A stretch of 64,000 bases of DNA from assembly GCF_016907085.1 (NCBI RefSeq), contig NZ_JAFBBJ010000001.1, positions 1,178,001 through 1,242,000 of the forward strand. The letters run 5' to 3'. Positions 1-64,000 of this stretch are shown one piece after another. The notes beneath the pieces were generated by a model. The model was not told where the DNA came from. It was given only the letters and a program-made list of their open reading frames with translations, and made no database searches. This stretch comes from Clavibacter michiganensis. Its GTDB lineage: Bacteria > Actinomycetota > Actinomycetes > Actinomycetales > Microbacteriaceae. The translations under genes and the position numbers were made by a program. Within the stretch, counting starts at the first letter, position 1, and each line of letters starts with the position of its first letter.

Positions 1-480
1 GAAGTCCTCGCTCTTGCCGATCTTGGTGGCGACGACCATGGAGTCGCGGTTGCGGCGCTCGCGCATCCACGAGCCGATCATGTGCTCGCTGCGGCCGCTC
101 GCGTAGGAGTCGGCGGTGTCGATGAAGTTGCCGCCCGCCTCCTGGTAGCGGTCGAGGATGGCGGAGGTGTCCTCCGGGCCGGCCGTCCAGCCGAAGACGT
201 TGCCGCCGAGCGCGAGCGGGAAGACCCGGAGGTCGGTGTCGCCGATGGCGCGGCGGCGTGCCGGCTGCGGGATGCTCCCGCCGGTGCGCAGGCCGGGCTC
301 CGCGGCGGAGGCCTCGAGGACGATGGCGCCGGCTGCCTGGACGGTGGCCTCGATGATCGCGGCGGGCTGCGTGGTCGTGTCGTCCCGGTGGGTGCGGCGC
401 GGGACGAGCGGTCCTCGGCGGCGGCGACGGGGCTCGGATGCGGGTGCGACGTCCGAGGCGGAGGCAGGGGTCGTCGTCAC
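1..480 (-). CDS. Aldo/keto reductase, N-terminal part (cut by window edge)
   Basis: Only the first 160 codons lie in the window; the C-terminal part runs off the left edge. From about residue 75 the protein reads as a TIM-barrel NADPH-dependent aldo/keto reductase: a typical first strand (LGGNVFGW), the catalytic Asp/Tyr pair in FIDTADSYASGRSE, and the catalytic Lys region VVATKIGK. These enzymes reduce aldehydes and ketones in the cytoplasm; the substrate cannot be told. The chosen GTG at 480 gives an unusual 70-residue Ala/Arg/Thr-rich N-terminal extension not expected in the family, so a start further inside, near the RRAIGDTDLRV segment, is possible. Family assignment is firm; the start is uncertain. 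Confidence 0.85.
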   Translation of the reverse strand, partial: MTTTPASASDVAPASEPRRRRRGPLVPRRTHRDDTTTQPAAIIEATVQAAGAIVLEASAAEPGLRTGGSIPQPARRRAIGDTDLRVFPLALGGNVFGWTAGPEDTSAILDRYQEAGGNFIDTADSYASGRSEHMIGSWMRERRNRDSMVVATKIGKSEDF

Positions 481-872
481 ACCCCGAGCGTACCGCCCAG
501 CAGGCGAAAGGTTTGCGTACCAAGGAATCAGGCGAGCGCCTGTTCGTCCCCGGGACATCGGCCGCGGCGACCGGCGGGGCAGGCGATCGAGCGGCGCCGC
601 CGGAAGGGGTGCCGTGGATCCCCCGACCCCGGCACCCCTCGGCGGTCTGCATCCCCCGATGCGTCCCCCGGAGGCGGGCGGTCACGTGGACCTGCCCGCA
701 CCGACCACGCTAGCCAGGCCCCCGCGTCGGGACCCAGCCCCTCTTCGGGGGCCCCGCCGCGCAGCCCGGCGCGGACAGCGGGTCGTCCGGCGACGGGACG
801 AGGATGCTTCCCGGCCGCATCCCGGCCCATCGTGCGAGGCTGAGCAGGTCAGCACAACCGAGAGGAACCCCC
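481..872. other. Intergenic region between divergent genes, with small hairpins
   Basis: About 390 bases separate the divergent aldo/keto reductase and PEBP genes. No reading frame here resembles a known protein. Two hairpins are visible: a 9-bp stem GGGGTGCCG/CGGCACCCC at 606-614 and 630-638, and a CCCC-TCTTC-GGGG type loop near 740-755. Promoters for both flanking genes must lie here but no convincing -35/-10 pair stands out. Confidence 0.4.
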
Positions 873-1403
873 GTGCCCAACGACCCGCTGCACCGCCTGC
901 CGGACGCCGCCCCCTTCCACCTCACCAGCCCCGACTTCGCCGACGGGGCAGCGCTGCCCCAGTCGGCGCGCGGCGCCGGACAGGGTGGTGAGGACCGCTC
1001 CCCCGCCCTCAACTGGACGGGCGCGCCCGCCGCGACCCGCAGCTACGTGCTCACCGCGTACGACCCCGACGCCCCCACCGGCAGCGGCTTCTGGCACTGG
1101 GCGGTGCGCGGCATCCCCGCCTCCACCACGGCGCTGCCCGTCGGTGCGGGCAGCCCGGACGCGGGCCTCCTCCCGGCCGGCGCCGTGACCCTGCACAACG
1201 ACGCGCGCGCGACGGGCTTCTTCGGGGCGACGCCCCCGGCCGGCCACGGCACGCACCGCTACTTCTTCACCGTCACCGCGCTCGACGTGGAGTCGCTGGA
1301 CATCCCGGAGGGCGCGACGCCCGCGATGCTCGGCTTCCTCATGCTCCCCCACGTGATCGGGCGCGCCCAGCTCATGGGCACCGCGATCAACGTCGGCGAC
1401 TGA
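873..1403 (+). CDS. YbhB/YbcL family PEBP-like protein
   Basis: A 176-residue phosphatidylethanolamine-binding-protein-like (PEBP/Raf kinase inhibitor-like) protein. The family signatures are clear: SPALNWTGAP and YVLTAYDPDAPTGSGFWHWAV early on, with the conserved DPDAP motif and HW pair, then the GTHRYFFTVTALD segment. Bacterial members bind small anionic ligands in the cytoplasm; their roles are poorly defined. The GTG at 873 is preferred because GAGAGGAAC lies about seven bases upstream; the open frame continues to 804 but that extension is Arg/Ser-rich and unlike the family. No operon partner is obvious; the next gene starts 22 bp downstream and may be co-transcribed. Confidence 0.9.
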   Translation: MPNDPLHRLPDAAPFHLTSPDFADGAALPQSARGAGQGGEDRSPALNWTGAPAATRSYVLTAYDPDAPTGSGFWHWAVRGIPASTTALPVGAGSPDAGLLPAGAVTLHNDARATGFFGATPPAGHGTHRYFFTVTALDVESLDIPEGATPAMLGFLMLPHVIGRAQLMGTAINVGD

Positions 1404-1425
1404 GCGGCCGGATCGAGGCGACGAC

Positions 1426-1788
1426 GTGACCCACGAGGGCGACGGACCGGCGTCGGGCGAGGGCGAAGGGGCCCGCGCCGGACGTCGGCGCCTCGCGCTG
1501 GTCCTCGCGGTGGTCGCGGCCGTCCTCGTGATCGCCTGGGTCATCGCGGCGATCGCGCTGTCGCCGGGCGGCGCCGAGCAGGTGACGCCCGTCCCGACGA
1601 CCGGCGAGCCCGGCACGACGAGCCCCGACGTCACGCCGTCGCCTGATCCGGAGCCGACGACCACGCCCGACGAGCCGGCGCCGACGCCCGCACCGAGCGC
1701 GTCCGCGGATCCGACCCCGGCTCCGTCGCTCTCGGCACCGCCCGCCGAGGACGTGCCGTACCCGACGGATCCGAACGACGGCAAGTAG
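1426..1788 (+). CDS. Small membrane-anchored Pro/Thr/Ser-rich protein
   Basis: A 120-residue protein of unknown function. A short charged N-terminus is followed by one hydrophobic segment (about residues 23-46, LALVLAVVAAVLVIAWVI) and then a low-complexity extracellular tail made almost only of Pro, Thr, Ser, Ala, Asp and Glu. This is the architecture of a wall-spanning stalk or anchored linker. No enzymatic domain is visible. The GTG at 1426 is in frame just before the charged segment. It lies 22 bp after the PEBP gene and ends directly at a strong terminator, so the two genes probably form a short transcript. Confidence 0.6.
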   Translation: MTHEGDGPASGEGEGARAGRRRLALVLAVVAAVLVIAWVIAAIALSPGGAEQVTPVPTTGEPGTTSPDVTPSPDPEPTTTPDEPAPTPAPSASADPTPAPSLSAPPAEDVPYPTDPNDGK

Positions 1789-1845
1789 CCCGCACACGAC
1801 GGATGCCCGCCCCACCGAGGTGGGACGGGCATCCGTGTCGTGCGG
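1789..1845. terminator. Bidirectional terminator hairpin
   Basis: A long inverted repeat between convergent genes. The core stem pairs GGATGCCCGcCCCACC with GGTGGGaCGGGCATCC across a 2-base loop with one mismatch; CCCGCAC/GTGCGGG extends it outward after an internal loop. It begins right after the stop codon at 1788 and lies 16 bp from the pnp stop, so it can end transcripts from both sides. Confidence 0.85.
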
Positions 1846-1860
1846 GTGCTGCGGCGGGGT

Positions 1861-4134
1861 CTAGCCCTCCGCGGGCGCCTCGGAGCCGTGGTTCGCGGCG
1901 TCGCGGCCCTCCTGATCGGCGGCCTCCTCCAGCACGGGCGCGAGCGACAGCTTGCCGCGGTCGTCGATCTTGGTGATCTCCACCAGGATCTTCTGGCCGA
2001 CCCCGAGCACGTCCTCGACGTTCTCGACGCGCTTGCCGCCGGCGAGCTTGCGGACCTCGCTGATGTGCAGCAGGCCGTCCTTGCCGGGGAGCAGCGAGAC
2101 GAACGCGCCGAACGTCGCGATCTTGACGACGGTGCCCAGGAAGGACTCGCCGACCTCGGGGTTCGTCGGGTTCGCGATGGCGTTGACCTGCGCACGCGCG
2201 GCCTCCGCCGACGGGCCGTCGACGGCGCCGATGTAGACGGTGCCGTCCTCCTCGATGGAGATGTCGGCGCCGGTCTCGTCCTGGATGGCGTTGATCGTCT
2301 TGCCCTTGGGGCCGATCAGCTCGCCGATCTTGTCGACGGGGATGTTGACCGAGATCACGCGGGGCGCGGTCGGGGCCATCTCGTCGGGGGCGTCGATGGC
2401 CTGGTTCAGCACGCCGAGGATGGCCGTGCGGGCCTCCTTCGCCTGCTTGAGCGCGCCGTCGAGGACCGAGGTGGGGATGCCGTCGAGCTTCGTGTCCAGC
2501 TGGATGGCCGTGACGAACTCGGACGTGCCCGCGACCTTGAAGTCCATGTCGCCGAGCGCGTCCTCCGCACCGAGGATGTCGGTGAGGGCCGCGTAGCGGA
2601 CCTGGCCGTCGACGGTGTCGGAGACGAGGCCCATGGCGATGCCGGCGACGGGCGCGCGCAGCGGCACTCCCGCGTTCAGCAGCGACAGGGTCGAGGCGCA
2701 GACGGAGCCCATCGACGTGGATCCGTTGGACCCGAGGGCCTCGGACACCTGGCGGATCGCGTAGGGGAAGTCCTCGCGGCTCGGCAGCACCGGCACGAGG
2801 GCGCGCTCGGCGAGGAAGCCGTGCCCGATCTCGCGACGCTTCGGCGACCCGACGCGACCGGTCTCACCGGTGGAGTAGGGCGGGAAGTTGTAGTGGTGCA
2901 GGTAGCGCTTCTTCGTGACGGGGCTCAGCGAGTCGATCTGCTGCTCCATCTTGAGCATGTTCAGCGTGGTGACGCCCAGGATCTGGGTCTCGCCGCGCTG
3001 GAAGATGGCCGAGCCGTGGACGCGCGGGATGACCTGCACCTCGGCGTCGAGCGGGCGGATGTCGGCGAGGCCGCGACCGTCCATGCGGATCCCGTCGCGG
3101 AGGATCCGGCCGCGGACGACCGTCTTCGTGACGGACTTGTACGCCGCGGAGAACTCGGTGAGCGCCGACTGGGGCAGCTCGCCGGCCTCGACCTTGGCGG
3201 CCACGGCCTCCTTGGTGCGGGTCTTGAGGGCGTCGTCGGCGTCCTGGCGCTCGATCTTGTCGGCGATCTGGTAGACGGTGCCGAGCTCGTCGAGGGCGAG
3301 CGCGCTGACGGCGTCGTAGGTCTCCTGCGCGTACGGCAGGAAGACGGGGTAGTCGACCGTGGGCTTCGCGGCCTGCTGCGCGAGCGAGGCCTGCGCGGCG
3401 ACGAGCTGCTGGATGAACGGCTTCGCGGCCTCGAGGCCCTGCGCGACGACGGCCTCGTCGGGCTTCGTGGCGCCGCCCTGGATGAGGTCCCAGGCACCCT
3501 CGGTGGCCTCGGCCTCGACCATCATGATCGCGACGTCCTCGTTGCCCTGGGCGTCGGTGACGACGCGGCCGGCGACGGTGATGTCGAACACGGCCTCCTT
3601 GAGCTGCGAGTGCTTGGGGAAGACGACCCACTGGTCGCCGATGAGCGCGAGGCGCACACCCGCGATGGGGCCGGAGAACGGGATGCCCGAGAGCATGCTC
3701 GAGGCGCTCGCCGCGTTGATGGCGAGGCTGTCGTAGAACTCGTCCGGCGCGATGCTGAGGACGGTGATGACGACCTGGACCTCGTTGCGGAGGCCGGTGA
3801 TGAACGACGGGCGCAGCGGCCGGTCGATGAGGCGGCAGACGAGGATCGCCTCGGTGGAGGGGCGGCCCTCGCGGCGGAAGAACGAGCCGGGGATCTTGCC
3901 CGCGGCGTAGCTGCGCTCCTCGACGTCGATGGTCAGGGGGAAGAAGTCGAAGTTGTCCTTCGGGTGCTTGCCCACCGAGGTGGCGGACAGCAGCATCGTG
4001 TCCTCGTCGAGGTACGCGGCGACCGCGCCCTGCGCCTGCTGCGCGAGGCGGCCGGCCTCGAACCGGACCGTGCGCGTTCCGTACTTGCCGTTGTCGAGGA
4101 CTGCCTCGGCGAACTTGATCTCTGGACCTTCCAT
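1861..4134 (-). CDS. pnp: Polyribonucleotide nucleotidyltransferase (PNPase)
   Basis: A 757-residue PNPase, a phosphorolytic 3'-5' exoribonuclease that degrades mRNA and can add tails. Two RNase PH-like halves are visible (first half with [20 protein letters not shown]; second with SALFQRGETQ-like [17 protein letters not shown] and the catalytic-site [11 protein letters not shown] region), separated by an all-alpha linker. A KH domain carries the IGPKGKTI loop (about residue 605), and an S1 domain ([15 protein letters not shown] to DDRGKLSL) closes the protein. The C-terminal tail is short and acidic. The ATG at 4134 has a good AGGAG site 11 bases upstream. It follows rpsO on the same strand, the classic rpsO-pnp order, with a terminator hairpin in between. 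Confidence 0.98.
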
Positions 4135-4537
4135 TGAGGTCTCTCTCCTTCGTGTTGCGCCTCTCGGCGACGCCCGTCGGGCGCTCGTCCTGCATCCCGT
4201 GTGGATGCGGACCTCCTACGACAGAGGAGGAGCGGGCGAGGCGACACGTCGGCGCCCGCCTGATGCGGATCCCGGGTGCACGTGCGCGGCTGGTTCCGCT
4301 CGACGACCGGTGGCCGACGGCGGCGGGCGCATGTCTGGCCATCAGTGGGAATGCTCCGAGCGACTCGGAATACCACCACCAACGACCAGCTCCTGCCGGC
4401 CAGCTCCATCTGTCGTGATCGCATCGTGACGCTGGGCGTCCGCTGGATCACTTCGGCCATGGTAGCACCCGGCCTCTCGTGGGCCCCGGAGGACGGGCGG
4501 CGCCGGGTGTCGGGCGGACGACGTGCTCGTTAACGCA
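4135..4537 (-). other. pnp 5' leader/promoter region
   Basis: About 400 bases lie between the rpsO terminator and pnp. No credible gene is seen; open frames here lack protein-like composition. A small perfect hairpin, TCCGAG-cga-CTCGGA at 4355-4369, sits in the middle, flanked by TTGG/TATT-like AT-richer sequence that may be promoter. PNPase is known in other bacteria to control its own mRNA through a leader stem; whether this one does is inference only. Confidence 0.4.
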
Positions 4538-4572
4538 GACGAGCCGCCACCCCGGAGGGTGACGGCTCGTCC
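4538..4572 (-). terminator. Terminator downstream of rpsO
   Basis: Inverted repeat GACGAGCCGcCACCC-cgga-GGGTGaCGGCTCGTC: a 15-bp stem with one mismatch and a tetraloop, 37 bp after the rpsO stop on the minus strand. It probably ends or attenuates rpsO transcription before pnp. Confidence 0.8.
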
Positions 4573-4609
4573 GACTCGTCGTGATGCGATCAGCGACGCG
4601 TGGTGCGTG

Positions 4610-4879
4610 TCAGCGGCGGATGCCCAGGCGCGCGATCAGGGCGCGGTAGCGCTCGATGTCGACGTTGGACAGGTAGCCGAGGAGACGACGACGCTGGCCG
4701 ACCAGGAGGAGCAGGCCACGACGCGTGTGGTGGTCGTGCTTGTGCTCCTTGAGGTGCTCGGTGAGGCCCGTGATCCGCTTGGTGAGGAGCGCGATCTGCA
4801 CCTCGGGGGATCCGGTGTCACCGGGGTGGGTCGCGTACTCGTCGATGATCGCCTTCTTGACGTCTGCTTCCAGAGCCAT
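4610..4879 (-). CDS. rpsO: 30S ribosomal protein S15
   Basis: An 89-residue S15, normal length for the family. It binds 16S rRNA and helps assemble the small-subunit platform. Recognisable features are the N-terminal helix ([21 protein letters not shown]), the conserved HTRRGLL segment and the C-terminal [17 protein letters not shown] helix with final LGIRR. The ATG at 4879 is chosen over an upstream ATG in the same frame because the first 32 residues of the longer frame are unlike S15 and AGAGGGGAT lies before 4879. A probable promoter lies about 95 bp upstream. The pnp gene follows. Confidence 0.98.
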
Positions 4880-4970
4880 GTGATGATCCCCTCTCGTGTT
4901 CGTTGCGCGGCGCCCGTCACAGGATGTGCGAGCTCTCTTGATCCGCGGCCGTTCAGACGGCAACCGCACG

Positions 4971-4976
4971 AGCATA
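4971..4976 (-). promoter_or_regulatory. Probable extended -10 box for rpsO
   Basis: Read on the minus strand the sequence is TGCTATGCT, an extended -10 element (TGnTATGCT). It would start transcription roughly 85 bases upstream of the rpsO start codon. No strong -35 is visible, which suits an extended -10 promoter. Confidence 0.5.
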
Positions 4977-5041
4977 GCAGGAGGGGCGGGTCGCTCCCGC
5001 GGGCGGACGGCCGCACGACGAGGCGGGGTCGGTGGACTCGG

Positions 5042-5063
5042 CTAGCGTGGAAATCCACTCTAG
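5042..5063. promoter_or_regulatory. Palindromic operator-like site before the MFS gene
   Basis: A symmetric site with arms CTAG and GTGGA on the left and TCCAC and CTAG on the right, centred on two A bases. It overlaps a TAGCGT -10-like hexamer at 5043-5048 and lies 20 bp before the MFS start. This is the layout of a repressor operator over a promoter. No regulator gene is adjacent, so the binding protein is unknown. Confidence 0.55.
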
Positions 5064-5082
5064 AGAGACGACGCAGCGACAC

Positions 5083-6435
5083 GTGAGCACCCCGCCCGAG
5101 ACCTCCCCCATCCCGATCCCCGACGAGCGGCAGGTGCGCGGCAGCCACTTCGTCGACCTGTCGCCGCTCCAGGAGAGCCCGGCGTTCGCGCGGCTCTGGG
5201 CGGGCAACGCGATCGCGGGCATCGGCAGCCAGATGACGGTGGTGGCGATCGGGCTGCACGTGTACGAGCTGACGGGATCCACCGGCTCGGTCGCGCTCGT
5301 CGGCGTGCTGTCGCTGCTGCCGATGATCATCGCGGGGCTCTACGGCGGCATGCTCGCCGACGCGTTCGACCGGCGGAAGGTCGCGCTCATCGCGTCGTGC
5401 GTGGCGTGGGGCTCGACCATCGTGCTGGCGGCGCTCGCGTGGGCGCACGCGGAGACGGTGTGGTCGCTCTACGCCCTCAGCATCCTCAACGCGGTCGCGG
5501 CCACCGTGATCGGGACGAGCCGGCAGGCGATCCTCCCCCGCATCCTGCCGCCGCACCTGCTGCCCGCGGCCAGCGCGCTCGGCGGGATCAGCCTCGGCGT
5601 CATGGTCACCGTCGGGCCCGCGCTCGCGGGCGTGCTCGTCGCGTCGGTCGGGTTCCAGTGGACCTACACGGTCGACGCGGTGCTGTTCCTCGCGGCGTTC
5701 ACGGGCGTGCTCGCGCTGCCCCGGATCGCGCCCGAGGGCGAGGTGCAGCGGCCGGGGCTGGCGTCGATCAAGTACGGGCTCGGGTTCCTCCGGACCGCGC
5801 CGAACATCCGCATGTCCTTCATCGTCGACATCATCGCCATGACGCTCGGGCAGCCGCGCGTGCTGTTCCCGGCCGTGGGCGCGGTGGTGCTCGGCGGCGG
5901 GCCGGTGACCGTCGGGATCCTCACGGCGGCCGGCGCGGTCGGCAGCCTCGTGAGCAGCGTGCTGAGCGGATCCGTCGGGCGGGTCACGCGGCACGGCCGC
6001 GCCATCCGCCTCGCCATCGTCGCGTACGGCCTCTCCACCGCGGGCTTCGGCGTCGTGCTCCTCCTCGCGTCGAAGCCGGGCGTGCTGCACGGCATCGGGT
6101 CGCGCATCGAGGACGCCAGCATCCCGGGCATCGTCGCGGCCTCCGTGCTGCTGGCGCTGACGGGCGCGGCCGACAACATCTCCTCGATCTTCCGCAACAC
6201 CATGCTGCAGACCGCGGTGCCCGACAACATGCGCGGGCGGCTGCAGGGCATCTTCATCGTGGTGGTGACGGGCGGGCCGCGGCTCGGCGACGCGTACATC
6301 GGCATCGTCACGCTGTTCGCGGCGCTGTGGGTACCGTCGCTCGTGGGCGGGCTGCTGATCGCGGTGGTGGTGTGGACCCTCATCCGCGCGCTGCCGTCGT
6401 TCGAGGGCTACGACTCCCGGAACCCCACCCCGTGA
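5083..6435 (+). CDS. MFS transporter, EntS-like exporter family
   Basis: A 450-residue integral membrane protein of the major facilitator superfamily, closest in style to the EntS/MFS_3 group of drug or siderophore exporters. It shows about 10-12 hydrophobic segments, the loop 2-3 signature GMLADAFDRRKV, and the second-half segment NTMLQTAVPDNMRGRLQGI typical of MFS_3. The GTG at 5083 is used; the open frame reaches an ATG at 5032 but this would overlap the promoter and palindrome. Siderophore export is conceivable but the siderophore operon of this window is 50 kb away, so the substrate is unknown. The next gene overlaps its stop codon (GTGA), so the two are translationally coupled. Confidence 0.85.
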   Translation: MSTPPETSPIPIPDERQVRGSHFVDLSPLQESPAFARLWAGNAIAGIGSQMTVVAIGLHVYELTGSTGSVALVGVLSLLPMIIAGLYGGMLADAFDRRKVALIASCVAWGSTIVLAALAWAHAETVWSLYALSILNAVAATVIGTSRQAILPRILPPHLLPAASALGGISLGVMVTVGPALAGVLVASVGFQWTYTVDAVLFLAAFTGVLALPRIAPEGEVQRPGLASIKYGLGFLRTAPNIRMSFIVDIIAMTLGQPRVLFPAVGAVVLGGGPVTVGILTAAGAVGSLVSSVLSGSVGRVTRHGRAIRLAIVAYGLSTAGFGVVLLLASKPGVLHGIGSRIEDASIPGIVAASVLLALTGAADNISSIFRNTMLQTAVPDNMRGRLQGIFIVVVTGGPRLGDAYIGIVTLFAALWVPSLVGGLLIAVVVWTLIRALPSFEGYDSRNPTP

Positions 6436-7190
6436 CGCGGCGGCGGCGGAAGACGCCCGTGCTCGTGACGCTGGCGGCGCTCGTGCTCGTCATCGTCGCG
6501 GGCCTCGTGCAGTGGCGCGGGGATCCGGGGGCCGGCACGGGCGCGGCCGGCGACGGCGCCTCGGGGCTGGGCGCGGAGCCGGGCTCCACCGGATCCGCGC
6601 GCCTCGCCCTCGACGGGCTCGAGGTGCGGACGGAGGAGCGCGTGCCGGGCTACGACCGCGAGTCCTTCGCGTGGCGCACGGACGTGGACCGCAACGGCTG
6701 CGACACCCGCAACGACGTGCTGCGGCGCGACCTCGCCGACGCGGAGATCCGCGGCGGCACGCGCGGCTGCGTGGTGCAGGCGGGCGCGCTGGAGGACCCG
6801 TACTCGGGAGCGCGCGTGAGGTTCGACCGGTCGCGGGATCCCGAGGCGGTGCAGATCGACCACGTCGTGTCGCTGTCGGACGCGTGGTCGTCGGGCGCGT
6901 GGCGCTGGGACGCCGGCTACCGCGCCGCGTTCGCGAACGACCCGCTGGAGCTGGTCGCCGCGTCCGCCGCGGAGAACAACGCGAAGTCCGACGCGACGGC
7001 CGACGCGTGGCTGCCCGAGGATCCCGCCGACGCGTGCGCGCTCGTGGTGCGGCAGGTGTCGATCAAGGTGCGCGCCGAGCTCAGCGTGACACGGGCCGAG
7101 CACGACGCCATGGCCCGCGTGCTCGACGGCTGCGGCGACATGCCGCTCCTGACCTCCGACGACGTGGGCTGGCCGGCGCCGGTGCGCTGA
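6432..7190 (+). CDS. Membrane-anchored or secreted HNH endonuclease-like protein (DUF1524 type)
   Basis: A 252-residue protein with an N-terminal signal-anchor (about residues 7-24, VLVTLAALVLVIVAGLV) and a C-terminal HNH nuclease fold of the DUF1524/GmrSD type: QIDHVVSLSDAW supplies the Asp-His pair and FANDPLELVAASAAENNAKSD the Asn-rich metal-binding part, with a preceding NGCDTRNDVL segment. Such proteins in actinobacteria are thought to be extracellular or envelope nucleases. The GTG at 6432 overlaps the stop codon of the MFS gene, indicating translational coupling. There is no cognate immunity gene recognisable. Nuclease assignment is good; its biological target is unknown. Confidence 0.8.
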   Translation: MTRRRRKTPVLVTLAALVLVIVAGLVQWRGDPGAGTGAAGDGASGLGAEPGSTGSARLALDGLEVRTEERVPGYDRESFAWRTDVDRNGCDTRNDVLRRDLADAEIRGGTRGCVVQAGALEDPYSGARVRFDRSRDPEAVQIDHVVSLSDAWSSGAWRWDAGYRAAFANDPLELVAASAAENNAKSDATADAWLPEDPADACALVVRQVSIKVRAELSVTRAEHDAMARVLDGCGDMPLLTSDDVGWPAPVR

Positions 7191-7490
7191 CGCCCGGCAC
7201 GCGGGATGGCGCGTACAGGGAGCCGTCACCTGGCCGGCCGATCCGATCTCGCGCCCGGTCCGAAGACACTGCAATGCGCCGGACCACCAGAGACGCGATG
7301 CACAACGGGTCCGGATGTCATGGGGAGAGCGGTCGCACGGACGGCGCATGGAGAGGGGTCTCGGCGCCGGGACCACGACCGCAGGGCCGGCCCGTCATCG
7401 GGTCGGCCCGTCTCCCTGCCCTCGCAGCGTCAGACCGGCCTGGGGACCGCCGTCACCGCGGCAGCCCGCTCGATGACAGGCTGCGGCAGC
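7191..7490. other. Intergenic region with a strong stem-loop
   Basis: About 300 bases precede the ExoVII-like gene. The open frame continues through it from 7206, but the composition is not protein-like. A stem pairs GCCGGCCCG with CGGGTCGGC at 7386-7407, and an outer GCAGGG/CCCTGC pair at 7381-7420 closes it; it could terminate the HNH transcript. A CAGGCT hexamer at 7477-7482 lies eight bases before the ATG at 7491, the spacing of a leaderless -10 box. Confidence 0.45.
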
Positions 7491-8924
7491 ATGCCACCCG
7501 ACGAGGGAACTCCCCGCATCTCCTTCCGTGAGCTCGCCGCACGTGCCGAGGCGGGCGACGCACGCCCGGTCCGCATCCGAGGCGAGGTGCATCACCCTCG
7601 GCTCGGCGGCGCGGGATCGGGCGCCGTCTGGTTCGAGCTCGTCGACCATGACGGCTACCTCACGAGCACGACAGCGTCCATCGAGGTCAAGCTCCCGGCG
7701 AACGGGACAGCGACCCCCGCAGAGGGAACCGTGGTCGACGTCACCGGGACCCTCTCCCTGCAGGGCAGGGACTTCCGGCACCTGCTCCTGGGCAGCGCGG
7801 TGTCGGCGACGGATCTCCGTGGCCGCCTGTCCGCCGATGTGCGCCGAGGAGCGCTCTCCTCCCATCCGTCGTTGCGGCCGGAGGCGCAGGAGAAGCTGAA
7901 GGCCCGCCGGCCCGCGCCGACGAAGCTCGACGGGGTCCTCGCCGACGATCGCGGTCCCGTGCGCGTCACGTTCCTGGGCCCCCGCACGAGCTCGACTCGT
8001 GCCGACATCAAGGACAGCCTCCCGAAGGAGGTGGTCGCCACATGGGCGGACGTGAACTTCTGGAGAGCCGAGGACATCGCCGAGGCCATCACCGCCGTCG
8101 CCGCGAGGGACGCCGATCTCCTCGTCGTCCACCGAGGCGGAGGAGGGTGGCGCGACTGGATCGCGTTGGACGACGTGCGGGTGCTGGGCGCCGTGGCGGA
8201 TTGCGCGGTGCCCGTCGTCACGGCGATCGGACACGCCTCCGACCGGGTCGCCATCTCCTGGGTGGCCGCGGCGAGCTTCATCACCCCGACGGCCGTGGGC
8301 GCAGCGCTGCGGCGGCGGGCCGCGAGGCTGGGATACGAGCCGAGGTCGGCCTCGGCCGTGAGCGCGGTCGCTCCTGCTCCTGCTCCCGCTCCGCAGGGCA
8401 GCGCGAACCTGGCCGCGCTCGTCGAGCGCTGCCTCGGCGCGGAGGCCGCCGCATCCGCGCGGGCCCTCGCCGCCGAGCGGGAGGCGTCGGCCCGCATCGC
8501 GGAGATCCGGATGACAGCGGGGCAGCACCACGAGGCTGAGGCGGAGGCGCGACGAGCGGCCGCGGAGGCACGGCGGCTGGTGGTGCAAGCCGAGCGGAGC
8601 TTCGCGCTCCATCGCATCCAGGTGCGCGCGATCACCCTGGGACTCGTCGCCGCCGTCTCGACGGTCGTCGTGGCGCACGGTCTCCCCGCGTGGCTCCCCG
8701 CGGATCCCTGGTACGCATCGGCGGGGAGCGCTCTCGCGGCCCTCACGGCCGGTACGGCGGGGACGGTGTTCCTGTTCCGCGGTCGGTCTCGCGCCCTGAC
8801 TCCTCCTCGACGCATCCGCGAGGGCATGCCCGAGGAGGGCGAGGATGCCTGGCTGTTCGCGCTGCGTCACGCGCAGAGCCCCCGCCGGTACCGGCGACTG
8901 CACGGCTCCTCGGAGGAGAGGTGA
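7491..8924 (+). CDS. Exonuclease VII large-subunit-like protein with C-terminal membrane anchor
   Basis: A 477-residue protein with an unusual layout. Residues about 26-110 resemble the OB-fold of XseA (RPVRIRGEV, VVDVTGTLSLQGRDF). The middle carries the ExoVII catalytic core: DLLVVHRGGGG at about 214-219 and PVVTAIGHASDRVAISW, with H248 and D251 kept, followed by ITPTAVGAA. The E of the usual GHExD motif is Ala here. After an Ala-Pro linker (about 290-302) comes a charged coiled coil and two hydrophobic segments (about 375-425), not found in ordinary XseA. No xseB gene is adjacent. Likely a membrane-tethered single-strand nuclease relative. The ATG at 7491 is chosen because a -10-like box precedes it. 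Function is unproven. Confidence 0.75.
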   Translation: MPPDEGTPRISFRELAARAEAGDARPVRIRGEVHHPRLGGAGSGAVWFELVDHDGYLTSTTASIEVKLPANGTATPAEGTVVDVTGTLSLQGRDFRHLLLGSAVSATDLRGRLSADVRRGALSSHPSLRPEAQEKLKARRPAPTKLDGVLADDRGPVRVTFLGPRTSSTRADIKDSLPKEVVATWADVNFWRAEDIAEAITAVAARDADLLVVHRGGGGWRDWIALDDVRVLGAVADCAVPVVTAIGHASDRVAISWVAAASFITPTAVGAALRRRAARLGYEPRSASAVSAVAPAPAPAPQGSANLAALVERCLGAEAAASARALAAEREASARIAEIRMTAGQHHEAEAEARRAAAEARRLVVQAERSFALHRIQVRAITLGLVAAVSTVVVAHGLPAWLPADPWYASAGSALAALTAGTAGTVFLFRGRSRALTPPRRIREGMPEEGEDAWLFALRHAQSPRRYRRLHGSSEER

Positions 8925-8927
8925 CCG

Positions 8928-10517
8928 TCAGGCCAGGAGGCCGAGCACGCCCATCCACGCGGTGCCGACGACGCCCCAGATCACGATGAGCACGATCGCC
9001 ATCACGAAGCCGACGCGGAACCACTCCTTCGTCGTGACGTAGCCGGATCCGAAGACCACGCCGGACGGCCCCGACGCGTAGTGCGAGATGCCGCCGAAGA
9101 GGTTGCCGATGAAGCCGAGCACGAGCGCGGCGAACAGCGGAGGCGTGCCGGTCGCGACCGCGGCGCCGAGGAAGACCGCGTACATCGCGACGATGTGGGC
9201 CGTGTTCGACGCGAACAGGTAGTGCGAGAAGAAGTAGACGAGCGCGAGCACCGCGAAGGCCCACGGCCAGGGCAGGCCGCCGACGGATCCCGAGACGGCT
9301 CCGCCCACGAGGTCGATGACGCCGAGCGCGTCGAGCTGGTCGGCCATGCCCACGAGCACCGCGAAGAAGATGAGCGTCGACCACGCCGAGGCGTTCGCGG
9401 CGAGGTGCGACCACTTGAGGACGCCCGTGACGAGGAGCACCGCGATGCCGCCGAAGGCCGCGGCGGTGGCGGGGATGCCGAGCAGGGATCCGCCGCACCA
9501 GAGCACGAGCAGCAGGACGAAGGTGGCCGCCATGATGCGCTCGTGGCCGGACAGCGGGCCGAGCCCCCGCAGCTCCTCGCGCGCGTGCGCCGGCGCCTCG
9601 GGGGTGCGGGTGAGCGTCGGCGGGTAGACGCGCGACATCGCCCACGGTACGACGACCAGGCTGAGGAGCCCGGGGACGAGCGCCGCGAGCGCCCAGCCGC
9701 CCCAGGTGACCTCGATGCCGAGGTCGGCCGCGGCCTTCTGGGCGACCGGGTTGCCGGCCATGGCCGTGACGAACATGGCGGAGGTGACGGTGTTGACCTG
9801 CACGCTGGTGAGCGCGAGGTAGGAGCCGAGGCGGCGGCGCGACGCGTCGGAGTCGGAGGTGGATCCCTGCACCCGGCTGAGCGACGCGACGATCGGGTAG
9901 ACGACGCCGCCCGCCCGCGCGGTGTTCGACGGCGTCGCGGGCGCGAGCACGAGGTCGGTGAGCGCCATGCCGTACGCGAGGCCGAGGCTCGATCCGCCGA
10001 GCTTCGACACGAACGCCAGCGCGATGCGACGGCCGAGGCCCGTGACGAGGAAGCCGTCGGCGATGAAGAACGACGCGACGATGAGCCAGATGGTGGGGTT
10101 CGCGAAGCCGACGAGCGCCTCGCCGTCCGTGGTCATGGTGCCGGTGAGCATCGCGACCGCGAGGCCGACCAGCGCGACGGGCGCGGTGGGCAGCGGCTGC
10201 AGGATCAGGGCGAGGACGGTGCCGACGAAGATCCCGGCCATGTGCATGCCGCGCGGGTCGACGCCGGCGGGCGGCGGGACGAGCGCGATGCCGACCGCGA
10301 CGGCGACGATGACGACGACGACGACCTGGATGATGCGCGAGCGGCGCGCGCGGCGGGCAGCGGCCGCGGCGTCGGGTGCGTCCGGCGCCTCGGCGGCGAC
10401 CGATGCGACCCCGTCACGTGCCGGATCCACCTCGTCCCGCGGCGCTCCCCCCGGCCCCGGATCCGTCCCGGTGCCGGATGCGGACGAGGGGCCGGTGGGT
10501 GCAGGAGGAGGGGTCAT
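8928..10517 (-). CDS. SLC13/DASS family anion:sodium symporter
   Basis: A 529-residue polytopic transporter of the divalent anion:Na+ symporter family (CitT/2-oxoglutarate-malate translocator type), which imports dicarboxylates, citrate or sulfate-like anions. Both Ser-Asn-Thr substrate/sodium motifs are present: APATPSNTARAGG in the first half and FASNTAHIVAMY in the second. The first 60 residues are a Pro/Asp/Ala-rich cytoplasmic extension before the first membrane helix. The ATG at 10517 has GGAGG about 12 bases upstream; an in-frame start at 10556 would add 13 residues. It converges on the ExoVII-like gene with only 3 bp between stops. Substrate is not predictable from sequence. Confidence 0.88.
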   Translation of the reverse strand: MTPPPAPTGPSSASGTGTDPGPGGAPRDEVDPARDGVASVAAEAPDAPDAAAAARRARRSRIIQVVVVVIVAVAVGIALVPPPAGVDPRGMHMAGIFVGTVLALILQPLPTAPVALVGLAVAMLTGTMTTDGEALVGFANPTIWLIVASFFIADGFLVTGLGRRIALAFVSKLGGSSLGLAYGMALTDLVLAPATPSNTARAGGVVYPIVASLSRVQGSTSDSDASRRRLGSYLALTSVQVNTVTSAMFVTAMAGNPVAQKAAADLGIEVTWGGWALAALVPGLLSLVVVPWAMSRVYPPTLTRTPEAPAHAREELRGLGPLSGHERIMAATFVLLLVLWCGGSLLGIPATAAAFGGIAVLLVTGVLKWSHLAANASAWSTLIFFAVLVGMADQLDALGVIDLVGGAVSGSVGGLPWPWAFAVLALVYFFSHYLFASNTAHIVAMYAVFLGAAVATGTPPLFAALVLGFIGNLFGGISHYASGPSGVVFGSGYVTTKEWFRVGFVMAIVLIVIWGVVGTAWMGVLGLLA

Positions 10518-10590
10518 GACCGGCCCATCCTCCGCGCGTGCGGGGGCCGGTGCCACTTGTCTTCATAGTGTTCACGAGGCGGCCGCCGCG

Positions 10591-10615
10591 GCGCCCCCGT
10601 CGTCGCGCGGGGCGC
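10591..10615 (-). terminator. Possible terminator after the HelD-like gene
   Basis: GCGCCCC pairs with GGGGCGC over an 11-base loop just downstream of the helicase stop codon. The stem is short and no T-run follows, so this is a weak call. Confidence 0.4.
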
Positions 10616-10621
10616 GCCGGG

Positions 10622-12898
10622 TCAGGCGGTGAAGCCCGTGGACGTGACGATGTGCAGGCGCTGCGTGGGCCGCGTCATCGCGACGTAGAGGCCGGCGGCG
10701 CCGCGCGAGGTGTGCGCGAGGATCTCGTCCGGCTCCGCGATGACGACGACGTCGAACTCCAGGCCCTTGGCCTCCTGCGAGCCGAGCACCGCGATGGGCC
10801 GGCCGAGCCCGCCGACGCCGATGCCGACCGCGGATCCGAACCGCTCGGCGAGCGCCCGGTGCAGCTCCTCGACGCGGTCGTCGCGGGCGATGACCGCGAG
10901 CGTGCCCGTGTCGCCGCCCTCGCGCTCCTCGTCCACCACGTCGACGACGGCGGACACGACCTCGTCGGTCGCGACCTCGACCGTGTCGATCGGGTGCTCC
11001 CCCTCGCGGACCGCACGCGAGCGGGTGACCGGGAGGCCGTGCGCGATGGCCATGCGCTCGGCGGCCTCGGCGATCCGGGCGGGCGTGCGGTAGTTGACCG
11101 TGAGCTCCTCGAGGCGCCACTCGCGGCCGAGCACCTGGCCGAGCGCGTCCTGCCAGCTGGTGACGCCGACGGCGGAGCTCGCCTGCGCGACGTCGCCCAC
11201 GATCGTGAAGGAGCGCAGCGGGCAGCGGCGGAGGAGCACGCGCCACTGCATGGGGCTCAGCTCCTGCGCCTCGTCGACCACGATGTGGCCGTAGGTCCAG
11301 GTGCGGTCGGATGCGGCGCGCTCGGCGGTCGTGCGCCGCGCGGCCTGCTCGGCGAAGCCCTCCGCGAGGCGCTCGGCCGTGACCATGCCGCCGACGCCCA
11401 TGTTCTCGATGGCCTGCTCGGCGTTCTCGATGTCGCGGAGGCGCTGCTGCTCGCGCTCGCGGGCGCTCGCGTCGGCCTGCGCGCTGAACTCGCCGAGGAG
11501 CTCGGCGGCCTCGTCGAGGAGCGGCACGTCGGCGATCGTGAAGGGCGCGTCGCGGTCGCGACGGAGGAGCGCGCGCTTCTCGGGGCTCCAGCGCGGCGTG
11601 AGCGAGGCGAGCCAGTTCGGGCGCGCGTAGAGGTCCTGGATCAGCTTCTCCGGGGTGAGCGGCAGCCACGCGGTGTTGAGAGCGACCTTCACGTCGTACG
11701 AGGTGCGGAGGTCCTCGCGGAGCATGGCGAGGTCGCTGTCGTCGAGCGCGCTGCCGTTGCGGCGCATCTGCGAGGCGAGGAGCTGCGCGAGGGATCCGAG
11801 CGCGGCCTTGTTGAAGACCACGCGGGCCTCGTTGTGCGGCTTCCGGCTGTCCTGCGCGCGGCGGAGCGCGTTCGCGACGAGCGACGGCTCGAGCACGATG
11901 CGCTCGCCGTTGACGTCGAGCGTGACGGCCTCGGTGGGGACGACCTGGCGCGAGCGCACGGCGCGCTGCAGCAGGCCGGCCATCTCGGCGGATCCCTTGA
12001 CGGCCGCGACCTCGGGCGCGTCCTCCCCGGCCGCGTCGATGCCCGGGTAGAGCTGGCCGACGCTCGCGAGCACGACGCCCGTCTCGCCGAGGGACGGCAG
12101 CACGGCCTCGATGTACTGGAGGAAGGAGCGGCTGGGACCCACCACGAGGACGCCCGAGGAGGCGAGCCGGTCGCGGTGCGAGTAGAGGAGGTACGCCGCG
12201 CGGTGCAGCGCGACCGCGGTCTTGCCGGTGCCGGGCCCGCCCTGCACGACGAGCACGCCGCGGAGGTCGGAGCGGATGATGCGGTCCTGCTCGGCCTGGA
12301 TGGTGGCGACGATGTCGTTCATCCGGCCGGTGCGGCCCGCGGCGAGCGCGGCGAGCAGCGCGCCCTCGCCCTGGAGGCTCGTGCGGCCCTCGTCGAGCAG
12401 CGTGGGGTCGAAGACCTCGTCCTCGACGTGCACGACCTCGCGGCCGCGCGTGGTCAGGTGGCGGCGGGCGCGGGCGCCGAGCGGCGTGGCGGCGGTGGCC
12501 TGGTAGAACGCGCTCGCCTGCGGCACGCGCCAGTCGAGGAGCAGCGGCTGGAGGTCGTCGTCGCGGAGGCCGATGCGGCCGATGTACCTGTACACCGGGT
12601 CCCCGTCGCCGGCCGTCCGCGCAGGTGCCCCGTCGCGTGGCTCGTCCTCCGGCAGGTGCCCGTCCTCGAACTCGAGGCGCCCGAAGACGAGCCGCTCGTC
12701 GACCTCGCGCAGCGCCTGCAGGCGGTCCTCGTAGATGCGCGCGAACGCGTCGCGCTCGGACCGGTTCTGGTGCGTGCCGCCCGTGGGGCTGTCGCGCACC
12801 GCCGTCAGCTGATCCCGGGTCTCCGCCCGCACCGCGTCGAGTCGCCCGTAGAGGCGGGTGACGTACGCCCGCTCGCGATCCAGCTCCGTACCGGTCAC
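10622..12898 (-). CDS. HelD/HelR-type RNA polymerase-associated UvrD-like ATPase
   Basis: A 758-residue superfamily-1 ATPase. The N-terminus is a long helical hairpin (REAYVTRLYGRLDAVR-like, residues 1-70), as in HelD, which inserts into the RNA polymerase secondary channel. Walker A is GGPGTGKT (Lys about 226), Walker B/DEXX is HIVVDEAQELSPMQW, and motif VI-like VAMTRPTQRLHIV closes the protein. HelD proteins release stalled RNA polymerase from DNA, and actinobacterial HelR confers tolerance to rifamycins. The GTG at 12898 has AAGGGG seven bases upstream; a GTG two codons earlier has no room for it. An ordinary repair helicase is less likely given length and N-terminus. Confidence 0.88.
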   Translation of the reverse strand: MTGTELDRERAYVTRLYGRLDAVRAETRDQLTAVRDSPTGGTHQNRSERDAFARIYEDRLQALREVDERLVFGRLEFEDGHLPEDEPRDGAPARTAGDGDPVYRYIGRIGLRDDDLQPLLLDWRVPQASAFYQATAATPLGARARRHLTTRGREVVHVEDEVFDPTLLDEGRTSLQGEGALLAALAAGRTGRMNDIVATIQAEQDRIIRSDLRGVLVVQGGPGTGKTAVALHRAAYLLYSHRDRLASSGVLVVGPSRSFLQYIEAVLPSLGETGVVLASVGQLYPGIDAAGEDAPEVAAVKGSAEMAGLLQRAVRSRQVVPTEAVTLDVNGERIVLEPSLVANALRRAQDSRKPHNEARVVFNKAALGSLAQLLASQMRRNGSALDDSDLAMLREDLRTSYDVKVALNTAWLPLTPEKLIQDLYARPNWLASLTPRWSPEKRALLRRDRDAPFTIADVPLLDEAAELLGEFSAQADASAREREQQRLRDIENAEQAIENMGVGGMVTAERLAEGFAEQAARRTTAERAASDRTWTYGHIVVDEAQELSPMQWRVLLRRCPLRSFTIVGDVAQASSAVGVTSWQDALGQVLGREWRLEELTVNYRTPARIAEAAERMAIAHGLPVTRSRAVREGEHPIDTVEVATDEVVSAVVDVVDEEREGGDTGTLAVIARDDRVEELHRALAERFGSAVGIGVGGLGRPIAVLGSQEAKGLEFDVVVIAEPDEILAHTSRGAAGLYVAMTRPTQRLHIVTSTGFTA

Positions 12899-13003
12899 CT
12901 GCACACCCCTTGGAATTCCGGCGTCAATCCTATCGAGCCGAGGCGGCGTCGCCTGACCGCGCGCGGGGGTCCCGACGGGGTCGGCGGGTGGCCCGTGCGG
13001 GGG

Positions 13004-13492
13004 TCAGCGACGCGTGCCTGCCAGGCGCTGCGGGCCCGTCGTGGCCGGCTGCGGGCGTCGGCGGAGGGCGCGGCGGCGGGCGTTCTCGGAGCGGGCCGTG
13101 AGGATCAGGACGAGCACGACCCCGATCAGCGCGCCCAGGCCGTTGTGCACCAGGTCGCGGACGTCGGAGACGCGCGTGGGCAGGAACATCTGCGCGGTCT
13201 CGATCAGCGCCGAGAGGCCGACGCCGAGCGCGATCGCGAGCCACCAGCGCGAGCGGCCGAGGAGCAGCACGAGGAACATGCCGACGGGCACGAACATCGC
13301 GACGTTCGCGGCGCCCTCGACGAAGGAGTACGTGATCCACGCCGTGCCGTCGTGCCGGTGCAGGGCGCGGAGGGCGCGGAAGAGGTAGCCGTCGATGCGG
13401 CGGTCGTAGGGCTCCGGCGACAGCGTGATCCACGCGACCAGGCCGAGGTACAGGGCCGTGGCGGTTCCGAGGACGGGGTGGCGGAGGAGCAT
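13004..13492 (-). CDS. VanZ-like family membrane protein
   Basis: A 162-residue protein with four hydrophobic segments and VanZ-family marks: the early LSPEPYDR segment after the first helix, FVEGAANVAMFVPVGMFLVLLL, the helix SALIETAQMFLPTRVSDVRDLVHNGLGALIG with the typical E-x-x-Q and D-x-x-x-N residues. VanZ of Enterococcus gives low-level teicoplanin resistance; most chromosomal members are of unknown role in the envelope. The ATG at 13492 is chosen since the upstream part of the frame is Arg-rich and not membrane-like, and GGATGATGG lies just before it. Confidence 0.85.
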   Translation of the reverse strand: MLLRHPVLGTATALYLGLVAWITLSPEPYDRRIDGYLFRALRALHRHDGTAWITYSFVEGAANVAMFVPVGMFLVLLLGRSRWWLAIALGVGLSALIETAQMFLPTRVSDVRDLVHNGLGALIGVVLVLILTARSENARRRALRRRPQPATTGPQRLAGTRR

Positions 13493-13735
13493 CCGTCCAT
13501 CATCCGGGCATCGCCCTGGGCGCCGGATCCGCCGGAGGTGCCGGTTCCGTGACGCCCTGTTGCGCCGGACCCGTCCTCGGGGATGACCCGATGGGACCAT
13601 GTGCGTGCAGCGCATCCCGCGAAGCCTCGCGTCCCACCCGCATCCGCGGCCGGACACCGCCTGCGATCAGTTCCCGCTCGCCGCGGGCGGTCGTGCGAGG
13701 CCGCCCGACGGCACGAGAGACCCGCGGAGGTCCCC

Positions 13736-14989
13736 ATGCTCGACAGCACCGACCGGATCCAGACGTCCCACGCCGGCAGCCTGCCGCGGACGGACGCGCT
13801 CATCGCCGCCAACGCGGCGCGCGCCGACAGCAGGAAGGCCGCCATCGCGGGCGGCGGCGCGGCGTCCGCGCCGGTCCCCGCCGACGACGGCCTCGACGCC
13901 GTGCTCGCCGACGCGGTCGACGGCCTCGTCGCCCGCCAGCGCGAGGTCGGGATCACCGTCCCCGGCGACGGCGAGTACGGCAAGGCCATGTCGAGCGCGA
14001 TCGACTACGGCGCCTGGTGGTCGTACTCGTTCCAGCGGCTCAGCGGGCTCGAGCTCGTGCCGGGCGGCCCGTTCTCCTCGGAGCCCGTGCGCAGCACGCC
14101 GGGTCACGTGCGGCTCACCACGTTCCCCGACCGACGCGACTGGACGATCTTCGCGGACGCCTACCGGGATCCGTCGAGCGGCATCACGGTCGGCGACGCC
14201 CCCATCGAGTTCCCGAGCGCCACCGGGCCCGTCTCCTACACGGGGCACGCGGCGATCCAGGCCGACATCGCGCACCTGAAGGCCGGACTGGAGGCGAACG
14301 GGTACGAGGAGGGCTTCCTGACGTCCCTCTCCCCCGGCAGCGCCTCCCGCATCGGCAATCTGCACTACGCGACCGAGGAGGAGTTCATCTGGGCGTGCGC
14401 GGAGGCGATGCGCGAGGAGTACGTCGCGATCATCGACGCGGGGCTCGTGCTGCAGATCGACGACCCGTCCATCGCGGAGAACTGGGACCAGATCAACCCG
14501 GAGCCGAGCGTGGAGGACTACCTCGCCTTCACGCGCATCCGGGTGGAGGCGCTCAACCACGCGCTGCGCGGGCTTCCGCCAGAGCGGATCCGCTTCCACC
14601 TCTGTTGGGGCTCGTGGCACGGACCGCACACGACCGACATCGAGTTCCGGCACATCGTGCGGACCATGCTCGACATCGACGCGGGCGCGTACTCGTTCGA
14701 GGGCGCCAACGCGCGGCACGAGCACGAGTGGCGCGTGTGGGAGGACGTGGAGCTGCCCGACGGGAAGCTCATCGTGCCGGGCGTCGTGGGGCACGCGACC
14801 AACGTGGTCGAGCACCCGGAGCTCGTGGCCGACCGGATCGAGCGCTACGCGCGGCTCGTGGGCCGGGAGCGCGTGATCGCGTCGACCGACTGCGGGCTCG
14901 GCGGGCGGATCCACCCGCAGATCGCGTGGGCGAAGCTGGAGAGCCTGGCGCAGGGCGCGGAGATCGCGACCCGGCGGCTCTGGGGCTGA
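13736..14989 (+). CDS. Cobalamin-independent methionine synthase (MetE C-terminal)-like protein
   Basis: A 417-residue protein resembling the zinc-binding C-terminal barrel of MetE and the epoxyalkane:coenzyme-M transferase group. Visible marks are SHAGSLPRTD near the start, TVPGDGEYGK, VLQIDDPSIAENWD, FHLCWGSWHGPHT (likely His/Cys metal ligands) and the final ASTDCGLGGRIHPQIAW with the conserved Cys. It lacks the N-terminal half of true MetE, so it cannot be a normal methionine synthase. The family probably moves methyl or alkyl groups between thiols; the real substrate is unknown. ATG at 13736 has CGGAGG six bases upstream. Confidence 0.85.
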   Translation: MLDSTDRIQTSHAGSLPRTDALIAANAARADSRKAAIAGGGAASAPVPADDGLDAVLADAVDGLVARQREVGITVPGDGEYGKAMSSAIDYGAWWSYSFQRLSGLELVPGGPFSSEPVRSTPGHVRLTTFPDRRDWTIFADAYRDPSSGITVGDAPIEFPSATGPVSYTGHAAIQADIAHLKAGLEANGYEEGFLTSLSPGSASRIGNLHYATEEEFIWACAEAMREEYVAIIDAGLVLQIDDPSIAENWDQINPEPSVEDYLAFTRIRVEALNHALRGLPPERIRFHLCWGSWHGPHTTDIEFRHIVRTMLDIDAGAYSFEGANARHEHEWRVWEDVELPDGKLIVPGVVGHATNVVEHPELVADRIERYARLVGRERVIASTDCGLGGRIHPQIAWAKLESLAQGAEIATRRLWG

Positions 14990-15002
14990 CCGCGCGGGCG
15001 GG

Positions 15003-15530
15003 TCAGACCGAGAGGATCGCGTGCACGTCGTGGCCGGCGAGGCGCGCGCGGCCGCCGAGGTCCGCGAGCTCGAGCACCACGCCGATCCCGGCGACCTCGT
15101 AGCCGGCGCGCTCCAGGAGCCGCGCGGCCGCCTCGAGGGTGCCGCCGGTGGCGAGGACGTCGTCGAGGAGCAGCACGCGGGATCCCGGCATGAGCTGGCC
15201 CGGGTGCAGCTCGATGGCCGCCTCCCCGTACTCGAGCGCGTAGGTCTCGCGCAGCACCTCGCCGGGCAGCTTGCCGGCCTTGCGGACCGCGAGCGTGCCG
15301 ACGCCGGACGCGTACGCGGCGGCCGCCGCCAGCAGGAAGCCGCGCGCCTCGACGCCCGCGACCGCGTCGACGGGTCCGCACGCGGCCACGAGGTCGTCGA
15401 CCACGGCACGCAGCGCGGTGCCGTCGGCGAGCACGGGGGTGAGGTCGCGGAAGAGGATCCCCGGCTGCGGGAAGTCGGGGACGGTGAGCAGCAGGGAGCG
15501 GACGAGGTCGGAGACGGGGGTGTCAGGCAC
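15003..15530 (-). CDS. apt: Adenine phosphoribosyltransferase
   Basis: A 175-residue APRT that salvages adenine to AMP using PRPP. Family features are FPQPGILFRDLTPVL near the N-terminus, the GVEARGFLLAAA segment, and the PRPP-binding loop RVLLLDDVLATGGTLEAAA. Length fits the family. The start is GTG at 15530: a TACCGT box sits six bases upstream with no Shine-Dalgarno, consistent with a leaderless message. It ends 13 bp from the convergent MetE-like gene. Confidence 0.96.
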   Translation of the reverse strand: MPDTPVSDLVRSLLLTVPDFPQPGILFRDLTPVLADGTALRAVVDDLVAACGPVDAVAGVEARGFLLAAAAAYASGVGTLAVRKAGKLPGEVLRETYALEYGEAAIELHPGQLMPGSRVLLLDDVLATGGTLEAAARLLERAGYEVAGIGVVLELADLGGRARLAGHDVHAILSV

Positions 15531-15636
15531 CCGACAACGGTAGTCGGTGGGCGGGCGGCGGCGGTCCGTCAGGCGCGTGTGGTGGGCTGGGGCTCCCCGT
15601 CCGACGCCCGCGACCCCCGCCGACCCGAGGAGCCCC

Positions 15637-16368
15637 ATGGACCCCGTCGAGATCGTCCGCGACGTCGTCGACCGCGCGACCGCCGTCGAGGCGCCGCTGG
15701 AGACGGGACCCGCGCTCGTCGCCGTCGCGCTCGCCGCGGTGCTCGTGCTCGTGCCGGCCGCCTGGCGGCTCACGCGGCACGCCGTGACGATCGTGCACGA
15801 GGGCGGCCACGGGCTCGCGGCGACGCTGAGCGGGCGGCGTCTCGCGGGGATCCGGCTGCACTCGGACACCTCGGGCCTCACGGTGAGCGTCGGCCGGCCG
15901 CGCGGACCGGGCATGGTCGTCACGCTGCTGGCGGGCTACCCGGCGCCCGCGCTCGCGGGCCTCGGCGCCGCGTGGCTGGCGGGATCCGGTCGCTCGGCCG
16001 CCGTCCTGTGGCTCTGGCTGCTGCTGCTCGCGCTCGTCGTGATCCAGGTGCGCAACTGGTTCGGGCTGTGGTCGTGCCTCGTCGCCGGGGTCGTGGTGGG
16101 CGTCATCGCGGGCGCCGCGCCGATCGTGGTGCAGGGCGTCGCGGCGCACTCGCTCGCGCTCTTCCTGCTGCTCGGCGCGCTGCGGGCGACGCTCGAGCTG
16201 CAGCGGTCGCGCTCCCGGCGCGGCGGTGGCGCGTCCGACGCCGACCAGCTCGGGCGGCTCACGCACCTGCCCGGGATCCTCTGGGTCGGCGTGCTCGTCC
16301 TGGTCGCGGCCGCGTGCCTCGTCGGTGGCGTCGTGCTGCTCGGGATCCCCGCGCTGCTCGGACGCTGA
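15637..16368 (+). CDS. M50-type membrane metallopeptidase
   Basis: A 243-residue membrane protein. The zinc motif HEGGH (residues 54-58) lies at the end of the second hydrophobic segment, and a second-metal-ligand candidate sits in VIQVRNWFGLWSC. About six membrane helices follow the site-2-protease-like arrangement of the actinobacterial M50 family. Such proteases cut within the membrane; the substrate here is unknown. The ATG at 15637 has GAGGAG seven bases upstream. The gene converges with an aldo/keto reductase across a hairpin terminator. Confidence 0.85.
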   Translation: MDPVEIVRDVVDRATAVEAPLETGPALVAVALAAVLVLVPAAWRLTRHAVTIVHEGGHGLAATLSGRRLAGIRLHSDTSGLTVSVGRPRGPGMVVTLLAGYPAPALAGLGAAWLAGSGRSAAVLWLWLLLLALVVIQVRNWFGLWSCLVAGVVVGVIAGAAPIVVQGVAAHSLALFLLLGALRATLELQRSRSRRGGGASDADQLGRLTHLPGILWVGVLVLVAAACLVGGVVLLGIPALLGR

Positions 16369-16386
16369 CCCGCCCCCGCACGCGAC

Positions 16387-16422
16387 GCGGCCGCCGCGCC
16401 CCGGGTGGGACGCGACGGCCGC
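16387..16422. terminator. Bidirectional terminator
   Basis: GCGGCCGcCGCG at 16387-16398 pairs with CGCGaCGGCCGC at 16411-16422, one mismatch in a 12-bp stem, between the convergent M50 and aldo/keto reductase genes. Confidence 0.75.
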
Positions 16423-16438
16423 GGGTGGTCGGAGGGCC

Positions 16439-17272
16439 CTACATCTCCTCGTGCGTGTCCGGGTCGCCGTCCCAGAGGCGCGACTGCGGGCCGGAGCCGA
16501 TCGCGCGCACCTCCTCCTCGGTGAGCTCGAAGCCGAAGACGTCGAGGTTCTGGCGCTGGCGCTCGGGATCCGTGGAGCGCGGGATCGGCAGCGCGCCCGA
16601 CTGGACGTGCCAGCGCAGCACGGCCTGCGTCGGCGTGACGCCGTGCGCCTCGGCGGCCGCGACGACGGCGGGGTCCTGCATGAGCTGCTCGCGCGTGCCG
16701 AGCGGCGACCAGCTCTCCGTCACGATGCCGTGCTCGGCGTGGAACGCGCGGAGATCCGCCTGCGCGAACGTCGGGTGCAGCTCGACCTGGTTGACGACGG
16801 GCAGCACGCCCGTCTCCTCCTGGATGCGCGTGAGGTGCGCGGGCGTGAAGTTCGAGACGCCGATGGAGCGGACGAGCCCGCGCTCCTTCAGCTCGACGAA
16901 CGCGCGCCAGCTGTCGACGTACCTGTCGACGCTCGGGTTCGGCCAGTGGATGAGGTACAGGTCGACGTAGTCCACGCCGAGCGACGCGCGGGACTCCTCG
17001 AAGGACGCGAGCGTCTCGTCGTAGCCGTGGTGGCGGCCGGGCAGCTTGGTGGTGAGGAAGAGCTGTTCGCGCGGGACGCCGGAGCGGCGCATCCCGTCGC
17101 CCACCGCGGCCTCGTTGCCGTAGTTGAGGGCCGTGTCGAGCAGGCGGTAGCCGGCGCCGATCGCGCCGGAGACGAGCTCGGCGCCCGCGTCGTCGTTGAG
17201 CCCGTACGTGCCGAGGCCGATGGCGGGGATGCGGTTCCCGTCGGACAGTTCCAGTGTGGGGATCGTGGTCAT
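16439..17272 (-). CDS. Aldo/keto reductase (2,5-diketo-D-gluconate reductase-like)
   Basis: A 277-residue NADPH-dependent oxidoreductase of the AKR5 type. The catalytic tetrad is visible: Asp in YRLLDTALNYGNE, Tyr in the same segment, Lys in LTTKLPG, His in YLIHWPNP. The motif VSNFTPAHL and the NADPH-binding IPRSTDPER end are normal. Length is typical. The start ATG at 17272 lies six bases after a TAGCGT -10 box with no Shine-Dalgarno, a leaderless layout. Substrate within the carbonyl group is not predictable. Confidence 0.93.
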   Translation of the reverse strand: MTTIPTLELSDGNRIPAIGLGTYGLNDDAGAELVSGAIGAGYRLLDTALNYGNEAAVGDGMRRSGVPREQLFLTTKLPGRHHGYDETLASFEESRASLGVDYVDLYLIHWPNPSVDRYVDSWRAFVELKERGLVRSIGVSNFTPAHLTRIQEETGVLPVVNQVELHPTFAQADLRAFHAEHGIVTESWSPLGTREQLMQDPAVVAAAEAHGVTPTQAVLRWHVQSGALPIPRSTDPERQRQNLDVFGFELTEEEVRAIGSGPQSRLWDGDPDTHEEM

Positions 17273-17294
17273 CCCCTCACGCTACGCCGGGGCG

Positions 17295-17897
17295 TCAGGC
17301 GCGGTCGGTGGGCGCGGATCCGGCGTCGGCGGGCGACGCGGCGGCGGCGTCGTCCGCGTCGGCGTCGCGCTCCTCGGCCGTGTGGTCGCGCCCGAACACC
17401 GTGGTGGCGGCCCACGCGATCATGCCGCAGACGGTGAGGATGTCGGCGACGTTGAAGACCGCGAACCACTCGACGGCGATGAAGTCGACGACGTGGCCGG
17501 ACAGCGGCCCGTCCTCCGCGCGCGTGATGCGGTCGAAGAGGTTGCCGAGCGCGCCCGCGAGCACGGCGGAGAGCAGCAGCACCTGGAGGAGCGAGGCGCG
17601 GTGGCGGATCTGCCAGCCGACCCACACGGCGAGGCCGAGCGCGAGCGCCATGATCCCGACGGTGAGCAGCGGCCCCACCTCGGCGCCCATGCCGAAGGAG
17701 ACGCCCGGGTTGTAGACGAGGGCGAAGCGCGCGGTCGGGAACAGCGGGATGGTCTCGCCGCCGCCGAGGGCGTCGACGGCCCAGCGCTTGCTGAGCTGGT
17801 CGAGCACGAACCCGACGACCACCACGACGACCGCGAGCGCCACGACGACGGGGCGGGAGGTGCGGGGACGGCGTGCGGCGGCAGGTGCGGTGGTCAC
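17295..17897 (-). CDS. lspA: Lipoprotein signal peptidase (signal peptidase II)
   Basis: A 200-residue inner-membrane aspartic protease that removes signal peptides from lipoproteins after lipid attachment. Four membrane helices are present. The catalytic aspartates are in GALGNLFDRI (D122) and FAVFNVADI (D152), and the family motif YNPGVSFGM is at about 62. The C-terminus has an extra 30-residue acidic Ala/Asp tail. The GTG at 17897 is six bases after TAGGCT, a leaderless -10 arrangement. The usual downstream rluD partner is absent here. Confidence 0.96.
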   Translation of the reverse strand: MTTAPAAARRPRTSRPVVVALAVVVVVVGFVLDQLSKRWAVDALGGGETIPLFPTARFALVYNPGVSFGMGAEVGPLLTVGIMALALGLAVWVGWQIRHRASLLQVLLLSAVLAGALGNLFDRITRAEDGPLSGHVVDFIAVEWFAVFNVADILTVCGMIAWAATTVFGRDHTAEERDADADDAAAASPADAGSAPTDRA

Positions 17898-17906
17898 GCG
17901 ACGAGC

Positions 17907-18434
17907 CTAGGCGGTGGTCGCGGCCGGATCCTCCGGGTCGTCGGCGACGGGCGGCGCGAGCGGCGCGGCCGCGGCCCGGTCGCGGATCCGCGTGGCCGCC
18001 TCCCGCGGGAAGGTGCTGCGCACGAGGTGCCGGGTGCCGTCCGCCGACTCGATCGCGACCCCGGGCCCGGCGTCGAGCAGGATCGCGGCGCCGCCGCCCG
18101 GCAGCGTCCGCACGCCGATGCCGCCGACGGTCCGCGGGCGGAGGTGGTCGACGACCGTGCAGTCCGCGATGGCGGAGTACGGGATCCGGATGCGCTTCAG
18201 CGGCACGAGCGCCACCTCGACGTCGTCGGGGTCGAGCGTGATGCGGATCCGCAGCGACCCGACGACGGCCCCGGCGGCCACGAGCAGCACGGCGAGGACC
18301 ACGCCGAGCGCGGAGCCCCCGGTGGCGACGAGGGCCACGAGGCCGGCCACGGCGATCACCAGTCCGGCGATGCGGACGGCGCGCGGGGCGGGCGTGGTCT
18401 GGCGGAAGCGCGCGTCGGGTGAGGGCGTGGTCAC
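17907..18434 (-). CDS. PH-domain-like membrane protein of unknown function
   Basis: A 175-residue protein with two close hydrophobic segments (about residues 19-60) followed by a beta-rich cytoplasmic domain (RIRITLDPDDVEVALVPLKRIRIPYSAIADCTV) that looks like bacterial PH domains found in many actinobacteria. No catalytic motif. Start GTG at 18434 is six bases after TAGGGT, again leaderless. It ends 10 bp before lspA and could be read into it, but lspA has its own -10 box. Confidence 0.6.
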   Translation of the reverse strand: MTTPSPDARFRQTTPAPRAVRIAGLVIAVAGLVALVATGGSALGVVLAVLLVAAGAVVGSLRIRITLDPDDVEVALVPLKRIRIPYSAIADCTVVDHLRPRTVGGIGVRTLPGGGAAILLDAGPGVAIESADGTRHLVRSTFPREAATRIRDRAAAAPLAPPVADDPEDPAATTA

Positions 18435-18469
18435 GCCCTCACCCTAGGCGCGGGTTCCGCGGGGACGGG

Positions 18470-19036
18470 TCAGGCGTGCTGCTCGTCGTGCTCGCCCTCG
18501 GCGATCTCCTCGATCAGCTTCGCGTTGAACGCGGGCAGGTCGTCGGGGTTCCGGCTCGTGACGAAGCCGCTGTCGACCACGACCTCCTCGTCGACCCACT
18601 CGGCGCCCGCGTTGCGGAGGTCGGTGGCGAGGGTCGGGTACGAGGTCATCCGGCGGCCGTCGACCACGCCGGCCTCGATGAGGATCCACGGCGCGTGGCA
18701 GATGGACGCGACGGGCTTGCCCGCCGTGAAGAAGGCCTTGGCGAAGGCGACCGAGTCGGCGTCGACGCGGAGGTCGTCCGCGTTCACGACGCCGCCGGGC
18801 AGAACGAGGCCGTCGTAGTCGGCCGCGTTCGCGTCCTTCACCTGCACGTCCACGTCGAACGTGTCGGCCTTGTCGATGTGGTTGAGGCCCTGCACGGTGT
18901 CCGACTTCGGGGACACGAGCACGGGCTTCCCGCCCGCCTCCTGCACGGCCTTCCACGGCTCCGTCAGCTCGACCTGCTCGAAGCCGTCTGTCAGCAGGAA
19001 GGCCACCGTGCGGCCCTGGATGCTCTCTCCGGTCAT
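18470..19036 (-). CDS. DJ-1/PfpI family protein
   Basis: A 188-residue class-I glutamine-amidotransferase-like protein of the PfpI type, often described as protease, deglycase or chaperone and commonly stress-induced. The nucleophile Cys113 lies in SICHAPW with His114 next to it, and Glu20 in DGFEQVELTEP is the usual partner. Length is typical. The ATG at 19036 has GAGGAGG nine bases upstream. Neighbours include other stress genes (Dps nearby), consistent with a protective role, which is inference. Confidence 0.92.
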   Translation of the reverse strand: MTGESIQGRTVAFLLTDGFEQVELTEPWKAVQEAGGKPVLVSPKSDTVQGLNHIDKADTFDVDVQVKDANAADYDGLVLPGGVVNADDLRVDADSVAFAKAFFTAGKPVASICHAPWILIEAGVVDGRRMTSYPTLATDLRNAGAEWVDEEVVVDSGFVTSRNPDDLPAFNAKLIEEIAEGEHDEQHA

Positions 19037-19089
19037 GTGCGTTCCTCCTCGTGAGAGTGTCGCCGCCCGGTCGGACGGCGCCTTCGACG

Positions 19090-19992
19090 CTACGCTCGCG
19101 CGCCGTCGGCGACCGAGGTGCGGAAGACGTTCACAGGGCGCCCGGAGACGGCGGTGTCGATCGCGAAGACGCCGCCGGAGAGCGGGTGCTCCTCGAGCTG
19201 CTCCTCGGTGAGGTTCTCGCGGGCGGTGCCGATGACGAGGGTGCGGAGGTCCGGTCCCGCGAAGGCCACCGACGTGACGTTGGGCGCCGGGATCTCGATC
19301 TCGAGGTCCTTCGTGCCGTCGGGCGCCCAGCGGATCACCTTGCCGCCGCCGTAGATCCCGTTCCACGCGTAGCCGTCCACGTCGAGGGTGAGGCCGTCGC
19401 TCATCTCGCCGTGGATCCAGTGCTCGAGGTCGCCGAGCTCGCCGTCGGCCGAGTAGGGCGCGCGGTACACGGTCCGCTGCCCGGTGTCGGCGAGGACCAT
19501 GGTGCGGCCCCCGTCGGTCCACTCGAAACCGTTGGTGACGGCGAAGCCGCCGAGCAGCGTGCGGAGGGTGCCGGATCCGTCGATCGAGTAGACGGCCGCG
19601 TCGGGCTCGCCGTCGGTGACGTCCATGGATCCGATGACGAAGCGGCCGTCGGGATCGACCTTGCCCTCGTTGAGCCGGATGCCGCCGTGCCCGTGCTCCA
19701 CCCGGGCGAGCTCGCGCGTGATCCGGCCCTCGCGGTCGACGAGCACGATGCGGTCGCCGAGCCCCGCGACGTAGCCCCCGTCGTCGGCGGGCTGGAAGGA
19801 CGCGAGCGGCGGCGGCAGCTCGAGCACGGTGTCGTCGGATCCGTCGACCGTGCCCTGCCACGGGCTCCGATGCAGCGTGCCCGCGGTGATGTCGTTCCAC
19901 ATGACGTCGCCGGCCGGATCCCACCACAGGCTCTCGACGAGGATCGCGCGGGCGTCGCGCAGGACGCGGAGGTCGGAGGTGAGGACGGTCAT
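19090..19992 (-). CDS. SMP-30/gluconolactonase/LRE family protein
   Basis: A 300-residue six-bladed beta-propeller of the SMP-30 family, metal-dependent lactonases acting on sugar lactones. The metal-binding Glu and Asn lie in LVESLWWDPAGDVMWND and later VTNGFEWTDGG and SDGLTLDVDGYAWNG, all family landmarks. ATG at 19992 is chosen; a TTG four codons upstream is also in frame. A TTGGCT hexamer lies six bases before 19992, possibly a -10 box. The sugar substrate is unknown. Confidence 0.9.
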   Translation of the reverse strand: MTVLTSDLRVLRDARAILVESLWWDPAGDVMWNDITAGTLHRSPWQGTVDGSDDTVLELPPPLASFQPADDGGYVAGLGDRIVLVDREGRITRELARVEHGHGGIRLNEGKVDPDGRFVIGSMDVTDGEPDAAVYSIDGSGTLRTLLGGFAVTNGFEWTDGGRTMVLADTGQRTVYRAPYSADGELGDLEHWIHGEMSDGLTLDVDGYAWNGIYGGGKVIRWAPDGTKDLEIEIPAPNVTSVAFAGPDLRTLVIGTARENLTEEQLEEHPLSGGVFAIDTAVSGRPVNVFRTSVADGARA

Positions 19993-20187
19993 TGATCCAG
20001 CCAAGCACCGGCGGCGCCGGCCCGTCCGCGGAGCGAAGCCCGGCCGGCCGTTCCTGCACGCGGACTGTGAGCGCCCTCACCATTCGTGCGACGACGAAGG
20101 GGCGGGCGTAGCGTCGGTGACGAGCCGGACGACGCGCCACCCGCGCGCCCGGCCCGCGGGTCCCTCTCCTCCGGAGGCCGCCCGCCC

Positions 20188-20207
20188 GGACCGGGAACCC
20201 CCGGTCC
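20188..20207 (+). promoter_or_regulatory. Hairpin in the dps leader
   Basis: GGACCGGG pairs with CCCGGTCC over a 4-base loop, 25 bp before the dps start and just ahead of its GAGGAG site. A TAGCGT -10-like hexamer near 20110 would place this stem inside the mRNA leader. It may protect the message or tune translation; this is inference. Confidence 0.4.
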
Positions 20208-20232
20208 CCCGCCAGACAACGAGGAGTCGCAC

Positions 20233-20793
20233 ATGACCACGACCGTCGATCGCCCCACCGCCACCTCCGAGAAGGCCACCCAGCCCGAGGGCTCGAAGCC
20301 CACCAAGCGCCAGAACGCCGAGCGCGGCTTCAAGGCCAGCCAGCAGCTGCACGAGAACATGCAGAAGGTGCTCGTCGACCTCATCGAGCTGCACATCCAG
20401 GGCAAGCAGGCGCACTGGAACGTCGTCGGCAAGAACTTCCGCGACCTCCACCTCCAGCTCGACGAGATCATCGACTCGGCCCGCGAGTTCAGCGACGACC
20501 TGGCCGAGCGCATGCGCGCCCTGCACGCCACGCCGGACGGCCGCAGCGACACCGTCGCCGAGACCACGACGCTCCCCGAGTACCCGCAGGGCGAGGTCGA
20601 CACGGCCGAGACCGTCGATCTCGTGACCCAGCGCCTCGAGGCCGCCGTGCACACCATGCGCGAGGTCCACGACGACGTCGACGAGGAGGACCCGACCACC
20701 GCGGACCTCCTCCACGGCTTCATCACCGCGCTCGAGCAGTACGCGTGGATGGTCTCCGCGGAGAACCGCCGCGTCGGCCAGGCCGCCGAGTAG
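20233..20793 (+). CDS. dps: Dps family ferritin-like DNA-protection protein
   Basis: A 186-residue Dps-like mini-ferritin that oxidises and stores iron in a dodecamer and may coat DNA during starvation or oxidative stress. The inter-subunit ferroxidase ligands are visible: His61 in QAHWNVVG, His73 and Asp77 in LHLQLDEI, and the Asp/Glu of SDDLAERM. The N-terminal 30 residues are Lys/Thr-rich, fitting a DNA-binding tail. ATG at 20233 has GAGGAG eight bases upstream. A terminator follows the stop. Confidence 0.95.
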   Translation: MTTTVDRPTATSEKATQPEGSKPTKRQNAERGFKASQQLHENMQKVLVDLIELHIQGKQAHWNVVGKNFRDLHLQLDEIIDSAREFSDDLAERMRALHATPDGRSDTVAETTTLPEYPQGEVDTAETVDLVTQRLEAAVHTMREVHDDVDEEDPTTADLLHGFITALEQYAWMVSAENRRVGQAAE

Positions 20794-20811
20794 CGCGAGC
20801 AGCACGCACAT

Positions 20812-20853
20812 CACGACCCGAGGGCCGCGCCGCCAGGTGCGGCCCTCGTCGTG
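20812..20853 (+). terminator. Terminator after dps
   Basis: CACGAC...GAGGGCCGC pairs with GCGGCCCTC...GTCGTG, a long GC stem with a small internal mismatch, beginning 18 bp after the dps stop codon. Confidence 0.8.
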
Positions 20854-20913
20854 TCCGACGGGCACGGCAGACGACATGACGACGCCCCTCGCGGGGCAGA
20901 CGAGGAGACCGAG

Positions 20914-21711
20914 ATGGATCTCGGCATCACAGGGAAGACCGCGCTCATCACGGGAGCCGACTCGGGGATCGGGTGGGAGACCGCCCGCATCCTGCTCGCG
21001 GAGGGCGCGACCGTCGTCCTCAGCGACCAGGACCAGGGCTCGCTCGACGAGGCCGCCGCGAAGCTCGACGGCGGGGACCGCGTGCACGCGTTCGCGGCCG
21101 ACGTGACGAGCGTCGAGTCGCTCGCCGCGCTGCACGACAAGGTGCAGGAGGCGGTCGGCGACATCGACATCCTCGTGCAGTCCGCGGGCATCACGGGCGC
21201 GCAGGGCCTCTTCCACGAGATCGACGACGAGGGCTGGACGAACACCATCGAGGTCGACCTCATGGGACCCGTGCGGCTCGTGAAGCAGTTCCTCCCGTCG
21301 CTCCGCAAGGGCGGCTGGGGCCGGATCGTGTTCCTCGCCTCCGAGGACGCCGTGCAGCCGTACGACGACGAGCTCCCCTACTGCGCCGCCAAGGCCGGGA
21401 TCATCGCGCTGTCGAAGGGCCTGTCCCGCAGCTACGCGGAGGAGGGCCTGCTCGTGAACGCGGTCTCGCCCGCCTTCATCCACACGCCCATGACCGACGC
21501 GATGATGGAGAAGCGCGCCGACCAGCTGGGCACCTCGAAGGACGACGCGATCGAGTCGTTCCTCGACGAGGAGCGCCCCTACATGGAGCTCAAGCGCCGC
21601 GGCGAGCCCGCCGAGGTCGCCAACGTGGTCGCGTTCCTCTGCTCCGACCTCGCGTCGTTCGTGAACGGATCCAACTACCGCGTCGACTCCGGATCGGTGG
21701 CGACGATCTGA
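20914..21711 (+). CDS. Short-chain dehydrogenase/reductase
   Basis: A 265-residue NAD(P)-dependent Rossmann-fold oxidoreductase, similar in style to 3-hydroxybutyrate dehydrogenases. Cofactor loop TGADSGIGWE is at about residue 13, the active-site Tyr and Lys are in YCAAKAG, and the structural QSAGITG segment is present (Asn of NAG replaced by Ser). The catalytic Ser position reads FLASEDA. ATG at 20914 has GGAG eight bases upstream. It is translationally coupled to the next gene by a TGATG overlap. Confidence 0.92.
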   Translation: MDLGITGKTALITGADSGIGWETARILLAEGATVVLSDQDQGSLDEAAAKLDGGDRVHAFAADVTSVESLAALHDKVQEAVGDIDILVQSAGITGAQGLFHEIDDEGWTNTIEVDLMGPVRLVKQFLPSLRKGGWGRIVFLASEDAVQPYDDELPYCAAKAGIIALSKGLSRSYAEEGLLVNAVSPAFIHTPMTDAMMEKRADQLGTSKDDAIESFLDEERPYMELKRRGEPAEVANVVAFLCSDLASFVNGSNYRVDSGSVATI

Positions 21712-21920
21712 TGGCGGATCTCAAGAAGGGCGACCACGTCACCTGGAACACGCCGCAGGGCGAGACCCACGGGAAGGTCGTCGAGGAGAAGACGAAGGAC
21801 TTCCAGCACGACGGGCAGCACTTCACCGCGTCGAGCGACGAGCCCGCGTACATCGTGGAGAGCGACAAGTCCGGCAAGACCGCGGCCCACAAGGGATCCG
21901 CGCTGACGAAGAAGAAGTAG
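21711..21920 (+). CDS. DUF2945 (hypervirulence-associated TUDOR-domain) protein
   Basis: A 69-residue protein with the DUF2945 pattern: MADLKKGDHVTWNTPQGETHG at the start, then KVVEEKTKDF, and SSDEPAYIVESDKSGKTAAHK. It is a small SH3/Tudor-like beta barrel, often found near stress genes; its biochemical role is unknown. Its ATG shares bases with the stop codon of the SDR gene (TGATG), so expression is coupled. A very strong terminator follows. Confidence 0.88.
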   Translation: MADLKKGDHVTWNTPQGETHGKVVEEKTKDFQHDGQHFTASSDEPAYIVESDKSGKTAAHKGSALTKKK

Positions 21921-21929
21921 GCACCGCCT

Positions 21930-21964
21930 CCCCCGCGGGTACCGGCGACCGGTACCCGCGGGGG
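21930..21964 (+). terminator. Strong terminator after the SDR-DUF2945 pair
   Basis: A perfect 16-bp stem: CCCCCGCGGGTACCGG pairs with CCGGTACCCGCGGGGG across the 3-base loop CGA, ten bases after the stop codon. Confidence 0.92.
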
Positions 21965-22002
21965 GGCGATCCGCTCCCGGGCCCGCGCCTAGGCTGTGGC
22001 CG

Positions 22003-23250
22003 ATGGACACCGGGACCGCCGCCGCGACGCGCTCGACGTCGACGCGGGCGCCCCGGCACCGCGACGGCGTCGAGGTGTCGATCGACGCGGTCGCCGGCCT
22101 CCTCATCGCCGGCTTCGCCGTGGTGCCGCCCGTGGACGTGCAGGAGGCGAGCCTCCTCGTCGCCGCGCTGGCGCTCGTCGCGGTCGTCGTGCGGTCCGTC
22201 TTCCCCGGTGCCGCGCTCGTCCTCGCGTGGGCGATGGCGCTCGCGCAGTGGCAGCTCGGCGAGCGGCCCGGCTTCGCCGACGTCGCGCTCCTCCTCGTGC
22301 TGTACTCGACGGCGCGACGCGGATCCCGCGCCACCGCCGTCCTCGGCGCCGCCTCCGCGCTCCTCGGCGGCGCGGTCGCGACCGTCTACCTCCTGCAGAC
22401 GGGCGCGCGGTTCGCCGTCCTCACGCAGCCCGGCGGCCCGGGCGGCGTGATCTTCGCCGCTGCCCCCGTCCTCGCCCTGCTGCTCGCGTGGCTGACCGGC
22501 CTCGTCGTGCGCGTGATCCGGTCCCGCACCACCGAGTCGCGCCTCCGCGTCCAGGCCGAGGACACCGCGGTGAAGGCCGTCGACCTCGCGCAGGCCGAGA
22601 CGCTGCGGGCGAGCATGGCGCGCGACGTGCACGACATCGTCGGGCACTCGCTCGCGGTGATCATCGCGCAGGCCGACTCCGTGCAGTTCCTCGACGACGA
22701 GGAGCGGATCCGCGGCGTCTCCGCCACCATCGCCGACACCGCCCGCCGCTCGCTCGCCGAGGTGCGCGAGGTGCTGAGCGGCACGAGCACGGCCGAGGCC
22801 GACGACGGGCCCGAGGACCTCGACGCGGTCGTCGCGCAGGTGCGGGCGGCCGGCGTCGACCTCGCGCACGAGGTGCGGGGCGCCCGCCGGCTCGTGGATC
22901 CCGCGCGCCAGGTGGTCATCCGCCGCGTCGCGCAGGAGATGACGACCAACGCGATGCGGCACGGGGAGCCGGGCGGCCGGATCCGCCTGCGCGAGACCTG
23001 GCGCGCATCCGACGTCGTGCTCGAGGTCGAGAACCCCGTCGCCCGACGCGGCGACGTCCCGGACCGCACGGGCCCGCTGGGCCTCGAGTCGCTGCGCGTC
23101 GGCACGGGCGTCGAGGGCATGCGCGCCCGGCTCGCCGCCGTCGGAGGCGACCTCGAGGCCGAGGCCGTCGACCACCTGTTCACCGCGCGCGCCCGCATCC
23201 CCCTGCCCGCCGCGCACCCCACCCCCACCGTGCCGGGAGGCCGCCCGTGA
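22003..23250 (+). CDS. Two-component sensor histidine kinase (HisKA_3 family)
   Basis: A 415-residue membrane sensor kinase of the NarL-partner type. The N-terminal half has five to six hydrophobic segments with little extracellular loop, then a dimerisation helix with the phosphoacceptor His210 in MARDVHDIVGHSLAVI, and an ATPase domain with the N-box EMTTNAMRHG and the G-box GVEGMRARLAAVGG. It autophosphorylates and passes phosphate to the following regulator, whose GTG overlaps its stop codon. The ATG at 22003 comes seven bases after TAGGCT without Shine-Dalgarno, a leaderless start. The signal is unknown, possibly cell-envelope stress. Confidence 0.93.
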   Translation: MDTGTAAATRSTSTRAPRHRDGVEVSIDAVAGLLIAGFAVVPPVDVQEASLLVAALALVAVVVRSVFPGAALVLAWAMALAQWQLGERPGFADVALLLVLYSTARRGSRATAVLGAASALLGGAVATVYLLQTGARFAVLTQPGGPGGVIFAAAPVLALLLAWLTGLVVRVIRSRTTESRLRVQAEDTAVKAVDLAQAETLRASMARDVHDIVGHSLAVIIAQADSVQFLDDEERIRGVSATIADTARRSLAEVREVLSGTSTAEADDGPEDLDAVVAQVRAAGVDLAHEVRGARRLVDPARQVVIRRVAQEMTTNAMRHGEPGGRIRLRETWRASDVVLEVENPVARRGDVPDRTGPLGLESLRVGTGVEGMRARLAAVGGDLEAEAVDHLFTARARIPLPAAHPTPTVPGGRP

Positions 23251-23909
23251 TCCGCATCGTGCTCGTCGACGACCAGGAGCTGTTCCGCGGCGGCGTGCGC
23301 GTCGCCCTCGACGCCCAGCCCGACCTCGAGGTGGTCGGCGAGGCCGGCGACGGGCGGGAGGGCCTCGCCGTGATCGACGAGGTGCATCCCGACGTCGTGC
23401 TCCTCGACATGCGCATGCCCGTGATGGACGGCCTCGAGACCGTGCGGGCCCTCTTCGACGGCACCCGGGAGACTCCCCCGCGCGTGATCGTGCTGACGAC
23501 GTTCGCGCTGGACCGCGCCTCGGCCACGGCGATCCGGGGCGGCGCGAGCGGCTTCCTGCTCAAGGACGCGACGCCCGCGTTCCTCGCGGCCGCGATCCGC
23601 GCCGTGCACGCGGGCAGCGCCGTCCTCGCGCCGGACGAGCTCACGCAGCTGTTCACCTCCGACGCGACCGTCGCGCCCGCCCCCGTGGCGCCGCCCGAGT
23701 TCCGGTCGCTGAGCGCGCGCGAGAAGGACGTCTTCGGGCACGTGGCGCGCGGGCTGTCGAACGCGGAGGTCGCGGCGCTCGAGTTCGTGAGCGAGTCGAC
23801 CGTGAAGACGCACGTGAGCAGCATCCTCGCGAAGCTCGCGCTGCGGGACCGCGTGCAGCTCGTCGTGTACGCGCACGACCACCGGCTCGTGGAGCGCGCG
23901 GGGGCGTAG
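23247..23909 (+). CDS. NarL/LuxR-family response regulator
   Basis: A 220-residue DNA-binding response regulator. The receiver domain holds the acidic pair D8/D9, phosphoacceptor D54 in VVLLDMRMPVMDG, switch Thr near 84 and Lys106 in FLLKDATP. The C-terminal GerE/LuxR helix-turn-helix begins at SLSAREKDVFGHVARGLSNAEVA and ends STVKTHVSSILAKL. GTG at 23247 overlaps the kinase stop (GTGA). The pair is a complete two-component system; targets are not known. Confidence 0.95.
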   Translation: MIRIVLVDDQELFRGGVRVALDAQPDLEVVGEAGDGREGLAVIDEVHPDVVLLDMRMPVMDGLETVRALFDGTRETPPRVIVLTTFALDRASATAIRGGASGFLLKDATPAFLAAAIRAVHAGSAVLAPDELTQLFTSDATVAPAPVAPPEFRSLSAREKDVFGHVARGLSNAEVAALEFVSESTVKTHVSSILAKLALRDRVQLVVYAHDHRLVERAGA

Positions 23910-23949
23910 CAGCCTCCCGCCTCCCGCCTCGGCGCGCGAGCGCCGCGGA

Positions 23950-25335
23950 TCAGCCGCCGAGCGCGCCGCCGCACCGGTGCAGGTCGGTGGCGAGGGCGTC
24001 GATCTCGGCGCGGGCGGACTCCGCGGGGACGGACGGATCCACGTCCTCGGCCCAGATCGTGAACGCGACCTCGGTGCCGTCCTCCGCGTCGGCGATGCCG
24101 GTGAGGCCGTGCATGCGCTCGAGCGTGCCCGTCTTGCCGCGGATCCGGCCGGCGGCGGCGTCCGCCTCGCCCGTGAAGCGGCCGCCCTCCGCGAGGGTGC
24201 CGGTGCGCCCGGCGACGGCGAGACCCGCGTCGACGATGGCGAGGTCGCCGCGGTGCTCGGCGATCCGCACCATGAGCCGGGTGAGGAGCGCGGCCGGCAC
24301 GCGGTTGGCGTCCGACAGGCCGGAGCCGTCGACCAGGACGATGCCGTCGGTCGGCAGGTCGAGGTCGGCGAGGGCGGCGGGCGTGCCGCGCTGGATGTCC
24401 GCGGCCGCGCTGCCCGCGCCCGTCTCGATCGCGACGAGCCGCGCGAGGGTCTCGGCGAGCGTGTCGTCCGAGTGGGTGAGCATGTAGCCGACGAGGTCGC
24501 GGACGGGCGCGGACTCCACGGTGCCGAGAACGGCGGATCCGGGCGCCGCGGTCACGAGCGGGCCGTCGGCCGCCACGTCGTCGCCGAGGAGCGCCGCGAA
24601 GGCGTCGGCCGCGCGCGCGACCGCCTTCTCGCCGCGGCGCGAGTAGGCCTCGGCCGGGTCGTCGCGGTCGCCGTCGACCATGAGCGCCGTGATGTTCGAC
24701 ATGGATCCGCCCCGCCTCGCCTCGAGCGGCCACTCCGGCAGCCAGGCCGGCCCGGTGAACAGCCCGCTGTCGACCTGGAGGCGGCGGATGGGGACGCCCG
24801 CCAGGTCGGGATCCTGGCGTCGGGCGTCGAGCACCTGGCGCGCGAGGTCGTCCAGGTGCGGGGCGTCCGGGTAGACGCCGTCGGTGCCGGACGGCAGGCG
24901 GCTGAGCGTGGGATCGCCCCCGCCGACGAGGACGACCGTGTCGGCGCGCGCGCCCTGCACGACCCGGGTCGCGATGCGGCGGTCGGGGCCGAGCGCCTCG
25001 ACGGCGGCCGCCGCGGTGAGGACCTTCATGGTGCTGGCGGTCGCCGCCGGCTCGCCGCCACGCACGTCGAGGACGGCGCGCCCCGCGTCGCCGTCGACCT
25101 CCGCGGCCGAGAGGTGCAGTGTGCCGGTCGACCAGCCGGCCGTGAGCGCGTCGACCGTGCAGGACGCGGGATCCGCCGAGGCCCCGCCCGCGGGCGACGG
25201 GAGGATCCCGGTGGCGAGCCCGACGCCGACCACCGCGGTCGCGACGACGGCCGCGAGCACCGCGTCACGGCGGCGGCGGACGGACCGGGAGCGGCCCGGC
25301 GGTCGTCGGGCGGGCGCGGGGCGGGATCCGGTCAT
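23950..25335 (-). CDS. dacB: D-alanyl-D-alanine carboxypeptidase, PBP4 (S13) family
   Basis: A 461-residue penicillin-binding protein that trims peptidoglycan stem peptides or cross-links. After a basic N-terminus and a signal-anchor (about 24-45) come the serine-protease motifs: SxxK as STMK (Ser101, Lys104), SxN as SDAN in DGSGLSDANR, and KTG in IRGKTGTLERM. The large insert between the first two motifs is typical of S13. The ATG at 25335 sits six bases after TAGCCT, leaderless. It converges with the response regulator. Confidence 0.94.
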   Translation of the reverse strand: MTGSRPAPARRPPGRSRSVRRRRDAVLAAVVATAVVGVGLATGILPSPAGGASADPASCTVDALTAGWSTGTLHLSAAEVDGDAGRAVLDVRGGEPAATASTMKVLTAAAAVEALGPDRRIATRVVQGARADTVVLVGGGDPTLSRLPSGTDGVYPDAPHLDDLARQVLDARRQDPDLAGVPIRRLQVDSGLFTGPAWLPEWPLEARRGGSMSNITALMVDGDRDDPAEAYSRRGEKAVARAADAFAALLGDDVAADGPLVTAAPGSAVLGTVESAPVRDLVGYMLTHSDDTLAETLARLVAIETGAGSAAADIQRGTPAALADLDLPTDGIVLVDGSGLSDANRVPAALLTRLMVRIAEHRGDLAIVDAGLAVAGRTGTLAEGGRFTGEADAAAGRIRGKTGTLERMHGLTGIADAEDGTEVAFTIWAEDVDPSVPAESARAEIDALATDLHRCGGALGG

Positions 25336-25437
25336 GTCCTCAGGCTAGGAAATGCGGGGGCCCGCCGCCTCCGTCGCGGGTGCCGGCCGCTCCCCCGGGC
25401 GGACGATCCGGGCGGCGCGTCGGGCGGCGCGTCAAGA

Positions 25438-26070
25438 TCAGCGCAGCATGCCGCCCTGGCGCCCCGACTCGGCCCACGCGAGCGCGCGCGTGACGACGCG
25501 CTCGCTCACGTCGAGCACGCGCGCGATCTCCGCGGTGTCGCGGCCCTTCGAGCGCTCCTCGACCGCGATCTGCAGCTTCCGACGGGTGATGCCCTTCGGC
25601 AGCGACGGGAGGGCGGGCGCGGCGGGCGTCGCGGCGCCGACCTCGGGGGCGGCATCCGACGCGGCCCGCGCGGCCCGATCGGCGGACCGCCGGCGGTGCC
25701 GCTCGGCCTCCGTCGTGGCCTCCACCGTGGCGAGCGCGAGCGTGGCCGCGAACAGCCCGCGGCCGGCCGCGGTGCCGGCCTCCAGCCCGTCGCGGATGGC
25801 CCGGAAGGCGATGCCGCGGGCCTCGAGCCCGTTGAGGATCCGCACGACGTCGGCGGCGCCCGGCCCCAGCCGGTCGAGGCTCACGACGAGCAGCTCGTCG
25901 TTCTCGCGGAGGTAGTCGAGCGCGTCCTGCAGGCCGGGGCGCGGGGCCCGGCGCCCGCCGGCGACGTCGACGAAGATGCGCTCGCAGCCGGCCTGGTCGA
26001 GGGCGTCGACCTGGTCCTGGTACGGCTCCTCGGAGCGCGCGACGCGGACGTAGCCCACCAGCGTGGTCAT
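25438..26070 (-). CDS. Resolvase-like protein lacking the catalytic serine
   Basis: A 210-residue protein with a serine-recombinase (resolvase) N-terminal fold: LVGYVRVARSEEPYQDQVDAL, then ELLVVSLDRLGPGAADVVRIL, and a helix-rich dimerisation part. Compared with gamma-delta resolvase, the catalytic Ser10 position is Ala11 (the codon is GCG) and Arg71 is Pro, while the equivalents of Arg8, Asp67 and Arg68 remain. It ends with a helix-turn-helix (RDTAEIARVLDVSERVVTRALAW). It should bind DNA but is unlikely to cut it. No res-like site or transposon ends were found around it. It may act as a DNA-binding regulator or architectural protein; function unknown. Confidence 0.8.
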   Translation of the reverse strand: MTTLVGYVRVARSEEPYQDQVDALDQAGCERIFVDVAGGRRAPRPGLQDALDYLRENDELLVVSLDRLGPGAADVVRILNGLEARGIAFRAIRDGLEAGTAAGRGLFAATLALATVEATTEAERHRRRSADRAARAASDAAPEVGAATPAAPALPSLPKGITRRKLQIAVEERSKGRDTAEIARVLDVSERVVTRALAWAESGRQGGMLR

Positions 26071-26110
26071 GCGCCCTCCCTCCCTGCGTGCGCCCCCGCG
26101 CCACGCGACG

Positions 26111-26141
26111 ACGGACGGGCGCCGATCAGGCGCCCGTCCGT
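26111..26141 (-). terminator. Terminator after the DUF3072 gene
   Basis: A perfect 13-bp stem ACGGACGGGCGCC / GGCGCCCGTCCGT with a 5-base loop, 16 bp downstream of the DUF3072 stop codon. Confidence 0.88.
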
Positions 26142-26157
26142 CCCGTCCATGCGTCGA

Positions 26158-26436
26158 TCAGCTCGCGTCGTCGGACTGCGGCGACGCCGTGTCCTTCTTC
26201 TCCTGCAGGCGCTCGATCTGCTCGCTCGCCTCCGCCTTGTTGAGGTCGGCGGGGATCTCCTCGCCGGCCTGCGTGGCGAGCGAGTCGAGGTAGCTGCGCT
26301 GCGCGCCCGTCATCGGCTCGTCGCCCGTGACCCACGTGCTCGGGTCCTTCTCGGCGCTCTGCGGCGGCGTGGGGGTGGAGGAGCCGAGCATCTCCTTCTC
26401 GTCGCCGCCTGTGGTGTCCTGGTTCGCATCGCTCAT
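26158..26436 (-). CDS. DUF3072 domain-containing small acidic protein
   Basis: A 92-residue acidic protein. The first 40 residues are disordered (Asp, Glu, Thr, Pro), then the DUF3072 core MTGAQRSYLDSLATQAGEEIPADLNKAEASEQIERLQ follows in two helices (given here only for its landmarks AQRSYL and NKAEAS). Function of the domain is unknown. ATG at 26436 has GAGGAGG ten bases upstream. Confidence 0.85.
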   Translation of the reverse strand: MSDANQDTTGGDEKEMLGSSTPTPPQSAEKDPSTWVTGDEPMTGAQRSYLDSLATQAGEEIPADLNKAEASEQIERLQEKKDTASPQSDDAS

Positions 26437-26537
26437 GGTGGTGCCTCCTCGTGTGGTGCCTCCGACGCTACTCGCGACGGGCGACACCGGACGGGTGCCG
26501 GGGTCGCCCGCGACGCCGGGCGGCTAGCCCCGGATCG

Positions 26538-27743
26538 TCAGCCCCGGGCGCCGCGCAGCAGCGCCTCGCGGTGCTCGGTGACGGCGCGCAGCAGGCGCCG
26601 CTCGTCGTCGAGGTGGCCGGCCTCGGATCGGCCGGACGCGGCGGGGCGCTCCGAGAGCATCCGCTGGCGGGCGAACGCGAGCCGGGTGGCGTCCCGCGTG
26701 AACAGCCCCATCGCCCGGCCCGCCTCGCCGCCGCGCGTGCGCGCCCAGAGCCGGGCCCGACGACGCCCCTGCCACGTGCTCAGCATCTCGACCTCGGCGG
26801 GCGTGAACCAGCCGACGGCGGCGTACTCGCGGAGGCGGCGGCGCGTGAGGTGGATCTCGTAGCGGCGCAGCAGGATCACCACGGTCACGAGGAACGCGAA
26901 GATCGGCACCTGCAGCAGCACGTAGAAGGAGAGGAAGTCGCCCGTGATGGTGACGCCCGTGTTCCAGAGGGCATGCAGCACGATGGCGCCGACCAGGCCG
27001 ATCGCGCCGAAGCCGAGGGCGGCACCCGGTCCGCGGCGCGCGCCGTAGCCGATCGCGATGCCGGTGATCATGGTGAAGGTCACGTGCGCGAACGGCGAGA
27101 AGAGGCCGCGGAGCACGAACGTGCCGACGAGCGTGCCCGTCGTGCCGGAGACGAGCGGGCCGCCGAAGTAGACGATGTTCTCCGTGAAGGCGAAGCCGGC
27201 CGCGATGGTGGCGCCGTAGACGACGCCGTCCACCGGCCCGTCGAAGTGGCGGCGCGCGACCCAGAAGATGAGGAGCAGCCCGATCGCCTTCGCGGACTCC
27301 TCGACGACGGGCGCCTGGACCGCCAGCTGCAGGAACTCCGTGTAGCGCGTGGGCACGCCGATCGCGAGGCGCGCGTACTGCGCGACGAGGTCGAAGAGGA
27401 GCGCGATGGCCACCGACGCGGCCGCGCCCCACAGCAGCGCGAACAGCAGGGCCAGCCGGGGCTCGGGCTCCCACCGGTCGACCCAGCGGATGGCGAGGAG
27501 CACGCCGGCGAGCGGGATGAGGGCGAGGAGCGCGCAGATCGCGACGGCCTGGACCCCGAGGCTGAGCACGAGGTACGCGGCGACGACGAGGCCGACGAGC
27601 AGCAGGACGGCGACGCCCACGACGCCGAGCACGGCCGACGCGGTGATGCGCGAGGGCGCGTGCGCCGTCGGCAGCTCCATGGACGGCGGCGGGGAGGTCG
27701 GCGAGGGACGGTGGACGGTCACGGGGACGGACGGGTCGGTCAC
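26538..27743 (-). CDS. PrsW family intramembrane metalloprotease
   Basis: A 401-residue membrane protein with about eight helices. PrsW marks are the EE pair in APVVEESAKAIG, the ENIVYFGG segment (FAFTEN), and the His residues in FSPFAHVTFT and ALWNTG region. PrsW cuts anti-sigma factors in Bacillus; in actinobacteria the targets are mostly unknown. The C-terminal 90 residues are a charged cytoplasmic extension. GTG at 27743 has GAGAGGG seven bases upstream, and TAGGCT about 30 bases before it is a likely -10 box. The same frame continues upstream for more than 1 kb but that is the shadow of the next gene. Confidence 0.87.
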   Translation of the reverse strand: MTDPSVPVTVHRPSPTSPPPSMELPTAHAPSRITASAVLGVVGVAVLLLVGLVVAAYLVLSLGVQAVAICALLALIPLAGVLLAIRWVDRWEPEPRLALLFALLWGAAASVAIALLFDLVAQYARLAIGVPTRYTEFLQLAVQAPVVEESAKAIGLLLIFWVARRHFDGPVDGVVYGATIAAGFAFTENIVYFGGPLVSGTTGTLVGTFVLRGLFSPFAHVTFTMITGIAIGYGARRGPGAALGFGAIGLVGAIVLHALWNTGVTITGDFLSFYVLLQVPIFAFLVTVVILLRRYEIHLTRRRLREYAAVGWFTPAEVEMLSTWQGRRRARLWARTRGGEAGRAMGLFTRDATRLAFARQRMLSERPAASGRSEAGHLDDERRLLRAVTEHREALLRGARG

Positions 27744-27847
27744 GACGGCCCTCTCTTCGGCGGATCGGCGTCGCCAGCCTACTGGCGGGGTCGGCGGCCG
27801 TCGGGGGCGGCGTCGCACGCGGACACGAGGGGCGCGACGCGGGCCGT

Positions 27848-29284
<1,437 letters not shown>

Positions 29285-29342
29285 GCGATCCACCCTAGGT
29301 CGCGCGCCCGTCGTGGTCGGGGGCGTCGGGCAGGCTGGTCGC

Positions 29343-30278
29343 ATGGACTCCCCCGGCGCCGCCGCGCACGTCGCCCGCACCGTGCTCGAGGTCCCCGGTC
29401 CCTTCGACGGCGGCGGCGTGATCCGCTTCCTCTCCTGGCACGCGGTGACGGGCGCCGAGGAGGGCGACGCGGCGTCGTTCACGCAGTCCGCCCGGCTCGC
29501 GCACGGCGCGGGGACAGTGACCGTGCGGCTCGTCGACCGCGAGCCGGGCGACGAGGCGGACGCGAGCATCGAGGTCACCACCCGCGTCGAGCACGGCGCC
29601 GATTCCGCCGAGCTCCTCGCCGGCACGCGCCGCCTGCTCGGCCTCGACGTGGACGCGGCGCGCATCGACGCGGACCTCGCCCGCGACCCCGCGCTCGCCG
29701 CCGTCGTGCGCGCCACCCCCGGCCTCCGGATTCCCGGCACGCTGGATCCGCGGAGCACCCTCTTCCGCACCATCGTCGGCCAGCAGATCTCCGTCGCCAG
29801 CGCGCGCGCCACCCACGGCCGCATGACGGCCGACCTCGGCGAGGACCTGCCCGCGTCGGTGACGCACGGATCCGTCACGCGCCTGCCGCCGACCGCCGCG
29901 CGCATCGCCCGCGACGGCGCCGAGCTCTTGCGCGGCCCGGCCCGGCGCACGGCGACCCTGATCCGCATCGCCGAGGCGCTCGAGACCGGCGAGCTCGTGA
30001 TCGAGCCCGGCATGCCGCGCACGGAGCTCCGGGCCGCGCTCGTCGCGTTCCACGGCGTCGGCCCCTGGACCGCCGACTACGTCGCGATGCGCGCGCTCGG
30101 CGAGCCGGACATCCTGCTCTCCGGCGACCTCATCGTCCGCCGCGGGGCCGCCGCGCTCGGCCTCCCGGACGAGGCGCGCGCCCTCGATGCGCGCGCCGCC
30201 GCGTGGTCGCCGTGGCGCTCGTACGCGACCCTGCACCTCTGGCGCGTGATGACCGACGGGATGCCGGCCGCGGGCTGA
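29343..30278 (+). CDS. alkA: DNA-3-methyladenine glycosylase II (AlkA family)
   Basis: A 311-residue HhH-GPD base-excision glycosylase that removes alkylated purines. The N-terminal beta domain (VARTVLEVPGPFDGGGVIRFLSWHAV) is AlkA-like. The helix-hairpin-helix is FHGVGPWTADYVAMRALG, followed by the catalytic Asp in LSGDLIVRRGAA; the LFRTIVGQQISVASA helix is the usual entry to the glycosylase domain. No Ada methyltransferase domain is fused, unlike many actinobacterial AlkA. ATG at 29343 follows CAGGCT by six bases. It is divergent from the GlcD-like gene. Confidence 0.93.
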   Translation: MDSPGAAAHVARTVLEVPGPFDGGGVIRFLSWHAVTGAEEGDAASFTQSARLAHGAGTVTVRLVDREPGDEADASIEVTTRVEHGADSAELLAGTRRLLGLDVDAARIDADLARDPALAAVVRATPGLRIPGTLDPRSTLFRTIVGQQISVASARATHGRMTADLGEDLPASVTHGSVTRLPPTAARIARDGAELLRGPARRTATLIRIAEALETGELVIEPGMPRTELRAALVAFHGVGPWTADYVAMRALGEPDILLSGDLIVRRGAAALGLPDEARALDARAAAWSPWRSYATLHLWRVMTDGMPAAG

Positions 30279-30290
30279 TCCCCTGATCCG

Positions 30291-30494
30291 TCAGCGCGTC
30301 CGCCGACGGCGGCCCGACGCACCCAGTCCCCCGATGACCACGAGGAGCACCAGGGCGATCCCGATGATGCTCCCGAGCGCGAGCGGGGGCGCCCCCTGCG
30401 CCGCCAGACCCGCGGCGAGCGCGCCGAGCGACGCGACCAGGGCGCCGAGGACGATGATGAGGATCGTGCGGGATGCGTTCTTCGCGCGGGTCAT
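30291..30494 (-). CDS. Small two-helix membrane protein
   Basis: A 67-residue protein of unknown function with two hydrophobic segments (ILIIVLGALVASLGALAAGLA and ALGSIIGIALVLLVVIGGLGA) and a basic C-terminus (GRRRRTR). ATG at 30494 has GAGGAG seven bases upstream and is preferred over an in-frame ATG at 30539, which is too close to a TACGCT box. It is convergent with alkA, 12 bp apart. Confidence 0.65.
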   Translation of the reverse strand: MTRAKNASRTILIIVLGALVASLGALAAGLAAQGAPPLALGSIIGIALVLLVVIGGLGASGRRRRTR

Positions 30495-30604
30495 GGGGCT
30501 CCTCGTGGCGTCGTCGCCGCGGGTGCGGCCGCGGTCCATCCCAGCGTAGGCGCGCCGGTGGCCGGCCGGCCCCGGATCACGCGGACGCCCGCGGGGTGCC
30601 AGGG

Positions 30605-31606
30605 CTACGCGCTCTTCCTCTCGGCGGACCTCTTCGGCTCGGACTTCGCGACCGTCGGCTTCCCAGCGCCGGACTTCTTCGCGGCGGGCTTCTTCGCCGC
30701 GGGCTTCTTCGCGCCGGACTTCTTCGCCGCGGGCTTCTTCGCAGCGGACCCCTTGGCAGCGGTCCCCTTCGCGGGTGACTTCTTCCGCGCCGTCGTCTTC
30801 TTCGCCGAGGATCCCCCGCCCCGGCTCCGCTCGATGCTCCGCTTCAACGCGTCCATGAGGTCGAGCACCTCGCCGCCCTCGCCCTCGTCGTCATCGGACT
30901 CCCCGAAGGTCGCGTCGGTGTCGAGCGAGTCGCCCTGCGCGAGCTTCGCGTCGATGAGGGTCTTCAGCTGCTCCTGGTACTCGTCGCCGAACTTCGACGG
31001 GTCGAAGTCCTCCGCGAACCCCTCCACGAGCTGCGCCGACATCTTCAGCTCCCGCGGCGACACCTGGGGCGCGGCGTCGAGCGACGGGAAGTCGGCCTCG
31101 CGCACCTCGTCGTCCCAGAGCAGGGTCTGCAGCATGAGCACGTCGCCGCGCACGCGCAGGGCCGCGAGCCGGGTGCGCTGGCGGAGGGTCACGTGCACGA
31201 TCGCCGTGCGGTCCGTCTCCTGCAGCGTGCGGCGCAGGAGCGCGTACGACTTGGGGCTCGAGGAGTCGGGCTCGAGGAAGTAGCTGCGGTCGAGCATCAC
31301 GGGGTCGATCTGGTCGCTCGGCACGAACTCGACGACGTCGATCTCCCGGCTCTTCTCCTCCGGCAGGGACGAGAGGTCCTCCTCGGTGATCACGACCGTG
31401 CGGTCGCCGTCGTCGAAGGCCTTGTCGATGTGGGCGTAGTCGACGACCTTGCCGCACACCTCGCAGCGGCGCTGGTACCGGATCCGCCCGCCGTCCGCGT
31501 CGTGCACCTGGTGCAGCGGCACGTCGTGGTCCTGCGTCGCGCTGTAGACCTTCACGGGCACGTTGACGAGGCCGAAGGTGACGGCGCCCTTCCAGATGGC
31601 TCTCAT
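30605..31606 (-). CDS. ku: Non-homologous end-joining protein Ku
   Basis: A 333-residue bacterial Ku that binds double-strand DNA ends as a homodimer and recruits LigD. The Ku core starts MRAIWKGAVTFGLVNVPVKVY and contains the CEVCGK segment, YFLEPDSSSPKSYALL, and MLQTLLWDDEVREADF. The last 65 residues are a Lys/Ala/Pro-rich tail with KKPAAKK-type repeats, known in bacterial Ku proteins to modulate DNA binding. The ATG at 31606 fits the family start; an in-frame ATG nine codons upstream is an alternative. It is divergent from ligD with a 36-bp shared promoter region. Confidence 0.96.
   Translation of the reverse strand: MRAIWKGAVTFGLVNVPVKVYSATQDHDVPLHQVHDADGGRIRYQRRCEVCGKVVDYAHIDKAFDDGDRTVVITEEDLSSLPEEKSREIDVVEFVPSDQIDPVMLDRSYFLEPDSSSPKSYALLRRTLQETDRTAIVHVTLRQRTRLAALRVRGDVLMLQTLLWDDEVREADFPSLDAAPQVSPRELKMSAQLVEGFAEDFDPSKFGDEYQEQLKTLIDAKLAQGDSLDTDATFGESDDDEGEGGEVLDLMDALKRSIERSRGGGSSAKKTTARKKSPAKGTAAKGSAAKKPAAKKSGAKKPAAKKPAAKKSGAGKPTVAKSEPKRSAERKSA
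30675..30749. repeat. 15-bp tandem repeats inside the Ku tail
   Basis: Five imperfect copies of a 15-base unit of the form TTCTTCGCCGCGGGC encode the repeated Lys-Lys-Pro-Ala-Ala/Lys-Lys-Ser-Gly-Ala tail of Ku. Such in-frame repeats can expand or shrink by slippage, changing tail length without breaking the frame. Confidence 0.85.
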
Positions 31607-31642
31607 GGGTCGAGTGAACACCCGCGGGGCCATGCTGGAGCG

Positions 31643-34150
31643 ATGGCGGGCGCGAAGCAGCAGGTGGAGGTCGACGGGCACCGGATCGCGCTCACGAACC
31701 TCGACAAGGTGCTGTACCCGGCGACCGGCACGACCAAGGGCGACGTCATCGCCTACTACGCCGCCATCGCGCCGCACATGCTGCCGCACCTCCGCGACCG
31801 GCCCGTGACCCGCAAGCGCTGGGTCGACGGCGTCGGCACCGACGCCGAGCCGGGGACGATGTTCTTCCAGAAGGACCTCGACGCGCACACGCCCGAGTGG
31901 GTGCAGCGGCGGGCGATCCAGCACCGCGACCACGCGAACGACTACCCGCTCGTGGGCGACGTCGCGACGCTCACCTGGCTCGGGCAGATCGCCGCGCTCG
32001 AGCTGCACGTGCCGCAGTGGCGGTTCGGCCGCACGGGCGACGAGCGGCGGCCCGACCGGCTCGTGCTCGACCTCGACCCGGGCCCGGGCGCCGGTCTCCC
32101 CGAGTGCGTCGAGGTCGCGAAGGCGGCGCGCGCGATCCTCCGCGACATGGGCCTCGAGCCCTACCCGGTGACGAGCGGATCCAAGGGCATCCACCTCTAC
32201 GCCGCCCTCGACGGCAGCCATGACGCGGACGCGATCTCCGAGGTCGCGCACGAGCTGGCCCGCGCGCTGGAGGCCGACCACCCGGACCTCGTCGTGAGCG
32301 ACATGAGGAAGGCGCTGCGGCAGGGCAAGGTGCTCGTGGACTGGAGCCAGAACAACCCCGCCAAGACGACCGTCGCGCCGTACTCGCTGCGCGGGCGCTC
32401 CCGGCCCACGGTCGCGGTGCCGCGCACCTGGCGCGAGCTCGCGTCGCCGACGCTGCGGCACCTGGAGCTGGACGAGGTGATCGCGCGGATGCGGAAGCGC
32501 CATGATCCGCTCGCCCCCGTCGAGGAGGGCCACCGCGAGAGCCTGGAGCCGACGCGCGAGCGGCTCGCCGGCTTCGCGCGGAAGGACCCGGACGCCGCCG
32601 ACGACCGCCTCGCGACCTACCGCTCCAAGCGCGACGCCGCCAAGACGAGCGAGCCCGTCCCCGCCGACGCGCCCGCGCCGTCCGAGGGCCGCTCCTTCGT
32701 GATCCAGGAGCACCACGCCCGCGCGCTGCACTGGGACTTCCGGCTGGAGCACGACGGCGTGCTGGTGAGCTGGGCCCTCCCCAAGGGCGTGCCCACCGAG
32801 CACGGCACGAACCACCTCGCGGTGCAGACCGAGGACCACCCGCTCGAGTACGGATCCTTCGAGGGCACGATCCCCGCGGGCGAGTACGGGGGCGGCGAGG
32901 TCACCATCTGGGACGCGGGCACCTTCGAGCTGGAGAAGTGGCGCGACGGGAAGGAGGTCATCGCGACGCTGACCGGCCGGGGCACGGGCACCGGCATCGA
33001 CGGGCCGCGGCGGTACGCGCTGATCCACACCGGCGGGCACGGGAAAGCCGACGCGAACTGGCTGATCCACCTGATGGAGCCGGCGGACGCCCCCGCGACG
33101 GCGCACGCGAAGCCGTCCCGCCCCGCCGCGCTCGAGAAGGCGGGCGAGCGCACGCGCGTCGGCGCGCGACGGAAGGGCGGCGCCGCATCCGCCCCCGCGC
33201 CCATGCTCGCGACGGCCGCGACCGGCACCGGGCTCGACCCCGACGAGGAGTGGGCGGTCGAGATGAAGTGGGACGGCTACCGCGCCATCGCCGTCGTCGC
33301 GGACGGCCGGGCGACCATCACGAGCCGCAACGGCGTCGACCTCACGCCCGCCTTCCCCGAGCTCGCCGAGCTGCCCGACCAGCTCGCCGTCGATGCCGCG
33401 GTGCTCGACGGCGAGATCGTGGTGCTCGGCGACGGCGGCCGCCCCGACTTCGGCCTCCTGCAGACGCGCCTCGGCCTCTCGGGAGACAAGGACATCGCCC
33501 GCGCCCGGAAGGCCGCGCCCGTGCACCTCATGCTCTTCGACGCGCTCGCGATCGGCGACCGCGTGCTCGTCGAGGAGCCGTACCGGGAGCGCCGCGCCGC
33601 CCTCTTCGACGCCGTGCGGTCGCCGGGCCGCGGCCGGATCCAGGTCCCGCCCGCCTTCGACGGCGACCTCGACGGGGCGCTCGCCACCAGCCGCGAGCTC
33701 GGCCTCGAGGGCGTCGTCGCCAAGCGCGTCGACGCGCCCTACGAGTCAGGCCGCCGGTCGAGCGCCTGGATCAAGATCAAGCACCACCGCGCGCAGGAGG
33801 TGGTGGTCGGCGGCTGGCGCCCCGGATCCGGCAGCCGGTCCTCCGGCATCGGCTCGCTGCTCGTCGGCGTCCCCGGCCCCGACGGCCTCGAGTACGCGGG
33901 CCGCGTCGGCACGGGCTTCACCGAGCGCGACCTCGCCGACGCGCTCCGCCGCTTCGGCCCGCTCGCGCGGAAGACGAGCCCGTTCGCGGACGTGCCGACG
34001 GCCGACGCCCACGACGCGCACTGGATCACGCCCCGCCTCGTCGGCGAGGTCGAGTTCGCCGAGTGGACCTCGACGGGCCGCCTCCGCCAGGCATCGTGGC
34101 GCGGCTGGCGGCACGACAAGTCGCCGGACGACGTCGTCCGCGAGGACTGA
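31643..34150 (+). CDS. ligD: Multifunctional ATP-dependent DNA ligase LigD
   Basis: An 835-residue three-domain end-joining enzyme. Order: polymerase/primase (about 1-310; LVLDLDPGPGAG holds the catalytic Asp pair, and SGSKGIHLYA follows), phosphoesterase (about 350-470; HHARALHWDFRLEHDG with metal-binding His/Asp), and ATP-dependent ligase (about 520-835; adenylation Lys542 in EMKWDGYR, then LDGEIVVL and EGVVAKR). This POL-PE-LIG order is that of mycobacterial LigD, different from Pseudomonas. ATG at 31643 follows CATGCT by six bases. With the divergent ku gene it makes up a complete NHEJ repair pair. Confidence 0.96.
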   Translation: MAGAKQQVEVDGHRIALTNLDKVLYPATGTTKGDVIAYYAAIAPHMLPHLRDRPVTRKRWVDGVGTDAEPGTMFFQKDLDAHTPEWVQRRAIQHRDHANDYPLVGDVATLTWLGQIAALELHVPQWRFGRTGDERRPDRLVLDLDPGPGAGLPECVEVAKAARAILRDMGLEPYPVTSGSKGIHLYAALDGSHDADAISEVAHELARALEADHPDLVVSDMRKALRQGKVLVDWSQNNPAKTTVAPYSLRGRSRPTVAVPRTWRELASPTLRHLELDEVIARMRKRHDPLAPVEEGHRESLEPTRERLAGFARKDPDAADDRLATYRSKRDAAKTSEPVPADAPAPSEGRSFVIQEHHARALHWDFRLEHDGVLVSWALPKGVPTEHGTNHLAVQTEDHPLEYGSFEGTIPAGEYGGGEVTIWDAGTFELEKWRDGKEVIATLTGRGTGTGIDGPRRYALIHTGGHGKADANWLIHLMEPADAPATAHAKPSRPAALEKAGERTRVGARRKGGAASAPAPMLATAATGTGLDPDEEWAVEMKWDGYRAIAVVADGRATITSRNGVDLTPAFPELAELPDQLAVDAAVLDGEIVVLGDGGRPDFGLLQTRLGLSGDKDIARARKAAPVHLMLFDALAIGDRVLVEEPYRERRAALFDAVRSPGRGRIQVPPAFDGDLDGALATSRELGLEGVVAKRVDAPYESGRRSSAWIKIKHHRAQEVVVGGWRPGSGSRSSGIGSLLVGVPGPDGLEYAGRVGTGFTERDLADALRRFGPLARKTSPFADVPTADAHDAHWITPRLVGEVEFAEWTSTGRLRQASWRGWRHDKSPDDVVRED

Positions 34151-34237
34151 CCGGCGCGCCCGCAGGTGAGGCGGACCTTCCCATGCACGTTATGACCGCA
34201 ACCACGGGCGACCGCGCCCGCCCGATACGCTCGTGGC

Positions 34238-35116
34238 ATGAAGTTCGCCCACCTCCTCGCCGACGACGGCGTGACCCCCCGACTGGCCGCGATCGTCTCC
34301 GAGGGCGAGGCGCTCTTCCTCGACGAGGTGCTCGACGACTCCCCGCGCGACCTCCAGGACCTCATCGAGCGCGGCGACGACGAGATGGCCCGCGTCCGCG
34401 CCACCGTCGAGCGCGCCGTCGCGAGCCGCACCAGCACCACGCCGGTGGACGGCCTCACGCACGCCTCCGCGATCCTCCGCCCGCCCGCCGTCTACGCGGT
34501 GGGCCTCAACTACTCCGCGCACGCCGAGGAGCTCAACATCACGAGCGCCTCCGCCCCCACGGTCTTCGCGCTCTGGCCCAACTCGCTCTCCGGCCACGAG
34601 GGCACCACGAGCTGGCCGCGCTCGCTCAGCGAGGAGGTCGACTACGAGGTCGAGCTCGGCGTGGTCATCGGCACGGCCGCCCGCGACGTCTCGGAGGCCG
34701 ACGCCCTCGACCACGTCTTCGGCTACACGGTCGTCAACGACATCACGGCCCGCAACCTCCAGTTCTCGGAGCAGCAGTGGAGCCGCTGCAAGAGCTTCGA
34801 CGGCTTCTCCCCCACGGGTCCCGTCGTCGTCACGCGCGACGAGGTGCCGGATCCGCAGGACCTCCGCATCACGACGGTGCTCGACGGCGAGACGGTGCAG
34901 GACGGCCGCACGAGCGGCATGGTCCGCACGGTCGCGCGCCTCGTCTCCTACCTCTCCACGTCGTCCACGCTTCAGCCGGGCACGCTCATCTCCACGGGCA
35001 CGACGAGCGGCGCCGGATACTCGCGCGACCCGCAGATCTTCCTCAAGGACGGCAGCACGGTCACGGTCTCCGTCGAGGGCATCGGCTCGCTCACGACGCA
35101 CACGCGCATCCTCTGA
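34238..35116 (+). CDS. Fumarylacetoacetate hydrolase family protein
   Basis: A 292-residue FAH-fold enzyme. Marks are YAVGLNYSAHAEEL, the metal-binding EVDYEVELGVVIG Glu pair, and GYTVVNDITARNLQ. Members hydrolyse or decarboxylate beta-diketo acids or isomerise catechol-pathway products; the actual substrate here is unknown and no aromatic-degradation genes are nearby. ATG at 34238 is six bases after TACGCT, leaderless. Confidence 0.9.
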   Translation: MKFAHLLADDGVTPRLAAIVSEGEALFLDEVLDDSPRDLQDLIERGDDEMARVRATVERAVASRTSTTPVDGLTHASAILRPPAVYAVGLNYSAHAEELNITSASAPTVFALWPNSLSGHEGTTSWPRSLSEEVDYEVELGVVIGTAARDVSEADALDHVFGYTVVNDITARNLQFSEQQWSRCKSFDGFSPTGPVVVTRDEVPDPQDLRITTVLDGETVQDGRTSGMVRTVARLVSYLSTSSTLQPGTLISTGTTSGAGYSRDPQIFLKDGSTVTVSVEGIGSLTTHTRIL

Positions 35117-35144
35117 GGGGCGAGCCGCGCGTAGGGTCGATCGC

Positions 35145-35282
35145 ATGACCGACCAGCCGCAGGACCCGATCCACGACCACTCGATCCCGGAGGACGCCGA
35201 CGTCTCGGCGCCGGACGCCGTGGATCCCGAGACGGACGAGCTGCACGACGCGACCGGACGTCAGGGCGAGGACGACGCGTAG
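35145..35282 (+). CDS. Very small acidic protein
   Basis: A 45-residue protein, MTDQPQDPIHDHSIPEDADV at its start, with a high share of Asp and Glu and no hydrophobic core; probably disordered. The ATG is seven bases after TAGGGT, the leaderless -10 arrangement seen throughout the window, which supports it as a real gene despite its size. It resembles in style the acidic proteins at 61.8-63 kb. Function unknown. Confidence 0.55.
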   Translation: MTDQPQDPIHDHSIPEDADVSAPDAVDPETDELHDATGRQGEDDA

Positions 35283-35325
35283 CCGCTCCCGGCCGATCCC
35301 CGACCGCCGCGTCTAGGCTCGACGC

Positions 35326-36252
35326 ATGATCAACCGTCTCCTCTTCCTCGCCGGCATCGGCACCGGATACGTCCTCGGCGCGCGCGCCGGGCGCAAGCGC
35401 TACGAGGGGATCGCCCGCACCTCGCGCTCCGTCTGGTCGAGCGAGCCCGTGCAGCGCGGCGTCCGCCAGGCGCAGGCCGTGCTCGACGAGAAGGGCCCCG
35501 TCGTCGTCGAGCGCACGGTCGAGACCGCCCGCGAGGTCGCGGACTTCGTCGGCCACGCCGTCCAGGGCGCCGCGGTCGCGGTCGGCCGCACCGCGCACAC
35601 CGTGGGCGAGCGCATCGGCACCACCACGCAGGACGTCGCCGGCCGCGTCGGCAGCACCACGCAGGACATCGCGGGCCGGGTCGGCGACACCGCCAAGGAC
35701 CTCGGCACCCGCACGGCCGACCAGACCAAGCACGTCGTCGACCGCGTCGGCCAGCAGGCCACCGAGGTCGGCCAGCGCGTCGCCGAGACCGCGGAGGACG
35801 TGCGCGGCCGCGTCGTCGAGACCGCCGAGGAGGCGCGCACGCGCGTCCAGGCCACGGCCGAGGACCTGCGCGAGCGCGGCGAGGAGGCCGGCCGCCGCGC
35901 CGTCTTCACCGCGGCCGAGGCGCGCGACGAGGCGCTCGCGTCGTTCGACGACGAGGACGAGACGGGCCCGGTCGCGATCCCGACCGAGGCCGCCGACGCG
36001 GACGCGGACGCGGACGAGCAGCCTGCCGCGGCGACGCCCGCCCCGGCCGCCGCACCCGCCAAGCCGAAGGCCGCCGCGAAGAAGGCCGCGCCGAAGCCGA
36101 AGACGACCCCGAAGCCCACCGACGCCGCGCACGTCCCCACGCCGGGCGACATCGCCGGATCCGTGCACCGCGAGGAGCCGGCCCACGCCGCCCCCGCCGA
36201 TGACGCGGCCGGCACCACGCCGGCCCGCACGTCCGCCGATCAGGACTCCTGA
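35326..36252 (+). CDS. Ala-rich coiled-coil protein with N-terminal YtxH-like segment
   Basis: A 308-residue protein of unknown function. The start (MINRLLFLAGIGTGYVLGARAGRKRYEG, cited here as landmarks FLAGIGTGYVLG and GRKRYE) is a single hydrophobic segment with a basic end, as in YtxH-like proteins. Residues about 60-210 form amphipathic helices built on repeated GRVG-TTQD / VAET-type units of about 11 residues, resembling apolipoprotein or LEA-like repeats. The C-terminus is Ala/Pro/Lys-rich. A membrane-bound stress or surface role is plausible only as inference. ATG at 35326 is six bases after TAGGCT. Confidence 0.7.
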   Translation: MINRLLFLAGIGTGYVLGARAGRKRYEGIARTSRSVWSSEPVQRGVRQAQAVLDEKGPVVVERTVETAREVADFVGHAVQGAAVAVGRTAHTVGERIGTTTQDVAGRVGSTTQDIAGRVGDTAKDLGTRTADQTKHVVDRVGQQATEVGQRVAETAEDVRGRVVETAEEARTRVQATAEDLRERGEEAGRRAVFTAAEARDEALASFDDEDETGPVAIPTEAADADADADEQPAAATPAPAAAPAKPKAAAKKAAPKPKTTPKPTDAAHVPTPGDIAGSVHREEPAHAAPADDAAGTTPARTSADQDS

Positions 36253-36271
36253 CCCGCACCACCCCGCACGA

Positions 36272-36309
36272 GACAGCGCGCCGCAGCCCTCGGGCCGCGG
36301 CGCGCTGTC
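36272..36309. terminator. Bidirectional terminator
   Basis: A perfect 13-bp stem GACAGCGCGCCGC / GCGGCGCGCTGTC between the convergent coiled-coil protein and aspartase genes, with an ACGA/TCGT extension on the outside. Confidence 0.85.
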
Positions 36310-36325
36310 GTCGTCCGGGATGGGG

Positions 36326-37843
36326 TCAGTCGGTCTGCCCGCCCTCCTCGGCCGCGTGGGCCGCGAGCATCTCCGGCGTGATCACGGACATGGCCGCCGT
36401 CACGGGCTCCAGCCCCGAGAGCCGGTCGGGCGCCAGGATCTTCTCCACCTGCGTCCGCGTCATGAGCCCCGCCTCGACGACGAGGTCCGGGATCGACGCG
36501 CTCGTCATGAGCGCCGTCTTCGCGAGGCTGGAGGACGCGGCGTAACCGATGTACGGCGTGAGCGCCGTGACGACGCCCACCGACGACTCCACCTGCGCCG
36601 CGAGCCGCTCGGTGTTGGCCGTGATCCCGTCGATGCAGTTCACGCGCAGCGTCTTCGCCGCGTTCCGCAACCAGCTCAGCGACTGCAGCAGCGAGTGCGC
36701 GATGACCGGCTCGAACGCGTTGAGCTGCAGCTGCCCGCCCTCGGCCGCCATGGTCACCGTCACGTCGGCGCCCGCGATGGAGAACGCGACCTGGTTGACG
36801 ACCTCGGGGATCACCGGGTTGACCTTGCCGGGCATGATGCTCGACCCGGCCTGGCGCGGCGGCAGGTTGATCTCGCCCAGCCCCGCCTGCGGACCCGACG
36901 ACAGCAGCCGCAGGTCGTTGCAGATCTTCGAGAGCTTGATGGCACCGCGCTTGAGCGTCGAGGACAGGGTCATGAACACGCCCGCGTCGCTCGTCGCCTC
37001 GATGAGGTCGCTCGCGGTCACGAGCGTGTAGCCGGTGATGGCGCTGAGGTGCCCGCGCACGGCGGCCGCGTAGTTCGGATCCGCCGTGATGCCCGTGCCG
37101 ATCGCCGTCGCGCCGAGGTTGATCTCCGACAGCAGCGGCACGAGCTCGCCGAGCCGCGCGTGGTCCTCCTCCAGCGTGGTGGCGAAGCCGTGGAACTCCT
37201 GGCCGAGCGTCATCGGCACGGCGTCCTGCAGCTGCGTGCGCCCCACCTTGAGCACCTGCGAGAACTGCGCGCCCTTCGCGAGGAACGCGCGACGCAGCAG
37301 GTCGAGCTCGTCGAGCGTCTGCAGCAGCGAGTGGATGAGGGCGACCTTGAGCGCGGTCGGGTACGTGTCGTTCGTCGACTGGCTGCGGTTCACGTCGTCG
37401 AGCGGGTGCATGTGCTGGTAGTCGCCGAGCGCGTGGCCGGCCCGCTCGAGGGCGCGGTTCGCGATGACCTCGTTGGTGTTCATGTTGGTGCTCGTGCCGG
37501 CGCCGCCCTGGATCACGCCGACCACGAACTGGTCGTGCAGGTGCCCCGCGATGATCTCGGTGCAGACCTCGTCGATCTGCTTCGCCTTCCGCGCGTCGAG
37601 CACGCCGATCTGCACGTTGGCGCGCGCCGCGGCCTGCTTCACCTGCGCGAGCGCGACCACGAACTCCGGGTAGACGCTCAAGGGCCGCAGGCTGATGGGG
37701 AAGTTCTCGAGCGCGCGCGCCGTGTGGATCCCCCAGTACGCGTCGGCGGGGACGTCCATGCTCCCCAGGCTGTCGGTCTCGGTCCGGACGGGGTGGCCGT
37801 CCGGGGTCGGGATGCGGTCGTCGTTCGGGCTGACAGGGGTCAC
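36326..37843 (-). CDS. aspA: Aspartate ammonia-lyase
   Basis: A 505-residue lyase of the fumarase/aspartase superfamily, converting aspartate to fumarate and ammonia. The signature loop GSSIMPGKVNP is intact, as are GAGTSTNMNTNEVIANRA, the VNRSQSTNDTYPTALK segment and the aspartase-like start YWGIHTARALENFPIS. Fumarase C is the alternative; the ENFPIS context and length favour aspartase. GTG at 37843 is used because GGAG lies eight bases upstream and the nearby ATG is out of frame. The first 30 residues extend beyond typical aspartase. Confidence 0.88.
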   Translation of the reverse strand: MTPVSPNDDRIPTPDGHPVRTETDSLGSMDVPADAYWGIHTARALENFPISLRPLSVYPEFVVALAQVKQAAARANVQIGVLDARKAKQIDEVCTEIIAGHLHDQFVVGVIQGGAGTSTNMNTNEVIANRALERAGHALGDYQHMHPLDDVNRSQSTNDTYPTALKVALIHSLLQTLDELDLLRRAFLAKGAQFSQVLKVGRTQLQDAVPMTLGQEFHGFATTLEEDHARLGELVPLLSEINLGATAIGTGITADPNYAAAVRGHLSAITGYTLVTASDLIEATSDAGVFMTLSSTLKRGAIKLSKICNDLRLLSSGPQAGLGEINLPPRQAGSSIMPGKVNPVIPEVVNQVAFSIAGADVTVTMAAEGGQLQLNAFEPVIAHSLLQSLSWLRNAAKTLRVNCIDGITANTERLAAQVESSVGVVTALTPYIGYAASSSLAKTALMTSASIPDLVVEAGLMTRTQVEKILAPDRLSGLEPVTAAMSVITPEMLAAHAAEEGGQTD

Positions 37844-37949
37844 GGTGCAGGCTCCATCGTCTCGTCGCTCGTGGCATGAGGATCCCTCGACCCTACTAGC
37901 GGGGTCGCGGCCCGCCGAGGCCGCGCGGGGCCGCGGATAGGCTCGTCGG

Positions 37950-38801
37950 ATGCGCCGCTTCCTCGGGATCGACCTCGCCTGGGCGGAGGGCACGGCGGCC
38001 CGCCCGGCGCGCGAGACGGGGCTCGCGTGCATCGACGCGTCCGGCCGCGTGCTGGACCTCTCGACGGCCCGCGGGATCGACGAGGTGGTCGCCTGGGTGG
38101 ACCGCTGGGAGGGCCCCGGCGCGGTCGCCGCGGTCGACGGACCGCTCGTCGTCGCCAACGCCACGGGCAGCCGGCTCGCCGAGAAGGAGGTCGCGTCCCG
38201 ATACGGGCGCCTCGGGATCTCCGCGTACCCGTCGAACCAGGGCCTGCCCGCGCAGGGCGCCGTCGCGCTCCGGCGGAGGCTGGAGGACGCGGGCTGGGAG
38301 TACGACGACGGATCCGGTGCCGCGCGCGACGCGGACGCCCGCACGATGCTCGAGTGCTACCCGTACACGACGCTCGTCGGCGCGCCCGAGCTCGGGTTCA
38401 CGGGCGGGAAGCCGCGCTACAAGCGCCTCGCGCCGCTGCTCGCGACGGCGGAGCGCCGGCCGCATCGCGCGGCCGAGTTCCGCGTGGTGCTCGAGGCGGT
38501 CGCCGGGCTGGCGCACGCGGATCCCCCGCTCGACGTCACGACGCACCCGCGCGCGGCGGCGCTCGTCGCCGACGGCCCGGCGCTCGTGGAGCGGCAGCAC
38601 AAGCACCTCGAGGACCTGCTCGACGGCCTCATCTGCGCCTGGACCGCCGCGTACTGGGCGAGGCACGGGCGCGCGCGCTCGCAGGTGCTGGGCCAGGCGG
38701 ATCCGGTGGTCGACGAGCGCGGGCGGCGCGGCACGATCATCGCGCCGGCCCGGCCGCACCAGCGCGCGCCCGGCGATCCGCTGTTCGCGCCCGAGGGCTG
38801 A
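37950..38801 (+). CDS. DUF429 family predicted nuclease
   Basis: A 283-residue protein with the DUF429 pattern, an RNase H-like fold: RRFLGIDLAWAEGTA near the N-terminus (Asp of strand 1), VAAVDGPLVVAN, the RLGISAYPSNQG segment and CYPYTTLVG, ending with a conserved DGLICAWTAAYW helix. No experimental function is established. ATG at 37950 is six bases after TAGGCT, leaderless, and divergent from aspA. Confidence 0.85.
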   Translation: MRRFLGIDLAWAEGTAARPARETGLACIDASGRVLDLSTARGIDEVVAWVDRWEGPGAVAAVDGPLVVANATGSRLAEKEVASRYGRLGISAYPSNQGLPAQGAVALRRRLEDAGWEYDDGSGAARDADARTMLECYPYTTLVGAPELGFTGGKPRYKRLAPLLATAERRPHRAAEFRVVLEAVAGLAHADPPLDVTTHPRAAALVADGPALVERQHKHLEDLLDGLICAWTAAYWARHGRARSQVLGQADPVVDERGRRGTIIAPARPHQRAPGDPLFAPEG

Positions 38802-38816
38802 GGACGACCCGGCGGG

Positions 38817-39563
38817 TCAGCCCCGGCGCAGCCCGAAGCGCAGCTGGAGCACGAGGAGCAGGTTCTTCACGAGCGTGTCGCTCGGGATCTTCGACTCGCC
38901 CTCGGTGCGGTCCATGAACACGATCGCCACCTCGGTGGGCCGCTTCGCCTGCTTCAGCGCGCGCTGCTTCATCTCGATCTGGAAGCCGTAGCCCGTGGTC
39001 GTGATGGTGGACGGCGTGATCCGGCGCAGCAGCCCGGTCTCGTAGAGGTTGAAGCCGCCCGTGTAGTCGGTGATGCGCGAGCCGAGGAAGAGGCGCGTGT
39101 AGAGGTTGCCGCCGACGCTCAGGAACCGGCGCTTGAGGTTCCAGTCGGGCGTGGCCCCGCCGCGGATGTAGCGCGAGGCGACCACGAGGTCGGCCCCGCC
39201 GCGCACCCGGCGCAGCATCTCCGTGATGTAGGAGGGGTCGTGCGAGAGGTCGGCGTCCATCTGCAGGATGTGCGTGGGCGGCTCGTCGGACCCGAGCAGC
39301 TTCTCGAAGGCCCAGATGTACGCGGCGCCGAGGCCGGCCTTCTCCGCGCGCGTCTCGACGCGGACGCGGAAGGTGTCGCTCTCGACGCTCGGCGCGAGCG
39401 ACCGGGCGAGGTCGGCGGTGCCGTCGGGCGAGGAGTCGTCGACGATCATGGCCGTGATCCGGAAGTCGGGGTTCTCTCCCGCCATGGCCGCGAGGCGGGG
39501 CAGCAGCTCCCCGACGTTGCGCGCCTCCTCGTAGGTGGGGATCACGATCGTGAGACTGCTCAA
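38817..39563 (-). CDS. Polyprenol-phosphate mannosyltransferase-like GT2
   Basis: A 248-residue family-2 glycosyltransferase like DPM1/Ppm1. It starts with VIPTYEEARNVGELL, contains the metal-binding DADLSHDP motif (DxD) and ASRYIRGG, and ends TGESKIPSDTLVKNLL-like (EGESKIP), all typical of enzymes that transfer mannose from GDP-mannose to polyprenyl phosphate for cell-envelope glycans. The start codon is TTG at 39563. No C-terminal membrane helix is present, so it works with a membrane partner or peripherally. A TAGACT box lies about 60 bp upstream. Confidence 0.9.
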   Translation of the reverse strand: MSSLTIVIPTYEEARNVGELLPRLAAMAGENPDFRITAMIVDDSSPDGTADLARSLAPSVESDTFRVRVETRAEKAGLGAAYIWAFEKLLGSDEPPTHILQMDADLSHDPSYITEMLRRVRGGADLVVASRYIRGGATPDWNLKRRFLSVGGNLYTRLFLGSRITDYTGGFNLYETGLLRRITPSTITTTGYGFQIEMKQRALKQAKRPTEVAIVFMDRTEGESKIPSDTLVKNLLLVLQLRFGLRRG

Positions 39564-39751
39564 GCTGGTGGTTCCGTCTCCGAATCGGGGGATGACCCGG
39601 ATCCGGGCCTCGTCGAGTCTAGCCAGCGACCGCCGATCCGACCGCGCGGGACGGCGGTCGGCCGTTATCTCCTTGTTACACTTCGGGTGGCCCGGCCCCC
39701 AGACGCCGCGCGCACCGCCGAACCGACCGGCGACCGACCGGGAGGATCAGC

Positions 39752-40267
39752 ATGACCGCACTCCTCGGCGACCGCCGCGTCCGCTTCCTCATCGCCGGCC
39801 TCCTCAACACGGGCCTCGACTTCGTGCTGCTCAACGCGCTGATCCTCGCGGCGCACATGCCCGTGCTCGCCGCGAACCTCATCTCGGTCACGGTCGGCAT
39901 CACCATCTCCTACTTCCTCAACCACTTCTTCGTCTTCCGGCACGGCGAGCCCGTGACGATCGGCCGGTTCCTCAAGTTCTTCGCGGTCACGGGCTTCAGC
40001 TCGCTGCTGCTGCAGAGCGGCGTCATCTGGCTCTTCGAGCGCGGCTTCGACACGACCTTCGGTCGCTCGCTGCTGATGTTCGGCACGAGCGCGGAGCAGG
40101 AGTTCCTCGAGATCAACATCGCGAAGGCCACCGCGGTGCTCATCGGCCTCGTGTGGAACTTCACGCTGTACCGGCTCGTGGTGTTCCGCGCGCCGGCGCC
40201 CGTCGGCGAGGACGCGACCGACGACGCCGGCTCCCCCGCCGTGCGCCAGGCCGCGTCCGCCGACTGA
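39752..40267 (+). CDS. GtrA family membrane protein
   Basis: A 171-residue protein with four membrane helices, as in GtrA: RFLIAGLLNTGLDFVLLNALI, then ITISYFLNHFFVFRH with the family-typical N-x-x-F-V-F segment, and a last NFTLYRLVVF. GtrA proteins help move lipid-linked sugars across the membrane. Its position next to a dolichol-phosphate-mannose-synthase-like gene supports a role in envelope glycosylation. GGAGG precedes the ATG by seven bases; TACACT near 39678 is a likely -10 box. Confidence 0.9.
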   Translation: MTALLGDRRVRFLIAGLLNTGLDFVLLNALILAAHMPVLAANLISVTVGITISYFLNHFFVFRHGEPVTIGRFLKFFAVTGFSSLLLQSGVIWLFERGFDTTFGRSLLMFGTSAEQEFLEINIAKATAVLIGLVWNFTLYRLVVFRAPAPVGEDATDDAGSPAVRQAASAD

Positions 40268-40282
40268 GCCGGGGGCGCGCGG

Positions 40283-41560
40283 CTACAGCAGCTTCCCGAC
40301 CTCCGTGGCGAGCTGCTGCACGCCGAGCACCACGAACAGCAGCGCCGAGAGGCCCATGACCGTGTTGCTGAGCGGCCGGTTCCGCCACGCGCGCGGCGTG
40401 CGGTCGGTGTTGAGCAGCACGAGCAGGGTGATCGCGAGGAACGGCATGAACAGGGCGCCCAGCACGCCGTACGCGATGATCAGCCCGATCGGCTGGTCGA
40501 GGAACAGCAGGCCGATGGGCGGGATCGTGAGCCAGAGGATGAACGCGCGGTAGTAGCTGCCGCCGAGGCGACGGCGCGGGTCCTCGACGTCGAGCCCGCG
40601 GACGGTGCCGAGGAAGTCGGCGAACATGAGCGAGACGCCGTTCCAGACGCCGAGGATCGACGAGAACGACGTGGCGAAGAAGCCGAGCAGGAAGAACCAC
40701 GTCATGAAGGCGCCGTAGCGCTCCCCCAGCACGTCGGCGAGCTGCACGAGCCCGCCCTCGCCGTCGGCCAGCGCGATGTCGGCGGAGTAGAGGAGCTCCG
40801 CGCCGACCACGAGCATCGAGAGGACGAAGACGCCGCTCATCACGTAGGCGACGGAGTTGTCGATGCGCATGACCTTCATCCAGCCCGGCGCCACCCAGCC
40901 CTTCTCGCGCAGCCAGTAGCCGTACGCCGCGAGCGTGATGGTGCCGCCGACGCCGCCCGCGATGCTGAGCGCGACGACGAGGCCGCCCTCGGGGATCGTG
41001 GGCACGAGGCCCGTGAGGAGCGCGGGGACGTTCGGCACGGTGACGATCGCGGCGCCCACGACGGTCACGAACATCAGGCCGACGAACACCGCGATGATCT
41101 TCTCGAACGCGGAGTAGCGGCCGAACCAGACGACGACCGCGCCCACGAGGCCGCACGCGATGGCGAACACCTTGAGGTCCACGCCCGGGAAGAGCGCCGC
41201 GAGCGGCAGGGCCGAGGAGCTCATCGCGGCGGCGCCGTAGACGAGGCCCCAGACGAGGATGTACGGCCCGAAGTACCAGGTGGTCCAGCGGCCGACGGTG
41301 CGCCAGCCCTCGAAGATCGTCTTGCCCGTCGCGAGCGAGTACCGGCCGGCGCCCTCCACGAGGAAGATCTTGATGATCACGCCGAGGACCGCGGCCCAGA
41401 GCAGGGCGTAGCCGAAGCGGGATCCGGCCACCAGGGTCGCGACGAGGTCGCCCGCGCCGATGCCGGTCGCCGCGACGACGAGGCCGGGCCCGACGATGCG
41501 CCACCGCTTCGCGGACTCTTGGGGTTCGCGGACGTCGCCGCGCGTGTCGAGGTCGGTCAT
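40283..41560 (-). CDS. Nramp-like metal-ion transporter lacking canonical motifs
   Basis: A 425-residue carrier with about 11 helices and the Nramp overall pattern (GPGLVVAATGIGAGDLVATL in helix 1). The helix-1 metal motif DPGN is replaced by GAGD and the helix-6 MPH motif by a Gly-rich GGVGGTITLAAYG. Canonical manganese-binding residues are therefore missing. Such Nramp-related carriers may move other cations such as magnesium or aluminium species, or have different roles. ATG at 41560 is preferred over an upstream ATG by family length. No Mn-riboswitch-like leader is visible. Confidence 0.82.
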   Translation of the reverse strand: MTDLDTRGDVREPQESAKRWRIVGPGLVVAATGIGAGDLVATLVAGSRFGYALLWAAVLGVIIKIFLVEGAGRYSLATGKTIFEGWRTVGRWTTWYFGPYILVWGLVYGAAAMSSSALPLAALFPGVDLKVFAIACGLVGAVVVWFGRYSAFEKIIAVFVGLMFVTVVGAAIVTVPNVPALLTGLVPTIPEGGLVVALSIAGGVGGTITLAAYGYWLREKGWVAPGWMKVMRIDNSVAYVMSGVFVLSMLVVGAELLYSADIALADGEGGLVQLADVLGERYGAFMTWFFLLGFFATSFSSILGVWNGVSLMFADFLGTVRGLDVEDPRRRLGGSYYRAFILWLTIPPIGLLFLDQPIGLIIAYGVLGALFMPFLAITLLVLLNTDRTPRAWRNRPLSNTVMGLSALLFVVLGVQQLATEVGKLL

Positions 41561-41616
41561 GAGCGGGCTCCCGTGCGTCGTCGAAAGGGGGTCCCGTCCC
41601 ACCTTACGCACGGCTG

Positions 41617-41650
41617 GGCGTCGCGCGACCGCCGAGGGTCGCGCGACGCC
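41617..41650 (-). terminator. Terminator after the purine permease
   Basis: A perfect 14-bp stem GGCGTCGCGCGACC / GGTCGCGCGACGCC with a 6-base loop, 7 bp beyond the purine permease stop on the minus strand. Confidence 0.85.
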
Positions 41651-41657
41651 AAAGGGA

Positions 41658-43133
41658 TCAGACGCCCAGCAGCTGCTCGATGGGCCCGCGCGCGAAGAAG
41701 ATCAGGAAGCCTGCGGAGACGACCCAGAGCAGCGGCGAGACCTCGCGCACGCGGCCCGAGAACGAGCGCACGAGCACCCAGGAGAGGAACCCGACGCCGA
41801 TGCCGTTGGCGATCGAGTACGTGAGCGGCATGACGAGCACGGTGAGGAACACGGGCAGCGCGACCGAGAAGTCGGTCCACACGATGTCGCGGATCTGCGA
41901 CGCCATGAGCGTGCCGACGATCACCAGCGCGGCGGCCGCGACCTCGAGCGGCACGACCTGCGTGAGCGGCGTGAAGAACATGGCCAGGAGGAACAGCACG
42001 CCCGTGACCATCGACGCGAGGCCCGTGCGGGCGCCCTCGCCGATGCCGGATGCCGACTCGATGAAGACCGTGTTCGACGAGCTCGAGGTGGCGCCGCCGG
42101 CGACCGCGCCGAAGCCCTCGACGACCAGCGCGCCCTTGAGGCGGGGGAAGTCACCGCGCTCGTCCGAGAGGTCGGCCGCCTTGGCGAGGCCCGTCATGGT
42201 GCCCATGGCGTCGAAGAAGTTCGTGAACACGAGCGTGAAGACGAGCATGAGGCTCGAGATGATCCCGATGCGGCCGAACGCGCCGAAGTCGAACGCGCCG
42301 ACGAGGCCGAGGTCGGGCAGCGCGACGGGGGCGCCGGGCAGCACGGGCGCGTTGAGGTTCCAGCCGGTCGCGCCGGAGGTGTTCGACGGGCCGATGTGGA
42401 AGACCTGCTCCACGACGATGGCGATGAGCGTCGTCGCGACGATGCCGATGAGGAGCGCGCCCGGCACGCGGCGGGCCATGAGCACGCCCATGATCACGAG
42501 GCCGAGGATGAAGACGACGGTCGGCAGCGACGCGATGGAGCCGTCGATCCCGAGCGCGAGCGGCGACGCGGGCACGCCCGTGCCGCGGACGAAGCCGGAG
42601 TCGACGAAGCCGATGAACGCGATGAAGAGGCCGATGCCCACCGTGATGGCGGTCTTGAGCTCCCGCGGGACGGCCCGGAAGATCAGGGTGCGGAGGCCCG
42701 TGGTGGCGAGCAGCACGATCACGAGGCCGTTGATGACCACGAGGCCCATCGCCTCGGGCCACGTGACCTCGCCGACCACGCTGACCGCGAGGAAGGAGTT
42801 GATGCCGAGGCCCGCCGCGAACGCGAACGGGAGGCGCGCCACGAGGCCGAACAGGATCGTCATGACGCCCGCGGTGAGGGCCGTCGCGGCGCCCACCTGC
42901 GTGGCCCGCAGCCAGTTGCCCTCGACGTCGAGCGTCGCGGCATCCGCGCTGAAGCCGCCGAGGATCAGCGGGTTGAGCACGACGATGTACGCCATCGTCA
43001 CGAAGGTGAGGACGCCGCCGCGGATCTCGCGCGCGTAGGTCGAGCCGCGCTTCGTGATCTCGAAGAACCGGTCGAGCGCGCCGCGCCCTTCGCGGGTCTC
43101 GGGGGCAGGGGACGACGTGCGCGCTTCGGTCAT
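41658..43133 (-). CDS. NCS2-family adenine/guanine/hypoxanthine permease (AzgA-like)
   Basis: A 491-residue, 13-14-helix nucleobase:cation symporter of the AzgA/GhxP branch. Marks: EIRGGVLTFVTMAYIVVLNPLIL at the start, FAAGLGINSFLAV with the family motif, LKTAITVGIGLFIAFIG, and FTNFFDAMGTMTGLA plus GATSSSSNTVFIESASGIGEGARTG. It imports purines, linking with apt elsewhere in the window for salvage. ATG at 43133 has GGAAG ten bases upstream. A TAGGCT -10 box lies about 70 bp upstream. Confidence 0.92.
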   Translation of the reverse strand: MTEARTSSPAPETREGRGALDRFFEITKRGSTYAREIRGGVLTFVTMAYIVVLNPLILGGFSADAATLDVEGNWLRATQVGAATALTAGVMTILFGLVARLPFAFAAGLGINSFLAVSVVGEVTWPEAMGLVVINGLVIVLLATTGLRTLIFRAVPRELKTAITVGIGLFIAFIGFVDSGFVRGTGVPASPLALGIDGSIASLPTVVFILGLVIMGVLMARRVPGALLIGIVATTLIAIVVEQVFHIGPSNTSGATGWNLNAPVLPGAPVALPDLGLVGAFDFGAFGRIGIISSLMLVFTLVFTNFFDAMGTMTGLAKAADLSDERGDFPRLKGALVVEGFGAVAGGATSSSSNTVFIESASGIGEGARTGLASMVTGVLFLLAMFFTPLTQVVPLEVAAAALVIVGTLMASQIRDIVWTDFSVALPVFLTVLVMPLTYSIANGIGVGFLSWVLVRSFSGRVREVSPLLWVVSAGFLIFFARGPIEQLLGV

Positions 43134-43259
43134 GGGCTTCTTCCGCGAGGGGTCGGGTCGGACGACGGGGAGGGGAGGAGCCGACGACCTTGTCGGGACG
43201 GGATCGAGCCTAGGGGCGGGCGCGCCGCCGGGACCAGCCCGGGCAGCGGCGCACCCGGG

Positions 43260-43511
43260 TCAGGAGTGCAGGGCCGGGACGATGAGGTACACGCCGTAGA
43301 GCACGGCGAGGCCGCTCAGGGCGAAGCAGACGTAGCCGCCCACCGTCGCGGCCTGCGGGCGGATGCCCGTCACCGAGACCTTGTCGCCCTCGTCGTCGTA
43401 CTCGGTGCCGACGGCCAGCAGCCGCACGCCGAGCGAGAAGAGGCACACCACCGCGACGGCGCCCACGAGGGCCGCCACGGCGACGACGAGGAACGCGCTC
43501 CAGTCGATCAT
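43260..43511 (-). CDS. Small membrane protein coupled to the PiT transporter
   Basis: An 83-residue protein with two membrane helices (FLVVAVAALVGAVAVVCLF and GGYVCFALSGLAVLYGVYLI) and a short acidic loop (EYDDEGDK). Its ATG overlaps the stop codon of the phosphate transporter (ATGA), so translation is coupled and a partner or accessory role in phosphate transport is likely. Unknown family. Confidence 0.7.
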   Translation of the reverse strand: MIDWSAFLVVAVAALVGAVAVVCLFSLGVRLLAVGTEYDDEGDKVSVTGIRPQAATVGGYVCFALSGLAVLYGVYLIVPALHS

Positions 43512-44689
43512 GCGGCCTCCCTGGCCTTCCGGGCGGCCTTGGTGGCCTTGCGTCCGCGCACCGCGAATCCGGCGGCGTCCACCTCGACGATGGCGTTGCG
43601 GGCGTCGACCGCGTTCCGGCGCGAGCGCCAGAAGATCCAGATGATGACGGCGACGCCGACGACCGCGTCGATGACGAAGCCGACCGTGCCGGTGCTCGCC
43701 ACGAACGCGGCGATCGCGCCCACGATGGCGGCCGACGGCAGCGTCAGCAACCAGCCGAGCGCGATCTTGCCGACCGTGTTCCAGCGCACGGACGCGCCGC
43801 GGCGGCCGAGGCCCGAGCCGATGACGGATCCGGAGGCGACCTGCGTGGTCGAGAGCGCGAAGCCGAGGTGGCTGGACGCGAGGATGGTGGCCGCGGTGGA
43901 GGCCTCGGCGCTGAAGCCCTGCGCGGGCTTGACCTCGGTGAGGCCGGATCCCATCGTGCGGATGATGCGCCAGCCGCCCATGTACGTGCCGAGCGCGATG
44001 GCGACCGCGCACACCGCGATGACCCAGAACTCGGGGCCGGAGCCCGCCGCCTGGAAGCCGCCCGCGATGAGCGTGAGCGTGATGATGCCCATGGTCTTCT
44101 GCGCGTCGTTCGTGCCGTGCGCGAGGGCCACGAGCGACGACGTGAATATCTGGCCGTAGCGGAAGCCGCCGCGCTCGTTCGGGCCGCTCGAGCGGCGCGT
44201 GATCGAGTAGGCGAGCTTGGTGGTCGTGTACGCGATGAGGCCGGCGATCGCGGGGGCGAGCAGCGCCGGGAGGATCACCTTCGACAGCACGACGCCGAAG
44301 TCGACCGAGCCGAGGCCCGCGCCCACGACGGCCGCGCCGATGAGGCCGCCGAACAGCGCGTGGCTGGAGCTCGACGGGAGCCCGCGGAGCCAGGTGACGA
44401 GGTTCCAGACGATGGCGCCCATGAGCCCGGCGAAGATCATGGTCGGCGTGATCTGCACGCCGCCGTCGCCCTCGCGGATGATGCCGCCGGAGACGGTCTT
44501 CGCGACCTCGGTGCTGAGGAACGCGCCCACGAGGTTGAGGACCGCGGCGATGGCGACGGCCACCCGCGGCTTCAGCGCACCTGTCGCGATGGGGGTGGCC
44601 ATCGCGTTCGCCGTGTCGTGGAAGCCGTTGGTGAAGTCGAAGAACAGCGCCAGGGCGATGACCAGGACGACGATGAGGGTGAGATCCAC
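43508..44689 (-). CDS. pit: PiT family inorganic phosphate transporter
   Basis: A 393-residue low-affinity phosphate:cation symporter. The two PiT signature repeats are present: FFDFTNGFHDTANAMATPIATGAL near the N-terminus and ALAHGTNDAQKTMGII in the second half; PSSSSHALFGGLIGAA is also typical. GTG at 44689 has GAGGGATC upstream. No phoU-like gene lies next to it, unlike many operons; instead the overlapped small membrane gene follows. Confidence 0.93.
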   Translation of the reverse strand: MDLTLIVVLVIALALFFDFTNGFHDTANAMATPIATGALKPRVAVAIAAVLNLVGAFLSTEVAKTVSGGIIREGDGGVQITPTMIFAGLMGAIVWNLVTWLRGLPSSSSHALFGGLIGAAVVGAGLGSVDFGVVLSKVILPALLAPAIAGLIAYTTTKLAYSITRRSSGPNERGGFRYGQIFTSSLVALAHGTNDAQKTMGIITLTLIAGGFQAAGSGPEFWVIAVCAVAIALGTYMGGWRIIRTMGSGLTEVKPAQGFSAEASTAATILASSHLGFALSTTQVASGSVIGSGLGRRGASVRWNTVGKIALGWLLTLPSAAIVGAIAAFVASTGTVGFVIDAVVGVAVIIWIFWRSRRNAVDARNAIVEVDAAGFAVRGRKATKAARKAREAA

Positions 44690-44807
44690 TACCGGATCCC
44701 TCGAGCGGATGTCACAGTCGACGATCCTAACGGCCTGCACACGCCCACCTCGAACGGGCGTCCGGCGGATGTCGGTCGGATGAACATCTCGCGCCGGACC
44801 CGAGGGG

Positions 44808-46442
44808 TCAGATGTGCGGCACGAAGTCGCGCCACGCGACGCGGCGGTCGGCGTGCGGGTCGTGCTCGACGCGGTCGACCACGTCGAAGACGAGGGTCGC
44901 GCGCTCCCCCGACGCCGCGGAGGCCGACGGGCCGGCGCCCGGCGCCTCGTCGTCGCCGCCCACGTAGGCGGGCCAGGACTCGTCGACGCTGCCGTCCTGC
45001 GCGAAGCGGAGCCAGGCGATGCGCATCCGCTCCCCGGCCGCGACGAACGCGCGCCGGCCGCCGAGGAGGGTCATGCCGCGGCCGAGCATCGAGTCCATGC
45101 GGTCGAACAGCGCGAAGAGCTCCAGGCCGTGCGTGGCGTCGAGCCCCATGAGGCGCACGAGGCGCGGGGCGATGTCGAAGCGGTAGAAGTGCACGGGCGC
45201 GTAGCGGGCGTGACGCTCGGCGACCTTGATCGACGGGAACCAGAAGGCGTAGTCGCCGCCGAAGTCGAGGGCGGCCCGGCGCTTCGGGAGGCCGGGATAG
45301 AGGGCCGCCAGCTCCGCGCGGTGCGCCTCGTCGGTCTTCGCGAACACGGCCTCGATGCGCGGCGGCGTGGTCGCGAGGATGTCGAGACGGCCGGTGAACA
45401 GGGATCCCTCGCGCTCGTTCGTGCCGATGATGAGCGGCACCCGGGCCGCGCGCCCGTGCTTGAAGGCGTCGAGCGGGCGCTCCGGCAGCACGTCGCCGTC
45501 GATGACGGGGCTGAACGTGATGGTGCCGGGCTCCTGGTCGGGCGTGCGCACCATGAGCTCGTTCGCCGCCGCGGCGAGCGTGGACGCGCTCGCGGCCGTG
45601 AGCAGCCGGACCGCCTCGGCGTCGTCGGGCGCGCGGCCCGCCCGGTCCTCGAGGAGTCCCACGAACTGCTCGGCCCAGCGCGCGGTCTGCTCGGCCGGGT
45701 AGACGGCGTTCGTCGGCGAGCTCTGCGCGATGGCCCGGGCGAAGAGCCCGTGCGCCGCGGGCACGGCCATGAGGGTCGTGACGGCGTTGCCGCCCGCGGA
45801 CTCGCCGAAGACCGTGACGTTGTCGGGGTCCCCGCCGAACGCGCGGATGTTGTCGCGCACCCACTGGAGCGCCTGCACCTGGTCGCGCAGGCCCAGGTTC
45901 GACTCGATGGGGCGCTCCGGCGTCGAGTAGCGGCTGAAGTCGAGGTAGCCGAGGGCGCCGAGCCGGTAGTTGAAGCTGACGTAGACGATGCCGCCCTGGC
46001 GCACGAGGCCCTCGCCCTGCACGGGGTTCTCGCGCGAGGATCCGACGACGTAGGCGCCGCCGTGGATGAAGACCATGACGGGCCGCAGCTGCGACTCGCG
46101 GTTCACGCGCGCGGCGTCGGGGCTGAGGCCGGACGGCGCGATGACGTTGACGGTGAGGCAGTCCTCCCCCATCGGCGTGCCCTGCGGCGCGCCCATGAAG
46201 GCGCCCGCGCTGACCTGCGGGGCTACCTTGCCGAAGTGCTGCGCGAAGCGCGCGCCCTCCCAGCCGACGACGGGCTGCGGCGCCCGGAACCGGAGGTCGC
46301 CGCGGGGCGGGGCCGCGAAGGGGATGCCGCGCCAGGCCTCGACGCCTCGCTCGCGCACGCCGCGGACGGTGCCGCCCGTGACCTGGACGTCGAGCTCCGA
46401 CGGGTCGTACGCCGGGGTGGGGTGCTCGGCGTCGGGGCTCAC
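44808..46442 (-). CDS. Carboxylesterase type B
   Basis: A 544-residue alpha/beta hydrolase of the carboxylesterase/lipase family B. The nucleophile Ser sits in VTVFGESAGGNA, the oxyanion-hole segment is VMVFIHGGAYVVGS, and the early RGIPFAAPPRGDLRF and EDCLTVNV segments are typical; the catalytic His is in ATHGLELFALF. No signal peptide, so cytoplasmic. GTG at 46442 follows TAAACT by seven bases, leaderless. Natural substrate unknown. Confidence 0.93.
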   Translation of the reverse strand: MSPDAEHPTPAYDPSELDVQVTGGTVRGVRERGVEAWRGIPFAAPPRGDLRFRAPQPVVGWEGARFAQHFGKVAPQVSAGAFMGAPQGTPMGEDCLTVNVIAPSGLSPDAARVNRESQLRPVMVFIHGGAYVVGSSRENPVQGEGLVRQGGIVYVSFNYRLGALGYLDFSRYSTPERPIESNLGLRDQVQALQWVRDNIRAFGGDPDNVTVFGESAGGNAVTTLMAVPAAHGLFARAIAQSSPTNAVYPAEQTARWAEQFVGLLEDRAGRAPDDAEAVRLLTAASASTLAAAANELMVRTPDQEPGTITFSPVIDGDVLPERPLDAFKHGRAARVPLIIGTNEREGSLFTGRLDILATTPPRIEAVFAKTDEAHRAELAALYPGLPKRRAALDFGGDYAFWFPSIKVAERHARYAPVHFYRFDIAPRLVRLMGLDATHGLELFALFDRMDSMLGRGMTLLGGRRAFVAAGERMRIAWLRFAQDGSVDESWPAYVGGDDEAPGAGPSASAASGERATLVFDVVDRVEHDPHADRRVAWRDFVPHI

Positions 46443-46465
46443 CCGACCGAGTTTACGGTCCGCCC

Positions 46466-48049
46466 TCACGCTCCCGGGACGGCGGTCGCGAGCAGGCGCT
46501 CCAGCGCCCGCTCGGCCCGCCAGAGCGCGGACTCGGTGCGCAGCCGCTCGGCCTCGTGCAGCACGCCGAGCGCGAAGGCGTCCTCGCCGCGGGCCGCGAG
46601 GCGCCTCGCCTCCTCGCGGAGGACGCGCTGCATGGCGAGGCCGTCGCGGTGCTCGCCGAGCTCGTCGTGCACCTCCTCGGCGGCGGTCGCGAGCCGCATG
46701 GTCTTCCGGCCGAGGACCGTGACGGTGCGTCCGCTGACCTCCTCCGCGGCGTAGCGGAGGCGCTTGGCGGCCTTGCGGACCTCGTGCAGGGCATCGGTGC
46801 GCGCGGCGTCGCCGACCGCCTCCTGCGCGACCGCGGCGCGGCGGCCGACGCGCTCGGCGTCGCGGCGGAGGGCGGCGTGCAGGGCGGGACCCGCGGGGGC
46901 GCTCGCGTCGTGGGTGAGCGGCGGATCCTGGACCAGCCGGTCGAGGTCGTCGAGCAGCGCGACGTAGCGCGCGGACGAGAGCGCCCGGATCACGCGCTCG
47001 CGGGCGCGGCGGTGGCGCTCGTCGAGGACGTCGTGCAGGGCGTCGCCGACGTGGTCGGGCACGGTCTCCGTGTCGTGCTCCACCACGGACCAGACGACGC
47101 GGTCGCGCAGCACCTCCAGGTCGCGGGCGTCGCCGAGCACCGCCCCGAGCGCCGTGAGCTCGGCGCGGACGGGCGCGGTCGCGGCGGGATCGATCACGTC
47201 CTGGTGGGTGCGGAGGGCGCTGCGGAGGCGGCGGACGGCGACGCGCATGCGGTGCACGGCGTCGTGCTCGTCGGCGCGCACGTGCGGGTCGGCGGCGACG
47301 AGGTCGCGGACGCCGCGGGCGAGGATCGCGCGGGCGACCTCGGACGCGGGGCTCTCCTTCGAGAGGGTCGCGGGATCCGGCAGGGCGGGACCCGCGGGCG
47401 CCTGCCGGCCGAGCGCGTCGGCGCCGAGCGCGCGGGCGAGCTTGGAGACGCTGTCCGAGGGGCGGGCGCCGGCGTCGAGGACGTGGCGCTCGATGCGGTC
47501 GAGGAGCGCCGCGCGCTGCTTCCGCTTCGCGGGTGCGTCGGGCAGGAGCTCGACCTCCCACTCGTGCCAGGCGCGCACGGTGCCGCCGCGGATGTCGGAT
47601 GCGGTGACGCGGTCGTCGGCGAACTCGGCGACCGCCCGGCCGTCGGCGTCGTGCAGCGTGACCGTCGTGCGCACGGTCTCGAGGCGCGCGAGCGGCGTGA
47701 GCTCCCGGCCGCGCACGTGCACGGCGACCTGGTCGAGCACGGGTCCGGGGATCCCGCCGTCGCCGTCGTCGCCGTCCTCCAGCGGCCAGCCGAGCTCGGT
47801 GCGGCCCTCGGCGCCGTCGGCGGGGAGCTTCACGTGCCAGCCCGCGTCGTGCCCGCCCTCGCGGCGGCGGAGGATCATGCGGCGGTCGGCCAGCGCGTGG
47901 TCGGCGGTGTCGAGGTAGACCGCCACGAGCGTCGCGGGCTCCGCGGTCCGCGCCTCGGCGATCCCCTCGACGCCGGCGAAGCCCGGGATGGGGATCCCCT
48001 CCGCCACGTCGTACTTGCGCTCGATCTCGACGGAGGATGTGTGCACCAT
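46466..48049 (-). CDS. CYTH and CHAD domain protein
   Basis: A 527-residue fusion. The N-terminal CYTH triphosphate tunnel domain has the ExExK motif (Glu8, Glu10, Lys12 in VEIERKY) and beta strands with RRREGGHDAGWHVKLP. The C-terminal CHAD domain (about 230-527) is helical and rich in His, Arg and Lys: HDAVHRMRVAVRRLRSALRTH and LHEVRKAAKRLRYAAE. CHAD binds polyphosphate, so the protein probably handles inorganic polyphosphate or triphosphate. Start ATG at 48049 has a GGGGGG run directly upstream. Confidence 0.92.
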   Translation of the reverse strand: MVHTSSVEIERKYDVAEGIPIPGFAGVEGIAEARTAEPATLVAVYLDTADHALADRRMILRRREGGHDAGWHVKLPADGAEGRTELGWPLEDGDDGDGGIPGPVLDQVAVHVRGRELTPLARLETVRTTVTLHDADGRAVAEFADDRVTASDIRGGTVRAWHEWEVELLPDAPAKRKQRAALLDRIERHVLDAGARPSDSVSKLARALGADALGRQAPAGPALPDPATLSKESPASEVARAILARGVRDLVAADPHVRADEHDAVHRMRVAVRRLRSALRTHQDVIDPAATAPVRAELTALGAVLGDARDLEVLRDRVVWSVVEHDTETVPDHVGDALHDVLDERHRRARERVIRALSSARYVALLDDLDRLVQDPPLTHDASAPAGPALHAALRRDAERVGRRAAVAQEAVGDAARTDALHEVRKAAKRLRYAAEEVSGRTVTVLGRKTMRLATAAEEVHDELGEHRDGLAMQRVLREEARRLAARGEDAFALGVLHEAERLRTESALWRAERALERLLATAVPGA

Positions 48050-48140
48050 CCCCCCTGTGTAGCGCACCCGGCCTGGCGCGGCCAGCCGCCGACGGTCGCC
48101 GGGAGCGCCGGGACCCCGGGCGTGGGTCAGACTGGCGGGC

Positions 48141-49328
48141 ATGCCCATCCGCCCGCGCCGCGCCGCGCCCGACGACGCCCTGCCGCAGGCCGAGCTCGAG
48201 GAGGCCGCCCTCCACCGGCGGCAGCGCATCGGTCGCGAGCTCGGCTGGTACGCCTGCCGTCGCGCGGTCTACGGCTTCATGAAGCACCGCGGCATCGACA
48301 TGGCCGCGAGCCTCACCTTCTACTCCACGCTCTCGCTCGTCCCCGCCGCGGTCGCGGTGCTCAGCCTCATCGGCGTCGTCGGCGACACGCGCGCGGGCGT
48401 CGAGGGCGTGCTCGGCGTCCTCACGGCGGTGCTGGGCGACTCGGCGGTCGACGTGATCCGCGACCCGGTCGAGCAGCTCGCCGACGGGCCGCGGTCGGGC
48501 ATCGCATTCACGGTGAGCTTCCTCGGCGCGCTCTGGACCTCGGCGGCCTACGTCACCGCGTTCGGCCGCGCCATGAACCGCGTGCAGGAGACGGAGGAGG
48601 GCCGGCCGCTCGTGAAGTACCGGGCGCTGATGCTCGGGGTGACGGTCGCGCTGCTCGTCGTCAGCGTCGTGATGGTCGGGATGCTGCTGCTCACCGACGA
48701 CGGCGCCCGCGCGCTCGGGCAGCAGCTCGGCCTCGGCGACACGACGCTCGTGGTGTGGGCCGTCGTGAAGTGGCCGCTGCTCGTGGTGCTGCTGACGGGG
48801 ATCATCGGGGTGCTCTACGCCGCGACGCCGAACCTGCGCCGGCGCCGCGTGGACCTGCTCACGTGGGGCAGCCTCGTGGCGATCGTCGCCTGGGGACTCG
48901 GCACGGCCGGCTTCGTCTGGTACGTGACGACCATCGCGACCTACGAATCGACGTACGGGGTGCTCGGCGCGGTGATCGTGCTGCTGCTGTGGCTCTACAT
49001 CGGGAACCTGTCGCTCGTGCTGGGCGGCGAGCTCGACGTGGAGATCATCCGCGCCCGGCAGCTGCAGGCGGGGATCCCCGCGGAGCACGCGCTGCGCCTG
49101 CCGGTGCGCGACACGACCCGCGCCGACCGCCTCGCGCGGCGCCGCGCCCTCCTCGAGGACGAGGGGCGGCGCCTGCGCGAGGCGCGGTCGGGCCGGGAGG
49201 CGGGGGCCGCCGAGGAGCGCCGGGCGGATGCCCCGCCGACGCTCCCCGAGGACGACGCGAGGGAGGTGCGGGTCAGGCGGAGGCGCTGGTCCGCACGACC
49301 ATCTTCCCGACGTTCTCGCCGCGCATGA
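48141..49328 (+). CDS. YihY/BrkB family membrane protein
   Basis: A 395-residue protein of the YihY (formerly RNase BN/BrkB) family with six membrane helices. Marks are DMAASLTFYSTLSLVPAAVAVLS, LGALWTSAAYVTAFGRAMNRV and ESTYGVLGAVIVLLLWLYIGNLSLVLGGELD. The role is unclear; some members are linked to serum resistance or lipid transport. The C-terminal 80 residues are Arg/Ala-rich and run 56 bp into the convergent oxidoreductase gene. ATG at 48141 is seven bases after CAGACT. Confidence 0.88.
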   Translation: MPIRPRRAAPDDALPQAELEEAALHRRQRIGRELGWYACRRAVYGFMKHRGIDMAASLTFYSTLSLVPAAVAVLSLIGVVGDTRAGVEGVLGVLTAVLGDSAVDVIRDPVEQLADGPRSGIAFTVSFLGALWTSAAYVTAFGRAMNRVQETEEGRPLVKYRALMLGVTVALLVVSVVMVGMLLLTDDGARALGQQLGLGDTTLVVWAVVKWPLLVVLLTGIIGVLYAATPNLRRRRVDLLTWGSLVAIVAWGLGTAGFVWYVTTIATYESTYGVLGAVIVLLLWLYIGNLSLVLGGELDVEIIRARQLQAGIPAEHALRLPVRDTTRADRLARRRALLEDEGRRLREARSGREAGAAEERRADAPPTLPEDDAREVRVRRRRWSARPSSRRSRRA

Positions 49329-50292
49329 GGCCGGTGAAGGCCTCGAACGCGCGGTCGATGCCGTCGATCACGGTCTCGTCGGCCGTGATGCGGCCCTCGG
49401 CGAGCCACGGGCCCATCTTCGCCGCGAACTCGGGCGCGAGGTCCTGGTGGTTGCCGAGGGTGAAGCCGCGGAGCGTGAGGCCGCGCGTGACGATGCGGCC
49501 CGTGTTGCGGATCGCGATCTCCTCGCCGGTGGAGTTGTAGGTCGAGATCGACCCGCAGTTGGCGACGCGGCCGAAGTCCTTGAGGGCGCCGAGCGCCGCG
49601 GAGAGGTGGTCGCCGCCGACGTTGTCGAAGTAGAGGTCGATGCCGTCGGGCGCCGCCTCCGCGAGCTTCGCCTCGAGGTCGCCGCCGTGGTAGTCGAACG
49701 CGGCGTCGAAGCCGAGGTGCGAGGTGAGGCGCTCGACCTTCTCCGCGGATCCGGCGCTGCCGACGACGCGCGAGGCGCCGAGCAGGCGGGCGATCTGGCC
49801 GACCATGGATCCGACCGCACCGGCGGCGCCGGACACGAAGACGACGTCGCCCTCCGTGATGGACGCGATGCGGGTGAGGCCGACGTAGGCGGTGAGGCCC
49901 GTGAGGCCGAGCACGCCGAGGTGGGCGGACGATGCCACGCCGGGCACCTCGGGGACGGGGCGGAAGCCGGCGGCCGGGCCCTGGGCGACGTCGCGCCAGC
50001 CGAGCATGTGGCTGACGAGCGTGCCGACCGCGAGGTCGTCGGAGCGGGACTCGACGACGCGGCCGACGGCGGATCCCGTCATGGCCTCGTCCAGCTGGAA
50101 GGGCGGCACGTAGGACGGCACGTCGTTCATGCGGCCGCGCATGTAGGGGTCGACGGAGATGAACTCGTTCTCGACGCGGACCTCGCCGTCGGCCAGGTCG
50201 GGCAGGTCGACCTCGACGCGGCGGACGTCGTCGGGGGTGGGCTCGCCGGTGGGGCGCTTCGCCAGCTGCCACTGGATGCTGCGTGCAGACAT
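49273..50292 (-). CDS. NADP-dependent oxidoreductase, leukotriene B4 dehydrogenase-like MDR
   Basis: A 339-residue medium-chain dehydrogenase without zinc ligands. Typical marks: EFISVDPYMRGRM at the N-terminus, GLTGLTAYVGL, the nucleotide loop VFVSGAAGAVGSMVGQIA, and YFDNVGGDHLSAAL. Such enzymes reduce enone double bonds with NADPH. ATG at 50292 has AAGGAG nine bases upstream. Its 3' end overlaps the end of the YihY gene on the other strand. Confidence 0.93.
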   Translation of the reverse strand: MSARSIQWQLAKRPTGEPTPDDVRRVEVDLPDLADGEVRVENEFISVDPYMRGRMNDVPSYVPPFQLDEAMTGSAVGRVVESRSDDLAVGTLVSHMLGWRDVAQGPAAGFRPVPEVPGVASSAHLGVLGLTGLTAYVGLTRIASITEGDVVFVSGAAGAVGSMVGQIARLLGASRVVGSAGSAEKVERLTSHLGFDAAFDYHGGDLEAKLAEAAPDGIDLYFDNVGGDHLSAALGALKDFGRVANCGSISTYNSTGEEIAIRNTGRIVTRGLTLRGFTLGNHQDLAPEFAAKMGPWLAEGRITADETVIDGIDRAFEAFTGLMRGENVGKMVVRTSASA

Positions 50293-50412
50293 GGGTCTCC
50301 TTCGTTCTCGGGTGCGGGCGGTCGGACGGCCGGCCCACGGCGCTCGTGGCGCGGCCCCACCCTTCCACCGCCCCCTGGATGCGGCACCCAGCGAGCCGTG
50401 GCCTCGTGACGC

Positions 50413-50439
50413 GGCGGCCGGGCGCGTCGCCCGGCCGCC
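50413..50439 (-). terminator. Terminator after the NmrA-like gene
   Basis: A perfect 12-bp stem GGCGGCCGGGCG / CGCCCGGCCGCC across a 3-base loop, 17 bp downstream of the NmrA-like stop codon. Confidence 0.85.
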
Positions 50440-50455
50440 CCGATCCCGCGTGCGG

Positions 50456-51406
50456 CTACGCGGCGGCCGAGGCTCCGCGCGCGGCGACGTGCGCGGCGAG
50501 GACGTCCCGCACGCTCGTCCAGGCGTGCGCGCCGAACCGCTCGCGGTCGACGTGGAGGAGCTCCGCCTCGCCGCTGTACATGCTCACGAGGTACTGCATG
50601 CCCTGCCAGGCCGGGAAGGTCTCCTGCTCGTCGCGGCCGATGCGGCGCATGGCCTTGCCCGCCGTCGCGAGGACGCCCGTGGATCCCGCCCACTGCAGCG
50701 CGAAGGGCGTGCCGGTGATCTCGGTCATGATGCGGGCGAGGTCGCGCGCCGTGACCCGGTCCCCCGCCACCTCGACCACGCGGGGCGCGTCGTCGTCGAG
50801 CGCGACGAGCGCCGTCACGCGGGCCGTGTCGTCCTTGGTCGTGAAGTCGAGCACCTGATCGGCGGACGACCAGTAGAGGACGCGGCGCCGGTCGAACAGG
50901 ACGATGGGCGCCTGCCCCGTGAGCATGTCGGCGAAGGCGCCGTTGAGCACCGAGGTGGAACGGATGGGCGCCGCGTCGAGGTCGGCCGCGAACTCGCGCC
51001 GCAGCTCGAAGTTGCGGTTGCTCCCGGGCGTGACGCGGCGGTAGTCGGCGGAGTAGTCCGAGGGGATGAAGCGCGGCACGCCGGCCGCGACCGCCGCCGT
51101 CAGGAGCGCGCGCTGCGCCCCCACGATCACGGCGCGGGCGCCGCTCACGGCGGAGACGACGACGCGCGCGCCGGCGACCGCGCGGATCAGCGCGGCCCGG
51201 TCGGTGTAGGCCGCCTCGACGACCTCGACGCGCGGGTCGTCGCCCCAGGCCTCGGCCGCCGCGGTGCTGCCGGGCCGGGTGAGGACGCGGACGCGGGCGC
51301 CGGCCGCGAGGAGCTCGCGGACGATGCGGCGGCCGAGGTCGCCGGTCGCGCCGGCGACGACGACGGGGCCGGACGAGGATGCGGATGCGGGGGTCGAGGT
51401 GCTCAT
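50456..51406 (-). CDS. NmrA/isoflavone-reductase-like NAD(P)-binding protein
   Basis: A 316-residue atypical short-chain dehydrogenase. The dinucleotide loop is VVVAGATGDLGRRIV (after an Ser/Ala-rich start), followed by FIPSDYSADYRR and NGAFADML, as in NmrA-like and isoflavone reductase proteins that bind NAD(P) and act as reductases or redox sensors. Its ATG overlaps the stop of the MarR gene (ATGA), so the two are coupled; the regulator probably controls it in response to its substrate. Confidence 0.88.
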   Translation of the reverse strand: MSTSTPASASSSGPVVVAGATGDLGRRIVRELLAAGARVRVLTRPGSTAAAEAWGDDPRVEVVEAAYTDRAALIRAVAGARVVVSAVSGARAVIVGAQRALLTAAVAAGVPRFIPSDYSADYRRVTPGSNRNFELRREFAADLDAAPIRSTSVLNGAFADMLTGQAPIVLFDRRRVLYWSSADQVLDFTTKDDTARVTALVALDDDAPRVVEVAGDRVTARDLARIMTEITGTPFALQWAGSTGVLATAGKAMRRIGRDEQETFPAWQGMQYLVSMYSGEAELLHVDRERFGAHAWTSVRDVLAAHVAARGASAAA

Positions 51407-52011
51407 GCGGGTTCTCCATCTGGGGTGGTGCGGCGCGCCGAGCGGCGCGAGCGGTGGGGGGCGGCGACGGGCTGCTCGAGGCGCGCGGCGTCCGACTGCT
51501 CGGCGGCGGGGCCGGCGGCCACGCCGATGCCGACGGCGACGCGGGCGAGGAGGCGGCGGAGCGCGACGCGCTCGTCCGGGGCGAGGCCGCCCATCAGGCC
51601 GTCCTCCACCTCGCCGAGCGCGACGCGCGCCGTCGCCAGCAGGGCGCGACCGGCATCGGTCGGCACGACCTGCCGGATCCGGCGGTCCCGCGGATGCGGC
51701 TGCCGCTCGACGTGCCCGCCCTCGGCGAGCGCGTCGATCACGTAGGTCATCTGCGTCTTGTCGATGCCGAGGCGCTGCGCGAGCGCCAGCTGCGACGACG
51801 GCTCCTCCGTGGTGATCGCGACGAGCACCTGGTACCCGCGCGGGCCGCCCGGCACGTCGGCGACGGCGGCCTGCGCCGTGCGCACGAAGCCCTGGTAGAC
51901 GGCCTGGATGGACCAGCCGAACTGCGTCTCGATGCCGCCGGAGCCCCAGTCGATGCCCGAGGCGTCCACCTCGGCGTGGTCCGGGTCGCGGGTCGAGGCG
52001 GATGAGCTCAT
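51403..52011 (-). CDS. MarR family transcriptional regulator
   Basis: A 202-residue regulator. The winged-helix core runs from about 55 to 125, with SQLALAQRLGIDKTQMTYVIDAL as recognition helix and RDRRIRQVVPTDAGRALL as wing. A 40-residue Arg-rich tail follows. MarR proteins repress their own operon and release on binding aromatic ligands. Directly upstream lie TTGACG and TACGAT 17 bp apart with a palindrome between them, suggesting autoregulation. The message would be leaderless: the -10 box is six bases before the ATG. Confidence 0.92.
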   Translation of the reverse strand: MSSSASTRDPDHAEVDASGIDWGSGGIETQFGWSIQAVYQGFVRTAQAAVADVPGGPRGYQVLVAITTEEPSSQLALAQRLGIDKTQMTYVIDALAEGGHVERQPHPRDRRIRQVVPTDAGRALLATARVALGEVEDGLMGGLAPDERVALRRLLARVAVGIGVAAGPAAEQSDAARLEQPVAAPHRSRRSARRTTPDGEPA

Positions 52012-52017
52012 GCGGAG

Positions 52018-52046
52018 ATCGTATCCGTGCGAGATCGTCTCGTCAA
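52018..52046 (-). promoter_or_regulatory. Promoter and operator of the MarR-NmrA pair
   Basis: On the minus strand TTGACG (52041-52046) and TACGAT (52018-52023) are separated by exactly 17 bp, a near-ideal sigma-70 promoter. The spacer holds the perfect palindrome CGAGA-tcg-TCTCG at 52030-52042, and ACGATCTC occurs twice at a 16-bp interval. This is where the MarR protein would block RNA polymerase. Confidence 0.75.
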
Positions 52047-52083
52047 AAGATCATTTCACCCTCTCGGCGTCCACGACCGCGGG

Positions 52084-53469
52084 TCAGCGCCAGATCGGTG
52101 CGTCGCTCCCGAGCGCGGTGCGGATCCACGTCGGCGAGAGCGACGCGGGGCCGACGGGCAGGGGCGACGCCGACATGAGCGCGTCGCCGAGCGGGGTCGT
52201 CACGCGCCGCGGGGGCGAGTCGTCCGCGTCCCCGATGCCGCCCGCGTCCGGATCCGCGGAGCGCGGCAGCGCGAGCAGCGCGTGCGCGGTGCGCGCGAGC
52301 GAGAGCCGCCAGGCGGATCCGCGCCCGGTGCGCACCCGCCCCGCCAGCCCCGCGACCGCGGAGGCGGCGGCGAGGTACCCCGTGCCCCAGTCGAGCGCCT
52401 GCACGGGCAGCGGCACGGGACGGTCGCCGCCCGCCGCGACCATGCCCGCGTGCGCGATCCCGGACGCGCTCTGCACGATCGAGTCGAAGCCGCGTCGCCC
52501 CGCCCACGGCCCCGTCCAGCCGTACGCGTCGACGGTCACGTCGACGAGGCCCGGGCGGATCCGCTCCCTCTCGTCGGGCGGGAACCCGAGCGCGTCGAGG
52601 GCGCCGGGACGGTAGCCGTGCACGAGCACGTCCGCGCCGGCCAGCAGCTCGGCGAGGCGCGCCCGGCCGTCCGGGGTCCGGCCGTCGAGCCGCGCGGTCC
52701 GCTTGCCGGCCATCACGAGCGGCAGCACGGCGGGCTCGTCCCAGTCCGGCGGATCCAGCCGGAGCACGTCCGCGCCGAGGGCCGCGAGCGCCTGCGTGCA
52801 CGCCGGGCCCGCGATGACGCGCGTCAGGTCGAGCACGCGGATCCCCGCGAGCGGCGCCTCCGCGGTGGGCCGCCAGCGCGCCGCGTCGGCGCCCCGGCCG
52901 CCGTCCTCCCGCGCGACCAGCGGCTCGCCGGCGACCGCGCGGCCGGCGTCCGTCGCGGCCCACTCCCCCGCGGTCCGCAGGGCGGCCGCCACCCCGCCCG
53001 CCGCGACCACCGCGTCCTCGAGGGCGATCGCGTCCCACCCGGCGATCGCCCGGGCGAGCGCCGCGACGTCGGCCTCGGGCGCGCAGCCGGTGACCTGGAG
53101 CAGCGCGGCGCGGTGGCGGGGCGCGTTGGCGTGGGTGCGGATCCACGAGCCGTCGCGCGTCGGGAACGAGCCGGAGAGCGGATCCCACGGCGAGGGCAGC
53201 GCCCACCCCACCGGTTCCACGTGCTGCCCGCACCACGCCTCGGCGCGCCCGCGGTGGACGACGACCTCGTGCGGGCGCGGCAGGCCGACCGCCTCGCCGA
53301 GCGCGGCCACCGCGCCGCCGAGAAGCCCGAGCGCGGACACGGCGAGGTCCGTCACGGGGAGCGAGGAGCGGAGGGAGCCCCGGCCCACGACGCGGATCGG
53401 TGCGGCCTCGCCGAGGAGGGCCGCCGCGACCGAGAACCCGGATGCGTCGTCGGATCCCGGGGTCGTCAT
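52084..53469 (-). CDS. CaiB/BaiF-type (class III) CoA transferase
   Basis: A 461-residue class III CoA-transferase family protein. The canonical family N-terminus, PLAGIRVLDLTRVIAGPACTQAL, is found only at about residue 206, followed by DVLRLDPP and VHGYRPGALDALG (the NFRPG-type segment). The first 200 residues contain a WDPLSGSFPTRDGSWIRTHAN segment that normally belongs to the C-terminal part, so the domains appear in permuted order, as in a known subgroup. Substrate unknown. ATG at 53469 is six bases after TAGCGT, leaderless. Confidence 0.85.
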   Translation of the reverse strand: MTTPGSDDASGFSVAAALLGEAAPIRVVGRGSLRSSLPVTDLAVSALGLLGGAVAALGEAVGLPRPHEVVVHRGRAEAWCGQHVEPVGWALPSPWDPLSGSFPTRDGSWIRTHANAPRHRAALLQVTGCAPEADVAALARAIAGWDAIALEDAVVAAGGVAAALRTAGEWAATDAGRAVAGEPLVAREDGGRGADAARWRPTAEAPLAGIRVLDLTRVIAGPACTQALAALGADVLRLDPPDWDEPAVLPLVMAGKRTARLDGRTPDGRARLAELLAGADVLVHGYRPGALDALGFPPDERERIRPGLVDVTVDAYGWTGPWAGRRGFDSIVQSASGIAHAGMVAAGGDRPVPLPVQALDWGTGYLAAASAVAGLAGRVRTGRGSAWRLSLARTAHALLALPRSADPDAGGIGDADDSPPRRVTTPLGDALMSASPLPVGPASLSPTWIRTALGSDAPIWR

Positions 53470-53501
53470 GCCCGCACGCTACGCCGCCGGTCGGACGCGG
53501 A

Positions 53502-54194
53502 TCAGCCCCCGAACGGGCGCAGCGACACCGACTCGAGCGTGCCGTCGCGGGTCTGGTCGACGACGAGGCGCACGGCGCGCGCGACGGAGGCGGGCTCGAG
53601 GTAGCGCGTCTCGTCGTACTCGCCGCCCTCCTTGGCGCGGAGCTCGCGCTGCATGTCGGTGGCGACGCGGCCCGGGTGCACGCTCGAGACGCGGACGCCG
53701 TTCGGGCGCTCCTCCTCGCGGAGGGCGTCGCCGAGCGCGCGGAGGGCGAACTTGGATCCCGCGTAGACGCCGCCCGTCGGGTTCGCCGTGAAGCCGGATC
53801 CGGAGTTGACGAGCACGACCTGGCCCTTCGCCGCCCGGAGCGCCGGCAGGAGCACGCGCGTCACCTCGGCGACCGCGAAGACGTTGACCTCGAAGACGCG
53901 GCGCCACTCGTCGACGGGCGTCTCCGCCACGGCATCGCCGCCGATCACGCCCGCGGAGTGCACCAGGACGTCCAGCCGGTCGAGCTCCGGCACGAGGTCG
54001 GCGAGGCCGCTCGCGGCGAGGTCGGCGGCCCAGCCGACGGCGTCCGGCAGGGTGGCGGCGAGCGCGTCGACGGCGTCGCGGTCGCGGCCGTGCACGATCA
54101 CGCGGTGGGTGCGGGCGAGGTCCTGGGCGACGGCGCGGCCGATGCCGCGGGTGGCTCCCGTGACGAGGGCGACGGGGCGGGCGTGGTCGGTCAT
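53502..54194 (-). CDS. Short-chain dehydrogenase/reductase
   Basis: A 230-residue SDR. Cofactor loop is VTGATRGIGRAV, the structural motif VLVHSAGVIGG replaces NAG with SAG, and the active-site Tyr and Lys are in GGVYAGSKFALR. A Ser-rich VLVNSGSGF holds the catalytic Ser. Substrate unknown. ATG at 54194 has AGGAGG about seven bases upstream, and TAGCCT about 30 bases before it is a likely -10 box, so this gene is leadered. Confidence 0.92.
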   Translation of the reverse strand: MTDHARPVALVTGATRGIGRAVAQDLARTHRVIVHGRDRDAVDALAATLPDAVGWAADLAASGLADLVPELDRLDVLVHSAGVIGGDAVAETPVDEWRRVFEVNVFAVAEVTRVLLPALRAAKGQVVLVNSGSGFTANPTGGVYAGSKFALRALGDALREEERPNGVRVSSVHPGRVATDMQRELRAKEGGEYDETRYLEPASVARAVRLVVDQTRDGTLESVSLRPFGG

Positions 54195-54331
54195 GGATCC
54201 TCCTGGGTCGCGGTCCTCCAGGCTATCGACGGCATCCGGCCACCCCGGCGGGAGCGGTCCGGAGCGTGACGTAGCGTGGAGGGACCGGCGGCCGCGAGGC
54301 GCGTCGGCCCGCCACCCGAGAGGATCCGCCC

Positions 54332-54682
54332 GTGCACGCCCGCTTCCCCGCCAGCCTCGAGGTGCTGCGCCAGGAGGCCCGCGACGAGCTGGACGCCGTG
54401 ATCGAGCACCGCTGCCGGAACGGCGACGACCCGTGGGAGATCATCCCCCAGCTGCCGACCGTGGACGAGCACGTGGTCGCGACCCTCCGTCAGGACGCGC
54501 TGGAGGCCGACGGGATGGCCGAGGAGCTGGCGCGCGTGCGCCACCCGTCGACCGAGCCGGGGGTCGTCGCGCGCTTCGAGTACCGGCTGCTGCGCGGCAT
54601 CGCGCTGGAGCACCCGGACCTCTCGCGCGCGGTCTGGACGCTCATCGGGCGCATGGAGCGCGACCTCCGCCGCCGCTCCTGA
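54332..54682 (+). CDS. Hypothetical helical protein
   Basis: A 116-residue protein I do not recognise. It is predicted helical and charged, with few hydrophobic stretches (LEVLRQEARDELDAVIEHRC and the ending VWTLIGRMERDLRRRS as landmarks); no signal or membrane segment. GTG at 54332 has GAGAGGATC seven bases upstream. A TAGCGT box at about 54270 is a likely -10. It lies just before the Hsp20 operators but no functional link is evident. Confidence 0.6.
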   Translation: MHARFPASLEVLRQEARDELDAVIEHRCRNGDDPWEIIPQLPTVDEHVVATLRQDALEADGMAEELARVRHPSTEPGVVARFEYRLLRGIALEHPDLSRAVWTLIGRMERDLRRRS

Positions 54683-54720
54683 AGAGGTGATGAGAGCGGC
54701 ATTCGCCGTCGGCGAACGGC

Positions 54721-54747
54721 TTGGCACTCCCCTGCGCCGAGTGCTAA
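54721..54747 (+). promoter_or_regulatory. CIRCE element (HrcA operator) before hsp20
   Basis: TTGGCACTC-N9-GAGTGCTAA differs from the consensus CIRCE element (TTAGCACTC-N9-GAGTGCTAA) at one position. The element also contains or abuts the likely promoter: TTGGCA as -35 and TAATCT (54745-54750) as -10, 18 bp apart. Bound HrcA repressor would block this promoter until heat shock. Confidence 0.9.
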
Positions 54748-54756
54748 TCTCATCGT

Positions 54757-54779
54757 GGTTGAGCCGAGGGGGCTCAACC
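54757..54779 (+). promoter_or_regulatory. HAIR-like element (HspR operator) before hsp20
   Basis: A perfect 9-bp inverted repeat GGTTGAGCC / GGCTCAACC containing TTGAG-C-N7-G-CTCAA. The half-sites and 7-base spacing match the HspR operator HAIR (CTTGAGT-N7-ACTCAAG) except for the T/A pair flanking the spacer. It sits 10 bp downstream of the CIRCE element, near the transcript start. Confidence 0.75.
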
Positions 54780-54817
54780 CCGGAGATCATCACCGCAGAT
54801 CATCAGAGGAGTCGAGC

Positions 54818-55276
54818 ATGAACATGACCTTCGATCCGTTCCGCGAGCTGGACCGCGCCATGGGCGCGCTGGCCGAGACCCGCCAGGCGAACCGTCCGAT
54901 GCCCATCGACCTGCACCGCGAGGGCGACACCTACGTGCTGGCCGCCGACCTCCCGGGCATCGACCCGGGCTCGGTCGACATCGACGTGGACGGCCAGCTG
55001 CTGACCATCCGCGCCGAGCGCACGCTCGCCGGCGATCAGAACGTGCGGTGGCTCACGCGCGAGCGCGTCGCCGGCACGTTCCTCCGGCAGCTGACGCTCG
55101 GCCAGGGCATCGACACCGAGCGCATCTCGGCGCACTACGCCAACGGCGTGCTGAGCGTCACCATCCCGGTGAGCGAGCGGGCGAAGCCGCGGAAGATCGC
55201 GGTCACGTCCGACGAGCAGCAGGGCCAGGAGGGCCGGACGCTGACGGTGGAGCAGGGCGCGCACGCCGCGAGCTGA
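54818..55276 (+). CDS. hsp20: Hsp20/alpha-crystallin small heat-shock protein
   Basis: A 152-residue small heat-shock chaperone that holds unfolding proteins in large oligomers. The alpha-crystallin domain runs from PIDLHREGDTYVLAADLPGIDPGSVDIDV to the conserved GVLSVTIPVSERAKPRKIAV, with the C-terminal IAV (IxI-type) anchor. The start FDPFRELDRAM is typical of actinobacterial Hsp18-like proteins. ATG at 54818 has AGAGGAG six bases upstream. Upstream CIRCE and HAIR-like operators suggest control by both HrcA and HspR. Confidence 0.95.
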   Translation: MNMTFDPFRELDRAMGALAETRQANRPMPIDLHREGDTYVLAADLPGIDPGSVDIDVDGQLLTIRAERTLAGDQNVRWLTRERVAGTFLRQLTLGQGIDTERISAHYANGVLSVTIPVSERAKPRKIAVTSDEQQGQEGRTLTVEQGAHAAS

Positions 55277-55283
55277 TCCGGCC

Positions 55284-55300
55284 GGGCACCAGAGGTGCCC
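55284..55300 (+). terminator. Small hairpin after hsp20
   Basis: A perfect 7-bp stem GGGCACC / GGTGCCC with loop AGA just after the hsp20 stop codon; probably the first of two terminator stems. Confidence 0.55.
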
Positions 55301-55307
55301 CACGCAC

Positions 55308-55352
55308 GAGGAGCCGTCGTCCGCGAGAGCGGGCGGCGGCTCCTCGCATGCC
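55308..55352. repeat. 45-bp direct repeat, copy 1 (terminator hairpin)
   Basis: An exact 45-bp sequence whose first 38 bases form a strong hairpin (GAGGAGCCG...CGGCTCCTC with GAGA loop), the natural terminator between hsp20 and the siderophore operon. The same 45 bp occurs again, unchanged, at 56089-56133, 781 bp away and in the same orientation, bounding a lower-GC segment. Confidence 0.95.
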
Positions 55353-55577
55353 GCCCTCCGAATCGCCCAACCCGCCGTCCATGAGAAAAGGTTCCTGTCG
55401 CGGCGACTCCGATCGATGACGCCCCAACTGGGGCTGGAATGCTCCGGAGCCAGGAGGAGGATCGTGCCCATGGCCGTGAGTGGAGAATCGAGTTGACGCG
55501 TCCGAGCGGAAGAACCGCACCGCCGTACGACACGCGCATAAGCGATACGGCGCCTCAGAAGGCGAGAGGAAGATGCA
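55353..55577 (+). other. Leader of the lower-GC cassette
   Basis: About 225 bases between repeat copy 1 and the membrane-protein gene. It is visibly less GC-rich than the surroundings. It contains CCCCAACTGGGG and GCTCCGGAGC palindromes, a TTGACG hexamer near 55490 without a well-placed -10, and AGAGGAAG ahead of the ATG. No protein-coding frame was found in it. Confidence 0.5.
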
Positions 55578-56090
55578 ATGGCGGATGATCGTCGCACTAA
55601 CCACGAAGAGCAGAAAGAGGAAAGGGCATTGCGCGGCGGATTGTTACTGCTGTCGGTGACGATCATCACCTCCCTGGGCTTGGGCCTCGCCCTAGTCGAC
55701 CTAGGAGGCCGATTGATCCTTGACGCCTCCCGGAGCGGAAGCGTTGACGATCTCGGCACGGCCAGTGACCATCATTCAACTTTGACAACCATCCAGGAAC
55801 AGCTCCTGGCGATTATCCTCTTCGGCGGCGTGGTCCTAGCTTTGATAGGGGCGATCCTCCGAGCATTCGCGCATAACGTCGCGAAGCGAAAAGACTCCGA
55901 CTATGTGGGAAAGCTCTTCGGGCTTGCATCGCTGATGTTCACACTCACGGGCGCGATGGCGGCCATAGATCCTGGTCTGCAGAAGACGGTAGTCGCGACC
56001 TTTGTGCTCCTCATCGCCGGCACCACGTGTGCCGTTGTAGTCGTATCAGCTCTTGTAGTCGGCGAACGGGAGTACCGGAAGTCGATGTGA
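55578..56090 (+). CDS. Lower-GC four-helix membrane protein (probable acquired gene)
   Basis: A 170-residue protein of unknown function. The first 17 residues are charged (MADDRRTNHEEQKEERALRG), then four hydrophobic segments at about 18-43, 75-97, 112-130 and 136-162, with a short basic C-terminus. Codon use is unlike every neighbour: TTA, several CTA, GTA, ATA, GTT and TTT codons that are almost absent elsewhere in the window. Its stop codon TGA is formed by its last base plus the first two bases of repeat copy 2, so the frame ends exactly at the junction. AGAGGAAG lies before the ATG. Signs point to horizontal acquisition; function cannot be inferred. Confidence 0.75.
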   Translation: MADDRRTNHEEQKEERALRGGLLLLSVTIITSLGLGLALVDLGGRLILDASRSGSVDDLGTASDHHSTLTTIQEQLLAIILFGGVVLALIGAILRAFAHNVAKRKDSDYVGKLFGLASLMFTLTGAMAAIDPGLQKTVVATFVLLIAGTTCAVVVVSALVVGEREYRKSM

Positions 56091-56133
56091 GGAGCCGTCG
56101 TCCGCGAGAGCGGGCGGCGGCTCCTCGCATGCC
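56089..56133. repeat. 45-bp direct repeat, copy 2 (terminator hairpin)
   Basis: Identical over 45 bases to 55308-55352. It supplies the last two bases of the preceding gene's stop codon and a terminator hairpin, and lies 12 bp from the convergent stop of the siderophore synthetase gene. Confidence 0.95.
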
Positions 56134-56145
56134 CGGACGGGCGCC

Positions 56146-58647
56146 TCAGCCGATGCGCGGCCGCAGTCCCCGATGGATCGCGAGCGGGTTCCGCAGCGAG
56201 CCGTGGATCTGCATCACCGGCGCCTGCAGGTCGACCATGCGCCGGTTGTCGCGCAGCTGCAGCCGGTTGAGGCACGAGCGGTCGAACGACGGCGCGAAGA
56301 GGTCGAACCGGGCGATGCGCTCGGCGAGCTCCGGGTGCGCGCGCTCGTGGTCGGCGAGCGCCTCGGCCGCCACGCGCCACAGGCCGTCGGGGCCGAGGTC
56401 GTCGCGGTCCTCGAGGAGCGCGGCGGCGAAGCGCAGGAAGCCGTCCATCACGTCGGTGAAGACCGTGAGGGTGCGCTCGTCCTCGGGGATCTCCATCCGG
56501 ATCCGCCGCACGTCCTCCGGCAGCTCGCGCTCCGTGTCGAAGAGGGCGACCTCCTCGGCGATGTCCTTCATCAGCACGCGGACGACGACGTGGTCGCGCA
56601 GCACGAGGATCACGTTCTCGCCGTGCGGCATGAACGCGAGGTCGTGCGCGATCAGCGCGTGCGCGAGCGGCACGAGGTAGGCGTCGAGCCAGCGCCGCAG
56701 CCACGCGGCCGCGCCGATCCCGGACGCGTCGATGAGCGCGCCGATGACCGTGTCGCCGTGCGCGTCGACGTGCAGCAGGCTCGTCATGCTCATCAGCCGC
56801 TCGCCCTCCGCGAGCCCCGGCACGGGCGACTCGCGCCAGAGCGCGGACAGCATCTTCCCGTGGGAGTGGCCGGGCGGCAGCGCGGACTCGACCCGCTCGT
56901 CGCGCACGCCCACGGCGGCGACCTCGCGGAGGATCCCGAACCCGAGCCGCGCGAACTCCGGGTCGCCCGCGACGAGCGCGTGCACCCAGTCGTTGATCGC
57001 CGGCGTGACCGCCATGTAGGCCGGCGAGAGGCCGCGCGTGAAGCCCATGTTGAGGATCGACAGCGAGGTCTTCACGTAGCAGCGCTCGGGGGTCGTGCGG
57101 TTGGCCCACGTGCGGATCGACTGCTGCGCGCCGTACTCGTCGTCGCCCGTGCCGAGCAGCACGATGTCGCGCCGGGCGATGAGGCCCGCGAAGGTCACGG
57201 TGACCACGTTCTCCCACTGCCACGGGTGCACCGGCACGAGCACGCGCTCGGCGGGGTCGATGCCGAGCTGCTCCATGCGGGCGCGGAACCGTGCGCGGAC
57301 GGGGACGCCGAGCTCGGCGTCGAGGAACGCCTCGCGGTCGAGCCCGTCGATCGCGGTGAAGCGGGCGAGGCGCGCGTGCACGGCGAGCCAGAGGATCCGC
57401 ACGTCCTGGCCGGCCTCGGGCGCGTACCGGTCGTGGTCGTCGAGGTCGAAGCCGATGCGGCCGTTGGTCGCGACGAAGCAGGGGTGCCCCTCGTCCATCG
57501 TCGACTCGACCTCGGCGTAGGACGCCGTGAGGAGGCCGCGCGCGTCCGGCACGGCGCGGAGGCGCGAGAAGGCGGCGGCCGAGAGCGTGCTCTGGATCTC
57601 GTCGAGGTAGACGGGCAGGACCTCGTCGGTGATCCCGAGCCGGTCGCGGAGGTCGAGCACGAGGTCGGTCGCGTCGAGCTCGGCGGGCCGGCCGTCGACC
57701 GTGCGGCGGATGCTCGCCTCGTCGACGTCCCAGTGGTCGAGCTCGAGGATCCTGGCGCGGTACGAGTACACGCTCCGGCCGTCGGCGCTCGCGACGCGGT
57801 AGTCGGCCCAGCGCCTCGGGTCGTGCGGGCGGCGCGGCGCACCGGGAGCGCGCTCCGGATCCACGCGCTCGGGCGCGATGAGCAGCTCGTGCGCGAACTC
57901 GGCGAGCGCCTTGCGGACGAGGTGGCGGGTGGCGGCGGCCCACACGTCGGGGCGGAGGTGCGCGGCGCGGTGGACGCGCGGATCCGGCTCGGCGGTCCTC
58001 GACGCGGCGGCGGGCCGGGTCTCGGGGTGAGTGTCGCGCCTGCGGTCGGGGGTGAGGGTCATGGCGGTTCCGTCCGTGGGGGTGGCGTGCAGGAGGGCGT
58101 CGTCGCGCGTGGCGACGCTGAGGAGCGCGTGCTTCGTGCCGAGGTCGACGACGCGGAGCGGCCGGAAGCCGACGAGCTCGTTGAGGCGCTGGATCCGGGT
58201 GTTGCGCACGTCGGGCTCGACGACGAGGCGCCGCACGGCCGGATCCCGGAGGAGGTGCGCGACGACGTGCCGCATGACCGCGGTCGTGAAGCCGGGCAGC
58301 GGGTCGCCAGCCGGCGGGGCGACGAGCAGGTGCATGCCGCGGTCGCCGGGGAGCGGATCCAGGTGCGCGCCGATGGGGTCGTCGGCCGGGTCGTACGCCT
58401 CCACGAGGAAGGCGGGTGCGCCGTCGTGGAGGCCGATCCAGGCCTCGCGCCGCGGATCCGCCGCGATGGACCGGTACTCGGCCCGCACCTCGTCGAGGGT
58501 CGCGTGCTCCATCTGCCAGAAGCGGGCGCGCGGGGCGGTGACCCAGGCGTGCACGAGCGCAGCGTCGGCATCCGGGTCGAGCGGGCGGAGGTCGAGGGCG
58601 GAGGCGAGGGACTCGGCGGCGGACGCCTCGGTGACGGGCGCGCTCAC
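56146..58647 (-). CDS. desD: Fused GNAT acyltransferase - IucA/IucC siderophore synthetase (DesC-DesD)
   Basis: An 833-residue protein in one uninterrupted frame. Residues 1-195 are an IucB/DesC-like GNAT acyltransferase (ARFWQMEHATLDEVRAEY; RRLVVEPDVRNTRIQRLNELVGF), which acylates an N-hydroxy diamine. Residues about 196-833 are an IucA/IucC NIS synthetase (STMDEGHPCFVATNGRIGF, VHPWQWENV, TSLSILNMGFTRGLSP, KTSL and HGENVILVLRD are family landmarks), which condenses the units using ATP. In Streptomyces these are separate desC and desD genes. The start GTG at 58647 overlaps the desB stop (GTGA). A separate start at ATG 58062 for the synthetase alone is possible but has only a weak ribosome site. 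Last gene of the iron-regulated operon. Confidence 0.88.
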   Translation of the reverse strand: MSAPVTEASAAESLASALDLRPLDPDADAALVHAWVTAPRARFWQMEHATLDEVRAEYRSIAADPRREAWIGLHDGAPAFLVEAYDPADDPIGAHLDPLPGDRGMHLLVAPPAGDPLPGFTTAVMRHVVAHLLRDPAVRRLVVEPDVRNTRIQRLNELVGFRPLRVVDLGTKHALLSVATRDDALLHATPTDGTAMTLTPDRRRDTHPETRPAAASRTAEPDPRVHRAAHLRPDVWAAATRHLVRKALAEFAHELLIAPERVDPERAPGAPRRPHDPRRWADYRVASADGRSVYSYRARILELDHWDVDEASIRRTVDGRPAELDATDLVLDLRDRLGITDEVLPVYLDEIQSTLSAAAFSRLRAVPDARGLLTASYAEVESTMDEGHPCFVATNGRIGFDLDDHDRYAPEAGQDVRILWLAVHARLARFTAIDGLDREAFLDAELGVPVRARFRARMEQLGIDPAERVLVPVHPWQWENVVTVTFAGLIARRDIVLLGTGDDEYGAQQSIRTWANRTTPERCYVKTSLSILNMGFTRGLSPAYMAVTPAINDWVHALVAGDPEFARLGFGILREVAAVGVRDERVESALPPGHSHGKMLSALWRESPVPGLAEGERLMSMTSLLHVDAHGDTVIGALIDASGIGAAAWLRRWLDAYLVPLAHALIAHDLAFMPHGENVILVLRDHVVVRVLMKDIAEEVALFDTERELPEDVRRIRMEIPEDERTLTVFTDVMDGFLRFAAALLEDRDDLGPDGLWRVAAEALADHERAHPELAERIARFDLFAPSFDRSCLNRLQLRDNRRMVDLQAPVMQIHGSLRNPLAIHRGLRPRIG

Positions 58648-60011
58648 GCGAGCACCCCGGATCCGGCCGCGGGTCCGTCGTCGGGCAGGCCGAACTCCTG
58701 GAACGCGATCCGCTCCTCCACCGCGTAGTCCTCGCGCCCGGTGATGGCGCGCAGGATCCGCGAGTTGCGGTGCGCGGTCATGCCGAGGTCGGGTGCGACG
58801 AAGCCGTGCGTGTGCACCTCGGCGTTCTGCACGAAGAGCGTGCCGGCGGCGTCGACGGTGTGCTCGCGCGCCACGTCGAGGCGGCCGCGTGCGTCGCGGT
58901 GCACGCGGTCGCCGAGCCCGTCGAGGATGCGCGGCGCCTGTGCGTCGTAGCCGCTCGCCATGACGACCGCGCTCGTCGGCCAGTCGCGCTCGGCTCCCGT
59001 CTCCGCGTGCCGCAGCCCGAGGACCGCGCCGCCGTCGGGCGTCGGCCGCGCCGACACCACCTCCGCGTTGGTCAGCAGCCGGGTCGGCACGCCGGATCCC
59101 GCGTCGCCGCCGGCCGCGAGCCGCCCCTCGGCCCGCAGCGCGTCGAACGCGAGCCGCTTCCGGTAGAGCGTGTGGAAGATGTCGTCGATGAGCTCGGAGT
59201 CGATCCCCTTGTAGAGGTTCCGCTGCTCGCGCAGCAGCACCGCGCGCGCATCCGCGGGCAGGCCGAAGAAGTGGTCGCTGTACTCGGGGCTCGTCATCTC
59301 CAGCGTGAGCCGCGTGTACTCGAGCGGGAAGAACCGCGGCGAGCGCGTGATCCAGTCGAGCCGGTAGCCGCGGGAGTCCACGTCCTCGAGCAGGTCGCGG
59401 TAGATCTCCGCCGCGCTCTGCCCGCTGCCCACCACCGTGATCGCGTCCCGCTCCTGAAGCGCGTCCTTGGCGCCGAGGTAGCCGGAGCTGTGGACCACGC
59501 CCGGCAGGTCGCGGACGGCCTCGGGCAGCCACGGCGGCGTGCCGACGCCGACCACGAGGTTCCGGCCGCGGTGCACGTGCGCGGCGCCCGCGGCGTCGAC
59601 CGACTCGACGACGTAGGCGCCCTCGGTCTCGTCGAACGAGACCGCCCGCACGTCGCGGTCGAGCTCGATCCCCCGCGCACGCTCCGCCGCCCATCGGCAG
59701 TACGCGACGTACTCGCTGCGCAGCACGAAGAAGTCCTCGCGGATGTAGAAGGAGTACAGCCGCCCGGTGTCCTTGAGGTACGCGAGGAACGAGAAGCGCG
59801 AGGTCGGATCCGCGAGCGTCACGAGGTCGGCGAGGAACGGCGTCTGCAGGTGCGCGGTCGGCAGCATCATGCCGGGGTGCCAGTCGAAGCGCGGCTTCCG
59901 CTCGAGCACGACGAGGTCGAGGTCGAGGGGGTCGGCGAGGCAGGCGAGGCCGAGGTTCGCGGGACCGAGGCCGATCGCGACGGCGTCGTGGATGCGGCCC
60001 GAGGCGCTCAT
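58644..60011 (-). CDS. desB: Lysine/cadaverine N6-monooxygenase (DesB-like)
   Basis: A 455-residue flavin N-hydroxylase that hydroxylates the side-chain amine of lysine, ornithine or cadaverine with NADPH and oxygen. FAD-binding loop is AIGLGPANLGLACLAD, then WHPGMMLPTAHLQTPFLADLV; the NADPH site is VVGSGQSAAEIYRDL, and the C-terminal NAEVHTHGFVAPDLG is typical. Its ATG overlaps the decarboxylase stop codon (ATGA), and its own stop overlaps the next GTG; the operon is fully coupled. Cadaverine is the expected substrate from the preceding decarboxylase. Confidence 0.94.
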   Translation of the reverse strand: MSASGRIHDAVAIGLGPANLGLACLADPLDLDLVVLERKPRFDWHPGMMLPTAHLQTPFLADLVTLADPTSRFSFLAYLKDTGRLYSFYIREDFFVLRSEYVAYCRWAAERARGIELDRDVRAVSFDETEGAYVVESVDAAGAAHVHRGRNLVVGVGTPPWLPEAVRDLPGVVHSSGYLGAKDALQERDAITVVGSGQSAAEIYRDLLEDVDSRGYRLDWITRSPRFFPLEYTRLTLEMTSPEYSDHFFGLPADARAVLLREQRNLYKGIDSELIDDIFHTLYRKRLAFDALRAEGRLAAGGDAGSGVPTRLLTNAEVVSARPTPDGGAVLGLRHAETGAERDWPTSAVVMASGYDAQAPRILDGLGDRVHRDARGRLDVAREHTVDAAGTLFVQNAEVHTHGFVAPDLGMTAHRNSRILRAITGREDYAVEERIAFQEFGLPDDGPAAGSGVLA

Positions 60012-61618
60012 CGGCCGGCCTCCGCGACGGCGTCGGCGGCCGCGGTGGGCTCGCCGGCCGCCGCGTCGTCCAGCCCGGCGTCGAGCGCATCGCCCGCCGC
60101 CACCACCATCCCCAGGATCTCCGCGATGTGCGCGTCTGTCGTCGCCGGGTTGAGCAGCGTGAGCTTGAGGTGCGCGCGCCCGCCCACGCGGGTCGCGGCG
60201 ACCATCGCGCGGCCGGAGTCCTGGATCGCCTGCCGGATGCCGCGGTTCACGGCGTCGGAGCGCGCCCCGGCATCGGGCGCCGCGGATCCGTCCCGCTCCC
60301 CCGCCGGCACGTACCGGAACACGAGCGCGCTGATCTCGGGCCGCACCACCACCTCGAGCGCCGGATCCCGCCTCAGCGCGGACCACGTGCGGTCGGCGAG
60401 CGCGATCACGTCGTCGAGCATCCGCCCCACCCCGTCGGCGCCCACCGTCCGCAGCGTCAGCCACAGCTTCAGCGCGTCGAAGCGCCGCGTGGTCTGCAGC
60501 GACTTGTCGACCTGGTTCGGGATCTCCTCGTGCGCGCGATCCGCCGGGTTGAGGTAGTCGGCGTGCAGCGTCGCGTGCCGGAGCGTGCGGCCGTCGCGCA
60601 CGATCAGCGCGCTGGAGCTCACGGGCTGGAAGAAGGTCTTGTGGTAGTCGACCGTCACGGAGTCGGCGCGCTCGATCCCGTCGAGCAGGTGCCGGTGCCG
60701 GAGCGAGGTCAGCAGGCCGCCGCCGTAGGCCGCGTCGACGTGCAGCCAGATCCCCTCGCGGCGGCAGACGTTGCCGATCGCGGGCAGCGGGTCGACGCTG
60801 CCGAAGTCGGTGGTGCCGGCGGTCGCCACGACCGCGATCGGCAGGAGCCCGGCCGCGTAGCAGCGCGCGAGCTCGCGTTCCAGGGCATCGACGCGCATCC
60901 GCTTGGCGTCGTCGCTCGGCACGCGGATGACCGCGTCGGAGGCGAGGCCGAGGATCCGCGCGCTCTTCTCGACGCTGAAGTGGCCGACGTCGCTGACGAG
61001 GATCCGCATCCGCTGCCGGTCGGCCATCGACAGCCCGTGCACGGCCGCCGCCTCGTCGCGCGCGAGCAGCAGCGCCTGCAGGTTCGACTGGCTGCCACCG
61101 CTCGTGAAGACGCCGTCCGCGTCGTCGCCGAGGCCGGCGCGGGCCGCGGTCCAGTCGATGAGCGCGCGCTCGATGAGGGTCGCGCCCGCGCTCTGGTCCC
61201 AGGTGTCCATCGACGTGTTGACGCTGGAGAGGATGAGCTCCCCCGCGATCGCCGGGATGAGGATCGGGCAGTTGAGGTGCGCGACGTACGACGGGTCGTG
61301 GAACCAGACGGCGTCGCGGAGGTACAGGTCGTCGAGCTCATCGAGCGCGTCGTCGAGGCCGCCGAGCGGGCGGTCGAGGTCGAGCCCGGCGAAGGATCCG
61401 CGGAGCCGGTCGGGCGTGATGCCGGTGAACGGGCCGTCGGCGCGGCGGGCGGCGGCGCGCACGTGGGCGGCGGCGGCGCGGAGGGCGGCGTCCCAGCCGG
61501 GGAGGGAGCGGTCGGAGAAGAGCTCGGCGGCGGGATCCGCGACGGTCGCGGTGTCGGCGGGGAGCCGGTCGGCGAGGGCCGGATCGGAGGGGCGGGAGGC
61601 GTGCGGGGAGAGGGTCAT
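60008..61618 (-). CDS. desA: PLP-dependent lysine decarboxylase (DesA-like)
   Basis: A 536-residue group-II pyridoxal-phosphate decarboxylase. The PLP lysine is about Lys327 in VDYHKTFFQPVS; the phosphate-binding VFTSGGSQSNLQALL and the cofactor Asp in LHVDAAYGGG are clear. In Streptomyces DesA makes cadaverine from lysine as the first step of desferrioxamine synthesis; a diaminobutyrate decarboxylase role is the alternative, but the gene order desA-desB-desC-desD favours lysine. ATG at 61618. An iron box lies 57 bp upstream. Confidence 0.92.
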   Translation of the reverse strand: MTLSPHASRPSDPALADRLPADTATVADPAAELFSDRSLPGWDAALRAAAAHVRAAARRADGPFTGITPDRLRGSFAGLDLDRPLGGLDDALDELDDLYLRDAVWFHDPSYVAHLNCPILIPAIAGELILSSVNTSMDTWDQSAGATLIERALIDWTAARAGLGDDADGVFTSGGSQSNLQALLLARDEAAAVHGLSMADRQRMRILVSDVGHFSVEKSARILGLASDAVIRVPSDDAKRMRVDALERELARCYAAGLLPIAVVATAGTTDFGSVDPLPAIGNVCRREGIWLHVDAAYGGGLLTSLRHRHLLDGIERADSVTVDYHKTFFQPVSSSALIVRDGRTLRHATLHADYLNPADRAHEEIPNQVDKSLQTTRRFDALKLWLTLRTVGADGVGRMLDDVIALADRTWSALRRDPALEVVVRPEISALVFRYVPAGERDGSAAPDAGARSDAVNRGIRQAIQDSGRAMVAATRVGGRAHLKLTLLNPATTDAHIAEILGMVVAAGDALDAGLDDAAAGEPTAAADAVAEAGR

Positions 61619-61674
61619 GGGTCCTTCGTCGGTTCGGTGGGGAGCCGTGTCCGGGTCACGAGCACCCAGCCCAG

Positions 61675-61693
61675 TTAGGCAAGGCTCACCTAA
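61675..61693 (-). promoter_or_regulatory. Iron box (DtxR/IdeR/DmdR operator) for the des operon
   Basis: TTAGGCAAGGCTCACCTAA differs at only two positions from the actinobacterial iron-box consensus TTAGGTTAGGCTCACCTAA. It overlaps the promoter area of desA, so Fe2+-loaded DtxR-type repressor should silence the operon when iron is plentiful. Confidence 0.93.
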
Positions 61694-61829
61694 TATGGAG
61701 GCGCTCGGACGGGAACGCAACCCGGCCGACGACGACTCGCGGGGACCCTCCGCGAGGCGATGCCGCGACCCCGATTCGGGGGCGTCTGCATCGATGTCAG
61801 GACGGATCGCCCCTCGTAGGGTGAGGAGC

Positions 61830-62141
61830 ATGAGCGACCGAGACGAGCAGACCGACGGCATCCGCACCGGGCGCGGACCCGGCGATCCCGACGGGCTGGT
61901 GACCGTGGACGACGTGGTCGGCGGCGGCGACTCCCCCGCCGGCGTCGGCGACGCGGTCCGTGACCCCGACGGCACCGACTACGGGCACGCGGAGGAGGAC
62001 ACCCTCGAGGTCGAGGACGCGGATCCCGCGAGCGCCGACTACCCCGAGGTCCCCGACAACCGCTCGGTCACCGCGGCCGACTCGCACATGAGCGCGCCCG
62101 CCGACGACGCATCCGGCCACGTCGACCCCGAGGGCCGCTGA
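61830..62141 (+). CDS. Small acidic protein 1 of the cluster
   Basis: A 103-residue, Asp/Glu/Gly-rich, probably disordered protein with no membrane segment. Landmarks are TDGIRTGRGPGDPDG and LEVEDADPASADYPEVPD. The ATG follows TAGGGT by seven bases, the leaderless arrangement. First of four adjacent acidic genes; the next starts 1 bp after its stop. Unknown function. Confidence 0.65.
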   Translation: MSDRDEQTDGIRTGRGPGDPDGLVTVDDVVGGGDSPAGVGDAVRDPDGTDYGHAEEDTLEVEDADPASADYPEVPDNRSVTAADSHMSAPADDASGHVDPEGR

Positions 62142-62142
62142 C

Positions 62143-62295
62143 GTGACGGATCCCGCCGCCGACGCCCCGCGCCACCCGCTCGCCGAGCCCGCGCCCATCG
62201 ACGCCGATTCGGTCGCCGAGCAGGCGGAGGCCGCCGAGGAGGACGCGCGCGAGGACACCCCCGACCCGTTCGGCGAGGGGCCCGACGACCAGTGA
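62143..62295 (+). CDS. Small acidic protein 2 of the cluster
   Basis: A 50-residue acidic peptide from GTG at 62143 to TGA at 62295, containing DADSVAEQAEAAEEDARED. Too short to assign; supported by tight spacing to the preceding gene and by the same unusual acidic composition. Unknown function. Confidence 0.5.
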   Translation: MTDPAADAPRHPLAEPAPIDADSVAEQAEAAEEDAREDTPDPFGEGPDDQ

Positions 62296-62397
62296 TCCGC
62301 CCCCGGAGGCGCCGTCTCGACGGGCCCCGGGCACTGCACATGCGCGTTGCCTGAACACCGCCACACGCTGCGGGAGGCCGAGCGTAGCGTCGGAAGC

Positions 62398-62682
62398 ATG
62401 GACACCGACGACCCGCGCCTCCAGCCCGCGGACACCTCAGACACCAACCAGGACAAGGACTTCATCTCGCCCAGCGAGGACGACACGCAGGTGAAGCAGA
62501 GCGAGCAGATCGTCGAGAGCGAGGGCGTCTCCGACGATGTGCCCGCCGCAGCGGACGACGTGCAGGTGCTCCCCGGATCGGGCGGCCCCGACGACGTCGG
62601 CGAGATCGACGTCGATCCCGACGAGCTCAACCTCAGCGGCGACTCGATCCCCGGCCACCCCAAGCCCGAGGCCGGTGAGTGA
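62398..62682 (+). CDS. Small acidic protein 3 of the cluster
   Basis: A 94-residue acidic protein (landmarks SDTNQDKDFISPSEDD and VGEIDVDPDELNLSGDS). The ATG is seven bases after TAGCGT and has no Shine-Dalgarno, again leaderless. It overlaps the start of the next acidic gene (GTGA-type overlap at 62679-62682). Unknown function. Confidence 0.65.
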   Translation: MDTDDPRLQPADTSDTNQDKDFISPSEDDTQVKQSEQIVESEGVSDDVPAAADDVQVLPGSGGPDDVGEIDVDPDELNLSGDSIPGHPKPEAGE

Positions 62683-62975
62683 CCGTGACCGACGCCACCT
62701 CCACCACGCCCGCCGACGACTCCACGGGTGACGACACGGCCCTCGACACCGAGGCCCTCGCGAACGACACGGTCGTGAACGACGCGGTCGCCGGCGAGAC
62801 CGTCCTCCCCGAGACCGACGAGCCGGTCGAGGAGCCCGACGACGACGCCGTCATGGGCGCCGACGCGGAGCCCACCGCCGACGTCCTCGGCGTCGACGGC
62901 GAGGCCGAGCCCGAGCTCGCCGAGAACGACCTCGCGGGCCAGGACATCGACCTGGACGACACCCCGCCCACCTGA
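62679..62975 (+). CDS. Small acidic protein 4 of the cluster
   Basis: A 98-residue, very acidic, Thr/Asp/Glu/Ala-rich protein (landmarks TGDDTALDTEALANDTV and ENDLAGQDIDLDD). GTG at 62679 overlaps the previous stop; a GTG at 62685 is a close alternative. Probably disordered; unknown function. It lies 46 bp before the stress-type SDR gene. Confidence 0.65.
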   Translation: MTVTDATSTTPADDSTGDDTALDTEALANDTVVNDAVAGETVLPETDEPVEEPDDDAVMGADAEPTADVLGVDGEAEPELAENDLAGQDIDLDDTPPT

Positions 62976-63021
62976 TCCACCCCTCCCCTTCCCGCACACA
63001 GGACACAGCACCAGGAGACAC

Positions 63022-63918
63022 ATGAGCACCGACCAGTACACGTTCCAGGACCCGACCAAGATGTACGCCGACATCGAGCCGAAGGCGCAGCAGCAGGACG
63101 GGCCCGGCCTCGACGCCGACCTGGACGCGACCGCGGACCGCGGCGAGAAGACGTACCGCGGATCGAACCGCCTCGAGGGACGCAAGGCCCTCGTCACCGG
63201 CGCCGACTCCGGCATCGGCGCCGCTGTCGCGATCGCCTACGCCCGCGAGGGCGCGGACGTCGCGCTCTCCTACCTCCCCGAAGAGGAGGAGGACGCGAAG
63301 AAGGTCGTCGCCCTCATCGAGGAGGCCGGTCGCAAGGCCGTCGCCATCCCCGGCGACATCGCCACGGCCGAGTTCAGCCGCGAGCTCGTCGCGAAGGCGG
63401 TCGAGGGCCTCGGCGGACTCGACATCGTCGTGAACAACGCGGGCAAGCAGCAGAACGTCGACGCGCTCGAGGACATCTCGGACGAGGAGTTCGACCTGAC
63501 CTTCAAGACCAACGTCTACGCGATGTTCTGGATCACGAAGGCCGCGCTTCCGCACCTCAAGCCCGGCTCCTCGATCATCAACACGTCCTCTATCCAGGCC
63601 TACGCGCCGTCGCCCAACCTCGTGCACTACGCCACGACCAAGGCCTCGATCAACGCCTTCTCGAAGGGCCTCGCCGGCCAGCTGGCGCCCAAGGGCATCC
63701 GCGTGAACGTCGTCGCGCCCGGCCCGATCTGGACCCCGCTGCAGACCGCGGGCGGCCAGCCCGAGGATGCGCTGCCCGAGTTCGGCGAGCAGACCCCGCT
63801 CGGCCGCGCCGGCCAGCCCGCCGAGCTCGCGCCCGCCTACGTGTTCCTCGCCTCCAACGAGTCGAGCTACGTGATCGGCGAGACGCTGAACGTCAACGGC
63901 GGCATGCCGACGCCGTAG
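63022..63918 (+). CDS. SDR oxidoreductase, general-stress (YdaD/YhxC) type
   Basis: A 298-residue SDR with a 50-residue N-terminal extension (MYADIEPKAQQQDGPG, TYRGSNRLEGR) as in the Bacillus general-stress proteins YdaD and YhxC. Cofactor loop TGADSGIGAAV, NNAGKQQN motif, SSIQAY and active-site Tyr-Lys in HYATTKAS are all intact. NADP-dependent; substrate unknown. AGGAGAC precedes the ATG. Closeness to the acidic cluster suggests a stress-related locus. Confidence 0.92.
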   Translation: MSTDQYTFQDPTKMYADIEPKAQQQDGPGLDADLDATADRGEKTYRGSNRLEGRKALVTGADSGIGAAVAIAYAREGADVALSYLPEEEEDAKKVVALIEEAGRKAVAIPGDIATAEFSRELVAKAVEGLGGLDIVVNNAGKQQNVDALEDISDEEFDLTFKTNVYAMFWITKAALPHLKPGSSIINTSSIQAYAPSPNLVHYATTKASINAFSKGLAGQLAPKGIRVNVVAPGPIWTPLQTAGGQPEDALPEFGEQTPLGRAGQPAELAPAYVFLASNESSYVIGETLNVNGGMPTP

Positions 63919-63948
63919 CGGGACGCGCCCCGGCGCATCGCACCGCCC

Positions 63949-63984
63949 GACGCCCGGGCCGACCAGCAGGTCGGCCCGGGCGTC
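63949..63984 (+). terminator. Strong terminator after the stress SDR
   Basis: A perfect 16-bp stem GACGCCCGGGCCGACC / GGTCGGCCCGGGCGTC with loop AGCA, 30 bp after the stop codon. Confidence 0.9.
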
Positions 63985-64000
63985 GTCGCGTTCCGGACGC

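What the first reader, a model, noticed from the sequence alone, without database searches (positions are those of the whole stretch)
55308..56133. Lower-GC membrane-protein cassette bounded by two identical copies of a terminator
The 45-bp hairpin between hsp20 and the siderophore operon occurs twice, exactly, 781 bp apart and in the same orientation. Between the copies lies a segment with foreign codon use encoding one four-helix membrane protein, and the second copy supplies the last two bases of its stop codon. There is no integrase, transposase or inverted end. This looks like integration into, or recombination between, terminator copies, giving a minimal cassette that brings its own terminator. 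Terminators as recombination sites for single-gene cargo are not a standard mobile-element type.
Basis: seen in the sequence. Interest (0 to 1): 0.8.

Follow-up and report, generated by a model that had tools for sequence, protein, structure and literature searches.

The report
Gene insertion that copied a terminator
One foreign membrane-protein gene sits in a bacterial chromosome at a spot where related species carry other added genes or none, and the likely transcription stop signal at that spot is present as two exact copies, one on each side of the new gene.

Summary
A 45-bp hairpin (T) occurs exactly twice, at 55308-55352 and 56089-56133; its core is found nowhere else in the genome at up to 3 mismatches. 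The 736 bp between have lower G+C (59.6%) than every sliding window of that size in the window sequence (overall 73.7%) and carry one membrane-protein gene whose TGA overlaps copy 2. Comparison with the 17 held congeners shows an insertion: all 17 have one T after hsp20 and none matches the insert DNA there; 11 are empty sites. Four carry other small genes after T (two kinds), and two lack the whole siderophore block. So the siderophore side of T is a recurrent indel point. Best reading: a one-off acquisition from the mobile gene pool that duplicated T as it joined (template switch, or crossover at T). The extra T was perhaps kept because a plus-strand gene here would otherwise run into the convergent siderophore operon.

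The parts
54818..55276 (+). hsp20 (small heat-shock protein), left neighbour
   Evidence: ORF; Pfam HSP20 E 1.8e-21; found in the fetched locus of all 17 congeners
55308..55352 (+). Copy 1 of the 45-bp hairpin T, terminator-like, 31 bp after the hsp20 stop; its left flank is the native one
   Evidence: one T at the same place in 17 of 17 congeners
55353..55577 (+). Inserted leader upstream of the cargo gene (63.6% G+C); no promoter-like site or RNA family found
   Evidence: no DNA match in the 17 congener loci
55578..56090 (+). Cargo: 170-aa protein, four helices in a low-confidence model, unknown function, 57.9% G+C
   Evidence: best relatives two tandem genes on a plasmid-like contig of G066
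56089..56133 (+). Copy 2 of T; overlaps the cargo stop codon; its right flank is the native one, facing the siderophore operon
56146..61812 (-). Convergent siderophore block (GNAT plus IucA/IucC protein, PLP decarboxylase); absent in G007 and G014, where sequence matching window 61813 onwards follows soon after T
   Evidence: Pfam

Best explanation
A foreign membrane-protein gene with its leader (736 bp) was inserted, in this lineage only as far as one genome per species can tell, at an indel-prone point beside the hsp20 terminator-like hairpin, and the joining event copied the hairpin, giving T-cargo-T. Shown: T duplicated; one T and no such insert in the 17 relatives; foreign composition; other indels at the same point. 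Inferred: the hairpin promotes breakage or fork stalling; repair synthesis left T, copied the foreign segment up to its stop codon and re-entered at the start of T through a short match (at least GA), or a short crossover at T did the same. Inferred too: the second T was kept because a plus-strand gene here needs a stop before the convergent siderophore operon, while hsp20 keeps copy 1. It is not a dedicated mobile cassette system.
For: One T and no match to the insert in 17 of 17 congener loci; 11 are plain empty sites. The nearest by flanks, G010 (96.0%), is empty. Copy 1 keeps the native left flank, copy 2 the native right flank. T varies between species: 20 of 153 species pairs share the loop and 3 of 153 the whole core plus 8 nt, so two identical copies come from one sequence, recently, or were homogenised. 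Three other indels (two small-gene inserts and the siderophore block) abut the same side of T. Both other small-gene inserts (in 4 genomes) lie on the minus strand with one T; the plus-strand insert has two. The cargo ends at the same alignment column as the longer G066 relative, so its stop codon is probably the native one. The hairpin is very stable as single-stranded DNA, -21.3 kcal/mol. No tyrosine recombinase other than XerC/XerD-like was found.
Against: The join falls exactly on the stop codon and the copied block is exactly the hairpin plus 7 nt, tidier than random repair would usually give. The donor is unknown, so microhomology at the junctions cannot be tested. With one genome per species, loss of the cargo by recombination between the T copies in relatives cannot be excluded, and the locus tree has no well-supported branch. 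The strand rationale rests on one plus-strand case against two minus-strand insert kinds.
Confidence: 0.6

Rival explanations
1. Campbell-type integration: a circle (plasmid piece or excision product) that already carried cargo plus a T copy crossed over with the chromosomal T by RecA-dependent recombination.
For: It gives exactly T-cargo-T with native outer flanks. The cargo's relatives sit on a plasmid-like contig with ParA and a topoisomerase.
Against: No plasmid record matches the insert DNA and no plasmid or phage record the cargo protein; no viral contig has the exact hairpin core. The genome-contig scan found 4 stretches, all Clavibacter, but it missed other congeners that carry the core, so it is incomplete. 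A T from another species would usually differ (3 of 153 pairs identical).
Confidence: 0.2
2. One reading: T is an att-like site at which a trans-acting recombinase inserts single-gene cassettes, each bringing its own terminator.
For: Exact direct repeats around a single foreign gene, and varied inserts beside the same T.
Against: 0 of 17 congeners, including the 4 with other small inserts, has a second T. No second such pair among 393 hairpins in 38% of the genome. Tyrosine recombinases found: two, XerC/XerD-like. No dif-like site by one recalled pattern.
Confidence: 0.12
3. Old insertion in the genus ancestor, lost cleanly many times by recombination between the T copies.
For: Direct repeats can delete precisely, leaving one T; the locus tree does not resolve the order of events.
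Against: Needs loss in all 17 congeners; the copies are still identical although T varies between species; cargo composition is far from that of the genome.
Confidence: 0.04
4. Assembly artefact.
For: Only one genome carries it.
Against: Single-contig genome listed as 100% complete with 0.81% contamination; native flanks intact on both sides.
Confidence: 0.02

Closest known systems
Integrase-borne genomic islands at tRNA or gene 3' ends (recalled)
   Same: Direct repeats of a chromosomal 3'-end element flank foreign DNA, and the neighbour keeps its end
   Different: One gene only, no integrase in the insert, target is a terminator-like hairpin, and the other inserts at the site show no repeat of it
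Integron gene cassettes with attC hairpins (recalled)
   Same: Single gene followed directly by a hairpin
   Different: No integron integrase found; the 45-mer has no GTT or AAC
pdif modules moved by XerCD (recalled)
   Same: Small gene sets between short repeats without their own recombinase; XerC/XerD-like proteins are present
   Different: T is a G+C-rich palindrome, and no dif-like site was found by the one pattern tried
Group IIC introns, which insert after terminators (recalled)
   Same: Insertion just downstream of a terminator-like hairpin
   Different: No intron RNA family over threshold and no reverse-transcriptase match in the insert's ORFs tested; the hairpin is duplicated

Membership tests
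Integrase-type genomic island | Direct repeats at both ends equal to one copy in the empty site | tested here: met
Integrase-type genomic island | Integrase gene in the element, or a dedicated one elsewhere | tested here: not met
   No Pfam family over cut-off in the cargo or in three overlapping minus-strand ORFs; PF00589 in the genome hits two XerC/XerD-like proteins; PF00239 hits one gene at window 25438-26070 and one place with a stop inside
Integron cassette | IntI integrase | tested here: not met
   Both tyrosine recombinases score 118.5 and 91.6 bits against the integron model's cut-off of 265
Integron cassette | attC core sites (GTT...AAC, recalled) | tested here: not met
   Neither triplet occurs in the 45-mer
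XerCD pdif module | dif-like 28-bp sites at the ends | tested here: not met
   One recalled pattern, 2 mismatches allowed, 0 matches in the 7-kb locus; actinobacterial dif variants not tested
Transposon / insertion sequence | Transposase and terminal inverted repeats | tested here: not met
   No transposase family in the ORFs tested; of 9 inverted pairs in 55280-56160 the only one at the insert's ends is made by the palindromic T copies
Group IIC intron | Intron RNA downstream of the terminator | tested here: inconclusive
   No Rfam family over threshold in 54700-56300; degenerate remnants not tested
Intrinsic terminator (T) | Strong hairpin followed by a U-run | tested here: inconclusive
   Hairpin met, U-run absent

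The most novel reading that the evidence does not exclude
Strong terminator hairpins between convergent genes act as entry points for single genes in this genus, and the joining process copies the hairpin, so that a plus-strand newcomer is delivered with a ready terminator and no neighbour loses its own.
Probability: 0.12. Interest if true: 0.8.

Novelty: new variant of a known kind. Interest (0 to 1): 0.4.

Why it matters
It gives a clean empty-site/filled-site pair for asking how single foreign genes settle in bacterial chromosomes without an integrase, and it points to terminator hairpins between convergent genes as tolerated, perhaps preferred, points of entry. If more T-X-T loci exist, terminator duplication would be a way by which new genes arrive transcriptionally insulated.

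Tried and rejected
Rejected: shared old duplication (17 of 17 congeners have one T); T as a dispersed repeat (2 places in the genome; 0 exact-core matches in viral contigs). The genome-contig scan gave 4 stretches, all Clavibacter, but several other congeners carry the same core and were not listed, so that scan is incomplete. Cargo from a known phage or plasmid: no match to the insert DNA in plasmids, none to the protein in plasmids or phages, none to its two G066 relatives in plasmids, no relative in viral contigs or genome contigs. Cargo in a named family: Pfam and PHROGs gave only weak matches (below cut-off for Pfam), NCBIfam and PADLOC none for it. A recent jump of the other inserts between species: they are less alike (88.3% and 88.6%) than their flanks (93.2% and 92.5%). 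The locus tree had no starred branch, so gains could not be told from losses. A 3-row profile search of 398 family genomes gave 14 with matches; G000 and G066 were strong. I read the other 12 loci (in one search four of them were read on the wrong strand, which one search put right): six, all from genus g45, are small membrane proteins sharing a motif with the cargo (L061, L062, L065, L067-L069); six look unrelated. The structure model was poor (pLDDT 59), so no fold search was made.

Nothing learned: all seven paper searches failed or timed out, so nothing is said about what is or is not in print, and all literature comparisons are recalled.

Full report
What is there. Two exact 45-bp copies of a palindromic element (T) lie at 55308-55352 and 56089-56133 on the same strand, 781 bp apart. 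T starts 31 bp after the hsp20 stop (hsp20 54818-55276, Pfam HSP20). The second copy ends 12 bp before the end of the convergent siderophore gene (IucA/IucC). The hairpin has a 17-bp stem with two G-U pairs on the plus-strand RNA, -43.3 and -48.1 kcal/mol in its two contexts; the minus-strand RNA folds less strongly. It lacks a U-run and the simple scan does not call it a terminator, so that name rests on position, stability and conservation. Between the copies lie 736 bp of 59.6% G+C, lower than every one of 1266 sliding windows of that size in the 73.7% window sequence. They hold one gene, 55578-56090, whose TGA takes its last two bases from copy 2. The hairpin core occurs at these two places only in the 3.32-Mb genome at up to 3 mismatches.

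Comparison with relatives. The genus search returned the own genome and 17 others. All 17 have hsp20 followed by a single T. In 11 (G001, 2, 3, 5, 6, 8, 10, 11, 13, 15, 17) the siderophore operon follows directly: an empty site. G004 and G009 have a minus-strand gene for a 150-aa protein of secreted look (my reading of the sequence) after T. G012 and G016 have a minus-strand pair; in G012 one is BrnT-like (Pfam 31.7 bits, just below the cut-off of 34.5) and the other has a DUF2188 domain. G007 and G014 have no siderophore block there: sequence matching window 61813 onwards follows soon after T, and no homologue of the IucA/IucC part is found in either (G007 is listed as 92% complete). The insert DNA has no match in any of the 17 loci.

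Which copy is old. Copy 1 keeps the native left flank and copy 2 the native right flank, so the event added 'cargo plus one T' as a unit. T changes between species: the loop is shared by 20 of 153 species pairs and the whole core plus 8 nt by 3 of 153. Identity of both copies therefore means a recent copy from one sequence, or later conversion, rather than a T imported from another species.

Is it one of many? In about 1.26 Mb (window plus 60 stretches of 20 kb, 4 kb overlap) I found 393 hairpins with stems of 11 bp or more. T has by far the best direct copy; six other pairs passed the loose limit with 2 to 7 mismatches over 25 to 32 nt, two of them plainly low-complexity, the others not followed. 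Exact direct repeats of 25 bp or more within 10 kb gave 30 rows: T, 16 spaced under 200 bp, 11 that come in sets at one spacing (probably paralogous genes, not tested), one 1323-bp repeat and one lone 29-bp pair. The remaining 62% of the genome was not scanned in this way.

What could have moved it. No recombinase was recognised in the insert. The tyrosine recombinases found in the genome are two XerC/XerD-like proteins, named by best score; each falls below its XerC or XerD equivalog cut-off. Serine recombinases found are one gene at window 25438-26070, 29 kb away and of normal composition, and one place with a stop inside. No dif-like site was found with one recalled pattern. Transposases elsewhere in the genome were not searched.

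The cargo. It has four hydrophobic helices (sequence, and a low-confidence model) and no family above cut-off. The only relatives among 299 family genomes in a single-sequence search are two tandem genes in G066 (28% and 24% identity over the alignment), on a 174-kb contig with ParA, a topoisomerase, a DNA polymerase III alpha and a lysozyme-domain protein, which looks like a plasmid (inference). A profile search adds six weak, motif-sharing proteins from one other genus. No hit besides the own genome came from 396 order and 394 class genomes (draws overlap). The cargo ends at the same alignment column as the longer G066 relative, so its stop codon is probably original and the join to T lies right on it.

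Mechanism. I favour a single repair or replication event at a stable hairpin that copied the foreign segment and re-entered at the start of T, or a short crossover at T. The strand pattern suggests why the extra T stayed: the two minus-strand insert kinds (4 genomes) have one T, and the single plus-strand insert has two. This is inference from one case.

Noticed in passing
window 56085-56130: The last cargo bases (ATGT) pair with the native right flank GCAT, so the stem of copy 2 is longer (21 pairs) than that of copy 1. I have no explanation; it may be chance.
   Followed up: no
G012 and G016, hsp20-siderophore interval (L046, L050): A two-gene pair (BrnT-like plus DUF2188 in G012) with an inverted repeat of about 20 bp at its upstream end, seen by eye, perhaps its operator.
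   Followed up: partly
window 56134-61812: The siderophore block is absent as a unit in G007 and G014 with its left edge at or just after T; gain or loss not decided.
   Followed up: partly
G066:C6:14547-15683 (L059): Two tandem cargo relatives on a plasmid-like contig with ParA, topoisomerase and DNA polymerase III alpha.
   Followed up: partly
window 25438-26070, minus strand: Serine-recombinase-like gene of normal composition; the stretch where the catalytic serine usually lies (recalled motif) reads VARSEE, so activity is uncertain.
   Followed up: no
L120 10912 (G000:C1 about 3018912): A 1323-bp exact direct repeat 7.8 kb apart, which looks like a recent large duplication.
   Followed up: no
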